From Streptomyces sp. NBC_01445 (GTDB lineage: Bacteria > Actinomycetota > Actinomycetes > Streptomycetales > Streptomycetaceae), in NCBI RefSeq assembly GCF_035918235.1, contig NZ_CP109485.1:4650001-4714000 (forward strand): a stretch of 64,000 nucleotides of DNA. The letters are read 5' to 3'. The notes below the pieces were generated by a model. It made no database searches. It was not told the DNA's origin and saw only the letters and a list, made by a program, of their open reading frames with translations. A program made the position numbers and the translations under genes. Shown here piece after piece: positions 1-64,000 of the stretch (its first letter is position 1; the number at the start of each line of letters is the position of its first letter).

Positions 1-79
1 GCCGAATCCTCACAGCTCACGGCGCTGATCAGGGCCCGACACCGCGGCCGGGCGCGCACCGTCCACCGACTGGCCCACA

Positions 80-1321
80 ATGGGCCTGGTGAACGACCTC
101 GCCTCCTTCAGCTCACTGCTCTCCGCGGAGGGCCAGGCGCTCCTCGACGACGTACGGGACATCACCCCCGGCCAGGAGCTCGCCGTCGCCACCCGGCTGC
201 GCCGCGACCACCCGGCGGAACTCGTCTCGGCGGCCATCGCCCAGGCCCGGCTGCGACAGCGCGCCGCGGCCAAGTTCGGCGAGGCGGACGCGAGCCGCAT
301 GTACTTCACGGCGAACGGCGTCGAGCAGGCGACCCGCACGAGCGTCGCCACCCACCGCGCGCAGGAGTTCAAGGCGCTCGGGGTGCGCTCCGTCGCCGAT
401 CTGTGCTGCGGCATCGGCGGCGACGCGATCGCCCTGGCCCACGCCGGGATCTCCGTACTCGCCGTCGACCACGACCCCCTGACCTGCGAAGTCGCCCGGG
501 CGAACGCTCAGGCTCTGGGCCTCGACGGGCTGATCGAGGTCCGCGAGGCCGATGTCACCCAGGTCGACACGGAGCCGTACGACGCGGTGTTCGTCGACCC
601 CGCGCGCCGGGGCGGCGGCAAGGGGGGCGGCCGGATCTTCGACCCGGAGGCGTACTCCCCGCCCCTGTCCTGGGCGGTCGGCGCGGCGCTCGGGGCCCGG
701 CACGCGGCCCTGAAGATCGCGCCCGGCATCCCCCACGAGGCGATCCCCGATGCGGCCGACGCCGAGTGGATCTCGGACGGCGGGGACGTGAAGGAGGCCG
801 TGCTCTGGTTCGGCACCGAGCCGGGCCGCATGCGGGCGACGCTGCTCCCCGGGCCGCGCGCACTCATCGGCAGCGGCCTCCCCGACCCCGAAGTGCGGCC
901 CGTGGGACGGTACTTGTACGAGCCCGACGGCGCCGTCATCCGCGCCCACCTGGTCGCCGACGTGGCCGAGGAGGTGGCGGGCGGGCTGATCGACGAGACG
1001 ATCGCCTACGTCACGTCCGACACGCTGCACGCGACGCCGTACGCCACCGCGTACGAGATCACGGACCAACTCCCTTTCAACGTAAAGAAGTTGAAGGCGC
1101 TGCTGCGGGAGCGCGAGGTCGGGATCCTGACGGTGAAGAAGCGGGGGTCGGCGGTGGAGCCGGAGGAGCTGCGCCGCAAGGCGCTGCCGAAGCGGCACGG
1201 CCCGAACGCGCTGACGGTCTTCCTGACCCGCGTCGCGGGCGCCCCGACGATGCTGCTGGGGGCGCCCGCGCAGGCGGCCACGGGTGAACCCGCCGCCACC
1301 CGGCGCGGAGCGACGCCCTAA
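80..1321 (+). CDS. Class I SAM-dependent methyltransferase, THUMP-like family
   Basis: The 413-residue product has a Rossmann methyltransferase core. Motif I (VADLCCGIGGDAIAL) lies at residues 105-119, the acidic strand-2 end (AVDHD) near 128-132, and a VDPARR motif IV at 172-177, like the DPPR-type motifs of RNA base methyltransferases. The N-terminal 100 residues and the Lys/Arg-rich C-terminus (KKLKALLRERE, LRRKALPKRHG) suggest RNA binding; actinobacterial homologues are annotated as THUMP-like-domain proteins. The substrate is unknown. ATG at 80 is used; GTG at 92 is an alternative. It is convergent with the ECF sigma gene: the two stop codons overlap within 1318-1321, so no terminator can lie between them. 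Confidence 0.9.
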   Translation: MGLVNDLASFSSLLSAEGQALLDDVRDITPGQELAVATRLRRDHPAELVSAAIAQARLRQRAAAKFGEADASRMYFTANGVEQATRTSVATHRAQEFKALGVRSVADLCCGIGGDAIALAHAGISVLAVDHDPLTCEVARANAQALGLDGLIEVREADVTQVDTEPYDAVFVDPARRGGGKGGGRIFDPEAYSPPLSWAVGAALGARHAALKIAPGIPHEAIPDAADAEWISDGGDVKEAVLWFGTEPGRMRATLLPGPRALIGSGLPDPEVRPVGRYLYEPDGAVIRAHLVADVAEEVAGGLIDETIAYVTSDTLHATPYATAYEITDQLPFNVKKLKALLREREVGILTVKKRGSAVEPEELRRKALPKRHGPNALTVFLTRVAGAPTMLLGAPAQAATGEPAATRRGATP

Positions 1322-2583
1322 CGACACCCCTCCGCCCGAGCCAGCAGCAGCCCCCGCTCCCGCTCGTTACGGGTCAGCGAAGCGGCCCGCTCGAACTCGG
1401 CCCGTGCCTCCTCGTACCGCCCGAGCCGCTCAAGCAGGTCCCCGCGCACGCTCGGCAGCAAGTGGTAGTCGCGCAGCGCCGGTTCATCGGCCAGGGCGTC
1501 CACCAGGGCGAGGCCGGCCGCGGGGCCCTCGGCCATGGACACCGCCACCGCCCGGTTCAGCTCGACGACGGGTGACGGCGCCCTGGCGGCGAGCAGCCCG
1601 TACAGAGTCGCGATCCCCTGCCAGTTCGTCTCCGCGTACGTGTGGGCGTGCGCGTGGCTGGCGGCGATCGCGGCCTGGAGGGCGTACGGGCCGGGGACGC
1701 CGCCCGTGGACACCGCGTCCGCGCGGCCGAGCGCGGCGAACCCGCGCCGGATCAGGAGCTGGTTCCAGCGCGTACGGTCCTGGTCCCTGAGCAGGACGGG
1801 CTCGCCCGAAGGGCCCGTACGGGCGGCCGAGCGCGAGGCCTGGAGCTCCAGCAGGGAGGCCAGGCCGTGCACTTCCGGCTCCTTCGGCATCAGACCGGCC
1901 AGGAGCCGGGCGAGCCGCAGCGCGTCCTCGCACAGGCCGGGGCGCAGATAGTCGTCGCCCGCCGTGGCCGCGTACCCCTCGTTGAAGATGAGGTAGATGA
2001 CCTCGAGGACCGAGCCGAGGCGGGCCGCCCGCTCGGGGCCGTAGGGCACTTCGAAGGCGACGTTCTTCGTGGCGAGGGTGCGTTTCGCACGCACGATGCG
2101 CTGGGCGACCGTCGCCTCGGGGGCCAGGACCGCGCGGGCGATCTCGGCCGTGGTCAGGCCGCCGAGCAGGCGCAGCGTGAGCGCGACCCGGGCCTCGGCG
2201 GACAGGACCGGGTGGCAGGCCGTGAAGACGAGGCGGAGCAGGTCGTCGTCGATGTCGTCCGGGTCCGCGGGCTCGTCCAGGTGGGGCGGCGCGGCCTCCA
2301 GGTCACGGCCGACCTCCGCCAGCTTGCGCGCGTACCGCTCCTTGCGGCGCACGAGGTCGATCGCCCGGTGCTTGGCGGTGGCCATGAGCCACGCGCCCGG
2401 GTTGTCGGGAACCCCCTCGCCCGGCCACTGCTCCAGGGCCGCGACCAGCGCGTCCTGCGCGAGTTCCTCCGCTATGCCCACGTCCCGGACGATGCGCGTG
2501 ACGCCGGCGATGATGCGGGGCGCCTCCAGACGGAAGACGGTCTCGATGGCGTGGGCCGCTTCGGCAGTACGTTCTGCTGTCAC
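1318..2583 (-). CDS. ECF sigma factor with long C-terminal extension (ECF42-like)
   Basis: This 421-residue protein has a sigma-2 region near residues 10-85 (QDALVAALEQWP, PGAWLMATAKHRAIDLVRR) and a sigma-4 helix-turn-helix near 115-165 (GLTTAEIARAVLAPEATVAQRI). About 230 residues follow, with TPR-like helices and the NEGYAAT motif (DUF6596 type). That architecture, plus a DGPF/YCII gene directly upstream on the same strand, is typical of the ECF42 group. In that group no anti-sigma factor is encoded and the C-terminal extension is thought to control activity (established for the S. venezuelae homologue). The start is GTG at 2583, and 63 bases separate it from the DGPF gene. It probably transcribes the DGPF gene through the promoter at 3054-3082 and, by readthrough, itself. 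Confidence 0.92.
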   Translation of the reverse strand: MTAERTAEAAHAIETVFRLEAPRIIAGVTRIVRDVGIAEELAQDALVAALEQWPGEGVPDNPGAWLMATAKHRAIDLVRRKERYARKLAEVGRDLEAAPPHLDEPADPDDIDDDLLRLVFTACHPVLSAEARVALTLRLLGGLTTAEIARAVLAPEATVAQRIVRAKRTLATKNVAFEVPYGPERAARLGSVLEVIYLIFNEGYAATAGDDYLRPGLCEDALRLARLLAGLMPKEPEVHGLASLLELQASRSAARTGPSGEPVLLRDQDRTRWNQLLIRRGFAALGRADAVSTGGVPGPYALQAAIAASHAHAHTYAETNWQGIATLYGLLAARAPSPVVELNRAVAVSMAEGPAAGLALVDALADEPALRDYHLLPSVRGDLLERLGRYEEARAEFERAASLTRNERERGLLLARAEGCR

Positions 2584-2646
2584 GGCCCACCATCAGACAC
2601 CCCCGGCCGTACGGCGGCCAAGGGCCTGTCCGGCGTGGCTCAGCCC

Positions 2647-3003
2647 TCAGCCCTCGGCGATCTCCCGGATCTCGGAGGTGACCGTCCAGTGCTCCTCGTG
2701 CACCTTCAGGAAGCGCTTGGTCCACTCCAGGATCTCGGCCCGGTCCTTGGCCTGGATGATCGCGTAGCCGCCGATGACTTCCTTGGACTCGGTGAAGGGC
2801 CCGTCGGTGACGGTGATCTCGCCGTTCTCGTAGTGCACGCGGGTGCCCTCGGACGACGGGTGGAGGCCCCCGGTGTCGAGCAGCACGCCGGCCTTGGTCA
2901 TCTCCTCGATCAGCTCGCCCATGCGCTGCATCAGAGCCTCGCTGGGGCCCTCGGCAGGGGCCTTGCTCTCGTCGATACGGACCAAGGTCATGTAGCGCGG
3001 CAT
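2647..3003 (-). CDS. YCII-related DGPF-domain protein
   Basis: The 118-residue protein carries the signature DGPF at residues 67-70 (TVTDGPFTESKEVIGGYAII). It has the ferredoxin-like dimeric alpha/beta-barrel pattern of YCII/DGPF proteins. The biochemical role of this family is not known; members accompany ECF42-type sigma factors as the conserved target gene. The ATG at 3003 has a good ribosome site (GAGGAG about 6 bases upstream on the minus strand). It is the first gene of a two-gene unit with the ECF sigma gene, and a match to the ECF42 promoter lies about 50 bases upstream. Confidence 0.92.
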   Translation of the reverse strand: MPRYMTLVRIDESKAPAEGPSEALMQRMGELIEEMTKAGVLLDTGGLHPSSEGTRVHYENGEITVTDGPFTESKEVIGGYAIIQAKDRAEILEWTKRFLKVHEEHWTVTSEIREIAEG

Positions 3004-3053
3004 GGCGGACTCCTCGTTCGGTGCGGTCGGGGCTTCTCCCCGCTCTCGTCTAC

Positions 3054-3082
3054 GCGTCGAACGGGATCAGGGCGGATCGACA
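3054..3082 (-). promoter_or_regulatory. Putative ECF42-type promoter for the DGPF/sigma unit
   Basis: On the minus strand TGTCGA (3077-3082) is followed by a 17-base spacer and CGAC (within 3054-3059). As I recall, published ECF42 promoters have TGTCGA at -35 and CGA/TC at -10. The site lies about 50 bases upstream of the DGPF gene start, as expected for positive autoregulation. The match is seen directly; its use by this sigma factor is inferred. Confidence 0.7.
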
Positions 3083-3185
3083 CGCTCGCGGAAATTTCTT
3101 CGGGAAGTTTTCCGGCCCCTCCCCGGCAACCCCCCAGCCCTCCCCTCACCCGCGCCTTACCGCCCCCCTGCCACCATCACGCCCC

Positions 3186-3782
3186 ATGCCCTTCGACCAC
3201 AACGACCACTACCACCGGCTCCTCCTGCGCCAGCTGCCGAACGAAGGCCGCAAGGAGGGCCGCCGCGCCCTCGACATCGGCTGCGGCACCGGCCGCTTCG
3301 CGCGGCGCCTGGCGGGCCGTGGCTACCAGGTCGACGCGCTCGACACCTCGGCCGAGGTCATCGCCGAGGCGCAGGCCATGGGCGGCGGGCCGCGCTACCG
3401 CCGGGCGGACGTGACGGCGACGGATCTGCCCGAGGGGCACTACGACGTCATCACCTGCCTGGCGAGCCTGCACCACATGCCGTTCGCGACGGTGACGCGG
3501 CTGCGCGCCGCCCTCGCTCCCGGCGGCGCGCTGCTCGTCCTCGGCTGCTACGCGGGCAGGACGCCCCGCGACCTCGTGGCCGTCCCCGCGAACGCGGCGG
3601 CCCGCGCCGCGGTCCACGTGGCCGACCGGCTGCGCGGCGCCCCGCGGCCACTCCTCCGGGCACCCGTGCGCCGGCCCGACATGACACTCACCGACATCCG
3701 CACCGAGGCCACCCACCTCCTCCCCGGCAGCCGGGTACGTCAACTCCTGCTCTGGCGCTACCTGTTGACGTACAACGCCTGA
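3186..3782 (+). CDS. Class I SAM-dependent methyltransferase (small)
   Basis: The 198-residue product has the methyltransferase-11 pattern: motif I ALDIGCGTGRFARRL at residues 28-42, a strand-2 acidic end (DALDTS), DVITCLASLHHM as motif IV, and an APGGALLVLGCY motif. The substrate is unknown; the family includes small-molecule and quinone methyltransferases. The frame is open upstream to 3021, but residues before the ATG at 3186 are low-complexity and overlap the divergent DGPF promoter, so 3186 is preferred. It is divergent from the ECF unit and nearly abuts the converging LCP gene. Confidence 0.85.
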   Translation: MPFDHNDHYHRLLLRQLPNEGRKEGRRALDIGCGTGRFARRLAGRGYQVDALDTSAEVIAEAQAMGGGPRYRRADVTATDLPEGHYDVITCLASLHHMPFATVTRLRAALAPGGALLVLGCYAGRTPRDLVAVPANAAARAAVHVADRLRGAPRPLLRAPVRRPDMTLTDIRTEATHLLPGSRVRQLLLWRYLLTYNA

Positions 3783-3786
3783 CGCG

Positions 3787-4806
3787 TCACCGGAGCGAGG
3801 CCCACAGCTTTCCGGCCTCCGGCTCGTTTGCGACGACACGGTTGGGGTCGGACGGCGCCGGGAGCACCGGCATCATCACTGTCTTCACCTCATCGGCCGA
3901 CAGCCCCTTCAAGCTGCCCGCCAGGGCCTGGAGTTCGCCGAGGGAGTCGAGGCCGGTGTCCGTGGTGAGGCTTCCGGTGAGGGCGTCGGCGACCTTGTAG
4001 AGGCGGGCCGGGTTCGTCAGGAGATCGCTCTCCGAGACCTTCTCCACCAGCGCCTTGACCAGCTGCTGCTGGAGTTTGATGCGGCCGAGGTCGCTGCCGT
4101 CGCCGACGCCGTGCCGGGTGCGGGCGAAGGCGAGGGCCTGCTTGCCGTCGAGGTGGTGGTAGCCCGCGTCGAGCTGGAGGTGGCTCAGATCGTCATCGAT
4201 GTCCGCGGTCGTCGTGACATCCACGCCGCCGAGCGCGTCCACGACCGACGCGAAGCCGGAGAAGTCGATCTCCAGATAGTGGTCCATGCGGACGCCGGTG
4301 AGCTTCTCCACCGTCTTCACGGCACAGACGGGACCGCCCACGGAGTAAGCGCTGTTGAACATGGCACCGTACGTGGCCTGCGTGGTGCCGCCGGACGAGG
4401 CCGGGCACGCGGGCCGCTCGACGAGAGTGTCGCGGGGGATGCTGACGACGGTCGCCGACGAGCGGCCGGCGGCGAGATGGACGACCATCGCGGTGTCCGA
4501 GCGGGCGCCCTCGCTGTGGCCGCCGCCGAGCGCGGAGTTCTTGCGGCCGCTGCGCGAGTCGGAGCCGAGGACGAGGATGTTCAGCGCCCCGGCGGGCGGC
4601 GCGGTCGCCGAGGGCTCCGGCGTGGCCGGTGCCCGCTTCGGGGGCCGGTCGTCGCCGAGCGCGCTGTCGATGTCGACGCCCCGGATGTTGTGGTCCAGAT
4701 GCCAGTACGCCCATGCGGCCCCGCCCCCGGTGAGGACGAGCACGCAACCGGCCACGACACCGGCCGTCTTCACCAAACGCCCACGACGGCGCTGTATTCG
4801 CTTCAC
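3787..4806 (-). CDS. LytR-CpsA-Psr (LCP) family cell-wall glycopolymer ligase
   Basis: The 339-residue protein has a basic N-terminus, one membrane helix near residues 13-33, a short Pro/Ala linker, then an extracellular LCP domain. Conserved motifs are NILVLGSDSR, RSDTAMVVHL, the VSIPRDT box and LAFARTRHG followed by DLGRIKLQQ. The Arg and Asp residues of these motifs bind the pyrophosphate lipid substrate in characterised family members. LCP proteins transfer lipid-linked polymers such as teichoic acids to peptidoglycan. The start is GTG at 4806, preceded by an AT-rich stretch likely to hold its promoter. The ABM-domain gene upstream ends at 4904, so this is probably a separate unit. Confidence 0.93.
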   Translation of the reverse strand: MKRIQRRRGRLVKTAGVVAGCVLVLTGGGAAWAYWHLDHNIRGVDIDSALGDDRPPKRAPATPEPSATAPPAGALNILVLGSDSRSGRKNSALGGGHSEGARSDTAMVVHLAAGRSSATVVSIPRDTLVERPACPASSGGTTQATYGAMFNSAYSVGGPVCAVKTVEKLTGVRMDHYLEIDFSGFASVVDALGGVDVTTTADIDDDLSHLQLDAGYHHLDGKQALAFARTRHGVGDGSDLGRIKLQQQLVKALVEKVSESDLLTNPARLYKVADALTGSLTTDTGLDSLGELQALAGSLKGLSADEVKTVMMPVLPAPSDPNRVVANEPEAGKLWASLR

Positions 4807-4903
4807 AGGGCGAACATAAGTCGGAATTATTACAACGGTAAACCAGTTAGGCGCCGTTATTCGGGAATCTCAGACGGTTCTCACGCCCCGGGACGATGCC
4901 ACC

Positions 4904-5161
4904 TCAGGCGGGAGCGACCGCCTCGAACCGCCACCGATGCACCGTCCGGGTCACCAACTCGCCCTCAGGGTCGGGCAGTTCGGGCAGCTCGGCATCGTAC
5001 GCCGCGTCCCACCAGGTGATGACGAGGACCCGGTCCTGCGGGGCACGGAAGAACTCGCGCCGCAGCGGCTCGGCCGCGAGGACCTGCCCCCGCGCCCAGG
5101 CGAGCAGCTCCTCGCCCCGCCCCTCGGCCGCCCGGGCCTCCCACATCAACGCGACGGTCAT
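4904..5161 (-). CDS. Small ABM-like (antibiotic biosynthesis monooxygenase-type) protein
   Basis: The 85-residue protein ([15 protein letters not shown] start) has the short beta-alpha-beta pattern, with [12 protein letters not shown] and VLVITWWD, of dimeric ABM-fold proteins. Catalytic function cannot be assigned. The frame is open further upstream, but the ATG at 5161 overlaps the tsaD stop in an ATGA arrangement, so it is the natural start and translation should be coupled to tsaD. Being the last gene of the tsaB-rimI-tsaD unit hints at a shared expression pattern rather than a demonstrated role in tRNA modification. Confidence 0.75.
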
Positions 5162-6255
5162 GAGTACAGGTTGTCCTTCGCGACCTCGTGCACATGGTCG
5201 TGGTCGTGCGTGTGCCCCGGCACGTGCGTCTCCGTCACCGGCAGCGACGAGTCGGCCGACAGGTCCCAGGCGGACGCGGACCGGTTGCGCGCCACCATCT
5301 CGGCGCCGAGGGCCGCGACCATCGCGCCGTTGTCCGTGCACAGCTTGGGCCGCGGCACGCGCAGCCTGATCCCGGCGGCCTCGCACCGCTCCTGGGCCAG
5401 GGCCCGCAGCCGCGAGTTGGCGGCCACACCGCCGCCGATCATCAGGTGGTCGACGCCCTCGTCCTTGCAGGCGCGCACGGCCTTGCGGGTCAGCACGTCG
5501 ACGACGGCCTCCTGGAAGGACGCCGACACATCCCGGACCGGAACGTCCTCACCGGCGGCGCGCTTCGCCTCGATCCAGCGCGCGACGGACGTCTTCAGGC
5601 CGGAGAAGGAGAAGTCGTACGCGGGGTCACGCGGCCCGGTGAGCCCGCGCGGGAAGGTGATCGCGTTCGGGTCGCCCTCCTTCGCGTACCGGTCGATGAC
5701 GGGACCGCCGGGGAAGCCGAGGTTCAGCACCCGGGCGATCTTGTCGAAGGCCTCGCCCGCCGCGTCGTCGATGGTCGCGCCGAGGGGCCGCACGTCGGAC
5801 GTGATGTCGGAGGAGAGCAGCAGCGACGAGTGCCCGCCGGAGACGAGCAGCGCCATCGTGGGCTCGGGCAGCGGCCCGTGCTCCAGCTGGTCCACGCAGA
5901 TGTGCGAGGCGAGGTGGTTCACGCCGTAGAGCGGCTTGCCGAGCGCGTACGCGAACGCCTTGGCCGCCGAGACGCCCACGAGGAGCGCGCCCGCGAGCCC
6001 CGGGCCCGCGGTGACGGAGATCCCGTCCAGGTCGGAGGCGGCGACCCCGGCGTCCTTCAGGGCGCGCTCGATGGTCGGCACCATGGCTTCCAGGTGCGCG
6101 CGCGAGGCGACCTCGGGGACGACGCCGCCGAAGCGGGCGTGCTCGTCGACGCTGGAGGCGACCGCGTCGGCGAGCAGCGTGTGGCCGCGGACGATGCCGA
6201 CACCGGTCTCGTCGCAGGAGGTCTCGATGCCGAGGACGAGCGGTTCGTCAGCCAT
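5158..6255 (-). CDS. tsaD: tRNA N6-threonylcarbamoyladenosine transferase subunit TsaD
   Basis: TsaD transfers the threonylcarbamoyl group from threonylcarbamoyl-AMP to A37 of ANN-decoding tRNAs, working with TsaB and TsaE. The 365-residue protein starts [11 protein letters not shown]. It has the metal-binding HLASH motif at residues 114-118, the ASKHA ATP-binding fold, SGGHSSLLL near 144-152 and [11 protein letters not shown] late in the chain. After the usual family end there is a histidine-rich tail ([11 protein letters not shown]). It overlaps rimI by 8 bases at its 5' end and the ABM gene by 4 bases at its 3' end, so the unit is tightly coupled. tsaB is two genes upstream and tsaE is at 8460-8975. 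Confidence 0.98.
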
Positions 6256-6772
6256 TTTCGGTTCCTTGTACGGGTGTCACGGAGGTCGAGGGGTCGGTCA
6301 GACGCATCACGAGCGCGTCCACGTTGCCCGGCTGGTAGTAGCCGCGGCGGAAGCCGATGGGCTCGAAGCCGAAGCGCTGGTAGAGCTTCTGCGCCCGGGT
6401 GTTGTCGACCCGCACCTCGAGCGTCACCTCGGAGCACTCGAAGTCGGTCGCGTGGCGCAGCAGGACGGTGAGGAGCCGGGCGCCGAGCCCGGTGCCCCAC
6501 TGGTCACGGGCGACGGCGATGGTCTGCACGTCGGCCCCCACGCCGGAGCCGCCTTCGTAGTCCGTGCCGGACGCGGCGAGGCCCGCGTACCCGACGAGAC
6601 GGTCGCCGTCGTGGGCGACGACATAACGGCGGGTCGACCCGGCGCCGCGCGCGTGCGCGAGCTCGGACCAGAACATGCCGCGGGACCACGCGTCGTCCGG
6701 GAAGAGATCCTTCTCGAGCGCGTGCACGGATTCGATGTCCCACCAGCGCATCTCGCGCAGAGCCGCGCTCAC
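6248..6772 (-). CDS. rimI: Ribosomal protein S18-alanine N-acetyltransferase
   Basis: This GNAT-family acetyltransferase has 174 residues. It starts [18 protein letters not shown] after a short lead-in, has the acetyl-CoA loop [13 protein letters not shown] near 89-101, and ends the GNAT core with [25 protein letters not shown], the motif typical of RimI. The frame is open far upstream, but GTG at 6772 overlaps the tsaB stop as GTGA and gives the normal family length; the internal ATG at 6751 is an alternative. RimI acetylates the N-terminus of S18 in E. coli. Its place between tsaB and tsaD is the usual bacterial order. Confidence 0.95.
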
Positions 6773-7422
6773 TTCGGGGTGACCACCTTGTAGTTCTTGG
6801 GCACCTGCGCGTCGGGCCGGCGCAGATACAGGGGTCGCGGCGCGTCGAGCTCCTCGCCGGCGGCGAGCTTCTCGGCGGCGAGCGAGGCGAGGGCGGCCGC
6901 CGACACGTTCTCGGGGGCGCGCGCGTCCGGGAACGTGTCCGGGTACAGCACGGCACCGGCACCGACCGCGGGAAGGCCCGCGACCTGCTCGGCGATGTCG
7001 GCGGGGCGGTCGACGGCGGGCTCGGTGACCCGGGTGCGCGGATCCTCGTAGCGCGCCCAGTACACCTCCTTGCGCCGCGCGTCCGTGGCGACGACGAAGG
7101 GCCCGTCGAACTCCGCGCCGTACGCGAGCGCGTCCAGCGTGCACAGACCGTGGACGGGCACACCGAGCGCGAGGCCGAAGGTGTCGGCGGTCATCAGGCC
7201 GACGCGGAGGCCGGTGTAGGGCCCGGGGCCCACGCCGACGACGATGCCGGTGACGGCGTCGAGTCTGACGCCGGCCTCGGCGAGTACCCGGTCGACGGCG
7301 GGCAGCAGCAGTTCCCCGTGCCGACGGGCGTCCACCTGGCTCGATGCGGCGACGACGGAGGAGCCGTCGTGCAGGGCGACGGTGACGGCGGGGGTGGCGG
7401 TATCCAGCGCGAGCAGCAGCAC
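6769..7422 (-). CDS. tsaB: tRNA threonylcarbamoyladenosine biosynthesis protein TsaB
   Basis: The 217-residue protein belongs to the ASKHA fold and pairs with TsaD. The N-terminal LLLALDTATPAVTVAL and VVGVGPGPYTGLRVGL (near residues 61-76) are TsaB hallmarks; the metal-binding His pair of TsaD is absent, as expected for the non-catalytic partner. The start is GTG at 7422. It is the first gene of a four-gene overlapping unit (tsaB-rimI-tsaD-ABM). The divergent plus-strand gene at 7531 shares the 7423-7530 promoter region. Confidence 0.96.
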   Translation of the reverse strand: MLLLALDTATPAVTVALHDGSSVVAASSQVDARRHGELLLPAVDRVLAEAGVRLDAVTGIVVGVGPGPYTGLRVGLMTADTFGLALGVPVHGLCTLDALAYGAEFDGPFVVATDARRKEVYWARYEDPRTRVTEPAVDRPADIAEQVAGLPAVGAGAVLYPDTFPDARAPENVSAAALASLAAEKLAAGEELDAPRPLYLRRPDAQVPKNYKVVTPK

Positions 7423-7530
7423 ACAAACAGCCTACGGCTCCGGCGCCCCGCCCACGGCCGCCCCGGTGAGCCGCACGCCTGCTGCTACCGTCACCACAAA
7501 GACGTACGGGCAGGAGAGGTGGGCACACAG

Positions 7531-8085
7531 GTGGCACGGAGCAGCTCGGGATTCGTGGCCGGGCTCACCGCGGCGGCGCTCGCCGTGGTCGGCTTCCTCA
7601 CCTACCAGGCGTCGGCCAGCGCGCCGGACAGCCTGGCCCCGCCGGAGACCGCGGAATCCCCTTCCACGGCCGCGTCCCACTCCCCCGAGGAGAAGAAGGA
7701 CCGGACGGAGGTACCCGAGCAGTCCGGCACCGGTGAGCGGGTCGTCTACTCCGTGAGCGACGACCGGGTGTGGCTGATCGCGGAGGGCGGCAAGGCGCAG
7801 CGCACCTTCAAGGTGACGCCGAGCACCGTGAACCCGCCGGCCGGGAAGTACCTGGTGACGTCGCGTTCGGCTGCGATCACCGGCAGCGACGGCGTACCGA
7901 TCGAGCACGTGGTGCGGTTCGCGAATGTCGACGGCATCACGATCGGCTTCAGCGCCGCGGTCGACGGCTCGATGCCGGCACCGGACCCGGCCAAGAAGAC
8001 GGGCGGCATCCGCGAGAGGCGGGCGGACGGCGACGCGATGTGGGAGTTCGCGACGATCGGCAAGAAGATCGTCGTGGTCCAGTAG
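7531..8085 (+). CDS. Membrane-anchored hypothetical protein
   Basis: The product of about 184 residues starts VARSSSGFVAGLTAAALAVV, one membrane helix or signal anchor, then a Ser/Pro/Glu-rich linker and an extracellular globular part ending KKIVVVQ. I recognise no enzyme motif. The start is uncertain: GTG at 7531 gives a usual spacing from GGAGAGG, whereas GTG at 7519 lies only 2 bases from AGGAG. It faces the small minus-strand peptide gene at 8121 and is divergent from tsaB. Confidence 0.75.
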   Translation: MARSSSGFVAGLTAAALAVVGFLTYQASASAPDSLAPPETAESPSTAASHSPEEKKDRTEVPEQSGTGERVVYSVSDDRVWLIAEGGKAQRTFKVTPSTVNPPAGKYLVTSRSAAITGSDGVPIEHVVRFANVDGITIGFSAAVDGSMPAPDPAKKTGGIRERRADGDAMWEFATIGKKIVVVQ

Positions 8086-8120
8086 GACCCTCCGTCACCT
8101 GACCCACGCCACAGAAACGC

Positions 8121-8324
8121 TCACGCGGCATCACGCCGCTCATCACCGGCTTCCTCCCCCCTGCCCTCCCCCTGCTCAACGGGCGGAGTGGAGATGGCGG
8201 ACGCGGCGGCGCAGGACGCGAGCAGATCGCTCATGGACAGCCCCGAGGCGGAGATCCCGGACATGTCCCCGTGCCCCGGCGCCACACGGGGCTGCTGCGG
8301 CACGTCACGTTCTGAAGCCGACAT
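8121..8324 (-). CDS. Small Ser/Ala/Cys-rich peptide of unknown function
   Basis: A 67-residue frame begins at ATG 8324 with an AGGAGG ribosome site 7 bases upstream on the minus strand. The sequence has a charged leader-like start (MSASERDVPQQPRV), then GLSMSDLLASCAAASAISTPP, and an acidic/Arg-rich end. The layout resembles a modified-peptide precursor or a small regulatory protein, but no modifying enzyme gene adjoins it. It lies just downstream of tsaE, with a perfect 16-base palindrome 30 bases upstream of its start. I do not recognise the family. Confidence 0.6.
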   Translation of the reverse strand: MSASERDVPQQPRVAPGHGDMSGISASGLSMSDLLASCAAASAISTPPVEQGEGRGEEAGDERRDAA

Positions 8325-8353
8325 GGATGCCTCCTGGGCTCCGGGGCAGCAAA

Positions 8354-8369
8354 GTTAGGTAGACCTAAC
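8354..8369. promoter_or_regulatory. Palindrome GTTAGGT-AG-ACCTAAC, candidate operator
   Basis: A perfect inverted repeat with 7-base arms and a 2-base centre lies in the tsaE/peptide intergenic space, in the only AT-rich part of it. The TTAGGT/ACCTAA arms recall half-sites of DtxR/IdeR-type iron boxes, but those have a 19-base layout with wider spacing, so the identity of a binding protein is open. Confidence 0.5.
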
Positions 8370-8459
8370 CAGGACTGGTATCCATGTGACCACGCGGAGC
8401 GCGCGCCGCGCAACATTTTGCCGACGCCATGTCGGAACGTTCGGGTGAAGGTACGAGAG

Positions 8460-8975
8460 TCAGGCGGCCAGAGCCTCCAGGCCCGCGCCGGCCCAGCGCG
8501 CCCCGAGGCCACGCAACGTCACCGAGCGCACCTCGTCGTCGGTGTCGCCCGTGGCGCGGTGGATGACGACATGGAGCCGGTCGTCGGCGAGGTCCTCCAC
8601 CTTGCCGTCGCCCCACTCGACGACGATCACGGAGTCGGTCAGCGAGACGTCGAGGTCGAGGTCCTCCATCTCGTCGAGTCCGCCCCCGAGCCGGTACGCG
8701 TCCACGTGCACCAGGGCGGGCCCGTCGCCGAGCGGCGGGTGGACGCGGGCGATGACGAAGGTCGGAGAGGTCACGGCGCCCCGCACACCGAGGCCCTCGC
8801 CGAGCCCGCGGGTCAGCGTGGTCTTGCCCGCGCCCAGCTCGCCGGTGAGCATCACGAGGTCGCCAGGGCGCAGCAGCTTGGCCAGGCGACGGCCCAAGTC
8901 CCCCATGTGGACGGGCGAGTTGACGGTGATCGAGGCGGTGGCGGCGTCAGCTGCCGGGCTGTGCGGTGTCTCCAT
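8460..8975 (-). CDS. tsaE: tRNA threonylcarbamoyladenosine biosynthesis ATPase TsaE
   Basis: This 171-residue P-loop protein has Walker A GELGAGKT at residues 45-52, the TSPTFVIA switch segment, HVDAYRLGG and the late VVEWGDG motif, all diagnostic of TsaE. It drives the t6A cycle by ATP hydrolysis with TsaB-TsaD. Its start (ATG 8975) lies 29 bases inside the end of the alpha/beta hydrolase gene, so the two are co-transcribed in the alr-hydrolase-tsaE unit. The C-terminus (GARWAGAGLEALAA) is slightly longer than in short family members. Confidence 0.97.
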   Translation of the reverse strand: METPHSPAADAATASITVNSPVHMGDLGRRLAKLLRPGDLVMLTGELGAGKTTLTRGLGEGLGVRGAVTSPTFVIARVHPPLGDGPALVHVDAYRLGGGLDEMEDLDLDVSLTDSVIVVEWGDGKVEDLADDRLHVVIHRATGDTDDEVRSVTLRGLGARWAGAGLEALAA

Positions 8976-10152
8976 AACTTCCCACGGTAGCCCCTGCGGG
9001 AACGGCTCCCGTGCGCGCGAGGAGGTCGGCCAGCCGGTCGGTGACGGCCTCGGGGTGCTCCAGCATCACCAGGTGCCCGGCGTCGGGCACGAGCACCAGC
9101 TCGGCGTCGGGCAGCAGCCCGGCGATGGCCTCGCTGTGCTCACTGGGGGTGACGAGATCCTGGTCGCCGGCCAGGACGAGTACGGGGAGCTGCGCGAACC
9201 GCTCGATGGCCTCGCTCTTCTCGTGCTCCTGAAAGGCGGGGTAGAACTCGGCGACGACGTCGATCGGCGTGCTCTCGATCATGCGCTCGGCGAAGCGGGC
9301 GACGGCGGGATCGACGTCACGGGAGGCGAACGAGTAGCGCTTGATGATGCCGGCGAACAGGTCGGCGGTGGCGCGGCGCCCCTTCTCCACCAGGTCGGCG
9401 CGCTGGCCCAGAATCTTCAGGACGCCGGGGAGCACGCGCCGCACGGCGTTGACGCCGACCACGGGCAGCCCGTAGCTGACCTCGCCGAGCCTGCCGGAGG
9501 AGGTCCCGACGAGAGCGACGCCGACGACGCGCTCGGCCACGAGCTCGGGAAACTGGTCGGCGAACGCCATCACGGTCATGCCGCCCATGGAGTGCCCGAC
9601 GAGGACGAGCGGCCCTTCGGGGGCGGCTGCGTCGATGACGGCCTTCAGGTCGCGCCCGAGCTGGTCGATGGTGACGTCGGGCCCGCCGTCGGCCTGCTCG
9701 ACCCCGCGCCCCGACCGCCCGTGGCTGCGCTGATCCCAGTAGACGGAACGCACCACGCCCCGCAGGGCGGCACGCTGGAAATGCCAGGAGTCCTGGTTGA
9801 GGCAGTACCCGTGACTGAATACCACGGTGACCGGCGCGGGCGCCTTGCGACCGAAAAGCCGGAGTCTGCGAGGTGCGGCACCGCCCTCGGACTCCACTTC
9901 CTCGACCTCGTAATAGAGCTCGGTGCCGTCCCCGGCGTAGGCCTTGCCGGGGGTGCCGCGCAGGGACCCGAACGGGCCGGAGGCATCCAGCGCGAGCCGC
10001 GCCTTCCTGCGCATGCCGCGGCCGACGGTGAGCCGCTCGACGGCGACACCGGCCGCGGCACCGGCCGCGACGACGCCTATCGCGGCGCCGGCGAGCCCGG
10101 CGACCCGCCAGCTCGCGACACCCGCCGCGGCCTCGGCGCTGCTCTCACCCAC
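8947..10152 (-). CDS. Alpha/beta hydrolase, membrane-anchored
   Basis: This 401-residue protein has one N-terminal hydrophobic helix near residues 17-38 and then a hydrolase fold. The oxyanion segment is FSHGYCLNQDSW, the nucleophile elbow GHSMGG lies at 186-191 (Ser188), and the later acid (LAGDQDLVTP) and histidine (DAGHLVMLEHPE) complete a catalytic triad. The substrate is unknown. GTG at 10152 is chosen because GGAGGAG lies 8 bases upstream and the gene then overlaps the alr stop by a few bases; an upstream ATG at 10173 lacks such a site. It sits between alr and tsaE, a common actinobacterial order. Confidence 0.92.
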   Translation of the reverse strand: MGESSAEAAAGVASWRVAGLAGAAIGVVAAGAAAGVAVERLTVGRGMRRKARLALDASGPFGSLRGTPGKAYAGDGTELYYEVEEVESEGGAAPRRLRLFGRKAPAPVTVVFSHGYCLNQDSWHFQRAALRGVVRSVYWDQRSHGRSGRGVEQADGGPDVTIDQLGRDLKAVIDAAAPEGPLVLVGHSMGGMTVMAFADQFPELVAERVVGVALVGTSSGRLGEVSYGLPVVGVNAVRRVLPGVLKILGQRADLVEKGRRATADLFAGIIKRYSFASRDVDPAVARFAERMIESTPIDVVAEFYPAFQEHEKSEAIERFAQLPVLVLAGDQDLVTPSEHSEAIAGLLPDAELVLVPDAGHLVMLEHPEAVTDRLADLLARTGAVPAGATVGSYGDTAQPGS

Positions 10153-11305
10153 GTGCCGCTCCTCCGTCCACATAGACGCGCGGAACACGCGCCCCGATCC
10201 GGGTGACGATCTCGTACGCGATGGTGCCGGCGGCCTGCGCCCAGTCCTCGGCGGTCGGCTCGCCCCGGTCGCCGGGCCCGAACAGCACGGCCTCGTCCCC
10301 GGCCCTCAGCTCGTCGCCGCCGAGATCGACGACGAACTGGTCCATGGCGACGCGTCCGGCGACGGTCCGCAACTTGCCCCCGACGAGTACGGGCCCGGTC
10401 CCCGAGGCATGCCGGGGAATCCCGTCCCCGTACCCGAGGGGGACAAGCCCCAGGGTGGTCTCGCCCGGGGTGACGTAGTGATGCCCGTAACTGACGCCGA
10501 GCCCGCCCGGGGCGTGCTTCACCAGGGCGAGCGAGGCCGACAGGGTCATGACGGGCCGCAGCCCGAAGTCCTCGGGGGTGCCGATCTCGGGGCTGGGCGA
10601 GATCCCGTACATGGCGATGCCGGGCCGCACCAGATCGAAATGGGTCTCGGGCAGAGTCAGAGTCCCCGGCGAATTCGCGATGTGCCGGACCTCGGGCCGA
10701 ACCCCGGCCCCCTCCGCGAAGGAGACCATCTCGCGAAATCGATCCAACTGAGCGGCGATCGACGGATGCCCCGGCTCATCGGCACAAGCGAAATGGGACC
10801 AGAGCCCGGAAACGGCAACAAGCCCCTCGCGCTCCGCGGCAACGGCAGACCGCACGAGCTCGGGCCAGTCACCAGGCAGACACCCATTACGTCCGAGCCC
10901 CGTATCGGCCTTCAACTGAATACGAGCGGGACGCCCCACCACCCGAGCCGCAGCAACAACCTCGTCCAGAGCCCACATACCGCTCACGGACATGTCGAGA
11001 TCGGCCTCGATGCCCTCGCGCCAGGGCCCGCCGGGCGTCCACAGCCAGCACATGACGCGCCCCTCGATCCCCGCGGCACGCACCGCGAGGGCCTCCTCGG
11101 GCGTGGCCGTACCGATCCAGGTGGCACCGGCCTCCCGCGCGGCGCGCGCGCAGGGAATCATGCCGTGGCCGTAGGCATCAGCCTTGACCACAGCCATGAA
11201 CTCGGCCCCGGGCGCACGATCGCGCAGGGACCGCACATTGGCCCGCAGAGCGGCCAGATCGATCTCGGCCCGGGCACGGCCCACGGCAGGTGCTCTCTCA
11301 GTCAT
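10145..11305 (-). CDS. alr: Alanine racemase
   Basis: This PLP-dependent racemase converts L- to D-alanine for peptidoglycan. The 386-residue protein has the PLP lysine in AVVKADAYGHG (Lys41), the N-terminal TIM barrel, and the C-terminal domain motif VSYGHHYVTPGETTLGLVPLGYGDG, which includes the catalytic tyrosine region from the second subunit. MDQFVVDLG follows as usual. A terminator-like hairpin at 11451-11480 separates it from nnr upstream, so alr probably starts its own transcript within 11306-11450. Confidence 0.98.
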   Translation of the reverse strand: MTERAPAVGRARAEIDLAALRANVRSLRDRAPGAEFMAVVKADAYGHGMIPCARAAREAGATWIGTATPEEALAVRAAGIEGRVMCWLWTPGGPWREGIEADLDMSVSGMWALDEVVAAARVVGRPARIQLKADTGLGRNGCLPGDWPELVRSAVAAEREGLVAVSGLWSHFACADEPGHPSIAAQLDRFREMVSFAEGAGVRPEVRHIANSPGTLTLPETHFDLVRPGIAMYGISPSPEIGTPEDFGLRPVMTLSASLALVKHAPGGLGVSYGHHYVTPGETTLGLVPLGYGDGIPRHASGTGPVLVGGKLRTVAGRVAMDQFVVDLGGDELRAGDEAVLFGPGDRGEPTAEDWAQAAGTIAYEIVTRIGARVPRVYVDGGAARG

Positions 11306-11450
11306 CGTGCGCCCAGTGTCTCAGAGCCCTCTGACACCCCCACGTGACCACCACTCCCCAAACCCCCCACACCCACTCAAATCACCAGGCCGCCGGCCAC
11401 CTCACAGCGAAGAACCCAAGACCGCCCGCCACCCGCCCGACGGCCCAGAC

Positions 11451-11480
11451 GGGGCGGGGCCCCCGGGGCGGCCCCGCCCC
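11451..11480 (-). terminator. Strong GC hairpin after nnr
   Basis: A perfect 10-base stem GGGGCGGGGC/GCCCCGCCCC encloses a 10-base loop, followed by A-rich sequence on plus but no long U tract on minus. It lies 75 bases beyond the nnr stop and 146 bases before alr. It is probably a Streptomyces-style terminator for glmS-acpS-nnr transcripts. The rest of 11306-11555 holds C/A-rich sequence with no supported gene. Confidence 0.7.
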
Positions 11481-11555
11481 AAAGACGGCGAAGCGCCCTC
11501 ACGGAGCGAAGCGCAAGCCCACCGAGCCAAGCCCGACCCAGCCCGAGCCCCCGCC

Positions 11556-13007
11556 CTAGAAGCCGCGCCGAACATCCCCCCAGGCCCCAGCAATCCCACC
11601 CGCCACATCCTGAGCAACAACAGGCGCCCCACCGGACACCCGCCGAGCGGCAAGCCCATGCAGATAGGCCCCCACAGACCCGGCATCGAGAGCCCCGAGC
11701 CCAGCGGCAAGCAGCGACCCGGCGAGCCCGGACAGAACGTCACCGCTGCCGGCGGTGGCCAGCCACGCGGTACCAGTGGAATTGACCCGCACCAACCGCC
11801 CTCCGCCCCCGGCGGAACCCCCACCCCCGGCAACCAGGGTCGTGGACCCCTTCAGAAGAACGGTCGCGGAGAACCGACCGGCCAACTCCCGCACAGCGGC
11901 AAGCCGTTCCGCCTCCACCTCCTCCCGGGAAACCCCCAACAACGCGGCGGCCTCCCCCGCATGAGGCGTAAGCAAAGTAGGCGCGCCCCGCCCCCGAACG
12001 GCCTCAGGATCGGCGAGCCTCAGCCCATCGGCGTCGATCAGAACGGGCACATCGGCCCCCACGACATCCGCGAGCCCGGACGCGTCATCACCGAGGCCGG
12101 GCCCGGCCACCCACGCCTGCACGCGCCCCGCCTTCCTGGGCGCGCCCTCGGACACCAGAGTCTCCGGGAACCGGGAGACGACGGCGCCGGCCGCAGGCCC
12201 GACGTACCGAACGGCCCCGGCCCCACCCCGCAAGGCCCCGGCCACGGCAAGCACGGCGGCGCCGGGATACCGGGCGGACCCGGCGACGATGCCCACGACA
12301 CCGCGCCGGTACTTGTCGCTCTCACCGGTGGGCTCAGGCAACAGCCGGGCCACGTCATCGTGCTGAAGGGCCTCCAGATCCCCCTCGCCGGGAACCGGTT
12401 CAAGCCCAATGTCGACAAGACGAACGGCACCGGCGTACTCCCGCCCGGGATCAACAAGAAGCCCAGGCTTGTACGCACCGAAGGTGACGGTCACATCGGC
12501 GCGGACGGCCTCCCCGTCGACCTGCCCCGTATCGGCGTCGACGCCGCTGGGCAGATCCACAGAAACGACAACGGCACGAGAATCCAGGGCAGCACGGACA
12601 ACAGGAAGAGCACCCGCACGAAGCCCACCCCGCCCCCCAATGCCCACGATCCCGTCGACAACGAGATCGGCCCCGGCAAGAACCCGCTCAAAGCTGTCGG
12701 CGACGCGCCCCCCGGCGGAAAGGAAGGCGGCAAGCCCGGCACGGTGCACCCGCTCGGAGTCCAGCAGGACGGCGGCAACCCCGGCGCCACGACGGGCAAG
12801 CCGGGCACCGGCGTAGAGGGCGTCACCCCCGTTGTCCCCGGACCCGACGAGGAGCACGACCCGGGCCCCGTACACCTTGCCGAGGAGCTCGGCGCAGACG
12901 ACGGCGAGCCCGGCGGCGGCGCGCTGCATCAGGGCGCCTTCGGGAAGCCGCGCCATGAGGGCACGCTCGGCGGTCCGTACGGTGTCCACGCTGTAGGCAG
13001 TACGCAT
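11556..13007 (-). CDS. nnr: Bifunctional NAD(P)H-hydrate epimerase / ADP-dependent dehydratase
   Basis: This repair enzyme restores damaged NADHX/NADPHX. The 483-residue protein has an N-terminal YjeF epimerase domain (VVLLVGSGDNGGDALYAGARLARRG, DLPSGVDADTG) and a C-terminal ribokinase-like dehydratase domain with LLTPHAGEAAALLG and the catalytic TAGSGDVLSGLAGSLLA motif. The start at ATG 13007 gives MRTAYSVDTVRTAERALMA and has GGGAG 10 bases upstream; a longer upstream reading adds atypical residues. A Gly/Ser spacer (GGGGSAGGGGR) lies inside the C-terminal domain. It is downstream of acpS. Confidence 0.95.
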   Translation of the reverse strand: MRTAYSVDTVRTAERALMARLPEGALMQRAAAGLAVVCAELLGKVYGARVVLLVGSGDNGGDALYAGARLARRGAGVAAVLLDSERVHRAGLAAFLSAGGRVADSFERVLAGADLVVDGIVGIGGRGGLRAGALPVVRAALDSRAVVVSVDLPSGVDADTGQVDGEAVRADVTVTFGAYKPGLLVDPGREYAGAVRLVDIGLEPVPGEGDLEALQHDDVARLLPEPTGESDKYRRGVVGIVAGSARYPGAAVLAVAGALRGGAGAVRYVGPAAGAVVSRFPETLVSEGAPRKAGRVQAWVAGPGLGDDASGLADVVGADVPVLIDADGLRLADPEAVRGRGAPTLLTPHAGEAAALLGVSREEVEAERLAAVRELAGRFSATVLLKGSTTLVAGGGGSAGGGGRLVRVNSTGTAWLATAGSGDVLSGLAGSLLAAGLGALDAGSVGAYLHGLAARRVSGGAPVVAQDVAGGIAGAWGDVRRGF

Positions 13008-13131
13008 GAAACCGAGTCTCCCGCAAAGAAGAACCCCGCGCGCGAAGCGCACACCCAAACCGGAACCGGCCCCAGAACCGAGGCCGGACCCGAAGCCGGA
13101 ACGAAGCCCTCCAGCCCCTGCCTCCGGGCCT

Positions 13132-13500
13132 CTACCCCTCGGCGATCACAACAGCGGACGCAATCCCCGCATCATGACTGAGCGACACATGCCAAGACCG
13201 CACCCCAAGCTTCTCGGCAGCGGCGGCAACGGTCCCGGTGACCCGCAGCCGCGGCTGCCCACTCGCCTCGACACAGACCTCCGCATCGGTCCACCGCAAC
13301 CCGGCCGGCGCCCCCAGCGCCTTGGCCAGCGCCTCCTTGGCGGCGAACCGCGCGGCAAGAGAGGCGACACCCCGCCGCTCCCCACTGGACAGCAGCAACT
13401 CCCGGTCGACAAAGAGCCGTTCGGCCATTCCGGGCGTACGCGCGAGCGACGCCTCGAACCGCTCGATCTCGGCAACGTCGATCCCGACCCCAATAATCAA
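13132..13500 (-). CDS. acpS: Holo-[acyl-carrier-protein] synthase
   Basis: This enzyme transfers 4'-phosphopantetheine from CoA to acyl carrier protein. The 122-residue length is normal for the trimeric AcpS type. The N-terminal [14 protein letters not shown] holds the Mg-binding Asp8, and [13 protein letters not shown] (Glu56 region) is the second signature, followed by WHVSLSHD. It lies 30 bases downstream of glmS and upstream of nnr, as in other Streptomyces. Confidence 0.96.
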
Positions 13501-13530
13501 AGCCAGCCCCTAGTGATCAAATCCAGCCCG

Positions 13531-15390
13531 TCACTCCACCGTCACGGACTTGGCAAGGTTCCGAGGCTGATCGACCTCGTTCCCCCGCGCAGTGGCCAGC
13601 TCGCAAGCAAACACCTGCAACGGCACCGTCGCAACCAGCGGCTGAAGGAGCGTAGGGGTGGCAGGGATCCACACGAGATGGTCGGCGTAGGGGACGACCG
13701 CCTCGTCGCCCTCCTCGGCGATCACGATGGTGCGCGCCCCGCGGGCCCGGATCTCCTGGATGTTGGACACGATCTTGTCGTGGAGGACGGACCGCCCCTT
13801 GGGCGACGGCACGACGACCACCACAGGCAGGTCCTCCTCGATCAACGCGATGGGCCCGTGCTTGAGTTCACCGGCGGCGAAGCCCTCGGCGTGCATATAG
13901 GCGAGTTCCTTGAGCTTCAGGGCGCCTTCAAGGGCGACGGGATAGCCCACGTGCCGCCCCAGGAAGAGCACGGTCCGCTTGTCGGCGAGCGACCGGGCCA
14001 GCGCCCGCACGGGCTCCATGGTCTCCAGAACGCGCTCGACCTCACCGGAGATGTCGGCCAGGTCCCGGATCACCGCACGGATCTCGTCCCCCCACTTCGT
14101 GCCGCGCACCTGCCCGAGGTACAGGGCCACGAGATAGCAGGCGACGAGTTGCGTGAGGAACGCCTTGGTGGAGGCGACGGCGACCTCGGGCCCGGCGTGC
14201 GTGTAGAGCACGGCGTCGGACTCGCGGGGAATGGTCGAACCGTTCGTGTTGCAGATGGCGAGGACGGTCGCACCCTGTGCGCGGGCGTGCCGCAGCGCCA
14301 TCAGCGTGTCCATGGTCTCGCCGGACTGGGAGATGGCGATGACGAGCGAGCGCCCGCCCAGAATCGGGTCCCGGTACCGGAACTCACTCGCGAGCTCCAC
14401 CTCGCAGGGGATCCGGGTCCAGTGCTCGATGGCGTACTTGGCGATGAGACCGGCGTGGAACGCCGTCCCGCACGCCACGATCACGACCTTGTCGACTCCC
14501 TTCAACACGGCCGCGGGGATACGGAGTTCATCGAGCGTCAGCGCCCCGTCGACGCCGATGCGCCCGAGCAGCGTGTCGGCGACCGCCTTCGGCTGCTCGG
14601 CGATCTCCTTGAGCATGAAGTAGTCGTAGCCGCCCTTCTCGGCGGCGGAGGCGTCCCAGTCGACGTGGTACGACCGCACCTCGGCGGGCCGCCCGTCGAA
14701 GTCGGTGACGGTCACCCCGTCCCGTACGCCGTCCCGGCGCAGCTCGACGACCTGGTCCTGGCCCAGTTCGATCGCGGAGCGCGTATGGGCGATGAAGGCG
14801 GCGACGTCGGAGGCGAGGAACGCCTCGCCCTCCCCCACGCCCACGACGAGCGGCGAGTTGCGCCGGGCACCCACGACGACGTCGGGCTCGTCGGCATGCA
14901 CGGCGACCAGCGTGAACGCCCCTTCGAGGCGCCGGCAGACGAGCCGCATGGCCTCTGCGAGGTCCGCGCACACGGAGAACTCCTCGGCGAGCAGATGCGC
15001 GACGACCTCGGTGTCGGTCTCGGACTCCAGGACGTGCCCGCGCTCGGCGAGCTCGGCGCGCAGCTCGGCGAAGTTCTCGATGATGCCGTTGTGGACGACG
15101 GCGACGCGGCCGGCGTTGTCGAGGTGGGGATGCGCGTTCACGTCGGTGGGGGCGCCATGGGTGGCCCAGCGGGTATGGCCGATGCCCGTGGCCCCGGCCG
15201 GCAGCGGCCGCTCCACGAGCTCCTTCTCCAGGTTGGCGAGCTTGCCCGCCTTCCTCGCCGAGGCGAGGCCGCCGTCGGCGAGCACCGCGACCCCGGCCGA
15301 GTCGTAACCCCGGTATTCGAGCCGCTTCAGCCCGGCGAGCACGACGTCGAGCGCCGACTGAGATCCGACGTATCCCACGATTCCGCACAT
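13531..15390 (-). CDS. glmS: Glutamine--fructose-6-phosphate aminotransferase (isomerizing)
   Basis: GlmS makes glucosamine-6-phosphate for peptidoglycan. The 619-residue protein begins MCGIVGYVG, so the catalytic Cys2 of the Ntn glutaminase domain is exposed after Met removal. It has HTRWATHG and the HNGIIENF loop, then two SIS sugar-isomerase domains (AISQSGETMDTL, GRHVGYPVALEGALKLKE) and ends NLAKSVTVE. No glmS ribozyme-like leader is apparent in the short space before the upstream gene. The product feeds GlmM, encoded at 17865-19223. Confidence 0.98.
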   Translation of the reverse strand: MCGIVGYVGSQSALDVVLAGLKRLEYRGYDSAGVAVLADGGLASARKAGKLANLEKELVERPLPAGATGIGHTRWATHGAPTDVNAHPHLDNAGRVAVVHNGIIENFAELRAELAERGHVLESETDTEVVAHLLAEEFSVCADLAEAMRLVCRRLEGAFTLVAVHADEPDVVVGARRNSPLVVGVGEGEAFLASDVAAFIAHTRSAIELGQDQVVELRRDGVRDGVTVTDFDGRPAEVRSYHVDWDASAAEKGGYDYFMLKEIAEQPKAVADTLLGRIGVDGALTLDELRIPAAVLKGVDKVVIVACGTAFHAGLIAKYAIEHWTRIPCEVELASEFRYRDPILGGRSLVIAISQSGETMDTLMALRHARAQGATVLAICNTNGSTIPRESDAVLYTHAGPEVAVASTKAFLTQLVACYLVALYLGQVRGTKWGDEIRAVIRDLADISGEVERVLETMEPVRALARSLADKRTVLFLGRHVGYPVALEGALKLKELAYMHAEGFAAGELKHGPIALIEEDLPVVVVVPSPKGRSVLHDKIVSNIQEIRARGARTIVIAEEGDEAVVPYADHLVWIPATPTLLQPLVATVPLQVFACELATARGNEVDQPRNLAKSVTVE

Positions 15391-15413
15391 GGCGGCAGCC
15401 TAAGGCCGCGCGG

Positions 15414-15647
15414 TCAGCAGCCCCAGACGATCCGGTCCCGCGCGTCTTCGAGCAGACGCAGGTACTCCACTTCCTCGCAGCGCGGCTTGCTGCCCATCTC
15501 GTAGAGGTCGAGACAGTCGTCGAGATCCTCGCGCAGGTCCTCGTCGGGCAGGTCGAGGGCGAGCTCGCTGCGCACCTGACCGGCGAAGTCGTCGTCAATG
15601 AGCCCGGGTCTGCGCCGGACGAGGTCACGCAATCGGGGCACGGCCAT
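15414..15647 (-). CDS. Small acidic conserved hypothetical protein
   Basis: The 77-residue frame (MAVPRLRDLVRRRPGLIDDD) is rich in Asp/Glu/Leu, with EDLREDLDDCLDLYEMGSKP, and ends RDRIVWGC. I recognise no domain. The ATG at 15647 has GGGAGG about 6 bases upstream on the minus strand, which decides the start although the frame is open further. It ends 23 bases before glmS and so probably heads the glmS-acpS-nnr unit. The intergenic 15648-15865 carries divergent promoters for it and coaA. Confidence 0.75.
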   Translation of the reverse strand: MAVPRLRDLVRRRPGLIDDDFAGQVRSELALDLPDEDLREDLDDCLDLYEMGSKPRCEEVEYLRLLEDARDRIVWGC

Positions 15648-15865
15648 AACGGTTCCCTCCCACCCGGACGGCGCGGCTCTGCGCCGGGTGCCGGGAACGT
15701 ATCCCCGTTCCCCCGCCCGGTCCAGACCTGCGACCACGGAAACCCGCGAATTCCGGCACCAATCACGCACAGAAAGCCCACCGCACCCCCACCCGCGGCA
15801 CCTCACGGCCCCCAAGGTGACGCACCCCACCCCCCACCCCGTCCACACAGCCGTAACAATGGACT

Positions 15866-16873
15866 GTGATCTCTTCGGTCTCCGTGCCCCCGACGGCACC
15901 CCGGAGCGCCCACCGGCACAAGCCGGAGGCGACTCCCTACGTCGACCTCACCCGCACCGAGTGGAGCGCGCTGCGCAACAAGACGCCGCTTCCCCTCACC
16001 GCCGATGAGCTGGAGAAACTGCGCGGCCTCGGCGATGTCATCGACCTCGACGAGGTCCGGGACATCTACCTCCCGCTCTCGCGCCTCCTCAACCTCTACG
16101 TCGGCGCCACCGACACCCTGCGCGGCGCCCTCAACACCTTCCTCGGCGAGACCGTCGAGAAGGCGTCCCAGTCGGGCACACCCTTCGTCATAGGGGTCGC
16201 CGGTTCGGTGGCGGTGGGCAAGTCGACCGTCGCCCGCCTCCTCCAGGCGCTGCTGTCCCGCTGGCCGGAGCACCCGCGCGTGGAGCTGGTCACCACGGAC
16301 GGCTTCCTGCTGCCGACGAAGGAGCTGGAGCGGCGCGGCCTGATGTCGCGCAAGGGCTTCCCCGAGTCGTACGACCGACGCGCCCTGACCCGCTTCGTCG
16401 CCGACATCAAGGCGGGCAAGGACGAGGTCTCGGCGCCCGTCTACTCCCACCTGATCTACGACATCGTGCCCGGCCAGAAGCTCACGGTCCGCCGCCCCGA
16501 CATCCTCATCGTCGAGGGCCTCAACGTCCTTCAGCCGGCCATGCCCGGCAAGGACGGCCGCACCCGCGTCGGCCTCGCCGACTACTTCGACTTCAGCGTG
16601 TACGTGGACGCGCGCGCCGAAGACATCGAGAGCTGGTACCTCAACCGGTTCAAGAAGCTCCGCCAGACGGCGTTCCAGAACCCGTCCTCGTACTTCCGCA
16701 AGTACACGCAGGTCTCCGAGGAGGAGGCGCTCGACTACGCGCGGACGACCTGGCGGACCATCAACAAGCCGAATCTGCTGGAGAATGTGGCGCCCACGCG
16801 AGGCCGCGCGACGCTCGTCGTGCGCAAGGGCCCCGACCACAAGGTGCAGCGGCTGAGCCTGCGGAAGCTGTAG
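15866..16873 (+). CDS. coaA: Type I pantothenate kinase
   Basis: CoaA catalyses the first and controlling step of CoA synthesis. The 335-residue protein has the P-loop [12 protein letters not shown] at residues 110-121, the TTDGFLLPT motif, [10 protein letters not shown] and the long [15 protein letters not shown] helix typical of the bacterial feedback-inhibited type. The start is GTG at 15866; residues before about 23 are not conserved in the family and a slightly later start is possible. It is monocistronic or followed closely (25 bases) by the DUF389 gene. Confidence 0.96.
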
Positions 16874-16898
16874 AAAACCGGAGAGCTACGCTGCGCGC

Positions 16899-17849
16899 AT
16901 GCTGCACCTGCGACTGATCACCCCGGCCGACAAGACCGACGCGGTGGCCCGCCTGATCGAGAGGACCGTCGGCACCACGCATCTCGTGGTGGTGCCGGGC
17001 GCGGCCCGCGACCCCGAGGGTGACGTCGTGATGTGCGACGTCGCCCGGGAGGCCGGCGACGAGCTGATCAGCGGGCTGCGCGGCCTCCACATCGACACGA
17101 CGGGCTCGATCGCCGTCGAGAACATCGACCTGTCGCTGTCGAGGCTGGCCGACAGGGCGGAGGACGAGGCGCCGGGAGAGGGCGCGGACGCGGTCCTGTG
17201 GGAAGCACTGACGGACGCGACACACGAGGAGTCGACGCTCAACGTCACCTACGTGGCGTTCCTGGCCGTCGCGACGATGCTCGCGGCCTGCGGTGTGATG
17301 CTGGACAACGCGATCCTGATCGTCGGCGCGATGGCCGTCGGCCCCGAGTTCGGGCCCCTCGCCGGGATCTCCACGGCGCTGGTGCAGCGCGCCCCGCGCC
17401 TGGTGTGGCGATCGCTGTGGGCGCTGCTGGCGGGATTCGCCGCCGCGATGGTGCTCACGGCCGGGTTCAGCTGGCTCCTTGACCTGTTCGGCCTGTTCAC
17501 GCGCTCGATGGTCGAGGCGGACCGGCCGAACACGTCGTTCATCTGGAAGCCGGACTGGATGTCGTTCGTCGTGGCGTTCCTCGCGGGCATCGCCGGGACG
17601 CTGTCCCTCACGTCGGCGAAGTCGGGCGCCCTGATCGGCGTCGCCATCTCGGTGACGACGGTCCCGGCCGCGGCGAACGCGGCGGTGGCGTTCGCGTACA
17701 GCGACTACGCCCAGACGTGGGGCTCCACCGCGCAGCTCCTCGCGAACCTCGGCGGCATCGTCCTGGCCGGCACGCTCACCCTGCTCGCCCAGAAGTGGTT
17801 CTGGGCGAAGCAGCGCAAGCGTGCCACTCCTGCGGCCGGACCTGCCTAG
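16899..17849 (+). CDS. DUF389 (TIGR00341-like) integral membrane protein
   Basis: The 316-residue protein has a soluble N-terminal domain (MLHLRLITPADKTDAVARLI) and then about five to six hydrophobic segments. These include YVAFLAVATMLAACGVMLD, AILIVGAMAVGPEFGPLAGI, LVWRSLWALLAGFAAAMVL, MSFVVAFLAGIAGTLSLTS and LLANLGGIVLAGTLTLLAQ. This matches the DUF389 family of unknown function. ATG at 16899 follows a GGAGAG site. It converges with glmM, with only 15 bases between the stops. Confidence 0.92.
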   Translation: MLHLRLITPADKTDAVARLIERTVGTTHLVVVPGAARDPEGDVVMCDVAREAGDELISGLRGLHIDTTGSIAVENIDLSLSRLADRAEDEAPGEGADAVLWEALTDATHEESTLNVTYVAFLAVATMLAACGVMLDNAILIVGAMAVGPEFGPLAGISTALVQRAPRLVWRSLWALLAGFAAAMVLTAGFSWLLDLFGLFTRSMVEADRPNTSFIWKPDWMSFVVAFLAGIAGTLSLTSAKSGALIGVAISVTTVPAAANAAVAFAYSDYAQTWGSTAQLLANLGGIVLAGTLTLLAQKWFWAKQRKRATPAAGPA

Positions 17850-17864
17850 GTCCTCCGAACTGCC

Positions 17865-19223
17865 TTATCCGAGCGTGGACTTGACGACATCGGCGAGGCG
17901 CCCGGCGATCGAGCGGGCCTGCTCGATGTCGGCGGCCTCGACCATGACGCGGACCAGCGGCTCCGTGCCGGACGAGCGCAGCAGCACCCGGCCCGTCGCG
18001 CCCAGCTCGCGCTCGGCGTCGGTGACGGCGGCGGCCAGCTCGGCGGACGTCGTGACGCGGGACTTGTCGACGTCGCGCACATTGACCAGGACCTGCGGGA
18101 GGCGCTCCATGACGGAGGCGAGGTCCTGGAGGGTGCGGCCGGTCTGGGCGACGCGGGCCGCGAGCAGCAGACCCGTGAGCGTGCCGTCGCCGGTCGTCGC
18201 GTGGTCGAGGATGATCACGTGCCCGGACTGCTCGCCGCCGAGCGCGTAGTCGTGCTCCTTCATCGACTCCAGGACGTACCGGTCGCCGACGGCGGTCGCC
18301 ACGAACTCGATGCCCTCGCGCTCCATGGCCAGCTTGAAGCCGAGGTTCGACATGACGGTCGCGACAACGGTGTCCTGGCGCAGGGCGCCGTGCTCCCGCA
18401 TCGACAGGGCGAGCACGGCGAGGATCTGGTCCCCGTCGATCTCGGCGCCCGTGTGGTCGACGGCCAGGCAGCGGTCGGCGTCACCGTCGTGCGCGATGCC
18501 GAGGTCGGCGCCGTGCTTGATGACGGCGGCCTTCAGCAGGTCGAGGTGGGTGGAGCCGCAGCCGTCGTTGATGTTCAGGCCGTCCGGGTCGGCGCCGATC
18601 GTGACGATCTGGGCACCGGCCTGCGTGAACGCCTCGGGAGAGACCTTGGCCGCCGCGCCGTGCGCCTCGTCCAGGACGATCCGCAGGCCGTCGAGGCGGT
18701 TGGGCAGCACACCGATGAGGTGGGCGACGTACTGGTCGAAGCCCGCGTCGTACGAGTTCACACGGCCGACGCCGGAACCGGTCGGGCGGTCCCACGGCGC
18801 ACCGGTGCGGTGCTGCTCGTAGACCTGCTCGATCCGGTCCTCCAGCTCGTCGGCGAGCTTGTGGCCGCCGCGCGCGAAGAACTTGATGCCGTTGTCCGGC
18901 ATCGCGTTGTGACTGGCGGACAGCATCACGCCGAGGTCGGCGCCCAGCGCGCCGGTGAGATGCGCCACCGCGGGGGTGGGCAGCACGCCGACCCGCAGGA
19001 CGTCGACGCCCGCGCTCGCCAGACCCGCGACGACCGCCGCCTCGAGGAACTCGCCCGAGGCCCGTGGGTCACGACCGACCACGGCCACCGGACGGTGCCC
19101 CTCGAACGTCCCCGCCTCGCCGAGCACATGTGCCGCCGCCACGGAGAGTCCGAGCGCGAGCTCGGCCGTCAGATCCGCGTTGGCGACACCTCGTACGCCG
19201 TCCGTGCCGAACAGTCGTCCCAC
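17865..19223 (-). CDS. glmM: Phosphoglucosamine mutase
   Basis: GlmM converts glucosamine-6-phosphate to the 1-phosphate for UDP-GlcNAc. The 452-residue protein starts [14 protein letters not shown] and has the active serine loop [17 protein letters not shown] (Ser104), the Mg-binding [11 protein letters not shown] and the sugar-binding GGEQSGHVI. The start is GTG at 19223 with GGAGG 6 bases upstream; longer readings to 19295 lack conserved residues. The rpsI terminator lies upstream, so glmM should have its own promoter in the AT-rich 19240-19330 stretch. Confidence 0.97.
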
Positions 19224-19333
19224 TGGTGTCCTCCGAACTTTCGCAATTCTCGAAGAAGCGTCGGAAATCATCCGAGCATGCAAACTTATGAGCACCTTGT
19301 GCCGTTATAACGCCCAGCGCCGCTATATACGAA

Positions 19334-19366
19334 CGCCCCGGCGGCACACAGCGTGCCGCCGGGGCG
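19334..19366 (-). terminator. rplM-rpsI operon terminator
   Basis: A perfect 14-base GC stem (CGCCCCGGCGGCAC/GTGCCGCCGGGGCG) with loop ACAGC lies 26 bases beyond the rpsI stop. It separates the ribosomal operon from glmM. Confidence 0.85.
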
Positions 19367-19391
19367 AACGAAACGAACAAGCAGCAGCGAT

Positions 19392-19913
19392 TTAGCGCTT
19401 GCTGTACTGCGGGGCCTTACGGGCCTTCTTGAGACCGGCCTTCTTGCGCTCGACCGCACGGTCGTCACGCTTGAGGTAACCGGCCTTCTTGAGGGCGCCG
19501 CGGTTGTTGTCGACGTCGGCCTCGTTCAGCGCACGGGCGACACCGAGACGGAGCGCACCGGCCTGACCGGAGACGCCGCCACCCGAGATGCGGGCGATGA
19601 CGTCGTAGCGGTTGTCGAGCTCGAGCACCTTGAAGGGCTCGTTGACTTCCTGCTGGTGGACCTTGTTCGGGAAGTAGTCCTCGAGCGTGCGCCCGTTGAC
19701 CTTCCACTTGCCGGTGCCGGGCACGATGCGGACACGCGCGATGGCGTTCTTGCGACGGCCCAGGCCGGCGGCCGGCTGCGGGTCGCCGAAGCGCGCGGCG
19801 TTCGACTCCGAGGTGTACTCACCCTCGACGGGGACCTCGGACTCGGTGGTGTACTGCTCGACGTCGACAATCTCGGTCTCTTCGACCGGCTGCTCAACGG
19901 TGGTCTCGGCCAC
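19392..19913 (-). CDS. rpsI: 30S ribosomal protein S9
   Basis: The 173-residue S9 has the conserved [15 protein letters not shown] and ends in the basic KKAPQYSKR tail that reaches the P-site tRNA. About 45 acidic, Val/Glu-rich residues precede the core, an extension common in actinobacteria. It follows rplM by 44 bases. Confidence 0.98.
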
Positions 19914-19957
19914 GATTCTCCTCAGATTCTTTTCTGTCTTTGGGGGTGTGGCCGGAA

Positions 19958-20401
19958 CTACTGCGCGACCTGGGTGATCTCGAACGGCACCGGCTGCTGG
20001 GCAGCGTGGGGGTGCTGGTCGCCCGAGTAGACCTTCAGCTTCGAGAGAACCTGACGGCCCAGGGTGTTCTTGGGGATCATGCCCTTGATGGCCTTCTCGA
20101 CGGCCTTCTCCGGGTTCTTGTCCAGCAGCTCGTCGTAACGAACGGAACGCAGACCGCCCGGGTAACCGGAGTGGCGGTACGCCATCTTCTGGGTCTTCTT
20201 GTTGCCGGAGAGGTGCACCTTGTCCGCGTTGATGATGATGACGAAGTCACCAGCGTCGACGTGGGGGGCGTAGATCGGCTTGTGCTTGCCCCGCAGGATG
20301 TTCGCGGCAGTGGTCGCCAGACGACCCAGGACGACATCCTGGGCGTCGATGACGTACCACTGGCGAGTGATGTCGCCGGGCTTGGGGCTGTACGTACGCA
20401 C
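19958..20401 (-). CDS. rplM: 50S ribosomal protein L13
   Basis: The 147-residue L13 has [16 protein letters not shown] and [19 protein letters not shown], with KTYSP-like [10 protein letters not shown] at the start. The start codon is GTG at 20401 with a weak AAGAAGG site. It is the first gene of the rplM-rpsI operon, behind the promoter at 20585-20614 and a leader of about 175 bases. Confidence 0.98.
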
Positions 20402-20584
20402 TTAGCAGCCTTCTTCTTCTTCAGTGGATGGGTGCTGAAAGTGGCATCACTGAAGCGATCGTGCAGCTGGGGACGACAGTGCCGGGTTCAGCGCCCGTAT
20501 GCCGCCCACTGGTAACTGCTCCAGGGAACCTGCGCATGGCCCCTCACGCGAGAGCGAGCAAGCCAATACACACAACGATTAGGC
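20402..20584 (-). other. rplM leader region
   Basis: About 175 bases of predicted untranslated leader lie between the rplM promoter and GTG start. They contain several short inverted repeats but no recognised riboswitch, tRNA or reading frame. The whole 20402-20831 gap otherwise holds this leader, its promoter and the upstream region of the divergent gene at 20832. Confidence 0.55.
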
Positions 20585-20614
20585 AGGATACCCGCGCTTC
20601 CCCGTGCGGGTCAA
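20585..20614 (-). promoter_or_regulatory. rplM-rpsI promoter, vegetative sigma type
   Basis: TTGACC (20609-20614) and TATCCT (20585-20590) are separated by 18 bases on the minus strand, a good HrdB-type match. Confidence 0.75.
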
Positions 20615-20831
20615 AACGCGGACCTGGACACCGGCACCGCCGAATCCGCCGCACTGGGCGGCCCTGCCGTCTACCAGACTAACCGCACGTCGCCGCAGGC
20701 AGCGCCGCACGAGCGTGACCCCCGGCACACAGGAAGCGCACACACAGCACACACAAGATCGACCAGACCCTGCGCACACCCGTCCCCACCGCGCCGCAGC
20801 ACCCCCTGCGCGTCGGTCTAAGATGCGCCCC

Positions 20832-21689
20832 ATGAGCTTTGGGCAGGGGGGACCCCAGTGGGGTTCCGGGGACAGTGGTGGTTCACAGGGACCGGACTGG
20901 GCGGCACTCGCCGAAGCGTCCGAGACACGCGCGCGGCGCCGCCGCTGGCTGATGATCGGCGGTGGCGCGCTCGCCACGGTCGCCGTCGGCTCGGCCGTCG
21001 CGTTCGCGATCGTCTCCGCCAACGGCAAGAACTCGGCCTCGAACAAGCCCGCCGACCAGCTGCCGACGACCGCTGACATCCCCAGCGACACGGCCCCGGC
21101 CGACCCGACGTTCGCGGAGACCACGCCCCCGCCCCCGCTCGACCCCAAGGACTTCATCTCCAGCGCCAAGAAGGATAAGGCCCCGCTCGGCGCGGACACC
21201 CTCTTCCCCGGCACCAAGCTGACCGTCAGCGACCGCGTCTACAAGAAGGGCGCGACCGCCAGCACGAAGAGCTGCGCCTCGGCCACCCAGGGCGCGCTCG
21301 GCGGCGTCCTGACGGGCAACGACTGCACGCGCCTGATCCGCGCCACCTACGCGAAGGACGGCGTCGCGGTCACCGTCGGCGTCGCCGTCTTCGACACGGA
21401 GGCCCAGGCCACCAAGGCCAAGAACCAGTACACCAAGGGCACCGTGACCTCTCTGTCCGGCTCGGGCGTCCCCGCGTTCTGCCGTACGACGATCTGCCGC
21501 TCGACCACCAACTCGTACGGCCGCTACGCGTACTTCACGACCGCCGGGTTCACCAGCGGCGGCCGGGACGTCACCACCAAGGACCGCGCGGTCTTCACCA
21601 CCGGTGACGACCTCGCCGAGTTCACGTTCCGCCAGATCACCCGGCGCGGCGAGGCGCAGGCCTCCGCTGCGGCCGAGGCGCCCCAGTAG
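20832..21689 (+). CDS. Membrane-anchored extracellular hypothetical protein
   Basis: The 285-residue protein has a Gly/Ser-rich cytoplasmic start (MSFGQGGPQWGSGDSG), a basic stretch RARRRRW, one membrane helix near residues 41-60, a Pro/Thr linker, and an extracellular domain. That domain holds Cys residues at KSCAS, NDCTR and FCRTTICRS, which could form two disulfides. The function is unknown. The ATG at 20832 is preferred; an in-frame ATG three codons earlier at 20823 is possible. It converges with truA, with 4 bases between the stops. Confidence 0.82.
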   Translation: MSFGQGGPQWGSGDSGGSQGPDWAALAEASETRARRRRWLMIGGGALATVAVGSAVAFAIVSANGKNSASNKPADQLPTTADIPSDTAPADPTFAETTPPPPLDPKDFISSAKKDKAPLGADTLFPGTKLTVSDRVYKKGATASTKSCASATQGALGGVLTGNDCTRLIRATYAKDGVAVTVGVAVFDTEAQATKAKNQYTKGTVTSLSGSGVPAFCRTTICRSTTNSYGRYAYFTTAGFTSGGRDVTTKDRAVFTTGDDLAEFTFRQITRRGEAQASAAAEAPQ

Positions 21690-21693
21690 GGGC

Positions 21694-22563
21694 TCAGCAG
21701 CACCCCGGTTCCGAGAAGGGCGCCCCCGGCAGCGTCCGCCTGTTCCTGGCTTCCTTGCTGCGCGCCGCGAGCAACTCGTCGGCCGGGTAACCGACTTCCT
21801 CCAGCGTCAGGCCGTGCGGCCGCACCACGTGCACCGCCGAGTCCCGTACGCCGGCGGCCAGGACCTTCGCGGGCCAGTCCGGCGTCCGGTGCCCGTCACC
21901 GACGAACAGCATCGCGCCGACCAGCGAGCGCACCATGTTGTGGCAGAACGCGTCGGCCCGGACGGTCGCTTCGAGGATCCCGTCGGGCGACCGCTCCCAC
22001 CGCAGCTCCTGGAGCGTACGGATCGTCGTCGCGCCCTCGCGCCGCTTGCAGTACGCGGCGAAGTCGTGCTCCCCGAGCAGCTTCTCCGCGGCGGCGTTCA
22101 TCGCGTCGAGATCCAACTCCCAGTCGTGCCACAGCACATGACTGCGCAACAGCGGATCGACACCGCCCGGGTTGTCGGTCACCCGGTACACGTACCGACG
22201 CCACACGGCGGCGAACCGCGCGTTGAACCCGCTCGGCGCCTGAGCCACCTTCCACACCCGCACATCGTGCGGCAACCGTCCCGCGAGCCGGCGCAGGAGC
22301 TTGTCCTGGTGCTCGGCCCAGACGTCCTCCGGCAGATCGACATGCGCGACCTGCCCGCGCGCGTGCACCCCGGCGTCGGTCCGCCCGGCCACGGTCAGCT
22401 CGTACGTCTGCGCGGACCGGGTCACGGTCTTCAGCGCGTCTTCGATCTCACCCTGCACGGTCCGCCGGCCACTGGCCTGCTTCGCCCACCCGGAGAAGTC
22501 CTTGCCGTCGTACGACAGATCAAGCCGCACCCGCACGAACCCGGGCTCTACCTCGTCACTCAC
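21694..22563 (-). CDS. truA: tRNA pseudouridine(38-40) synthase
   Basis: The 289-residue TruA has the catalytic aspartate in [17 protein letters not shown], the N-terminal [16 protein letters not shown], and [15 protein letters not shown] in the second half. The C-terminus ends EPGCC. It isomerises uridines at anticodon-stem positions 38-40. The start is GTG at 22563. A hairpin at 22596-22625 separates it from rplQ. Confidence 0.97.
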
Positions 22564-22595
22564 ACACAGATCCTCTCAGGCAAAGGCAATACGAA

Positions 22596-22625
22596 AGCGG
22601 GCCCGCCCCGAAGGGCGGACCCGCT
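22596..22625 (-). terminator. rplQ terminator hairpin
   Basis: A 12-base stem (AGCGGGCCCGCC against GGCGGACCCGCT, one wobble or mismatch) with a 6-base loop lies 18 bases past the rplQ stop and 33 bases before truA. Confidence 0.75.
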
Positions 22626-22642
22626 CACATCAAGGCAGAGCC

Positions 22643-23140
22643 TCAGGCGTCCTTGGACTCCTCAGCGGCCTCGACCGCTGCGGCGTCCTCGACGACCTCG
22701 GCGGCCGGAGCGGCAGCCTCGGTGTCCTTGGCGGCACGCTTGGTGGCGGCCTCGGCCTCACCGGTGGCCTGCTGCGCAACCGTCAGCGCCTCGACCAGCT
22801 CGATGACAGCCATGGGCGCGTTGTCGCCACGGCGGTTACCGATCTTGGTGATACGGGTGTAACCACCCGGACGGTTCTCGTAGCGCGGGGCGATCTCCGT
22901 GAAGAGCGTGTGGATGACGCTCTTGTCGGTGATGACCTGGAGCACCTGACGGCGGTTGTGAAGGTCGCCCTTCTTCGCCTTGGTGACCAGACGCTCCGCG
23001 TACGGACGCAGACGACGGGCCTTGGCCTCGGTCGTCGTGATCTTGCCGTGCTCGAAGAGCGACTTCGCGAGGTTCGCGAGAAGCAGCTTCTCGTGCGCAG
23101 CACTGCCGCCCAGACGGGCACCCTTGGCGGGACGCGGCAT
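22643..23140 (-). CDS. rplQ: 50S ribosomal protein L17
   Basis: The 165-residue L17 begins [25 protein letters not shown] and carries [20 protein letters not shown]. After the normal domain (about 120 residues) it has an acidic Ala/Glu-rich tail of about 45 residues, as seen in Streptomyces. It is the last gene of the rpsM-rpsK-rpoA-rplQ group. Confidence 0.98.
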
Positions 23141-23218
23141 GGTGTTTCTCCTAGATGTCTGCCCCGGCCGTATCAGGTACCAGGGTCAGTGTCCGAGCGG
23201 GCGGATGCCCGTCGGAGA

Positions 23219-23275
23219 CCCGCGCCCGTAAGGGCGCGGGGAACTGCGCACCAGCCGAAGCTGACCCGCAGCCGA
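23219..23275. repeat. Streptomyces-type intergenic repeat with hairpin
   Basis: The rpoA-rplQ spacer holds a 7-base stem (CGCGCCC-GTAA-GGGCGCG, 23221-23238) followed by GGGGAACTGCGCACCAGCC. From memory, this resembles an intergenic sequence found many times in Streptomyces genomes (GCGCGGGGAACTGCGCGACCAGCC-like). Copy number here cannot be checked from one window. Confidence 0.55.
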
Positions 23276-23298
23276 AATCCGGCGTCCTCGCGGAGCGC

Positions 23299-24321
23299 CT
23301 AGTACTGCTCGGTCTCGACGAAGCCCGCGTCCGCGTCGTCGTCGGCGCCGAAGGCGTCGGCGGCGGCGGTCGGGTCGAAGCCGGGAGGCGAGTCCTTGAG
23401 CGCAAGACCCATGCCGGCCAGCTTCGCCTTGACCTCGTCGATCGACTTCGCACCGAAGTTGCGGATGTCGAGCAGGTCCGCCTCGGAGCGGGCGACGAGC
23501 TCACCCACGGAGTGGATGCCCTCGCGCTTGAGGCAGTTGTACGACCGAACGGTGAGCTCGAGCTCCTCGATCGGCAGCGCCAGATCAGCGGCCAGGGCGG
23601 CGTCCGTGGGGGACGGGCCCATGTCGATGCCCTCGGCGTCGATGTTCAGCTCGCGGGCGAGACCGAACAGCTCGACCAGGGTCTTACCGGCCGACGCCAT
23701 GGCGTCACGCGGACGCATGGCCTGCTTCGTCTCGACGTCGACGATCAGCTTGTCGAAGTCGGTGCGCTGCTCGACACGGGTCGCCTCGACCTTGTACGTG
23801 ACCTTCAGGACCGGCGAGTAGATCGAGTCGACCGGGATGCGCCCGATCTCCTGACCGACCTGCTTGTTCTGAACGGCGGAGACGTAGCCGCGACCGCGCT
23901 CGACGGTCAGCTCCATCTCCAGCTTGCCCTTGCCGTTGAGCGTGGCGAGGACGAGGTCGGGGTTGTGCACCTCGACACCGGCCGGGGGCGCGATGTCGGC
24001 GGCGGTGACCAGACCCGGGCCCTGCTTGCGCAGGTACATCACGACCGGCTCGTCGTGCTCCGAGGAGACGACCAGCTGCTTGATGTTCAGGATGAGGTCG
24101 GTGACGTCTTCCTTGACGCCCGGCACAGTGGTGAACTCGTGCAGGACACCGTCGATACGGATGCTGGTGACAGCAGCGCCGGGGATCGACGACAGGAGGG
24201 TCCGGCGAAGCGAGTTGCCGAGGGTGTAACCGAAGCCCGGCTCCAGCGGCTCAATGACGAACCGAGAGCGGAACTCGTCGACGACCTCTTCGGTCAGCGA
24301 CGGGCGCTGAGCAATAAGCAT
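23299..24321 (-). CDS. rpoA: DNA-directed RNA polymerase subunit alpha
   Basis: The 340-residue alpha subunit has the N-terminal dimerisation domain ([25 protein letters not shown]) and the C-terminal DNA-binding domain ([30 protein letters not shown]). It starts at ATG 24321. A hairpin-bearing spacer of 152 bases precedes it. Confidence 0.99.
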
Positions 24322-24408
24322 GAAGGAATCCTTCAGTCAGGGGCACCCACTATTTGATGCCCTGATGCCACCGGGTGATGGCCCGGTGTTGATGCAGTAA
24401 CAAGGGTA

Positions 24409-24442
24409 CGGGCGATACGGCCCCTAAGAGCCGTACCGCCCG
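24409..24442 (-). promoter_or_regulatory. Hairpin in rpsK-rpoA spacer
   Basis: A 13-base stem with one wobble (CGGGCGATACGGC against GCCGTACCGCCCG) and an 8-base loop starts 32 bases beyond the rpsK stop. It may be a partial terminator or processing site that sets rpoA expression apart from ribosomal proteins. Confidence 0.6.
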
Positions 24443-24473
24443 AAAACCTCAGACCAAGCAGTCGTACGTCAGG

Positions 24474-24878
24474 TCAGACGCGGCGACGCTTGGGCGGACG
24501 GCAGCCGTTGTGCGGGGTCGGCGTGACGTCCTGGATCGAACCGACCTCGAGGCCCGTGGCCTGGAGGGAGCGGATCGCGGTCTCGCGGCCGGAGCCCGGA
24601 CCCTTGACGAAGACGTCAACCTTGCGCATGCCGTGCTCCTGGGCGCGACGCGCGGCCGACTCGGCGGCCATCTGCGCGGCGAACGGAGTGGACTTGCGCG
24701 AGCCCTTGAAGCCGACGTGGCCGGCGGAGGCCCACGAGATCACGTTGCCGGTCGGGTCCGTGATGGACACGATCGTGTTGTTGAACGTGCTCTTGATGTG
24801 AGCGTGCCCGTGGGCAACGTTCTTCTTTTCCTTGCGGCGCACCTTCTTGGCAGCGCCCTGACGACCCTTGGGGGGCAT
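24474..24878 (-). CDS. rpsK: 30S ribosomal protein S11
   Basis: The 134-residue S11 has [38 protein letters not shown] and the closing [16 protein letters not shown]. It lies between rpsM and rpoA. Confidence 0.99.
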
Positions 24879-24943
24879 CTATTACTCCTACGGGAGGTGG
24901 TCGGTCCTGCAGCGACAGCTGTCGATAGACCGCTGAGCGAGGA

Positions 24944-25324
24944 CTACTTCTTGCCCGGCTTCTTCTTACCGGCGATGGCGCGACGCGGGCCCTTGCGGGT
25001 ACGAGCGTTCGTGCTGGTGCGCTGACCGCGGACGGGCAGGCCACGACGGTGGCGAAGACCCTGGTAGCAGCCGATCTCGACCTTGCGGCGGATGTCGGCC
25101 TGGATCTCGCGACGGAGGTCACCCTCGGTCTGGATGTTCGCGTCCACGTACTCGCGGATCTTGATCAGGTCCTCTTCGGACAGATCACGAACGCGGATGT
25201 TGCGGTCCACACCGGTGGCGTCCAGCGTCTGCTGGGACAGCGTGCGGCCAATGCCGAACACGTAGGTGAGGGCAACCTCTACGCGCTTGTCGCGCGGGAG
25301 GTCAACGCCTTCAAGGCGTGCCAT
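24944..25324 (-). CDS. rpsM: 30S ribosomal protein S13
   Basis: The 126-residue S13 starts [21 protein letters not shown] and carries [22 protein letters not shown] before its Lys-rich end. An unusually wide spacer of 186 bases to rpmJ includes a short GC hairpin near 25398-25416 and may hold a promoter. Confidence 0.99.
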
Positions 25325-25510
25325 TCAAGGCTCCTGTTGATACTCGGAGGTCTTCAGCAGAACCGTTCCCAGGTGCCGTACGAGGTACATCCTGGGTCCC
25401 CGGCCTCCGACCGGGGGTGTCGCCCTCCATTACCAATGGATCTGAAGAGGGACGGGTCCTGCATGTGTGCTTACTTGCGTCGCGCGAAACTCTGCGAATG
25501 CAGTAGTGCG

Positions 25511-25624
25511 TCAGCCCTGGCGCTGCTTGTGGCGCGGGTTGTCGCAGATAACCATGACCCGGCCGTGACGGCGGATCACCCTGCACTTGTCGCAGATCTT
25601 CTTGACGCTCGGCTTGACCTTCAT
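25511..25624 (-). CDS. rpmJ: 50S ribosomal protein L36
   Basis: Thirty-seven codons read [20 protein letters not shown] and end HKQRQG. It keeps the C-x2-C pair (CDKC) and the later Cys/His of the zinc-binding L36 form. It lies between infA and rpsM. Confidence 0.97.
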
Positions 25625-25683
25625 TGGGTGAGGTTCTCCGGGTCAGTGCCACCACCCCGCGCGAGGCAGGGTGCGGGCAAGAT

Positions 25684-25905
25684 CTACTTGTACCGGTAGA
25701 CGATCCGGCCACGCGTCAGGTCGTACGGAGACAGCTCCACCACGACCCGGTCGTCAGGGAGGATACGGATGTAGTGCATACGCATCTTGCCGCTGATGTG
25801 AGCCAGGACCTGGTGGCCGTTCTGGAGCTCCACCTTGAACATGGCGTTCGGGAGAGACTCGACGACAGTGCCTTCGATCTCGATGGCACCTTGCTTCTTG
25901 GCCAC
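25684..25905 (-). CDS. infA: Translation initiation factor IF-1
   Basis: The 73-residue single S1/OB-fold protein ([48 protein letters not shown]) is a standard IF-1. The 192-base space upstream to map is AT-richer around 25906-26040 and may hold an infA promoter (TAGACT-like -10), not assigned firmly. Confidence 0.99.
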
Positions 25906-26097
25906 GCTTCGCCCTTCGAATCGACTACCTTGATCGACTCAGCACGTACATGCAGGCATGCGTGTGCACGAGAGCCGACGAGTCAGTCTACGTCAGGGCC
26001 CCCGGAAAGACGAATCGGGGAAGTTTGCCCCACACTCAAGATCATCATGCAAGGGGATCCGGAGCAGCGGCAACACCGTCCGCAGTAGCGGCTGTCG

Positions 26098-26934
26098 TCA
26101 GGCCAGAGGGTCGGGTGCCGCAGTAACACCGAGCTCGGCCAGCTTCGCCTTGCCGCCGTCGGGCGCCGTGAGGACCAGCGGGCCCTGTTCGGTCAGCGCG
26201 ATGGAGTGCTCCCAGTGCGAGGACCAGGTGCCATCCGTGGTGATGACCGTCCAGTCGTCCTCGAGGACCTCGGTGCGCGGGGTGCCGAGGGAGACCATCG
26301 GCTCGATCGCGAGGCAGAAGCCGGGGACGAGCTTCGGACCCTTGCCGCGGCGGCGCTCGACGTAGTTCAGGAGGTGCGGGTCCATGTGCATCTCGGTGCC
26401 GATGCCGTGGCCGCCGTAGTCCTCGACGATGCCGTACTTGCCGCCGCCCGGCTTGGGCTGGCGGCGGATGTAGGACTCGATGGCGCGGGAGATGTCGACG
26501 AGCCGGTTGCCGTTCTTCATCGCGGCGATGCCGGCCCACATCGACTCCTCGGTCACCCGCGAGAGCTCGACCAGCTCCGGAGCGTGGCCGGTCCCGACGA
26601 ACGCGGTGTACGCGGCGTCGCCGTGCCAGCCGTCGATGATCGCGCCGCAGTCGATGGAGATGATGTCGCCGTCCTTGAGGACGGTCTTCTCGTCCGGGAT
26701 GCCGTGGACGACGACCTCGTTGACCGAGGTGCAGATGGTCGCGGGGAATCCCCCGTAGCCGAGGAAGTTCGACTTGGCCCCGTGCTCGTCGAGCACCTTG
26801 CGCGCGACCTCGTCCAGGTCCCGGGTGGTGGCACCGGGCACCGCGGCCTCACGCGTCGCCGCGTGGATCGCGGCGACGACCAGCCCCGCCTCACGCATCT
26901 TGGCGATCTGCTCGGGGGTCTTGATCTGCACCAT
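26098..26934 (-). CDS. map: Type I methionine aminopeptidase
   Basis: The 278-residue enzyme removes initiator Met. It has the pita-bread fold motifs: KDGDIISIDCGAIIDGWHGD with the metal-binding Asp pair, EDYGGHGIGTEMHMDP with the metal His, and AIEPMVSLG with the metal Glu. The N-terminus MVQIKTPEQIAKMREAGLVV is normal. A hairpin between adk and map suggests separate transcription. Confidence 0.97.
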   Translation of the reverse strand: MVQIKTPEQIAKMREAGLVVAAIHAATREAAVPGATTRDLDEVARKVLDEHGAKSNFLGYGGFPATICTSVNEVVVHGIPDEKTVLKDGDIISIDCGAIIDGWHGDAAYTAFVGTGHAPELVELSRVTEESMWAGIAAMKNGNRLVDISRAIESYIRRQPKPGGGKYGIVEDYGGHGIGTEMHMDPHLLNYVERRRGKGPKLVPGFCLAIEPMVSLGTPRTEVLEDDWTVITTDGTWSSHWEHSIALTEQGPLVLTAPDGGKAKLAELGVTAAPDPLA

Positions 26935-26986
26935 GGGGGCCTGCGCTCTCCGTCTTCCGTCCTACGGGCTTACCTGGACAACACTA

Positions 26987-27019
26987 CGGCCGCGGCGCCC
27001 TGTACGGGCACCGCGGCCG
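26987..27019 (-). terminator. adk-map spacer hairpin
   Basis: A 14-base stem (CGGCCGCGGCGCCC against GGGCACCGCGGCCG, one mismatch) with loop TGTAC begins 15 bases past the adk stop. Confidence 0.7.
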
Positions 27020-27034
27020 GAGCAGCGTAACGAC

Positions 27035-27688
27035 CTACTTGTCGCGCTTGAGGGCCTCCATGGCCCGCGCGGTCACCTCGTCGACCTTGCCGAGCGCCGA
27101 GATCGTCCGCACCAGGCCCTGGGCCCGGTAATAGTCGATGATCGGCTCGGTCTGCGTGTGGTAGACCTCGAGCCGCTTGCGAACGGTGTCCTCGCTGTCG
27201 TCCTCGCGCTGGTACAGCTCGCCGCCGCAGACGTCACAGACGCCTTCCTGCTTCGGCTGCTTGTACGACACGTGGAAGACGTGCGCGGAGTCCTTGCGGC
27301 AGATGCGGCGGCCGGCGATGCGCTTGACCACCTCGTCCTCGGGGACCTCGAGGTCCAGGACCGCGTCGAGCTTCACTTCGTCCGCCTTGAGGGCGACGTC
27401 GAGCGCCTCGGCCTGCGAGACGTTGCGAGGGAAGCCGTCGAGCAGGAAGCCGTTCACGGCGTCCGGCTGCTCCATGCGGTCCTTGGCCATCCCAATGGTG
27501 ACTTCGTCGGGAACCAGGTTGCCGGCGTCCATGAACGCCTTCGCCTGCTTGCCCAGCTCCGTGCCCTGGCTGATGTTGGCACGGAAGAGGTCGCCCGTGG
27601 AGATGTGCGGAATCGACAGGTCCTTGGCAAGGAACGCGGCCTGCGTTCCCTTGCCCGCACCGGGCGGCCCGACGAGGACGATACGCAT
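27035..27688 (-). CDS. adk: Adenylate kinase
   Basis: The 217-residue long-lid adenylate kinase has the P-loop GPPGAGKGTQ (residues 7-16), DGFPRN and a lid. The lid has Cys130, Cys151 and Cys154, but Asp133 stands where the second Cys of a four-Cys zinc lid usually is. Its ATG overlaps the secY stop by one base (TGATG), coupling the two. Confidence 0.98.
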   Translation of the reverse strand: MRIVLVGPPGAGKGTQAAFLAKDLSIPHISTGDLFRANISQGTELGKQAKAFMDAGNLVPDEVTIGMAKDRMEQPDAVNGFLLDGFPRNVSQAEALDVALKADEVKLDAVLDLEVPEDEVVKRIAGRRICRKDSAHVFHVSYKQPKQEGVCDVCGGELYQREDDSEDTVRKRLEVYHTQTEPIIDYYRAQGLVRTISALGKVDEVTARAMEALKRDK

Positions 27689-29001
27689 CAGCGGAGGAAC
27701 CCTTCGTAATTGCGCTGCTGAAGCTGGCTCTCGATCTGCTTCACCGTCTCCAGACCGACACCCACGATGATGAGGATGCTTGTCCCACCGAACGGGAAGT
27801 TCTGGCTTGCCCCGAAGCCAACCAACGCCATCGTTGGTACGAGAGCGATCAGACCCAGATACAGCGAACCCGGCCAGGTGATCCGGTTGAGTACGTAGCT
27901 CAGGTACTCAGCGGTCGGCCGGCCAGCCCGGATGCCCGGGATGAAGCCACCATACTTCTTCATGTTGTCCGCGACTTCCTCGGGGTTGAACGAGATCGCC
28001 ACGTAGAAGAACGCGAAGAAAACGATCAGGAGGAAGTACGAAACGATGTAATAGGGGTGATTTCCCTTGGTCAGATGGTCGTTGATCCAGGTCTTCCACC
28101 CGGAACTGCCTCCCGCGAACTGCGCGACGAGGGCCGGGATGTAGAGCAGCGACGAGGCGAAGATGACAGGGATCACACCCGCCTGATTGACCTTCAGCGG
28201 GATGTAGGTGGACGTACCGCCGTAAGACCGGCGACCGATCATGCGCTTCGCATACTGGACAGGAATGCGGCGCTGCGCCTGCTCGACGAACACCACCAGG
28301 CCGACCATCACGAGGCCCACCAGGATCACGGCGCCGAACTCGATCCAGCCGCCGGCGAGGTCACCGGTCGTCTTGATGGTCCACAGGGCGCTCGGGAAGG
28401 TGGCGGCGATCGAGATGAACATCAGGATCGACATGCCGTTGCCGATGCCGCGGTCGGTGATGAGCTCACCGAGCCACATGACAATGCCGGTACCGGCGGT
28501 CATCGTGACGACCATCGTGATCGTCACGAAGATCGACTGGTCCGGGACGATCTGGTTCGCGACGGGGCAGCCCTGGAAGAGGGCGCCGCTGCGAGCGGTC
28601 GCGACGAGGCCGGTGCCCTGGAGGATGGCGAGCGCCACGGTCAGGTAACGGGTGTACTGCGTGATCTTCGCCGTACCCGCCTGACCCTCCTTCTTCAGGG
28701 CCTCGAGCCGCGGGATCACGACAGTGAGCAGCTGCAGGATGATGCTCGCGGTGATGTACGGCATGATGCCGAGCGCGAAGATCGTGATCTGCAGGAGCGC
28801 GCCACCACTGAACATGTTGACGAGACCGAACAGCCCCTGCGTGCCTTTGTTCGCGTCCATACATGTCTGGACGTTCGAGTAGCTGACTCCCGGGATCGGC
28901 ACATGCGTACCCATCCGGTAGATCACGATGATGCCGAGCGTGAAGAGCAGCTTCTTGCGCAGGTCGGGCGTCTTGAACGCCCGGGCGAACGCGGTGAGCA
29001 C
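27688..29001 (-). CDS. secY: Preprotein translocase subunit SecY
   Basis: The 437-residue ten-helix channel protein starts MLTAFARAFKTPDLRKKLLF. It has GIMPYITASIILQLL (plug/TM2 region), KRMIGRRSYGGTSTYIPLKVNQAGVIPVIFASS in broken signature form, and GIRAGRPTAEYL near the end. A 281-base spacer containing an 18-base palindrome separates it from rplO, so it likely has its own promoter. Confidence 0.98.
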   Translation of the reverse strand: MLTAFARAFKTPDLRKKLLFTLGIIVIYRMGTHVPIPGVSYSNVQTCMDANKGTQGLFGLVNMFSGGALLQITIFALGIMPYITASIILQLLTVVIPRLEALKKEGQAGTAKITQYTRYLTVALAILQGTGLVATARSGALFQGCPVANQIVPDQSIFVTITMVVTMTAGTGIVMWLGELITDRGIGNGMSILMFISIAATFPSALWTIKTTGDLAGGWIEFGAVILVGLVMVGLVVFVEQAQRRIPVQYAKRMIGRRSYGGTSTYIPLKVNQAGVIPVIFASSLLYIPALVAQFAGGSSGWKTWINDHLTKGNHPYYIVSYFLLIVFFAFFYVAISFNPEEVADNMKKYGGFIPGIRAGRPTAEYLSYVLNRITWPGSLYLGLIALVPTMALVGFGASQNFPFGGTSILIIVGVGLETVKQIESQLQQRNYEGFLR

Positions 29002-29209
29002 GGTGCCTCCTGCGACCCCCGCGCACGTGCGTCAGAGGTGACGGTCTTGAGGTTCGATGAATGAAGGAATGCGTAACAGTCAAGCACCGGGTGAAGATCC
29101 ATCAGACTCGTCGCCTTCAGGACACACCGCCCGGCCCGGGGCGTCAGCCCCAGACGGATACAGCACAGTGCAGGCCACCATACCGGCGACCATGCCCCCC
29201 TTGGAACGA

Positions 29210-29249
29210 CCAACCGGGGATGCCCCATATTTGGGGCATCCCCGGTTGG
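29210..29249 (-). terminator. Perfect 18-base inverted repeat between rplO and secY
   Basis: Arms at 29210-29227 and 29232-29249 pair perfectly (CCAACCGGGGATGCCCCA with its complement) around the 4-base loop TATT. It starts 33 bases beyond the rplO stop. It is a very stable hairpin with no clear U tract, as expected of a Streptomyces terminator or attenuator. The remaining spacer up to 29282 and down to 29002 shows no gene. Confidence 0.8.
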
Positions 29250-29282
29250 GAATCGCTCATGTCATCGAGACGTCTGAAAAGG

Positions 29283-29738
29283 TCAGACGAGCTCGGTGAC
29301 GGTACCGCCGGCGGCGGTGATCTTCTCCTTGGCGGAGTTGGAGACGGCGTCAACCGTCACCTGCAGCGCCACGGTGAGCTCACCCTGGCCGAGGACCTTG
29401 ACGAGGCTGTTCTTGCGAACGGCACCCTTGGCGACGAGACCCTCAACGGTGACCTCGCCACCTTCCGGGTACAGCGCGCTCAGCTTGTCGAGGTTCACGA
29501 CCTGGAACTCGGTCTTGAACGGGTTCTTGAAGCCCTTGAGCTTCGGGAGACGCATGTGGAGGGGCATCTGGCCACCCTCGAAGCGCTCCGGAACCTGGTA
29601 ACGGGCCTTCGTGCCCTTGGTACCACGACCGGCCGTCTTACCCTTGGACGCCTCACCGCGACCCACACGGGTCTTCGCGGTCTTGGCGCCCGGGGCGGGA
29701 CGGAGGTTGTGGATCTTGAGCGGGTTGTTCTCCGCCAT
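29283..29738 (-). CDS. rplO: 50S ribosomal protein L15
   Basis: The 151-residue L15 starts with [20 protein letters not shown], has the Gly-rich [10 protein letters not shown] segment and [16 protein letters not shown]. It is the last gene of the spc group before the strong hairpin. Confidence 0.98.
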
Positions 29739-29740
29739 GA

Positions 29741-29923
29741 TCAGTCGACCTCCTCGACCGTCACGAGGTGCCGCACGGTGTTAGCCATGCCGCGGAACTC
29801 GGGACGATCCTCCTTGACGACCACGTCGTTCAGGCGCTTGAGCCCGAGCGAACGCAGGGTGTCGCGGTGGTTCTGCTTGCTGCCGATGTACGACTTCGTC
29901 TGCGTGATCTTGAGGCGAGCCAT
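29741..29923 (-). CDS. rpmD: 50S ribosomal protein L30
   Basis: Sixty residues, [20 protein letters not shown] to TVEEVD, form a complete L30. Its ATG shares a base with the rpsE stop (TAATG), and rplO follows after 2 bases. Confidence 0.98.
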
Positions 29924-30528
29924 TACGCACCCGCTCCCGCACGTGCACGAAGCAGAGCCGCGGGGGCGACGTCCTCGAGGGGCAGACCACGGCGAGCCGC
30001 GATCTCCTCGGGACGCTGCAGGCCCTTGAGGGCCGCCACGGTCGCGTGCACGATGTTGATCGCGTTCGACGAGCCGAGAGACTTCGACAGGATGTCGTGA
30101 ACGCCGGCGCACTCGAGCACGGCGCGCACCGGGCCACCGGCGATAACGCCGGTACCGGGAGCAGCCGGCTTGAGCAGGACGACGCCCGCAGCCTTCTCGC
30201 CCGTGATCGGGTGCGGGATGGTGCCCTGGATACGGGGGACCTTGAAGAAGTGCTTCTTGGCCTCCTCAACACCCTTGGCGATGGCGGCCGGCACCTCCTT
30301 GGCCTTGCCGTAACCGACGCCTACCGTGCCATCGCCATCGCCCACTACGACGAGCGCAGTGAAGCTGAAGCGACGGCCACCCTTGACAACCTTGGCGACA
30401 CGGTTGATCGCGACAACGCGCTCAACGTATGCGGTCTTCTCGGCGGCAGCAGCGCCACCGTCGCGACCCTTCCGGTCCCGCCGCTCGCCGCCACCGGCAC
30501 CGCTTCCGCGGCGCTGGGGTCCAGCCAT
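29923..30528 (-). CDS. rpsE: 30S ribosomal protein S5
   Basis: The 201-residue S5 has the RNA-binding [20 protein letters not shown] and [19 protein letters not shown] motifs. A Gly/Arg-rich N-terminus ([19 protein letters not shown]) of about 25 residues precedes the core, usual in actinobacteria. Confidence 0.99.
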
Positions 30529-30570
30529 TGGAATTACCTCTCTTCGTTTTCCGCTAGCTACGGAACCGGA

Positions 30571-30954
30571 TCAGAACTTCAGACCGGCTTCGCGGGCGGC
30601 GTCCGCCAGAGCGGCGATGCGCCCGGCGTACTGGTTACCACCACGGTCGAACACGACAGCCTCGACGCCCGCGGCCTTGGCACGCTCGGCGACCAGGGCA
30701 CCGACCTTGCCGGCCTGCGCGGACTTGTCGGCCTCGACACCACGGATCGAGGTGTCCAGGGTCGACGCCGACGCGAGGGTGTGACCCTTAACGTCGTCGA
30801 TGACCTGGGCCACGATGTGGCGGTTCGAACGCGTCACGACCAGGCGCGGACGCTCGGCCGTACCCGAAACATGCTTACGGATACGAATGTGACGGCGCTT
30901 GATGGCAGCACGCTTGTAAGCGTCGCCCTTAGCAATCTTGACACCGTATGCCAT
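30571..30954 (-). CDS. rplR: 50S ribosomal protein L18
   Basis: The 127-residue L18 (5S rRNA binding) has [19 protein letters not shown] and closes with [17 protein letters not shown]. It sits between rplF and rpsE. Confidence 0.98.
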
Positions 30955-30957
30955 GGC

Positions 30958-31497
30958 TTACTTACCCGCCTTTCCGACCTTGCGGCGGATGACTTCGCCT
31001 TCGTACTTGACGCCCTTGGCCTTGTACGGGTCGGGCTTGCGCAGCTTGCGGATGTTGGCCGCAACCTCGCCGACCTTCTGCTTGTCGATGCCCTCGACCG
31101 AGAACTTGGTCGGCGACTCGACCTTGAAGGAGATGCCCTCGGGCGCCTCGATCACGATCGAGTGGCTGTAGCCGAGCGAGAACTCCAGGTTGGAGCCCTT
31201 CGCCAGGACGCGGTAACCGACACCGCTGATCTCGAGCTTCTTCACGTAACCCTGGGTCACGCCGGTGATCATGTTGGCCACCAGCGTGCGGGACAGGCCG
31301 TGCAGAGCCTTGTTCTGACGCTCATCATTGGGACGGGCGACGTTCAGCACGCCGTCCTCGTCCTTCGTGATGACGATCGGAGCGACGATCGTGTGGCTGA
31401 GGGAACCCTTGGGGCCCTTAACCGAGACCGTACGACCGTCGATGGTGACGTCCACGCCGGCGGGAACCGTGATGGGGAGCTTGCCAATACGCGACAT
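30958..31497 (-). CDS. rplF: 50S ribosomal protein L6
   Basis: The 179-residue L6 starts [20 protein letters not shown] and ends with the [20 protein letters not shown] signature. It follows rpsH. Confidence 0.99.
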
Positions 31498-31518
31498 TAG
31501 CTATTCCTCCGTTCCCGA

Positions 31519-31917
31519 CTACCAGACGTAGGCGAGGACTTCCCCACCTACGCCCTTCTTGCCTGCCTGCTGGCCGGTCAGGAGACCGTGCGACGTGGAG
31601 ATGATCGCCACGCCGAGGCCGCCGAGGACCTTGGGCAGGTTGGTGGACTTCGCGTAAACCCGGAGACCGGGCTTGGAGATCCGCTTGATGCCCGCAATGG
31701 AGCGCTCACGGTTCGGGCCGAACTTGAGCTCGAGGACGAGGTTCTTGCCAACCTCGGCGTCCTCGGTCTTCCAGCCCGTGATGAAGCCCTCCTGCTGGAG
31801 GATCTCCGCGATGTGAGACTTGATCTTGCTGTGCGGCATTGCCACGGTGTCGTGGTACGCCGAGTTCGCGTTACGCAGACGAGTCAGCATGTCCGCGATC
31901 GGATCAGTCATGGTCAT
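31519..31917 (-). CDS. rpsH: 30S ribosomal protein S8
   Basis: The 132-residue S8 starts [20 protein letters not shown], with ATG at 31917; ATG at 31911 is the alternative. The longer open frame upstream is not conserved. It ends [12 protein letters not shown] structured 223-base spacer lies before it. Confidence 0.98.
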
Positions 31918-32015
31918 GAATTGGCCTTCGGCCTCTCTCGCCGGGGTTTCCTGTATGCGCCATCCCTCTCCCCACACAGAGGCGGGACGGGTGCGGTGCG
32001 GGGACCTACGGCGTA

Positions 32016-32096
32016 GTAAGTCGGTATGGGCGGCGGGCGCCCAACCCCACAAGCCTACGGCATGTGAAGGGGGGCTCCCGCCGTCCAAATACTTAC
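32016..32096 (-). promoter_or_regulatory. Long imperfect hairpin in rpsN-rpsH spacer
   Basis: The ends GTAAGT (32016-32021) and ACTTAC (32091-32096) and the inner blocks GGCGGCGGG and CCCGCCGTC pair across about 80 bases, giving an extended interrupted stem 45 bases past the rpsN stop. S8 and S14 genes are usually close together, so this may be a translational control or processing element. Confidence 0.45.
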
Positions 32097-32140
32097 CGAG
32101 AGCGTCCGGTAATTCCCAAGTCCCTAAGGACAGAAGGGGA

Positions 32141-32326
32141 TTACCAGGAGCTCTTGGTCACGCCCGGCAGCTCGCCACGGTGAGCCATCTCACGAAGGCA
32201 CACGCGGCACAGGCCGAACTTGCGGTACACGGAGTGCGGGCGGCCGCAGCGCTGGCAGCGGGTGTAGCCACGCACACCGAACTTCGGCTTACGAGCAGCC
32301 TTGGCAATAAGAGCCTTCTTCGCCAT
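32141..32326 (-). CDS. rpsN: 30S ribosomal protein S14, zinc type
   Basis: The 61-residue S14 carries two C-x2-C pairs ([10 protein letters not shown] and [10 protein letters not shown]), the zinc-binding short form. Genomes with this form may carry a Cys-less paralogue used under zinc limitation; none is in this window. Confidence 0.98.
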
Positions 32327-32331
32327 CTCGG

Positions 32332-32889
32332 TTACGCCTCCTTGAAGGGGAAGCCGAGGTGACGAAGGAGCGCGCGGCCCTCAGCGTCGTTGGTCGCCGT
32401 GGTGACCACGGTGATGTCCATACCCCGGACGCGGTCGATCTTGTCCTGGTCGATCTCGTGGAACATGACCTGCTCCGTGAGACCGAAGGTGTAGTTGCCA
32501 CGGCCGTCGAACTGCTTGGGAGACAGACCACGGAAGTCGCGGATGCGCGGAAGCGCGAGCGACAGGGTGCGGTCCAGGAACTCCCACATGCGGTCGCCAC
32601 GGAGCGTGACGTGGGCACCGATCGGCTGACCCTCACGCAGCTTGAACTGCGCGATGGACTTGCGGGCCTTGGTGATGGCCGGCTTCTGACCGGTGATCGT
32701 GGTCAGGTCACGGACGGCACCGTCCATGAGCTTGGAGTCACGGGCGGCGTCGCCGACACCCATGTTGACCACAATCTTGACGAGGCCCGGGGTCTGCATG
32801 ACGTTCTCGTACGAGAACTCTTCCTGCAGCTTGCCCGCGATCTCCTCGCGGTACTTCGTCTTGAGACGCGGAGTCGTGGTGGTAGCCAT
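32332..32889 (-). CDS. rplE: 50S ribosomal protein L5
   Basis: The 185-residue L5 (5S rRNA binding) has [33 protein letters not shown] and the closing [20 protein letters not shown]. Its ATG overlaps the rplX stop by one base. Confidence 0.99.
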
Positions 32890-33212
32890 CAGATGTCCTC
32901 ACCCGTCCGCTTGGCAACGCGAACCTTGTTGCCCTCGTCGTCGAAGCGGTAACCGACACGCGTGACGACCTTGTTGCCGTCCTTCTCCACCACGAGCTGA
33001 ACGTTGCTCACGTGGACAGGGGCCTCGGTCGTGACGATGCCACCGGCCTGCGAACCGCTGGCGGTGGGGCCGGCCTTGGTGTGCTTCTTGACCCGGTTGA
33101 CACCCTCGACCAGGACGCGGTCCTCGCGGGGGAAGGCCGCGATGACCTTGCCCTGCTTGCCCTTGTCCTTACCGGTGATGACCTGTACCAGGTCGCCCTT
33201 CTTGATCTTCAT
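32889..33212 (-). CDS. rplX: 50S ribosomal protein L24
   Basis: The 107-residue L24 starts [20 protein letters not shown], the KOW motif, and follows rplN by 2 bases. Confidence 0.99.
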
Positions 33213-33214
33213 GC

Positions 33215-33583
33215 TTACAGCACCTCCGGCGCGAGCGAGATGATCTTCATGAACTTCTTCTCGCGCAGCTCACGGCCCACCGGGCCGAAGATACGGGTGC
33301 CGCGAGGGTCGCCGTCGTTCTTCAGAATGACGGCGGCGTTCTCGTCGAAGCGGATGTACGAGCCGTCCGGACGGCGGCGCTCCTTGACGGTGCGAACGAT
33401 GACCGCCTTGACGACGTCACCCTTCTTCACATTGCCGCCGGGGATCGCGTCCTTGACGGTGGCGACGATGACGTCACCGATGCCCGCGTAGCGGCGACCC
33501 GAGCCACCGAGAACACGGATGGTGAGAATTTCCTTCGCACCCGTGTTGTCGGCGACGCGCAGTCGCGACTCCTGCTGGATCAC
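33215..33583 (-). CDS. rplN: 50S ribosomal protein L14
   Basis: The 122-residue L14 starts [20 protein letters not shown] and ends [11 protein letters not shown]. It is the first gene after the rpsQ hairpins, at the place where E. coli begins its spc operon. Confidence 0.99.
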
Positions 33584-33611
33584 GTCTATCTCCTGATTGT
33601 CTGCCGGTTCC

Positions 33612-33678
33612 CCCGGGGCAGTTCAGTGAACTGCCCCGGGAGCCTGGCGGAACGAACTCTGAGGGATACCCCTCAGAG
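33612..33678 (-). terminator. Two tandem hairpins between rpsQ and rplN
   Basis: The first, 33657-33678, has 9-base arms (CTCTGAGGG/CCCTCAGAG) starting 2 bases past the rpsQ stop. The second, 33612-33640, is a 29-base near-perfect palindrome with 14-base arms (CCCGGGGCAGTTCA). Together they mark the S10/spc boundary as attenuators or processing sites. Confidence 0.75.
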
Positions 33679-33680
33679 AA

Positions 33681-33965
33681 TTACTTGGCCTTCTCGAGGA
33701 TCTCGACGATGCGCCAGCGCTTGGTCGCCGACAGCGGACGCGTCTCCATGATGAGGACGCGGTCGCCGACGCCGGCAGCGTTCTGCTCGTCGTGCGCCTT
33801 GAGCTTGTTCGTACGGCGGATGACCTTGCCGTACAGCGCGTGCTTGACGCGGTCCTCGACAGCGACGACGACGGTCTTGTCCATCTTGTCGCTGACGACC
33901 AGACCCTCACGGGTCTTGCGGAAGCCGCGGGCGGCAGTCTCTTCAGTCACGTTGCTCTCGCTCAT
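33681..33965 (-). CDS. rpsQ: 30S ribosomal protein S17
   Basis: The 94-residue S17 has [20 protein letters not shown] and [20 protein letters not shown]. Its ATG overlaps the rpmC stop (TGATG). Confidence 0.99.
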
Positions 33966-34189
33966 CAGGCGTTCTCCACCGTCTCGATGCCCAGCTCGCG
34001 CTCACGCATGAGGGTGTAGATCCGCGCGATGTCCTTGCGGACGGCCTTCAGCCGACCGTGGTTCTCGAGCTGACCGGTCGCCGCCTGGAAACGGAGGTTG
34101 AACAGCTCTTCCTTGGCCTCGCGGAGCTTGTTGAGGAGCTCCTCGTTGCCCAGTTCGCGCAGCTCGGACGCCTTGGTACCGGCCGACAT
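33965..34189 (-). CDS. rpmC: 50S ribosomal protein L29
   Basis: The 74-residue L29 ([35 protein letters not shown]) starts at ATG 34189, overlapping the rplP stop as TGATG; a GTG one codon earlier is less likely. Confidence 0.98.
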
Positions 34190-34608
34190 CACGACTCACC
34201 TGCCTCGCGCCGAACAATCCGGCACTTCATCGGAAGCTTGTGAGCAGCGCGGGTAAGCGCCTCACGCGCAATCTTCTCGTTCGGGTAGGACAGCTCGAAC
34301 ATCACCCGACCCGGGTGAACGTTCGCGACCCACCACTCGGGGGAACCCTTACCGGAACCCATGCGGGTCTCGGCGGGCTTCTTCGTAAGCGGGCGGTCCG
34401 GGTAGATGTTGATCCAGACCTTGCCGCCACGCTTGATGTGGCGGGTCATCGCGATACGAGCCGCCTCGATCTGGCGGTTGGTCACGTACGCCGGCGTGAG
34501 GGCCTGAATGCCGTACTCGCCGAACGCAACCGTCGTACCACCCTTGGCCTGACCGCGGCGCTTGGGGTGGTGCTGCTTGCGGTGCTTGACCCTACGGGGG
34601 ATCAGCAT
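34189..34608 (-). CDS. rplP: 50S ribosomal protein L16
   Basis: The 139-residue L16 starts [20 protein letters not shown] and carries the conserved [19 protein letters not shown]. It follows rpsC by 5 bases. Confidence 0.99.
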
Positions 34609-34613
34609 TTCGG

Positions 34614-35456
34614 TCAGGCCTCCGTTCCGGTGCTCTCAGCCGGAGCGGCAGCGGCGGGCGCGTCAGCCTTGGGGGCCTCGGCGGCCGGAGCCGACTGCTG
34701 CTGCGGCTTGCGGCCGCGGCCGCCACGCTCGCCACCACGGCCACCGCCGCGGGCCGGACGGTCGTTGCCGCCGCCACGGGCCGGGCGGTTACCCGCACGG
34801 GCCGCAGCGTTCTCGGCGCGGACCTCGGCGATGTTCTTGACGTCGCCCTTGTAGATCCAGACCTTCACACCGATACGGCCGAAGGTCGTCTTGGCCTCGA
34901 AGAAGCCGTAGTCGACGTTCGCGCGGAGCGTGTGCAGGGGCACACGGCCCTCGCGGTAGAACTCCGAGCGGGACATCTCGGCGCCGCCGAGACGGCCACC
35001 ACACTGGATCTTGATGCCCTTGGCGCCGGCCTTCATCGCCGTCTGCATGCTCTTACGCATGGCGCGACGGAAGGAGACGCGGGAGGACAGCTGCTCTGCA
35101 ACGGCCTGAGCAACCAGCTGAGCGTCGGTCTCGGGGTTCTTGACCTCGAGGATGTTCAGCTGGACCTGCTTGCCCGTGAGCTTCTCGAGGTCACCGCGGA
35201 TGCGGTCGGCCTCGGCGCCACGGCGGCCGATGACGATGCCCGGACGAGCGGTGTGGATGTCCACACGCACGCGGTCACGGGTGCGCTCGATCTCAACCTT
35301 CGAGATACCGGCGCGCTCCATGCCGGAGGTCATCATGCGACGGATGGCTACGTCTTCCTTGACGTAGTCCTTGTACAGCTTGTCGGCGTACCAACGGGAC
35401 TTGAAGTCCGTGGTGATACCGAGCCGGAACCCGTGCGGGTTTACCTTCTGGCCCAT
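34614..35456 (-). CDS. rpsC: 30S ribosomal protein S3
   Basis: The 280-residue S3 has the KH domain ([20 protein letters not shown]) and [11 protein letters not shown]. After residue 215 it bears an RGG-rich, then Ala/Pro-rich tail ([18 protein letters not shown]), longer than the E. coli protein. The ATG overlaps the rplV stop (TAATG). Confidence 0.98.
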
Positions 35457-35803
35457 TACCGGGTTCCTTCCTTGCTGCTGACGACCACGGTGATGTGGCT
35501 GGTCCGCTTACGGATCCGGTAGGCACGGCCCTGAGCACGCGGACGGAACCGCTTCAGGGTCGGGCCCTCATCCACGTACGCCTCGCTGATGACCAGCGAA
35601 TTGGCGTCGGTGTGGTCGTAGTTGTGTGCAGCGTTGGCAATGGCGCTGTCCAGCACCTTGCCAACCGGCACGCTCGCGGCCTGCGGGGCGAAACGCAGGA
35701 CCGCCTGAGCCTCCGTGGCATCCATGCCACGGATGAGGTCCACCACTCGGCGGGCCTTCATGGGCGTGACGCGGATGTACCGCGCCTGGGCCCTGGCTTC
35801 CAT
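35456..35803 (-). CDS. rplV: 50S ribosomal protein L22
   Basis: The 115-residue L22 starts [20 protein letters not shown] and ends [15 protein letters not shown] 35803 has AAGGGA 7 bases upstream; an in-frame ATG at 35827 would add eight unconserved residues. Confidence 0.97.
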
Positions 35804-35845
35804 GGTTGTCCCTTCAGTGTTCGTCATAGTCGATTCCACCCCGCC

Positions 35846-36127
35846 TTAGCGGCGCTTCGACTTCCGGTCGTCCTTGACGTGACCCCGGAAGGTGCGCGTC
35901 GGCGAGAACTCGCCGAGCTTGTGGCCGACCATCGACTCGGTGACGAACACCGGGATGTGGATCTTGCCATTGTGCACCGCGATGGTGTGACCCAGCATGC
36001 TGGGGATGATCATCGAGCGACGGGACCAGGTCTTGATGACGTTCTTGGTGCCGGCTTCGTTCTGTACGTCCACCTTCTTTACGAGGTGGTCGTCGACGAA
36101 GGGCCCCTTCTTGAGACTGCGCGGCAT
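35846..36127 (-). CDS. rpsS: 30S ribosomal protein S19
   Basis: The 93-residue S19 ([40 protein letters not shown]) is complete and lies 12 bases after rplB. Confidence 0.99.
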
Positions 36128-36139
36128 CTAAACCCGCTC

Positions 36140-36976
36140 CTAGCGCTTCTTGTTCGTCTTGCGGCGGCGGACGATGTACTTGTTCGAAGCCTTCTTCGGC
36201 GAACGAGTACGACCCTCCTTCTGACCCCACGGGGAGACCGGGTGGCGACCACCGGAGGTCTTGCCCTCACCACCACCGTGCGGGTGGTCAACCGGGTTCA
36301 TCGCCACACCGCGAACGGTCGGACGAACGCCGAGCCAGCGCTTGCGGCCGGCCTTGCCCCAGTTGATGTTCGACTGCTCGGCGTTGCCGACCTCGCCGAT
36401 GGTGGCGCGGCAGCGAACGTCGACCAGGCGAATCTCGCCGGACGGCATGCGCAGGTGGGCCATCTGGCCCTCCTTCGCCAGCAGCTGCACGGAGGCACCT
36501 GCGGAGCGGGCGAACTTGGCACCGCCACCGGGACGGAGCTCGATCGCGTGGATCGTGGTACCGACCGGGATGTTGCGGAGCGCCAGGTTGTTGCCCGGCT
36601 TGATGTCGGCCCCAGGACCGTTCTCGATGCGGTCGCCCTGCGACAGGCCACGCGGAGCGACGATGTAACGCTTCTCGCCGTCGGCGTAGTGCAGCAGCGC
36701 GATGCGCGCGGTGCGGTTGGGGTCGTACTCGATGTGCGCGACCTTCGCCGGCACGCCGTCCTTGTCGTGACGACGGAAGTCGATCACTCGGTAGGCGCGC
36801 TTGTGTCCGCCACCCTGGTGGCGAACGGTCACACGACCGGCGTTGTTACGGCCGCCCTTGCTGTGCAGCGGGCGGACCAGCGACTTCTCCGGCGTGGACC
36901 GCGTGACCTCGACGAAGTCGGCGACGGAGGAGCCACGGCGGCCCGGCGTCGTCGGCTTGTACTTGCGGATTCCCAT
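36140..36976 (-). CDS. rplB: 50S ribosomal protein L2
   Basis: The 278-residue L2 starts [20 protein letters not shown]. It contains [20 protein letters not shown], with the functionally important His region near the peptidyl-transferase centre. Confidence 0.99.
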
Positions 36977-37015
36977 TTCTCAGTCCTCGTCCGATATTCG
37001 GACCAAGGCGCTCCG

Positions 37016-37432
37016 TTAGGAGGCCTGGCCGAAGATGTCGATACGGTCGCCCTCAGCGAGGGTCACGATCGCGCGCTTGCTGTCGGCACGCTTGCCGAAG
37101 CCCGTCTTGGTCCGCTTGCGCTTGCCCTGACGGTTGATCGTGTTGACTCCGGTGACCTTGACCGAGAAGACCGCCTGGACGGCCTGCTTGATCTGGGTCT
37201 TGTTGGCACGCGGGTCAACAATGAAGGTGTACTTGCCCTCATCGAGGAGCGCGTAGCTCTTCTCGGAGACGACCGGCTTGAGGAGGACGTCACGGGGATC
37301 CGTGAAGCTCTTGCTCAGCGGCGTCTCAACGGTGTTCTTGCCCTCGGCCTCGTGGCGCTTCGCCTTGGCGATGCGCGCGGCCTTGGCGGCCTTGGCCGCC
37401 TTGGGGGCGATGCTCGGGTGACGCGTAGCCAT
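37016..37432 (-). CDS. rplW: 50S ribosomal protein L23
   Basis: The L23 core ([40 protein letters not shown]) is preceded by about 45 residues rich in Ala and Lys ([20 protein letters not shown]). This makes 138 residues, against about 100 in E. coli. ATG 37432 overlaps the rplD stop (TGATG), supporting the long start. Confidence 0.97.
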
Positions 37433-38085
37433 CAGGCTTCGCTCCCTTCGGTGTCAGTGGCCTGCGGGCCGGACACGAAGGACTCGAAGGCGGCCTGGGT
37501 GAAGACCACATCGTCCGAGACGAGAACGTCGTACGTGTTCAGCTGGCCCGGCTCCAGGATGTGGACCTGGGGCAGGTTGCGAGCGGAGAGCAGCGCGGCC
37601 TCGTCGGCACGGTCGATCACCAGGAGCAGGTTCTTGCGCTCCGAGATCTTGGCGAGCAGCGACTTGGCGGCCTTGGTGGAGACTCCGCCGTCGACCACGC
37701 CGGTGACGACGTGGATGCGAGCGTTGCGGGCCCGGTCGGTGAGGGCGTGGCGCAGGGCCGCGGCCTTCATCTTCTTCGGGGTCCGCTGCGAGTAGTCACG
37801 CGGCTGCGGGCCGTGGACGACGCCACCGCCGGCGAACTGCGGCGCACGGGTCGAACCCTGGCGCGCGCGGCCGGTGCCCTTCTGGCGGTAAGGCTTGCGC
37901 CCACCACCGCGGACCTCGCCGCGACGCTTGGTCTTGTGCGTGCCCTGACGGGCAGCGGCCAGCTGGGCGACGACGACCTGGTGGAGAAGCGGGATGCTGA
38001 TCTTCTCTACGTCGAAGATCTCCGCGGGGAGCTCGACCGTCCCGGCCTTGTCGCCTGCAGGCGAAAGGATGTCAATGGTGCTCAT
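37432..38085 (-). CDS. rplD: 50S ribosomal protein L4
   Basis: The 217-residue L4 starts [20 protein letters not shown] at ATG 38085, 7 bases after rplC. It has [20 protein letters not shown], the loop that reaches the exit tunnel. In E. coli L4 represses its own operon; no equivalent site has been shown here. Confidence 0.98.
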
Positions 38086-38092
38086 CGGTTCC

Positions 38093-38737
38093 TCAAACCC
38101 CCTTGGCCGCGGTGCGGACCAGGACGAGGCCACCGTTCGGACCGGGAACTGCGCCCTTGATGAGGAGCAGACCCTTCTCCGCGTCAACGGCGTGAACGGT
38201 CAGGTTCTGGGTGGTGACCCGCTCGTTGCCCATGCGACCCGCCATGCGCATGCCCTTGAAGACACGGCCGGGAGTGGCACAGCCACCGATGGAACCGGGC
38301 ATGCGGTGCACACGGTGGGCACCGTGGGACGCCTTGCCACCCTTGAAGTTGTGGCGCTTCATGACACCGGCGAAGCCCTTGCCCTTGCTCTTCGCGGTGA
38401 CGTCAACCTTGACGCCGGCCTCGAAGACCTCGGCAGTGATCTCCTGGCCCAGCGTGTACTCGCTGGCGCCGGGGGTACGGAGCTCCACCAGGTGGCGGCG
38501 CGGGGTTACATCGGCCTTGGCGAAGTGGCCCTTGAGGGGCTTGTTCACCTTGCGCGGGTCGATCTCGCCGAAGGCGATCTGGACCGACTCGTAGCCGTCA
38601 GTGTCGTTCGTACGGACCTGGGTCACGACGTTCGGACCGGCCTTGACCACGGTGACCGGGACGACACGGTTGTTGTCGTCCCAGACCTGGGTCATGCCGA
38701 GCTTCTCGCCCAGGATGCCCTTGATCTGCTTAGCCAT
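38093..38737 (-). CDS. rplC: 50S ribosomal protein L3
   Basis: The 214-residue L3 starts with [20 protein letters not shown] and has [20 protein letters not shown], the loop near the catalytic centre. It follows rpsJ by 17 bases. Confidence 0.99.
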
Positions 38738-38754
38738 TCTCAGCTCACCGATCC

Positions 38755-39063
38755 CTAGAGCTTGATCTCGATGTCGACACCGGCCGGAAGGTCGAGTCGC
38801 ATCAGAGAGTCAACGGTCTTGGGCGTCGGGTCGAGAATGTCGATCAGGCGCTTGTGCGTGCGCATCTCGAAGTGCTCGCGAGAGTCCTTGTACTTGTGCG
38901 GCGACTTGATGACGCAGTACACGTTCTTCTCAGTGGGCAGCGGCACCGGGCCTGCGACCGACGCACCAGTGCGGGTCACCGTCTCGACGATCTTCTTCGC
39001 CGAGCTGTCGATGACCTCGTGGTCGTAGGCCTTAAGCCGGATGCGGATCTTCTGTCCCGCCAT
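38755..39063 (-). CDS. rpsJ: 30S ribosomal protein S10
   Basis: The 102-residue S10 starts with [20 protein letters not shown] and carries [20 protein letters not shown]. It heads the S10 cluster, behind a leader of about 390 bases. Confidence 0.99.
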
Positions 39064-39457
39064 GGCTACTAGTAGTCCTGTCTCTCGAAACGCTCTGGAA
39101 CCTGGCAGGTCCTATTCCGTCCTCCTCCGACCCACGCGGTCGGGCGTGTCGCAGTCTCACTGACAGAAATATCCATACGGATTTCCCTGCTCGGGAGCTG
39201 CAGCCCTGGGACCGCGAAGCCGGGGGAAGAAACCCACCGGGCGCCTGGCTGAACGACCTCACTGCACTTCCCGGAAGATTCCCGTACGTCCGCCCTAGCG
39301 CTGCCTGCGGATCTTTCGACCTTCTGGCAGATGGGGCGACGAGTACTGTGGGACTCGCTTCCGGTCCTCCCGGCGGGAGGCGTGCAGCATCGGCACTCAA
39401 CCGAGCAACCCCGATAGTCTGCCACAGAGCGGCTGCGCCTGGCCAATCGAGCCGTAG
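39064..39457 (-). other. S10 operon leader region
   Basis: This is the predicted untranslated leader from the promoter at 39458-39485 to rpsJ. It contains the shared hairpin element at 39127-39151, AT-rich stretches near 39170 that could hold a second promoter, and an inverted repeat near 39230. I see no supported reading frame in it. Confidence 0.55.
39127..39151 (-). promoter_or_regulatory. Leader hairpin element shared with rpsL
   Basis: On the minus strand the element runs CGACACGCCCGACCGCG then TGGGTCGG. It forms a CCGACC/GGTCGG stem with a 5-base loop. Twenty-four of 25 bases match the rpsL leader element at 55892-55916. It lies 64 bases upstream of the rpsJ start codon. Confidence 0.65.
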
Positions 39458-39485
39458 AGAGTACCCCTGGGGTGACGAAGGTCAA
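39458..39485 (-). promoter_or_regulatory. S10 operon promoter, vegetative sigma type
   Basis: TTGACC (39480-39485), a 16-base spacer and TACTCT (39458-39463) on the minus strand fit an HrdB promoter and resemble the rpsL one (TTGACC/TACGCT). Confidence 0.7.
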
Positions 39486-39535
39486 ACCGGGGCCGGGCGG
39501 GGACCGCAGCCGAGGACCGACCCGCTCGGCGGGAC

Positions 39536-39742
39536 TCAGCGGGAAGCCGCGTCACCCCAGCCCTCCAGGAACCGGCCCAGCTGGTTGCGCAGCACGTCGC
39601 TACGGGCGTCTTCCGGCAGGTCGGGGGCGCGGGCCCTCAAGGGCCGCAGAACCTCCAGGGCGGCCGCTTCGCCGTCCTGCATGCGCCCGATGGTCGCCTC
39701 GCCGAACGTGTTCAGGCAGTCACGCAGGGACGTCCGCCACAC
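39536..39742 (-). CDS. Small hypothetical protein downstream of the Rhs immunity gene
   Basis: A 68-residue frame from GTG 39742 (TSLRDCLNTFGEATIGRMQD) is hydrophilic and helical in look, and ends GRFLEGWGDAASR. No clear ribosome site is present, so it may be the 3' remnant of a longer gene, possibly a second immunity gene of the toxin locus. The family is not recognised. The 39743-39871 gap shows no gene. Confidence 0.4.
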   Translation of the reverse strand: MWRTSLRDCLNTFGEATIGRMQDGEAAALEVLRPLRARAPDLPEDARSDVLRNQLGRFLEGWGDAASR

Positions 39743-39871
39743 CGTCCGGAGCGGGTCGGGAGGGGGCGGTCTAAGCAGGGCGCGATCCGCAGCCGCAGTA
39801 CGTCCTGAGGTGAGGTCGAGAGCCGCGGCCCGTGGACAGTGACGGCACCGAGTCTTCCATCGTCACAACTC

Positions 39872-40303
39872 TCAAGCATCATCAGCCAGGCGGGGGAACG
39901 AGGCCAGGGCGGCACCGAGGTCTGCCGCGGCCGAGTCCTCCGCAGGGAGAGCGAGAGCGAGTCGGTCGGCAGCGCGCAGGACCGCCTCACCCAGTTCGGG
40001 AGCGGACGCGCGAGCGATGACGCCGACCTTCGACGCGACGGACAGACCCTTCCTGGTACGCCGGAACACCAGCCCGAAGGAAGTGTCGACGCCGGTAAAG
40101 GAGAGGGTCCCGGCATCGCCGCGCAAGAAGTCGCCGAGGCTGTCCAGGAGTTGGGTCACGGAAAGGTAGATCATCATGCCTTGGTCGGGGGTGTGGCCGG
40201 CCGAGTCGGCCGTTCCGAGGTCCCCAGTGACAGACATGTCGCCCAGGTCGAACCCACTGGGTTCGCCCTGATCCGGCCGCACGGTGAACTGCACAGTGAT
40301 CAT
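39872..40303 (-). CDS. Candidate immunity protein for the Rhs toxin
   Basis: The 143-residue acidic protein (MITVQFTVRPDQGEPSGFDL, ending ALASFPRLADDA) has no recognised domain and no signal peptide, so it should be cytoplasmic. Its ATG shares a base with the Rhs stop codon (TGATG). A small acidic gene directly downstream of a polymorphic toxin is the classic position of the cognate immunity gene. That role is inferred from position and size only. Confidence 0.7.
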   Translation of the reverse strand: MITVQFTVRPDQGEPSGFDLGDMSVTGDLGTADSAGHTPDQGMMIYLSVTQLLDSLGDFLRGDAGTLSFTGVDTSFGLVFRRTRKGLSVASKVGVIARASAPELGEAVLRAADRLALALPAEDSAAADLGAALASFPRLADDA

Positions 40304-43300
40304 CAGGTGTGACTCTTTCCTACCGGGAAGAACGTGATGATGCGGTTTCCATCATCCGAGTCGACCACCAGCCGGTACCGGGCGCGCATTCCGTTGACGG
40401 TCATCCTCTTCTCAAAGGTTTGTATCCGGCGTGCCGGGTCCGACACTCGAGTGCCCTTTTCAATCATTGTCTGCGCGGCCTGCTCCACCTGGGGACGGGT
40501 GGTCGTCGGCGGCATGAGGTCGCCGTGGCCGCCGGCGGCGGTTCCCGCGATATGGCGCTCGTCGATGTGCTGCCAGCCCTCCTTGGTGTTCCCGTTCTCC
40601 AGCCTCGGGCCTGTGCGGCACAGCGCGAGTCCGTAGGGGTCTATCCAGGTGAGGGGGTGAGGGCCGTACCAGTACGGATTGGGCCCGGCCCCCAGGCCCA
40701 GCGGGTCGGGCGAGAAGTAGCGGCCGGTCTCACCGTCGTAGTACCGGAAGTAGTTGTAGTTCAGACCGGTTTCCGTGTCCGCGTACTGCCCCGGGAAGCG
40801 CAGGGGGCAGTCGACGGATGTGGAGTCGTTGGGGGCGGGGAGCGGGGTGCTCCAGAGCGTGGTACGACGCTGCCAAGTCAACTCACCTTCGGGGGACACC
40901 AGTTCGTTCGGCGTGCCGACGGCGTCGGTGATGACCGCATGAAAGCGAGTGGTGGGGTGGCACGTGGTCTCAGCCGCCAGTTTGATGAGGAAGGATCCGC
41001 TCGGGAGCGCTGTCCGGGGACTGCGGTCGGTCTGGGTGAGGGGGCGGTGCGTGCCTGGGGCGTAGTCCCAGGCGGTGACCCGGCCGTCGGGTGCCGTCTG
41101 TTCGGCCAGGCGCGCATCGTCCCAGGTGAAGTCCGTGCGGTCGGTGACCGAGCCGTCCTCCGCCATGCGGTACTTGGAGATGCGGCGGCCGAGCGGGTCG
41201 TACGTATATCCCCAGCACTCGCCGTCCGGCGTGACCGCCTGGGTCAGGCGGTCCTCCGCGTTCCAGGTGTAGGCCCAGGTCTGCTGCCGGCCGTTGAGGA
41301 GCTTGCGGGTTTTGCGGACCTGGCGGCCTTGGGCGTCGTGTTCGTAGGTGGTGTGCCCGGCGCGGCGGATGAGGGTGCCGTCGAAGGCGCGGTCTCCGGG
41401 CGTCTCGTGGGCCGGGGCCGTGGCATGGGTGAGGTTGCCTGCCGTGTCATAGGCGTACGTCTCGGTCCAGCCATGGGCATGTACGCCCGTGACCCGGCCT
41501 GTGGGGTCGAGGTCGAACTTCCGGGTGCCCGACGTGAGTTCGCGGATCTCGGTGAGGTACCCGTCGGCACGGTAGGCATAGGCGCGGTGCTGGAGGAGGC
41601 GGCCCGCCTCCCTGCCGCCGGGCGATGACGTCAGGGACTGGATGGTGAGGCGGTCGGCAGTGTCCCAGGCCTGGGCGAGTGTCACCTTCTCGCCGATGCG
41701 GCGGTGCGTCTCGCGCCCTGCCGCATCGTAGGCGAAGGTCAACGTCCCGGCGTCGGAGCGGAGTTCGGTGGCCCGTCCCGCCGGGTCGTACGTCCAGTGC
41801 GAGGTCAGTCCGGACGGGGTCGAGCGTCGAATGCGGCGGCCGAGGGCGTCGTAGGCGTAGGTGGTCGCCCGTCCGTTGACGGCCTCCGACAGCGTGCGGC
41901 CGAGAGCGTCGTACGAGGTGATGACGTCAGCGTCCGCGTTCGCCGCACGGATCAGTTCGCCCGCCGCGTCGTATTCGTACGTCGTCACCTCGCCCGAGTC
42001 GGTGCGCTGCTCGGTCACCCGGCCGAGCGTGTCCCGCGTGAAGCGCAGCGTCTCGCCGGCGCCGTTGGTGCGCGAGGTCACGCCGCCCGCCGCGTCGTGC
42101 GCGTAGGTCAGGGTGCGGCCGTTGAAGTCGGTCTCCGCGACCAGGCGCCCCGCCTCGTCGTAGCTGTAAGACCAGGTCAGGCCCTGGGGGTTGGTGACAC
42201 CCGTCAGCCGTAGTTCGGTGTCGTAGGCGAAGGCGTAGGTTGCGCCGTCGGAGTCTGTCCGGGTGGCGGGGACGTCGAAGTGGGTTGGGGTGTGGCGGGT
42301 GATGTGGCCTGCCTGGTCGGTGTGGGTGAGGAGGTTGCCCTCGCCGTCCCAGGTCCAGGTCTCGCGGGTACCGTCGGGGTGTTCGCGCCACTCGGGCTTC
42401 CCCTCCGTCGTCCACCCCGTGCGAGTGGTGTGGCCCAGAGGGTCGGTGACCTCTGCCACCCTGCCGAACGCGTCGCGGCGAACCACCGTGACGTGGCCGA
42501 GCTCGTCCGTCACGGTGATGGGCAGTCCGGCCGCGTTCGGCGTGACGCTTCGCGTATGTCCCAGTGCGTCCGTGACGGCGGTCAGGTGCCCGGACGCGTT
42601 GTAGACGATGCGGGTCCCGGCTCCGAGCGGATCGGACGTGGCAAGCAGATTGCCGAGTTCGTCGTAGGTATGGCGCCAGGTCGCCCCGCCCGGCTCGACG
42701 ACCTCCAGAGGCTGGCCGTGCGCGTTGTACGTCGCCCCGGCCACAGACCCGTCGGGCAGCGTGACCGCGATGAGGTGTCCGGCGTCGTCATGGCCGTAGC
42801 GCGTGGTGCGGCCCAGCGGGTCAGTGACGGTGAGCGGCTTGTCGCCGTGCTCGTCCCACTGGGTGCGTGTGGTGTGGCCGAGCTGGTCGGTCTCCTCCTC
42901 GACCAGGCCCTCAGCGTTGTACCGGTGTGTCGAGAGGTGGCCGAGCGAGTCGGTGTACGTGGTGGTGCGGGCGGCGTCGTCGTAGGCCAGGCTCCCGGAG
43001 AGGAAACCGTCGATGCCCTCGGTGCGGACGACCCGGCCGCGTGCGTCGTACTCGTACGAGAACCACGTCCCGTTGCGGTCGGTCCACTTGGTGACGCGGC
43101 CGTCCGAGTCGTACGTGAATCGCAGGGGCAGGTCGCTGGAGTTGATGACCTCGGTGAGGTTGCCCGCTTCGTTGTAGCCGTAGCGCATGACGGTCGTGCC
43201 GCCCTCGCGGGAGACGTCGGCCGTGTACGCGTCGGGGGCCCGGTCGAGGAGGCGCAGGGCCGTGATGCGTGGGCCGTCCGTGTCCACGGCGACGTAGTAG

Positions 43301-44580
43301 CCGCCGGAGTGGCGCAGGCCGACGGGGATGCCGTCGTCGTCGCGCTCCACGTCGATGCGCATGCCGTTGCGGTCGCTCCACGCGTCCACCGGCAGGTGGA
43401 AGACGCCGAACGAGCCGGACGGGAACGGGGTGGTGAAGGAGCGGGTGACTCCCGTGCCCGGGTCGGTGATCGTCATGACGCCGTCCGGCTTGCCGTCCCA
43501 CTCCAGCGGCCAGCGCGCACCCTTGACCGGCAGGGCGGGCACACCCGGCTCCGGGACCGGATAGACGAGCCTCATGCCGTCCGCCGCGGCGAACACGACG
43601 CCCTCGCCGTCGATCTGCACGCACTCGTCGAGTGTGGATATCCAGGTCGGGCCGAAGCAGACTCCCCCGCGGTACGACGACAGGTGGGTGCGCTGGAAGA
43701 GGAGAGGGAGGGACGCCGGCAGCGACAGGTCCGTCTGCGTCATCAGCATCGCGCCGGTCGCCACGTCGATCGGCTCGCCCACGCACGGTGTGCGCTCCGC
43801 CTTACGGGCGGCCGGGCCCAGCTCCACCAGGTCGGGGCGGAGCGACGGCGGGCGCAGCATCAGGGGCGTCGTGCTGGAGAACGCCCCCTCCATACCCGCC
43901 TTCAGAACGCCGCTGCCCGCGCCGAGCGCACCGCCGTAGAGCATGCCGTCCGTGGCTGCCTTGTTCACCTCGTCGAGGCTGAAGCCCTTCTGCAGACCGG
44001 TGATCATCTTCAGCGGCTGGGCGATGGCCGCGTCCACGGTTACCGATTCGACTCCACCGAACGCTGCCGCGATCAGGGTGCCGGCCGCGATCTCGGCGAC
44101 CGTCGCGGAGACGGCAACGCCCATGGTGGCGCCGAGCTCGATGATGACGTCGGCCGCCGCGACGGCCGCTCCTGAGGCCAGGCCCGCGGTGAAGAAGGCC
44201 AGTGCGACGCCGCCCGCGATCACGGCGGCGTCGATGCCGATCTGGGTCCAGAGTTTGTTGATCGCGTCGTCGATGGCGTCCGCGAACTTGTCGAGCGCCT
44301 TCGCCATCCCCCGCGCCGAATCGGCCAGGTCGCTCAGCCAGCCCGCGTCCTGGCCCTTGGCGTAGCGGCCCCAGAACTTCTCGAACGCCTCGATCGACTC
44401 ACCCTTGTTGTGATGGATGAGGGAGGACGCGCTCTTGTGCGCCGGTGCGCGTACGTCGTCGACGGCGTCGGCGAAGGTCCGCCAGGCAGTGGCCGCGGAG
44501 CGCAGGGAGTCGGCGTCGGCGTCCGGCCACCACAGGCCCAGGTGCAGGAGGATCTTCTTTGCCTCGTCCTCGATGCTCAC
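40303..44580 (-). CDS. Rhs/YD-repeat polymorphic toxin with CpnT-like N-terminus
   Basis: This is a 1425-residue protein. Residues 1-110 form a WXG100-like helical module (LGLWWPDADADSLRSAATAW), similar to the CpnT N-terminal domain used for type VII export. Residues 115-180 are hydrophobic and Ala/Gly-rich. Residues 265-345 match DUF6531 (GEPIDVATGAML, LPLLFQRTH). Dozens of YD repeats (for example TYDSDGRVTKWTD, YDALGRRI) follow, then the Rhs core end (YYDGETGRYFSPDPLGLGAG, WIDPYGL). The last 107 residues, from about 1319, are a distinct tail with GWQHIDERHIAG and a beta-rich end, probably a BECR-like ribonuclease toxin. GTG 44580 overlaps the WXG-like gene stop (GTGA), and the immunity gene follows with TGATG. 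It is likely secreted for interbacterial competition. Confidence 0.92.
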   Translation of the reverse strand: MSIEDEAKKILLHLGLWWPDADADSLRSAATAWRTFADAVDDVRAPAHKSASSLIHHNKGESIEAFEKFWGRYAKGQDAGWLSDLADSARGMAKALDKFADAIDDAINKLWTQIGIDAAVIAGGVALAFFTAGLASGAAVAAADVIIELGATMGVAVSATVAEIAAGTLIAAAFGGVESVTVDAAIAQPLKMITGLQKGFSLDEVNKAATDGMLYGGALGAGSGVLKAGMEGAFSSTTPLMLRPPSLRPDLVELGPAARKAERTPCVGEPIDVATGAMLMTQTDLSLPASLPLLFQRTHLSSYRGGVCFGPTWISTLDECVQIDGEGVVFAAADGMRLVYPVPEPGVPALPVKGARWPLEWDGKPDGVMTITDPGTGVTRSFTTPFPSGSFGVFHLPVDAWSDRNGMRIDVERDDDGIPVGLRHSGGYYVAVDTDGPRITALRLLDRAPDAYTADVSREGGTTVMRYGYNEAGNLTEVINSSDLPLRFTYDSDGRVTKWTDRNGTWFSYEYDARGRVVRTEGIDGFLSGSLAYDDAARTTTYTDSLGHLSTHRYNAEGLVEEETDQLGHTTRTQWDEHGDKPLTVTDPLGRTTRYGHDDAGHLIAVTLPDGSVAGATYNAHGQPLEVVEPGGATWRHTYDELGNLLATSDPLGAGTRIVYNASGHLTAVTDALGHTRSVTPNAAGLPITVTDELGHVTVVRRDAFGRVAEVTDPLGHTTRTGWTTEGKPEWREHPDGTRETWTWDGEGNLLTHTDQAGHITRHTPTHFDVPATRTDSDGATYAFAYDTELRLTGVTNPQGLTWSYSYDEAGRLVAETDFNGRTLTYAHDAAGGVTSRTNGAGETLRFTRDTLGRVTEQRTDSGEVTTYEYDAAGELIRAANADADVITSYDALGRTLSEAVNGRATTYAYDALGRRIRRSTPSGLTSHWTYDPAGRATELRSDAGTLTFAYDAAGRETHRRIGEKVTLAQAWDTADRLTIQSLTSSPGGREAGRLLQHRAYAYRADGYLTEIRELTSGTRKFDLDPTGRVTGVHAHGWTETYAYDTAGNLTHATAPAHETPGDRAFDGTLIRRAGHTTYEHDAQGRQVRKTRKLLNGRQQTWAYTWNAEDRLTQAVTPDGECWGYTYDPLGRRISKYRMAEDGSVTDRTDFTWDDARLAEQTAPDGRVTAWDYAPGTHRPLTQTDRSPRTALPSGSFLIKLAAETTCHPTTRFHAVITDAVGTPNELVSPEGELTWQRRTTLWSTPLPAPNDSTSVDCPLRFPGQYADTETGLNYNYFRYYDGETGRYFSPDPLGLGAGPNPYWYGPHPLTWIDPYGLALCRTGPRLENGNTKEGWQHIDERHIAGTAAGGHGDLMPPTTTRPQVEQAAQTMIEKGTRVSDPARRIQTFEKRMTVNGMRARYRLVVDSDDGNRIITFFPVGKSHT

Positions 44581-44945
44581 CGGGAACCCTCGCTGTCGGC
44601 GCCGTCCTTCGGGGGCTTCACCTTGGTGAACATCCCGGCAATGAGGTCGTCGTTGTCCACGTGCCCGTCGGACAGGTCGACCAGCGCCTCGTGGATGCTG
44701 GTCAGGCCGAGGACGAGGATCCCCGTGGAGCTCTCGATCTTCTTCTGCTGCGGCGAGTAGACGTCCCCGAACTCCTTGCCCTGCTTGTCATCGCCCCAGG
44801 GCTTGCCCAGGTTGTCCAGGGTGGTGACGAGGGTGGTGAGTGCCTTGCTCAGATTCTTGGCCTGCTCGTGGAACACCGGCGCCGAGGCCTTGATGTCCGC
44901 GGTTTTGATGTCCAGCACCATGCCGTCGCCGTTGCCGTCACTCAT
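44577..44945 (-). CDS. WXG100-like (Esx-type) small helical protein
   Basis: The 122-residue protein has an amphipathic helix, a central WG turn (Trp50-Gly51 in LGKPWGDDKQGKEFGDVY), and a second helix, the helical-hairpin layout of Esx/WXG100 proteins. A charged tail follows. It has no signal peptide. It overlaps the Rhs start by 4 bases, so both are made together. It may be a type VII export partner or chaperone of the toxin. The space upstream (44946-45074) probably holds the promoter. Confidence 0.75.
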   Translation of the reverse strand: MSDGNGDGMVLDIKTADIKASAPVFHEQAKNLSKALTTLVTTLDNLGKPWGDDKQGKEFGDVYSPQQKKIESSTGILVLGLTSIHEALVDLSDGHVDNDDLIAGMFTKVKPPKDGADSEGSR

Positions 44946-45074
44946 GCGCTGCCGTTCCCCCGTCGTTCGCGCGTGCGACTCATGACCCTAGGGGAGTCGG
45001 TTCAAGGGAAGGTCAATCCGTCACCATGGAACGGCAATAGGCCAGTGGAGCCAGGGAGCTGTGCCGGTCTCGGC

Positions 45075-45419
45075 TCAGCCCAGGTGCCAGAGCGCGTACG
45101 TCGCCACGAGCAGGATCAGCCCCGCGAACGTCATGAGAGCACCCAGGAACCGGAGATAGCCCACCGACCCGAAGACAGTGGTCGGCGCGGCGTCCAGCGC
45201 TCCCGGCATCCCCAGGATCCCCGCGTTCCTCTGCCGGATCCGCTCGGACCGTCGGGTGGTGATCCCCCGCACGTCGAACGCCCAGTTCACCCCGCACCAC
45301 AGGCAGACGAGGCCGGCGAGCGAGAAGATGGCGAGGACGACGGGCGACGGCCCGTGGACCCCTGCGGCAAGTACTGACACGTCAGTCAAGGTCGGATTCT
45401 TTCGAACGGTCCGGGGCAC
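45075..45419 (-). CDS. Two-helix membrane protein, unknown function
   Basis: The frame of up to 114 residues has hydrophobic segments PVVLAIFSLAGLVCLWCGVN and FLGALMTFAGLILLVATYAL around an Arg-rich loop (GITTRRSERIRQRN). The start is uncertain: GTG 45419 gives the longest form, while GTG 45380 would begin VSVLAAG; neither has a strong ribosome site. It is upstream of the toxin trio on the same strand and could be co-transcribed. Confidence 0.6.
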   Translation of the reverse strand: MPRTVRKNPTLTDVSVLAAGVHGPSPVVLAIFSLAGLVCLWCGVNWAFDVRGITTRRSERIRQRNAGILGMPGALDAAPTTVFGSVGYLRFLGALMTFAGLILLVATYALWHLG

Positions 45420-45521
45420 CGGAGTGGTGGAGCAGCCAGGGCATGGCTGAGTGATCGTTGCCCTCCATGGTGACGATCACCTCGCGGTACGTCGAATCCC
45501 CCAGCCGACAGGGACGACGAT

Positions 45522-45731
45522 TCAGCTCCCAGACGCGTACGTCACGAACTCGGCCCAGGCGTCAGCCGTTACGGCGAAACGGGCGGCGTGGGCGTTCTTG
45601 GAGTCGCGGACGTGGACCGTGCCGGGGCTGGTGGCGACCTCGACGCAGTCGGCTTCGTTGCCATCGCTGCTGTAGCTGCTCTTGAACCAAGCCAGCTCAG
45701 GGGCGCCCTGTGCGGAAGCCTTGCGGATCAT
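45522..45731 (-). CDS. DUF397 domain protein
   Basis: The 69-residue protein has the DUF397 pattern WFKSSYSSDGNEADCVEVA, then VHVRDSKNA and AWAEFVTYASG. Such small proteins pair with HTH-DUF5753 regulators in WhiJ-like loci. The ATG overlaps the regulator stop (ATGA). Confidence 0.93.
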   Translation of the reverse strand: MIRKASAQGAPELAWFKSSYSSDGNEADCVEVATSPGTVHVRDSKNAHAARFAVTADAWAEFVTYASGS

Positions 45732-46600
45732 GTCTCTCCCAGCAGTTGCTCGATGAAGGCCAGGGTCTCCCGTGGCGAGAGAGCCTCAGCGCGGATGATG
45801 CCAAATCGCAGTTCAAGGATCCGCAGCTGCTTCGAGTCGCTCACAGGGCGACCTCCGAACGCCCCTTCAGAGCGCCCCACGGCCGTACCGTCCTGGAACT
45901 TCAGCACCTCGATCTTCCCGTCCATACCGGGATGAGCCTCTCGGCGAGTAGGCATCACCTGAAAGGTGACATTGCGCAACTGCCCGACCTGCAGCAGGTG
46001 TTCGAGCTGTCCGCGCCACTCCATTGTGCCTCCGATGGGGCGCCGGAGCGCCGACTCCTCTTGTACGAAGCTCAGGGCAGGGGCGGATGGCCGCCCGAAG
46101 ATCGACTGCCGAGCCATGCGAGCCGCCACGCCATGCTCCACCTCATCCTGCGAATACGCAGGCTGCCGAGCCTCGAACAACGCCCGTGCGTGCCCCGGCG
46201 TCTGCAACAGCCCATGCAGGCCGTGCGCCACGTAGACCCCGATCTCGACGGCCCGCGCCTCCATGCCCGCCAGATCCCGCACCTTCTTCGGATACCGAAC
46301 CTCCGCCACGTCCGGTTTCATCGCGGCGATGAGCCCGCCCGCCCCCAGCACCTCGTCCGCCCTGTCCAGGTACTCCGACCTCGGGATCCGGCGGCCCGCC
46401 TCGACCTTGTAGACCAGGTCCTCCCCGTACCCGATGGCCGCCCCGAACTCGGCCGCCCGCAGCCCGGAGGCCTCCCGCTGCAGCTTCAGCTGCCGCCCCA
46501 CCATCGCCACGACGGCCGCGCCCTGCTCGTCGTCCGGATCCACCTCCCACCCGGGTTCATCCGCCCCATTGCTTACCACCTGCACTCGATCCACGCTCAC
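45728..46600 (-). CDS. WhiJ-like helix-turn-helix regulator (XRE plus DUF5753)
   Basis: The 290-residue protein has an N-terminal XRE-type helix-turn-helix near residues 30-85 (LKLQREASGLRAAEFGAAIG, GEDLVYKVEAGRRIP) and a C-terminal DUF5753 domain (QTPGHARALFEARQP, LLQVGQLRNVTFQVMP). GTG 46600 has GGAGG 9 bases upstream on minus, which decides the start over longer readings. With the coupled DUF397 gene and the divergent ATPase it forms a standard Streptomyces WhiJ/AbaA-type locus, usually involved in development or antibiotic control. It probably also acts in the 46601-46766 divergent region. Confidence 0.93.
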   Translation of the reverse strand: MSVDRVQVVSNGADEPGWEVDPDDEQGAAVVAMVGRQLKLQREASGLRAAEFGAAIGYGEDLVYKVEAGRRIPRSEYLDRADEVLGAGGLIAAMKPDVAEVRYPKKVRDLAGMEARAVEIGVYVAHGLHGLLQTPGHARALFEARQPAYSQDEVEHGVAARMARQSIFGRPSAPALSFVQEESALRRPIGGTMEWRGQLEHLLQVGQLRNVTFQVMPTRREAHPGMDGKIEVLKFQDGTAVGRSEGAFGGRPVSDSKQLRILELRFGIIRAEALSPRETLAFIEQLLGET

Positions 46601-46766
46601 CCGCGCCCACCTCCGACGTACCGCTGCCGCACCCCGCGCATCGACGACCCCTACCCGTACGACCCCTCTGGACAGCCCGGACACCACTGGACAAGCTCCG
46701 GACAGTCACCGTACGTACCGGCGTCGTCACTTTTCACGCTATGCGTGCGCGGCCACGCTGAGTGAC

Positions 46767-47330
46767 GTGAATCTGGAATCCGCCCAACTCTCCTGCCCCG
46801 CGCGGCACTTCAGGGTCCTTCTCTCCCCCACGCCGCGCGGCGCCCGCCTCGCGCGCCTACTGGCCGTCGAGTGGCTGCGGTGCCGTGACCTGCCGTACGG
46901 GGTCACGGACGCGGCCGAGCACGTCGTCGCCGAGCTCGCGGCGAACGCCGTCGCCCACGCCCGCCTGCCCGGCCGCGACTTTCTCGTCGTGCTCCGCGCC
47001 GACATTCACGTACTCCGTATCGAGGTGACGGACACCAGGGGCGACAGACTCCCGCCCCTTACGCGACAACCACCCGCCCCCGGCGCCGAATCCGGGCGCG
47101 GCCTGTTCCTCGTCGAGGCGCTGGCCGATCGCTGGGGCGTCGCGGAGGGACCCGTTCCACGTAAGACGGTGTGGGCGGAACTGGATCTCGTACGACCGGA
47201 GCTCGTGAACGCGGGCTCCGGTGCTCCATGCGACAACCCCAAAGGAACAACGGACGAGGAAAAGGAACCGAGCCAAGCCCCACCTGCCCCGCCGTCGGCA
47301 GCCGCCCGGACCACTCACTCACACAGGTGA
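46767..47330 (+). CDS. Anti-sigma-factor-like ATP-binding protein (HATPase_c_2)
   Basis: The 187-residue protein has the GHKL N box VVAELAANAVAHARLPGRDF and the G box GRGLFLVEALADRWGV, as in RsbW/SpoIIAB-like kinases of WhiJ-type loci. A disordered tail rich in Ala, Pro and Glu follows residue 140. GTG 46767 is the best start; the ribosome site is weak. It is divergent from the HTH gene. Confidence 0.9.
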   Translation: MNLESAQLSCPARHFRVLLSPTPRGARLARLLAVEWLRCRDLPYGVTDAAEHVVAELAANAVAHARLPGRDFLVVLRADIHVLRIEVTDTRGDRLPPLTRQPPAPGAESGRGLFLVEALADRWGVAEGPVPRKTVWAELDLVRPELVNAGSGAPCDNPKGTTDEEKEPSQAPPAPPSAAARTTHSHR

Positions 47331-47486
47331 ATGTCGCCAACTCGGCTGGCCAAAGCCCCTGTTGACTGCCATACGCTCAGCGCGAGACCCCAGCATTCAA
47401 AACAACCGCAGACATGCGACGGCCCCCGGCCGGGACTCGCAATCCCGATCGAGGGCCTGACCACCGAGGAAGAATCGAGCTTCCCG

Positions 47487-48434
47487 ATGGGTACCCAGAA
47501 CCCTAGCGCGCCCCCGCGCGCCCAGTCCCGCGTTGCCGGGAAAGCCCGCCCGAAACGGGGCCCCGCGCCCCTCGGCATCACCCACGCCAACACCCGCCAC
47601 GCCACCCGCTTCACGGTGATCGGCAACCACCTGGCCCAGCACCGCGAGCTCTCGCTCGTCGCGATCGCGCTGGCCGTCCACATCCAGTCCCTGCCGACCG
47701 GCGCCCGCGTGGACATCAAGACCCTCACCGCCCGCTTCCCCGAAGGGGCGACACGTATCGCCGCCGCCCTGCGGGAGTTGGAGGCCCACGGCTACCTCCG
47801 GCGCGAGCGCCACCGCGTACCCGACGGCCGCATCGTCACGCGCACGGTCTCCTGCAACCAGCCGGGCCGCGCCACCCACGCACCGGCCGCCGCGCCGGAG
47901 CCCGCCTCGGAGCCATCGGCGGGCGACGACGTACCGACCTGCCCGGCGCCGCAGCCTCGCGCCAAGCGACCGCCCCGGCCCCTGACCGTCCCCCACCCCG
48001 CCCACGCCTCCCCGCTCCTCCTCCAGACCGCCGCCGACCTCCTCGCGGGCCTGCACCGCGCCGACCCCCGGCTCGCGCTCTCCGCCCTTGATGCGCAGCG
48101 CCTCGCACCCGGCGTCGCCGCCTGGCTAGAGCGCGACCTCGGCCCCGCCGCCGTACGCCACGCCCTGACCAGCGATCTGCCAGGCGATCTGCCCGGCGAG
48201 GGCCTGCGCCACCCGGCCGCCTTCCTTGCCCACCGGCTGACAGCGCTGCTGCCACCGCCGCCCCCGTTCCGGGCCCCGGCCGCGTCCCCGCCTCCCGCCC
48301 GTCATCCGCTCCGGAACTGCGACGAGTGCGACCGCGCCTTCCGCGGCCCCGAGCCGGGCAAGTGCCGCGAGTGCCGCGCGCCGGACCGAACCGGCGATTC
48401 GCCTGCAACGAGCCAGCCGGACAGGACACCATGA
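47487..48434 (+). CDS. Helix-turn-helix protein with C-terminal Cys pairs
   Basis: From ATG 47487 the 315-residue protein has an N-terminal winged-helix-like region (FTVIGNHLAQHRELSLVAIA, LTARFPEGATRIAAALRELE, HGYLRRERHRVPDGR), like MarR/replication-type DNA-binding modules. A Pro/Ala linker follows, then a helical segment (GLRHPAAFLAHRLTALL) and a final CDEC...CREC zinc-ribbon-like motif. The target is unknown. Its stop overlaps the next start as ATGA. Confidence 0.8.
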   Translation: MGTQNPSAPPRAQSRVAGKARPKRGPAPLGITHANTRHATRFTVIGNHLAQHRELSLVAIALAVHIQSLPTGARVDIKTLTARFPEGATRIAAALRELEAHGYLRRERHRVPDGRIVTRTVSCNQPGRATHAPAAAPEPASEPSAGDDVPTCPAPQPRAKRPPRPLTVPHPAHASPLLLQTAADLLAGLHRADPRLALSALDAQRLAPGVAAWLERDLGPAAVRHALTSDLPGDLPGEGLRHPAAFLAHRLTALLPPPPPFRAPAASPPPARHPLRNCDECDRAFRGPEPGKCRECRAPDRTGDSPATSQPDRTP

Positions 48435-48774
48435 ACACGCAGGCCGAGTACGGACATGAGCTGGTTCCCCGCCCCGAGCAGACCCCCGACGCCCTGCGCG
48501 CAGCCCTCGCCGCCGTCGCCCCCGCGCGCATGCCGGAGATGCAGCGGACCAAGGACGAGGCCTTCGCCAAGGCCGTCGAGTGGCAGTCCCTCAGCCCTGT
48601 GCAGAGCTGGGTGCTTGCCTGGCCCGGGACATCGAGATCGCCCGTCGCCCCGACCTGACCGCCCGGCACGCCCGCGCAACGCGGGATCTGGAGCACGAGG
48701 ACGCGACTGTCGCTCATGAAGCACTGCGTGAGCTGAGCGCCGTGCTGGACGAGGCAAGGAACCCACTGCGCTGA
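48431..48774 (+). pseudogene. DUF6247-like gene broken by a 1-base deletion
   Basis: The reading MNTQAEYGHELVPRPEQTPD to QSWVLAW is cut off at 48658 by a frame change, while the frame 1 base earlier continues ARDIEIARRPDLTARHARAT to DEARNPLR. Adding one G in TGGCCCGGG at 48621-48629 would restore a 114-residue protein resembling DUF6247. The restored frame ends TGATG with the next gene, and the start overlaps the previous stop, so the intact form was probably functional. A sequencing error is equally possible. Confidence 0.7.
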
Positions 48775-49121
48775 TGACAGACCCCGCCCGCCCCGCCGCT
48801 CCCGCCCACCCCGTCCCTCCCGCCGACTCGGACGACGACCGGGGCTGCCTCCGGGTGGTCCTCGCCCTGCCGTTCGCCGTGCTCACCCTCATCGCCGCGT
48901 ACTTCTGCTGGATGGCCCTCACCATCCGGCCCGCCGGGGTCTGGGACGACGACGCGTACCGGGGGATCGTCCTGTCCTGCGTCGCCACGATCGCGGCTGC
49001 CGGGTCGGCCGTGGTGCTCTGGCTGCTCCCGTCCGTCCGGCGCGTCATGGGGTGGGCGTGGGTCGCGCCCGCCCTGCACCTCGGAGTCACCGCCGCCGCG
49101 CGGTGGGCCGTCGGCGGCTGA
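48774..49121 (+). CDS. Membrane protein with about three helices
   Basis: The 115-residue protein has a Pro/Ala-rich start, then hydrophobic segments VVLALPFAVLTLIAAYFCWM, GIVLSCVATIAAAGSAVVLW and a weaker third near WAWVAPALHLGVTAAA. ATG 48774 overlaps the stop of the restored upstream frame. No family is recognised. Confidence 0.75.
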   Translation: MTDPARPAAPAHPVPPADSDDDRGCLRVVLALPFAVLTLIAAYFCWMALTIRPAGVWDDDAYRGIVLSCVATIAAAGSAVVLWLLPSVRRVMGWAWVAPALHLGVTAAARWAVGG

Positions 49122-49301
49122 GGACGCGTGACAAAGGCCTCGTAGCAACGGGAAACCAAGAGTTCCCCAAGAGCCCCAAAACGTGTGAACAGAACATGTC
49201 CGTGCATGGAACCTGACCCCACTGACGAGCCTCTTCTCGGCTGAAGCACCGAGAAGCAGCGCACATTCCGACCGCTGCGTACGGCGGACGGAGGACAGCG
49301 C

Positions 49302-51374
49302 ATGGGAGACAAGAGTGCCCAGAGTGAGGCCGGCGACGGTCGAATAGGTGGCACCCGACGCCTGCCCGGGCGCCGCGCCATACTCATCGGATCCGCCGCC
49401 GTCGCCACCGCCACCGCGGCAGCCGTCGTCGGCCACACGGCCGCAACCGCGCCCCCGGCCCGTGCCACCGCCCCCTCCCCCGCCTCCGGCCGCCCCGCCG
49501 CCGAGGGCGAGCACGCTCTGCTGCTCCAGGTCCTCGCGCACCCCGACGACGACCTGTACTTCATGAACCCGGACACCAGCCAGGCCTTCGCCGCCGGCGT
49601 CCCCCTGGTCTGCGTGTACGTCACGGCGGGCGAGGCCGACGGCGTCAACAAGATCCCCGGCCGCCCGCACCCCCCGGCCGACAAGTCCGCGTACGCCGCC
49701 GCCCGTCACCAGGGACTCCGCCAGTCCTACGCGACCCAGCTCGGCCTGCCCGTCTTCAGCGGCTGGCGCACCGAGGTCACCACGCTCGCGGGCGGGCACC
49801 GGGCCGAGGTGAACACGCTGGAGCACCGGGGCCGCCGCGTCGAGCTGGTCTTCCTCGATCTGGCGATGCACACACCGGCGGGCCACATGGGCGCACCGGC
49901 GCTGTGGCGGGAGAGCGGTCTGCCGCTGCGCACGGTCGTCGTCGACGGGTCACCCCTGCGCCGGGCACAGATGTACGACTACGACGGCCTCGTCGACGTA
50001 CTCGTGGGCCTCTTCGAGCGCTACCGGCCCACCCTCGTGCACACGCTCGACCCGGACCCCGACATCCAGGACAGCGATCTGCGTACGCGGATACGTGACA
50101 GCGAACAGCCCGGTTTCTCCGACCACGCCGACCACACGGCCGTGGCCGCCTTCACCTGGGCCGCGCTGATCCGCTGGTCGCAGACCGCGGCGGGTGGACC
50201 ACCCCCCTTCGCGGCCACCGCCTTCCGCGGCTACTACAACCACCACTGGCCCGAGAACCTCCCCGAGGCCGTGCTGCACGCCAAGGCTGCGCACCTGATG
50301 CCCTACGGCGCGGGTCCCGACTGGCAGTGCGGCAACCCCTCCGGCTGCGGCGACTACAACGTCGGCGGGGGCCGCCCCCTCACCAACCGCAAGGGCTGGG
50401 TCCGCTCGACGCACTACCGCTACCCGGGCCCACGGATCGCCCTGGCCCAGGAACCGGACGGCAAGCTGTCCGGCTACGGCGTGCTCGGAATGCGTGCCGT
50501 CCGGTGGCACGAGACGACGCAAGGAGTCTTCGGCCGGCCGACGGACCTCGGCGGCGGCCCGCTCGCACCGGCCCTGGGTTCCGCCACGCTCCGCGACGGA
50601 CGGCAGCTGCTCCTCGGCCTCCGGCTCGCGGCTCTGGAAGGGCGCGGCGGCTCCGACCTGCGCGAGGTCGTGGTCCTCGAACAGCGTGCCACCGGCGGGG
50701 AGTTCGGCGCCTGGACCGGTCTCGGCAACCCGGAGGCCGACCCCGTGCGCGGCCGCCGCATCGGCGTCCCCGTCGCCGTCACCGCCCGCGACGGGCAGGT
50801 CCATCTCTTCGTACGGGACGCGGACCAGGGCATCAGTACACGGGTACGCGGCCTCGACGGGCGCTGGTCTCCGTGGCGCGGCCTCGGCGGCGGGCCCGTG
50901 CAGGACGGTCTGACCGCGGTCGTCGGCGAGGACGGCGGCGTCCATGTGTACGCGCCGGGACGCGACACCGTCCACCACTGGACTCCGGAGGGGCCCGCGC
51001 CACTCGCCGGGCTGCCGGTGCCCGCGGACGCCGTCGCCTCCGCGGGCGGCCGGCTCTTCTACCGGGCCCCCGCCTCGTCGGCGCTGACGGCGACGGCCGG
51101 GCCACCGGTCGACTTTCCGGGTTACGGCCCCGTGACCGCCGACGGCCCGTACCTCCTGGGCCGGGACACCAGCGGAACGCTCCAGCTCCTGCGCCGGGGC
51201 CGGAGCGGTCGGATCCAGCGGGCCGCGCGCGACCTGGTCACCCTCGACGGACTCGCACTGCGCGCCACCCGGAACGGTCCCGCGGCCGCGGGCCTCTCCC
51301 CCGCCGCCCGGCCGTGGCTGTGGCGCCCGGACAGCTCCACCGGCACCGGGACCGGCACCGCCCGCAAGATCTGA
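49302..51374 (+). CDS. Secreted PIG-L family deacetylase with C-terminal propeller-like region
   Basis: The 690-residue protein has a twin-Arg-like signal ([20 protein letters not shown], residues 19-38). The PIG-L domain follows, with zinc-site motif [10 protein letters not shown] (79-84) and the second-site [11 protein letters not shown]. From about residue 380 there are repeated propeller-type modules ([32 protein letters not shown]). PIG-L enzymes deacetylate GlcNAc-containing or similar substrates; here the location is extracellular. The ATG has GGAGGA upstream. It stands alone; the space 49122-49301 should hold its promoter. Confidence 0.9.
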
Positions 51375-51424
51375 GCCCCAAAAAAGGGAAACAGCGCAAA
51401 AGAGACAGCGCATCGCATGCGAAA

Positions 51425-51454
51425 GGGCCCGTACGACCGAAGTCGTACGGGCCC
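51425..51454. terminator. Bidirectional terminator between PIG-L and tuf
   Basis: A perfect 13-base stem (GGGCCCGTACGAC/GTCGTACGGGCCC) with loop CGAA has AAA and TT flanks on both sides. It serves converging tuf (minus) and PIG-L (plus). Confidence 0.88.
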
Positions 51455-51498
51455 CTTCTGGTGCTCGCTGGAGCTACCAGGTCAAACCGTCAAGGAAA

Positions 51499-52692
<1,194 letters not shown>

Positions 52693-52777
52693 TGGGTCCT
52701 CCTGTGGAGTGGTTCTGTACGCCTTGCTTCATCGGCGCCAGGTGATCTTTGCTGGGAAACCCGCCGCCGGGGTCCGG

Positions 52778-52806
52778 GGTTACGAACCCCGGCGGTCGGT
52801 GTCAAG
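52778..52806 (-). promoter_or_regulatory. tuf promoter in the fusA-tuf spacer
   Basis: TTGACA (52801-52806), a 17-base spacer and TAACCC (52778-52783) read on minus. The spacer and -10 fall inside a CCGGGGTT/AACCCCGG inverted repeat. A separate tuf1 promoter at this place is known in other Streptomyces. Confidence 0.7.
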
Positions 52807-52829
52807 CCTAAAGCGTGAACTCGGGTGAG

Positions 52830-54956
52830 TTACTCGCCCTTGGCCTTCGCGATGATCTCCTCGGCGACGTTCCGCGGAACCTCGGCGTAGGAGTCGAACT
52901 GCATCGAGTAGCTTGCGCGACCCGACGTCTTGCTGCGGAGGTCGCCGACGTAGCCGAACATCTCCGAGAGGGGCACGAGGCCCTTCACGACACGGGCGCC
53001 GCTGCGCTCCTCCATGGCCTGGATCTGGCCACGGCGGGAGTTGATGTCGCCGATGACGTCACCCATGTAGTCCTCGGGCGTGGTGACCTCGACGGCCATC
53101 ATCGGCTCGAGCAGCACGGGGCTGGCCTTGCGCGCGGCCTCCTTGAACGCCTGCGAACCGGCGATCTTGAAGGCGAGTTCGGAGGAGTCGACCTCGTGGT
53201 AGCCACCGTCGAGAAGGATGACGCGGACGCCAGTCATCTCGTAGCCGGCCAGGATGCCGAACTGCATGGCCTCCTGCGCACCCGCGTCCACCGACGGGAT
53301 GTACTCCCGGGGGATGCGGCCACCGGTGACCTTGTTGACGAACTCGTACGTGGCGTCGCCGCTGTCGATCGGCTCGATCGCGATCTGCACCTTGGCGAAC
53401 TGACCGGTACCACCGGTCTGCTTCTTGTGGGTGTAGTCGTGACGCTCGACGGCCTTGCGGATCGTCTCGCGGTAAGCGACCTGCGGCTTGCCGACGTTCG
53501 CCTCGACGCGGAACTCGCGCTTCATGCGGTCGACGAGCACCTCGAGGTGAAGCTCGCCCATACCACCGATGATGGTCTGGCCGGTCTCCTCGTCCGAGTG
53601 AACCTGGAAGGAGGGGTCCTCCTCCGAGAGGCGCTGGATGGCGACACCCAGCTTCTCCTGGTCGCCCTTGGACTTCGGCTCGATGGCGACCTGGATGACC
53701 GGCGCCGGGAAGTCCATGGACTCCAGGATCACCGGCTGCTTGTCGTCACAGAGCGTCTCACCCGTGGTGGTCTGCTTCAGACCCATGACGGCGACGATGT
53801 CACCGGCGCCCACCGACTCGATCTCCTCACGCTTGTTCGCGTGCATACGGTAGATCTTGCCGATGCGCTCCTTCTTGCCCTTGACGGAGTTCAGCACGGC
53901 GGTGCCGGACTCCAGGCGGCCCGAGTAAACCCGGACGAAGGTGAGCTTGCCGAGGTGCGGGTCGCTCATGATCTTGAACGCCAGCGCCGAGAGGGGCTCC
54001 TCGTCGGACGGCTTGCGCTTGACGACCGTCTCCGCGTCCTTGACGTCGTGGCCCTCGATGGCCTCGACGTCCAGGGGCGACGGCAGGTAGCGCACGACGG
54101 CGTCGAGCAGGGGCTGAACGCCCTTGTTCTTGAACGCGGTGCCGCAGAACACGGGGGTGACGGTGGTGTCGCCGCCCTTGCCGGAGGCGATGGTGATGCG
54201 ACGGATCGCCGCGTACAGCTGGTCCACCGAGGGCTCAGTGCCCTCGAGGTACAGCTCCATCATCTCTTCGTCGTTCTCCGCGACGGCCTCGAGCAGCTTG
54301 CCGCGCCATTCCTCGGCAGCCTCGGTGTGCGTGGCCGGGATGTCGACGATGTCGTACGCCTCGCCCTTGGCCGCCTCGGCGGACCAGACGAACGCCTTCA
54401 TCGTGACGAGGTCGACGACACCCTGGAAGTCCATCTCGGCGCCGATGGGCAGCTGCATGACGAGCGGGGTCGCACCGAGGCGGTTGACGATCATGTCAAC
54501 GCAGCGGTGGAACTCGGCACCCGTACGGTCGAGCTTGTTGACGAAGCAGATACGCGGCACGCCGTAGCGGTCCGCCTGACGCCAGACAGTCTCGGACTGG
54601 GGCTCAACACCGGCAACGCCGTCGAACACCGTCACGGCACCGTCGAGGACGCGGAGCGAACGCTCCACCTCGACGGTGAAGTCCACGTGGCCCGGGGTGT
54701 CGATGATGTTGATGGTGTGGTCGACATCGTTCAGCGGCCAGTGACAGGTGGTGGCAGCAGAGGTGATCGTGATGCCACGCTCCTGCTCCTGCTCCATCCA
54801 GTCCATGGTCGCGGCGCCGTCGTGGACCTCACCGATCTTGTACGAAACACCGGTGTAGAACAGGATCCGCTCGGTGGTCGTCGTCTTGCCCGCGTCGATG
54901 TGAGCCATGATGCCGATGTTGCGCACCTTGGCCAGGTCAAGTGAAGTGGTAGCCAT
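52830..54956 (-). CDS. fusA: Elongation factor G
   Basis: The 708-residue translocase has the G domain ([40 protein letters not shown]), then domains II-V with [19 protein letters not shown]. It lies 39 bases after rpsG. Confidence 0.99.
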
Positions 54957-54995
54957 ATCGGCTCAGTCTTCTCTCGGTCTCGATGTGGGTAGCGA

Positions 54996-55466
54996 CTACC
55001 AGCGGTAGTGCGCGAAGGCCTTGTTGGACTCGGCCATCTTGTGGGTGTCCTCACGCTTCTTGACGGCAGCGCCAAGACCGTTCGAGGCGTCGAGCAGCTC
55101 GTTCATGAGGCGCTCGGTCATGGTCTTCTCGCGGCGGGCGCGGGAGTAACCCACGAGCCAGCGCAGCGCGAGCGTGTTGGCGCGACCGGGCTTGACCTCG
55201 ATCGGCACCTGGTAGGTGGCGCCACCGACACGGCGGGACTTGACCTCGAGGGTCGGCTTGATGTTCTCCAGCGCGCGCTTCAGCGTGATGACCGGGTCGT
55301 TGCCCGACTTCTCACGCAGACCCTCCATGGCGCCGTACACGATGCGCTCGGCGGTGGAGCGCTTGCCGTTCAGCAGCACCTTGTTGATGAGGGAGGTCAC
55401 CAGAGGAGAACCGTAGACCGGGTCAATGATGACCGGGCGCTTCGGGGCGGGGCCCTTACGAGGCAT
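54996..55466 (-). CDS. rpsG: 30S ribosomal protein S7
   Basis: The 156-residue S7 starts [20 protein letters not shown] and ends [14 protein letters not shown]. It follows rpsL by 2 bases. Confidence 0.99.
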
Positions 55467-55468
55467 TC

Positions 55469-55840
55469 TTACTTCTCCTTCTTGGCGCCGTAGCGGCTGC
55501 GGGCCTGCTTGCGGTTCTTGACACCCTGGGTGTCGAGCGAGCCGCGGATGATCTTGTAACGAACACCAGGCAGGTCCTTCACACGGCCGCCACGCACGAG
55601 CACGATGGAGTGCTCCTGCAGGTTGTGTCCCTCACCCGGGATGTAGGCCGTGACCTCGATGCCGCTGGTCAGACGCACACGCGCGACCTTACGGAGGGCC
55701 GAGTTCGGCTTCTTCGGGGTGGTCGTGAACACACGCGTGCAGACGCCGCGACGCTGGGGCGAACCCTCGAGTGCGGGCGTCTTGTTCTTCTCGACCTTGT
55801 CCTGCCGGCCCTTCCGGACCAGCTGCTGGATCGTAGGCAC
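55469..55840 (-). CDS. rpsL: 30S ribosomal protein S12
   Basis: The 123-residue S12 starts (GTG) [19 protein letters not shown] and has [13 protein letters not shown] and [13 protein letters not shown]. Both lysine positions linked to streptomycin resistance are therefore wild type. It heads the str operon. Confidence 0.99.
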
Positions 55841-55891
55841 TACTTCTCCGGTTTCTGTGTGCCGAATAGTAAAGCTAACCTGGAACATTTC

Positions 55892-55916
55892 CCGACCCAC
55901 GCGGTCGGGTGTGTCG
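55892..55916 (-). promoter_or_regulatory. Leader hairpin element shared with rpsJ
   Basis: The minus strand reads CGACACACCCGACCGCG then TGGGTCGG, matching the rpsJ element at all but one base, 52 bases before the rpsL start. CCAGGTT also follows downstream in both leaders. Confidence 0.65.
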
Positions 55917-56035
55917 AATACTGTGAACTCCCGCCGCCAAGCGGGAAGGGCGCAGATTACGGCGGCCCATCGCGGACTCCCGTAGCGGCTGACGACACGC
56001 ACAGGAGCCCAGGCACACCCCAGGCACAAGGTCTG

Positions 56036-56064
56036 AGCGTACCTACCTCATCGGGTTCGGTCAA
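56036..56064 (-). promoter_or_regulatory. str operon promoter, vegetative sigma type
   Basis: TTGACC (56059-56064), a 17-base spacer and TACGCT (56036-56041) on minus, giving an rpsL leader of about 190 bases. The 55841-56189 space otherwise shows no gene. Confidence 0.7.
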
Positions 56065-56189
56065 AACAAATGCAGTCCACCGCGACACGCCGGACTTGTC
56101 GCACCCCGCCCGAAGCACCTCCTGGACAGTGTGCGGCCCCCCGCGGACACATCAAGGGATCTTGCCGGGTCCCGCGGGGATCAGGGGCG

Positions 56190-56460
56190 ATGGCGGTGTC
56201 TGACTTACCGGGCGACGAGGCGCTGGACGACCGGGTGCCGCTTCTGGCGCGGCTGGAACGGGAGGACCGGGCGGCGTTGCTCGCCATCGGCCGCGTTCTG
56301 CGCTACACCCCGCGCAGCGTCGTATGGCTGCTCCTGCGGGGCTGGACCGAAGTGACGGCCATCGCAGCCACGGGTACGAGGCCCTCCTCGCTCTGCGCGG
56401 CCCCGGCGAGCATCAGTACGGAGTCACCGGCGGCACTGTCCAGGGCGACGTGATCCAGCG
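56190..56460 (+). pseudogene. Decayed Crp/Fnr-family regulator remnant
   Basis: ATG 56190 begins PLLARLEREDRAALLAIGRV and LRYTPRSVVWLLLRGWTEVT, the start of a cyclic-nucleotide-binding domain. The expected continuation GYEALLALRGPGE lies in another frame (from about 56361), and TESPAALSRA returns in the first. An internal deletion is also likely. No DNA-binding domain remains. Confidence 0.6.
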
Positions 56461-56732
56461 CTTCGGAGGCCGAGGCGACGCCCCCGGGCCGGTCTCCGGG
56501 CCCGTTCCCCGCGAGTACGTGGAAACGCTCGCGCCGGTGTTCCGGAGCTGTCCCTGCCGTACGCGTACGGGGCTTCTGAGAGTCCTGAGAACCTCCGCAA
56601 GCCGGGGTTCCCGAACCGGCCCGGGAACCCACCTCCGCAGACTGCGGCAGCACCCCCTGTCGACCCCGACGAGCTCGCTGGCCGCACCGGACGCATACGT
56701 GCGGGACGTGGAGGACCAGGCTGCCGAGGGCG

Positions 56733-57181
56733 GTGGCGTCCGCGCTGCGCCGCGCGCCGATATGGGGACGGGCCGGAGTGGACGGGAGCGCGTATCAACT
56801 CTGGGTGCGCCGGCTGGCCTCGTACGCCGACCGTCTGTCCGTCGGCGTCGCCGCCGTGCTGCTCGGCCTGATCGGACCCTGCGCGGTCGCGTGGGCGACA
56901 GCCACCTACGGCCTCGTGTTCCTCCCCCTCGTCACGCCCTGTCTGGCGGCCGCCGTCTCGCGCCGCTCCGAGTTGCGGGCCGATGAGCATGCCGCGGCAC
57001 TGGGCTTCGCTCCACAGCTCATGGCCGTCCTGATGAGGCAACACGGCAGAGAGCAGTCGCAGAGCGCGGCCGGGGGCCTCCACTGGAGAGGACGGGAATG
57101 ATCGCCCGGCTCCTCGCCGCGCACCCCGACGTGCACACCAGGCAGCACCGTCTCCAGGCACATCTCGACAGCCGGCGCTGA
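56733..57181 (+). pseudogene. Truncated, frameshifted M48-type metallopeptidase remnant
   Basis: The frame has a membrane part (GVAAVLLGLIGPCAVAWATA, FLPLVTPCLAAAVSRRS) and SELRADEHAAALGFAPQLMA, typical of the C-terminal half of M48 peptidases. The HEXXH site is missing. It stops at 57101, while the expected RLLAAHPDVHTRQHRLQAHL end is in another frame and stops at 57181. The stretch 56461-56732 is unassigned debris. Confidence 0.6.
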
Positions 57182-57189
57182 CAAACGCC

Positions 57190-57229
57190 GAAGGGCGCCC
57201 ACCCCGCAGAAGCGGAGTGGGCGCCCTTC
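57190..57229 (-). terminator. rpoBC operon terminator
   Basis: An 18-base stem with one mismatch (GAAGGGCGCCCACTCCGC side on minus) and loop TTCT starts 15 bases past the rpoC stop. Confidence 0.85.
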
Positions 57230-57243
57230 AGCAGACATACGCC

Positions 57244-61143
<3,900 letters not shown>

Positions 61144-61229
61144 TGTGCGTCAATCCCTCTTTCGGGGTTGTGCCCCTCGCGTTAGCGAGAAATAAGGCGC
61201 TTCATCATGGTCTGAACGGTCCCGGGGAT

Positions 61230-61260
61230 GGCCGGGGGCTCCTTGTGGGAGCCCCCGGCC
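61230..61260 (-). promoter_or_regulatory. Hairpin between rpoB and rpoC
   Basis: A perfect 13-base stem (GGCCGGGGGCTCC/GGAGCCCCCGGCC) with a 5-base loop starts 7 bases past the rpoB stop. It may be a partial terminator or RNase processing site. Confidence 0.65.
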
Positions 61261-61267
61261 AGGCCCG

Positions 61268-64000
61268 TCAGACCTCTTCGACGCTGCTCGGCTCGCGCCG
61301 GGACAGGTCGATACCGAGCTCCTCCGCCGCGCGGAAGACGTCCTCGTCGGTGTCGCGCATCTCGATGGACATGCCGTCCGAGGACAGCACCTCCACGTTG
61401 AGGCAGAGCGACTGCATTTCCTTGATGAGCACCTTGAAGGACTCGGGAATGCCCGGCTCGGGAATGTTCTCGCCCTTGACGATGGCCTCGTAGACCTTCA
61501 CGCGGCCGGTCACGTCGTCGGACTTGATCGTCAGGAGCTCCTGGAGGGCGTAAGCGGCACCGTAAGCCTCAAGCGCCCACACCTCCATCTCACCGAATCG
61601 CTGGCCACCGAACTGAGCCTTACCACCCAGCGGCTGCTGGGTGATCATGGAGTACGGACCGGTCGAACGGGCGTGGAGCTTGTCGTCGACCAGGTGGTGC
61701 AGCTTGAGGATGTACATGTACCCGATCGAGATCGGGTCCGGGAACGGCTCACCGGAGCGGCCGTCGAACAGGTTGGCCTTGCCGGACGGCTGGACCAGAC
61801 GGTCACCGTCGCGGTTCGGGATCGTGGCCTCGAAGAGACCGGAGATCTCGTCCTCACGCGCACCGTCGAAGACCGGGGTCGCGACGTTGGTACCGGGGGC
61901 GACCTGGTCGGCGCCGATGGCCTGCAGGCGCTGGGCCCACTCGTCACCGAGGCCGGAGACGTCCCAGCCGCGGCTGGCGAGCCAGCCGAGGTGGATCTCC
62001 AGGACCTGTCCCGGGTTCATTCGGGACGGCACACCCAGCGGGTTGAGGATGATGTCGACCGGAGTTCCGTCCTCGAGGAACGGCATGTCCTCGATCGGAA
62101 GGATCTTCGAGATAACACCCTTGTTGCCGTGGCGGCCGGCGAGCTTGTCACCGTCCGTGATCTTGCGCTTCTGCGCCACGTAGACACGAACCAGCTGGTT
62201 CACGCCCGGCGGCAGCTCGTCGCCCTCTTCACGGTCGAAGACGCGGACGCCGATGACCTTGCCGATCTCACCGTGCGGCACCTTCAGCGAGGTGTCGCGC
62301 ACCTCGCGCGCCTTCTCACCGAAGATCGCGCGGAGCAGGCGCTCCTCCGGCGTCAGCTCGGTCTCACCCTTGGGCGTGACCTTGCCGACGAGGATGTCGC
62401 CGGCGACGACCTCGGCACCGATACGGATGATGCCGCGCTCGTCGAGGTCGGCGAGGACCTCTTCGGAGACGTTCGGGATGTCCCGGGTGATCTCCTCCGG
62501 GCCGAGCTTGGTGTCACGGGCGTCGACCTCGTGCTCCTCGATGTGGATCGAGGAGAGGACGTCGTCCTGCACGAGGCGCTGCGACAGGATGATCGCGTCC
62601 TCGTAGTTGTGACCCTCCCACGGCATGAACGCCACGAGCAGGTTCTTGCCGAGCGCCATCTCGCCGTTCTCGGTCGCGGGACCGTCGGCCAGAACCTGGC
62701 CCTCGATCACGCGGGCGCCCTCGTCCACGACAACCTTCTGGTTGACGGAGGTGCCCTGGTTGGAGCGCGAGAACTTCGCGAGGCGGTACGTGGTGTACGT
62801 GCCGTCGTCGTTGGCGGTGGTGATGTAGTCCGCGGAAACCTCCTGGACCACACCGTCCTTCTCCGCCTTGAGCACGTCGCCCGCGTCAGTGGCGCAGCGG
62901 TACTCCATGCCCGTGCCGACGAGCGGCGCCTCGGACTTGATCAGCGGCACGGCCTGACGCATCATGTTCGCGCCCATGAGGGCACGGTTGGCGTCGTCGT
63001 GCTCGAGGAACGGGATCATCGCGGTCGCGACCGACACCATCTGGCGCGGCGAGACGTCCATGTAGTCGACGTCGTCGCCCGGGATGTAGTCGATCTCGCC
63101 GCCACGACGGCGGACCAGGACGCGGTTCTCGGTGAACCGCATGTCCTCGCCGAGGCCGGCGTTGGCCTGGGCGATCACGAAGCGGTCTTCCTCGTCCGCG
63201 GTCAGGTAGTCGACGTCGTCGGTGACGACACCCTCGACGACCTTGCGGTACGGCGTCTCGACGAAGCCGAACGCGTTGACGCGACCGTAGGAAGCCAGCG
63301 AACCGATCAGACCGATGTTCGGGCCTTCAGGCGTCTCAATCGGGCACATACGGCCGTAGTGGGACGGGTGCACGTCACGGACCTCGAAGCCGGCCCGCTC
63401 ACGGGAGAGACCACCCGGGCCAAGCGCCGACAGACGGCGCTTGTGGGTGAGACCCGACAGCGGGTTGTTCTGGTCCATGAACTGCGACAGCTGGCTGGTG
63501 CCGAAGAACTCCTTGATGGAGGCGACGACCGGCCGGATGTTGATCAGTGTCTGCGGCGTGATCGCCTCGACGTCCTGAGTCGTCATGCGCTCGCGGACGA
63601 CGCGCTCCATACGAGCCAGACCCGTGCGGACCTGGTTCTGGATGAGCTCGCCGACGTTACGCAGACGACGGTTGCCGAAGTGGTCGATGTCGTCGGTCTC
63701 GACGACAATCGAGACACCGCTGTCGCCAACGGTCTCGGTCTCACCGGCGTGCAGCTTCACCAGGTACTTGATCGACGAGATGATGTCCTCGACGGTCAGG
63801 ACGCCGGCGTCCAGCGGGGCTTCGCCGCCCAGCTTCTTGTTCACCTTGTAGCGGCCGACCTTCGCGAGGTCGTAGCGCTTCGGGTTGAAGTAGAGGTTCT
63901 CGAGCAGCGTCTGCGCGGCCTCACGGGTCGGCGGCTCGCCCGGACGCAGCTTGCGGTAGATGTCGAGGAGCGCGTCGTCCTGGCCCTGGGTGTGGTCCTT
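61268..64000 (-). CDS. rpoB: DNA-directed RNA polymerase subunit beta (5' end outside window)
   Basis: The frame is open from the right edge to a stop at 61268 (910 residues plus stop; the family is about 1160). It contains the rifampicin region [16 protein letters not shown] then [14 protein letters not shown] with wild-type Asp, His and Ser, and C-terminal [21 protein letters not shown] Met near 63844 is internal, since conserved beta sequence continues upstream to the edge. Confidence 0.98.

Follow-up and report, generated by a model that had tools for sequence, protein, structure and literature searches.

A WXG100-like partner, an Rhs polymorphic toxin and a putative immunity gene form a likely type VII toxin cassette near the S10 operon of a streptomycete

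The genome of Streptomyces sp. NBC_01445 (11.47 Mb, two contigs) carries, close to ribosomal protein genes, a small gene, a very large Rhs gene and a second small gene joined end to end on the minus strand. This raises the question of whether the three are neighbours by chance or parts of one toxin system and, in the latter case, which parts belong together and how the toxin would leave the cell. The window, i.e., the whole stretch of DNA analysed (64,000 nucleotides), was previously interpreted from its letters alone, and this sequence-only reading proposed a dedicated type VII-exported competition system in which a free WXG partner is coupled in fixed stoichiometry to an Rhs toxin. The features discussed below, all on the minus strand, are the following:

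44577..44945, minus strand: WXG100-like partner, a putative toxin-specific targeting factor or escort of 122 aa with an ATG start (open reading frame; recurrent partner family; predicted hairpin)
40303..44580, minus strand: Rhs polymorphic toxin of 1425 aa, with a GTG start within the GTGA overlap (open reading frame, Pfam, NCBIfam, sequence)
44155..44532, minus strand: WXG100_2 domain, residues 17-142, the core of a conserved N-terminal delivery module (N-module, residues 1-260) (Pfam PF25547, 41.9 bits; alignment)
43561..43779, minus strand: DUF6531, residues 268-340, the entry to the Rhs shell (Pfam PF20148)
40627..40818, minus strand: Rhs-associated core domain, residues 1255-1318, where the conserved part of the relatives ends (TIGR03696)
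40306..40626, minus strand: variable C-terminal toxin domain of 107 aa, by sequence a probable EndoU/BECR-type ribonuclease (sub-cut-off EndoU_bacteria match; invariant residues)
39872..40303, minus strand: putative cognate immunity gene of 143 aa with an ATG start (follows the same tail in relative L014 and four other genomes; also occurs without the tail)
39436..39807, minus strand: degraded remnant of another open reading frame, possibly an older immunity gene (homology to an open reading frame of genome G161)
45075..45419, minus strand: small membrane-protein-like gene 5′ of the cassette, an association only (homologues in L014, L015 and L091)

The three open reading frames of the cassette are present in the window as described in the earlier reading, and so are its junctions, GTGA, in which the stop codon of the partner gene and the start codon of the Rhs gene share bases, and TGATG, which holds the Rhs stop together with the start of the 143-aa gene. 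The WXG module claimed inside the Rhs protein was likewise recovered, as WXG100_2 well above the Pfam cut-off of 27. The fixed stoichiometric coupling was not supported as stated. When eight homologous partner/Rhs pairs were measured, with the Rhs starts set by homology, a 4-nt overlap was found in three, an 11-nt overlap in three and a spacing of 23-24 nt in two, and a tight, conserved translational coupling was rejected on this ground, a paralogous pair in the own genome sharing the 4-nt overlap. Neither the promoter nor the terminator scan found a site, against means of 0.3 and 1.9, respectively, in shuffled sequence. A match to the Streptomyces sRNA scr4677 was also recorded. In L014, L015 and L091, the small membrane-protein-like gene has homologues placed 3′ of the third-gene position.

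The partner and the N-module recur together. A scan of named genomes yielded nine loci, in all of which partner and N-module sequences are adjacent (broken in L021), while an Rhs core is present in eight. Among 150 genomes of the genus, a set that includes the own genome, the partner profile gave 27 strong matches (at least 89 bits) in 22 genomes, and every one of them sits upstream of an N-module match on the same strand, at a gap of -2 to 166 nt, with one pair broken (G068). Reciprocally, 26 of the 27 N-modules of at least 160 bits have such a partner upstream. Weaker partner matches lie upstream of a divergent N-module in at least 26 of 44 cases, a lower bound given that the count drew on 81 of the N-module matches listed, comprising all 27 of at least 160 bits and hand-picked weaker ones. 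It took 71 of 73 partner matches, the two left out (78.0 and 74.3 bits) being second fragments of counted loci. In an order-wide draw, the partner was matched at E ≤ 0.001 in 100 of 391 genomes and in eight of ten genera. The recurrence of homologous pairs of partner and N-module argues that the arrangement in the window is not due to chance. Partner and N-module also diverge in parallel (Mantel r 0.80, reached in 0 of 5000 permutations, over 30 pairs, with L021 and L043 left out as too short), which co-inheritance alone would produce as well.

The pairing does not extend to Rhs. Of the 27 strong N-modules, 14 lie in open frames of more than 1300 aa and 13 in open reading frames of 224-553 aa, which cannot accommodate an Rhs core. 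The own genome further contains a paralogue at C1:2.377 Mb (partner 53% and N-module 51% identical), whose toxin has a CdiA-CT RNase A domain (90.9 bits) and no Rhs match. Because of these short open reading frames and this paralogue, a partner tied to Rhs as such, as previously proposed, was rejected; to judge from gene order and homology, the partner goes with the N-module and not with Rhs.

Whether the partner is a WXG100 protein depends on how the family is defined. WXG100 proteins are helix-turn-helix hairpins of about 100 aa that carry the W in the turn. A central W-x-G motif also marks the family, according to the consulted portion of PMC11217815. None of ten partners scanned has W-x-G, and the WXG motif attributed to the window's partner is in fact P-W-G-D-D. 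Against Pfam WXG100, the partner scores 14.6 bits, below the cut-off of 27.3, while six of ten partner homologues match this family at E ≤ 1 (best E 6.7e-4) and three of ten match WXG100_2 (best E 0.0065). The structural likeness expected for 44577..44945 was not refuted: the model is a helix-turn-helix hairpin, with helices that span residues 15-45 and 54-92 and W50 in the turn between them, and its top eight PDB matches are all WXG100 proteins, although the model is of low confidence (pLDDT 55, pTM 0.36) and these matches have E-values of 0.24-0.63. In PDB sequences, the only match of the partner profile was to a Rop protein (E 0.071) and looked like chance; nothing at E ≤ 1 was obtained with the N-module profile. 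Lacking W-x-G, scoring below the Pfam cut-off and having a low-confidence hairpin whose matches have E-values of 0.24 or more, the partner is termed WXG100-like, in its predicted fold only, and lies outside the WXG100 family by the definition tested.

The motif YxxxD/E is a secretion motif carried by an ESX substrate or by its partner. It was found in none of ten partners, and in one of eleven N-modules scanned over residues 1-150, at residue 73 in mid-domain and not in the module of the window; W-x-G is absent from the N-module over the same residues. The own EsxA-like WXG100 protein has both W-x-G and a C-terminal YxxxD. The genome does contain the type VII system that the sequence-only reading required, with EccC (884.5 bits), EccB, EccD, EccE and this one EsxA-like protein; three proteins pass the mycosin cut-off, and one of these is encoded next to EccB. 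None of 14 control genomes reaches the cut-off for EccC or that for mycosin. Within the genus, 139 of the 150 genomes have an EccC above the cut-off and 11 do not; judged by E-values, all 22 cassette carriers belong to the 139. Since EccC is nearly universal in the sampled genus, its presence is weak evidence. Thus, among the properties sought in an ESX substrate, a WXG100-type N-module and the machinery in the genome were found, and YxxxD/E was not found in the substrate or its partner.

The proposed dedicated type VII-exported system is supported in part, by the ESX genes and by N-module cousins near EccC, while the ESX genes lie about 1.1 Mb from the cassette and the usual motif is missing. 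These cousins, divergent in sequence and more telling than the presence of EccC, were found 2.6-40 kb from an over-cut-off EccC in at least 19 of 79 N-module-positive genomes, EccC neighbours having been picked by eye among the matches listed. The idea that the close subfamily is itself encoded beside EccC was also considered and found unsupported among the matches listed, which include divergent cousins only. In G114, a small open reading frame with a PWGDD motif, for which Pfam gave nothing at E ≤ 0.01, is found on the EccC side of the module, some 650 bp upstream and separated from it by another open reading frame.

The missing motifs and the distance to the ESX genes leave some room for another explanation, in which the small protein would be a cytosolic chaperone, or a folding or encapsulation partner of the N-module, rather than part of a type VII signal, the Rhs protein leaving the cell otherwise or on lysis. 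We consider this unlikely, given the N-module cousins near EccC, the PWGDD open reading frame of G114 on the EccC side (even without a Pfam match), the assignment of the N-module to Pfam WXG100_2 and the hairpin predicted for the partner. With good though not full confidence, we favour the explanation that this is an antibacterial cassette of the polymorphic toxin kind, meant to be exported through the ESX (type VIIa) system of the cell.

The Rhs protein itself comprises DUF6531 followed by 20 RHS-repeat stretches (Pfam) and an Rhs-associated core that ends at residue 1318 (NCBIfam), leaving a tail of 107 residues. The query pieces of the protein were cut at residue 1318. Among the eight named relatives with an Rhs core, the tail was matched only in L014 (87%). 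In the other seven, neither the tail nor the third-gene query was matched (E ≤ 1e-3) and other open reading frames follow the core. A full-length Rhs open reading frame with varied tails is found in seven of the nine named relatives. Rhs core BLAST pieces were considered from 300 aa (named relatives) or 200 aa (genus loci) upwards. In a larger set of 392 genus genomes, the tail was matched in six, the own included, although the match in G108 is weak (22.6 bits) and that in G174 is partial and in a broken copy. Compared at the sequence level, C-terminal tails are exchanged between loci on a conserved core, as defines Rhs polymorphic toxins.

The nature of the tail is less clear. All five tail homologues match EndoU_bacteria weakly (E ≤ 1, best E 6e-4), and the tail of the window does so below cut-off (E 0.079, 13.8 bits, cut-off 25.3). 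Six residues are invariant in the five homologues, i.e., H20, H25, T98, F99, F100 and P101. In the excerpted tables of a 2012 survey, the Tox-Barnase row of the BECR ribonuclease group has the pattern 'H, H, [ST], FP' (PMC3482391), which H20, H25, T98 and F100-P101 fit, the pattern being loose and the fit read by eye. The tail was modelled, at low confidence, as one helix and three strands (pLDDT 61), and Foldseek returned no PDB match for this model at E ≤ 0.001. Two CDI toxin/immunity entries (probability 0.54) appeared among the Foldseek candidates, amid unrelated folds, and were judged unconvincing. On this weak evidence the tail is probably an EndoU/BECR-type ribonuclease, and our best guess, made with some reserve, is that it acts as a metal-independent one.

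Searches of Pfam, NCBIfam and PADLOC with the 143-aa protein encoded by the third gene yielded nothing at E ≤ 1. L014, the relative that shares the tail, has a third gene that is 72% identical, the only such match among the eight named relatives with an Rhs core. Among the 392 genus genomes, the third gene was matched in 26, a few of these matches being weak. It stands directly behind the tail in G318, G246, G277 and G174 (broken), i.e., in four of the five other tail-positive genomes, and no third gene was found in the fifth, G108. In G246, the tail type and the third gene are the same although the Rhs N-terminus differs (T7SS_signal). By this recurrent adjacency, the tail and the third gene appear as a second linked unit in addition to that of partner and N-module.

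In 21 of the 392 genomes, the third gene was matched but the tail was not; in G033, for example, a partner/Rhs cassette with a different tail is followed by a 72% homologue of the third gene about 500 bp 3′ of the Rhs stop. Such occurrences would fit a passenger merely linked to the locus. This reading is improbable in our view, because the third gene adjoins the tail in L014 and in most other tail-positive genomes, even behind the different Rhs N-terminus of G246, and because orphan immunity genes are known in Listeria T7SS loci, as described in the available part of PMC10327511. Gene linkage thus speaks for the protection by the downstream protein that the sequence-only reading called for, and the third gene is named a putative cognate immunity gene.

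A natural comparison is provided by G161, a genome labelled as the same species by the tool used. Between rpsJ and the EF-Tu gene, as in the window, it carries an open third gene that is 89% identical and is preceded by a stub of about 50 nt of the toxin 3′ end. DNA comparison showed that the window from about 40,354 to 44,975 has no counterpart in G161, protein comparison added nothing beyond 47 aa matched over the stub (E 0.009) and some pieces at chance level, and genome searches found neither a partner nor a tail match. Two further pieces lie beside the third gene in G161. One is a fragment that resembles the gene downstream in L015 (48% over 106 aa), the other a small open reading frame with weak similarity to the corresponding gene of L018 (24% over 54 aa, E 4e-4); paired cysteines are visible by eye in both. 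The remnant at 39436-39807 of the window matches, at 56% over 149 aa, an open reading frame of 306 aa at this locus in G161, in its C-terminal half. If immunity genes are retained once their toxin is lost, a pattern like that of G161 would be expected.

The claim that the cassette is inserted in the ribosomal region holds in so far as it lies about 0.8 kb upstream of rpsJ, and co-directional with it; it is not inside the S10 operon. The Rhs protein of G246, which has the same tail type behind a Pfam T7SS_signal N-terminus, is encoded directly upstream of rpsJ, and the partner query remained unmatched in the 9-kb stretch read there. Taken together, the placements in the window, G246 and G161, the three genomes compared at this place, suggest a recurrent site. 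It is very improbable that the Rhs protein is no intercellular weapon but a surface protein for kin recognition or development, or else a selfish element in decay that its immunity gene maintains: the patchy spread (22 of 150 genomes), the broken copies (C1:9063778 in the own genome, G068 and L021) and the absence of the toxin from G161 would suit it, but the frame is open over 1425 aa in the window, full-length with varied tails in most named relatives and beyond 1300 aa for 14 of the 27 strong N-modules.

In the favoured toxin cassette, the WXG100-like partner would most likely bind the WXG100-like N-module of the Rhs protein, and the two together could present a composite signal to the EccC machine for export. 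The Rhs repeats may serve as a shell, as in known Rhs structures (summarised in the consulted part of PMC10327511), around a C-terminal warhead of presumed ribonuclease type, and the product of the last gene would act as an immunity protein shielding the producer and its kin. Warhead and immunity gene would be swapped as a unit by recombination, while partner and N-module stay together as the delivery unit. A further idea, possible but rather doubtful, is that the single private partner and WXG100_2 N-module of streptomycetes constitute a portable ESX delivery unit without YxxxD/E and W-x-G, traded among Rhs and non-Rhs warheads, with the same warhead/immunity pair also carried on a partner-free T7SS_signal module (G246), both just upstream of the S10 operon. 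If this were true, EccC would recognise complexes of toxin and partner through an as yet undescribed signal.

Among the open-licence matches listed, judged by title and the start of the abstract, no experimental study of a Streptomyces Rhs/partner pair was found. Several related systems are documented in other hosts, each known here from part of its report. The polymorphic toxin/immunity cassettes of Mycobacterium abscessus prophages have the same gene order and logic in a likewise actinobacterial host, and type VII export was proposed for them; their toxin is of about 50 kDa and prophage-borne, whereas that of the window is a 1425-aa Rhs protein (PMC8092301). Another related system is Listeria LrhA with LxpABC, a DUF6531-Rhs toxin with a helical N-terminus, small WXG100-type partner genes upstream, a candidate immunity gene downstream and orphan immunity genes in relatives. 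The Listeria system is a T7SSb with three partners, next to essC, in contrast to the T7SSa, single partner and distant eccC of the window (PMC10327511). The AaEAS locus of Amycolatopsis similarly combines an actinobacterial targeting factor, a T7SS-associated toxin and a small, likely immunity open reading frame, but its toxin is an LXG-type alarmone synthetase without an Rhs shell (PMC12691689). LXG toxins with dual targeting factors also depend on small targeting factors for T7SS export, although through a T7SSb and with two factors where the window has one (PMC9600955). The tables of the 2012 survey of WXG and RHS toxins, as excerpted, already list T7SS (WXG) delivery, RHS repeats and BECR-fold ribonuclease toxins, actinobacteria included, and this excerpt does not describe the partner or the tail of the window (PMC3482391). 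Hence the cassette adds a well-supported example to already known escort/toxin/immunity systems, extending those of mycobacterial prophages, Amycolatopsis and Bacillota to large streptomycete Rhs toxins, and offers a tractable soil host for studying the recognition, by a T7SSa, of a very large toxin with a partner missing the usual signal motifs.

The genome of the window also carries, on contig 1 at 2373000-2383000, a second cassette of the window's type, made up of a homologue of the small WXG100-like partner and a toxin gene. The product of the latter is 422 aa long and contains WXG100_2 and CdiA-CT RNase A, and no Rhs match was found in it. Further loci in the same genome are:

Contig 1, 144219; contig 1, 10288774; contig 2, 144217: copies of a 519-aa WXG100_2 protein, with equal scores
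Contig 1, 9063778: broken remnant of an N-module (the WXG100_2-bearing N-terminal part of the Rhs toxin) of the window's type

The 519-aa copies are located near each end of contig 1 and on contig 2, as if contig 2 and the chromosome ends had terminal repeat sequence in common.

The window also includes the following features:

45075-45419: small membrane-protein-like gene
47214-47486: match to Streptomyces sRNA scr4677 (Rfam, 123.2 bits)
23159-23215: L17 ribosomal-protein leader (Rfam, 67 bits)

Homologues of the small membrane-protein-like gene are found downstream of the third-gene position at three loci (L014, L015 and L091); this gene may travel together with such cassettes. In the same-species genome G161, a 148-bp stretch originating from the start region of this gene (window 45362-45509) is present in two copies, at 8098-8245 and about 9457-9604 of the compared stretch L085. 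One of them adjoins the toxin stub, and the duplication is possibly a recombination scar. The comparison with L085 also revealed that about 0.7 kb (window 46353-47069) is missing from G161, a gap which cuts a DUF5753 regulator gene and the adjacent ORF 46434-47330. The latter, read by eye as encoding an ATP-binding protein, is overlapped at its end by the scr4677 match.
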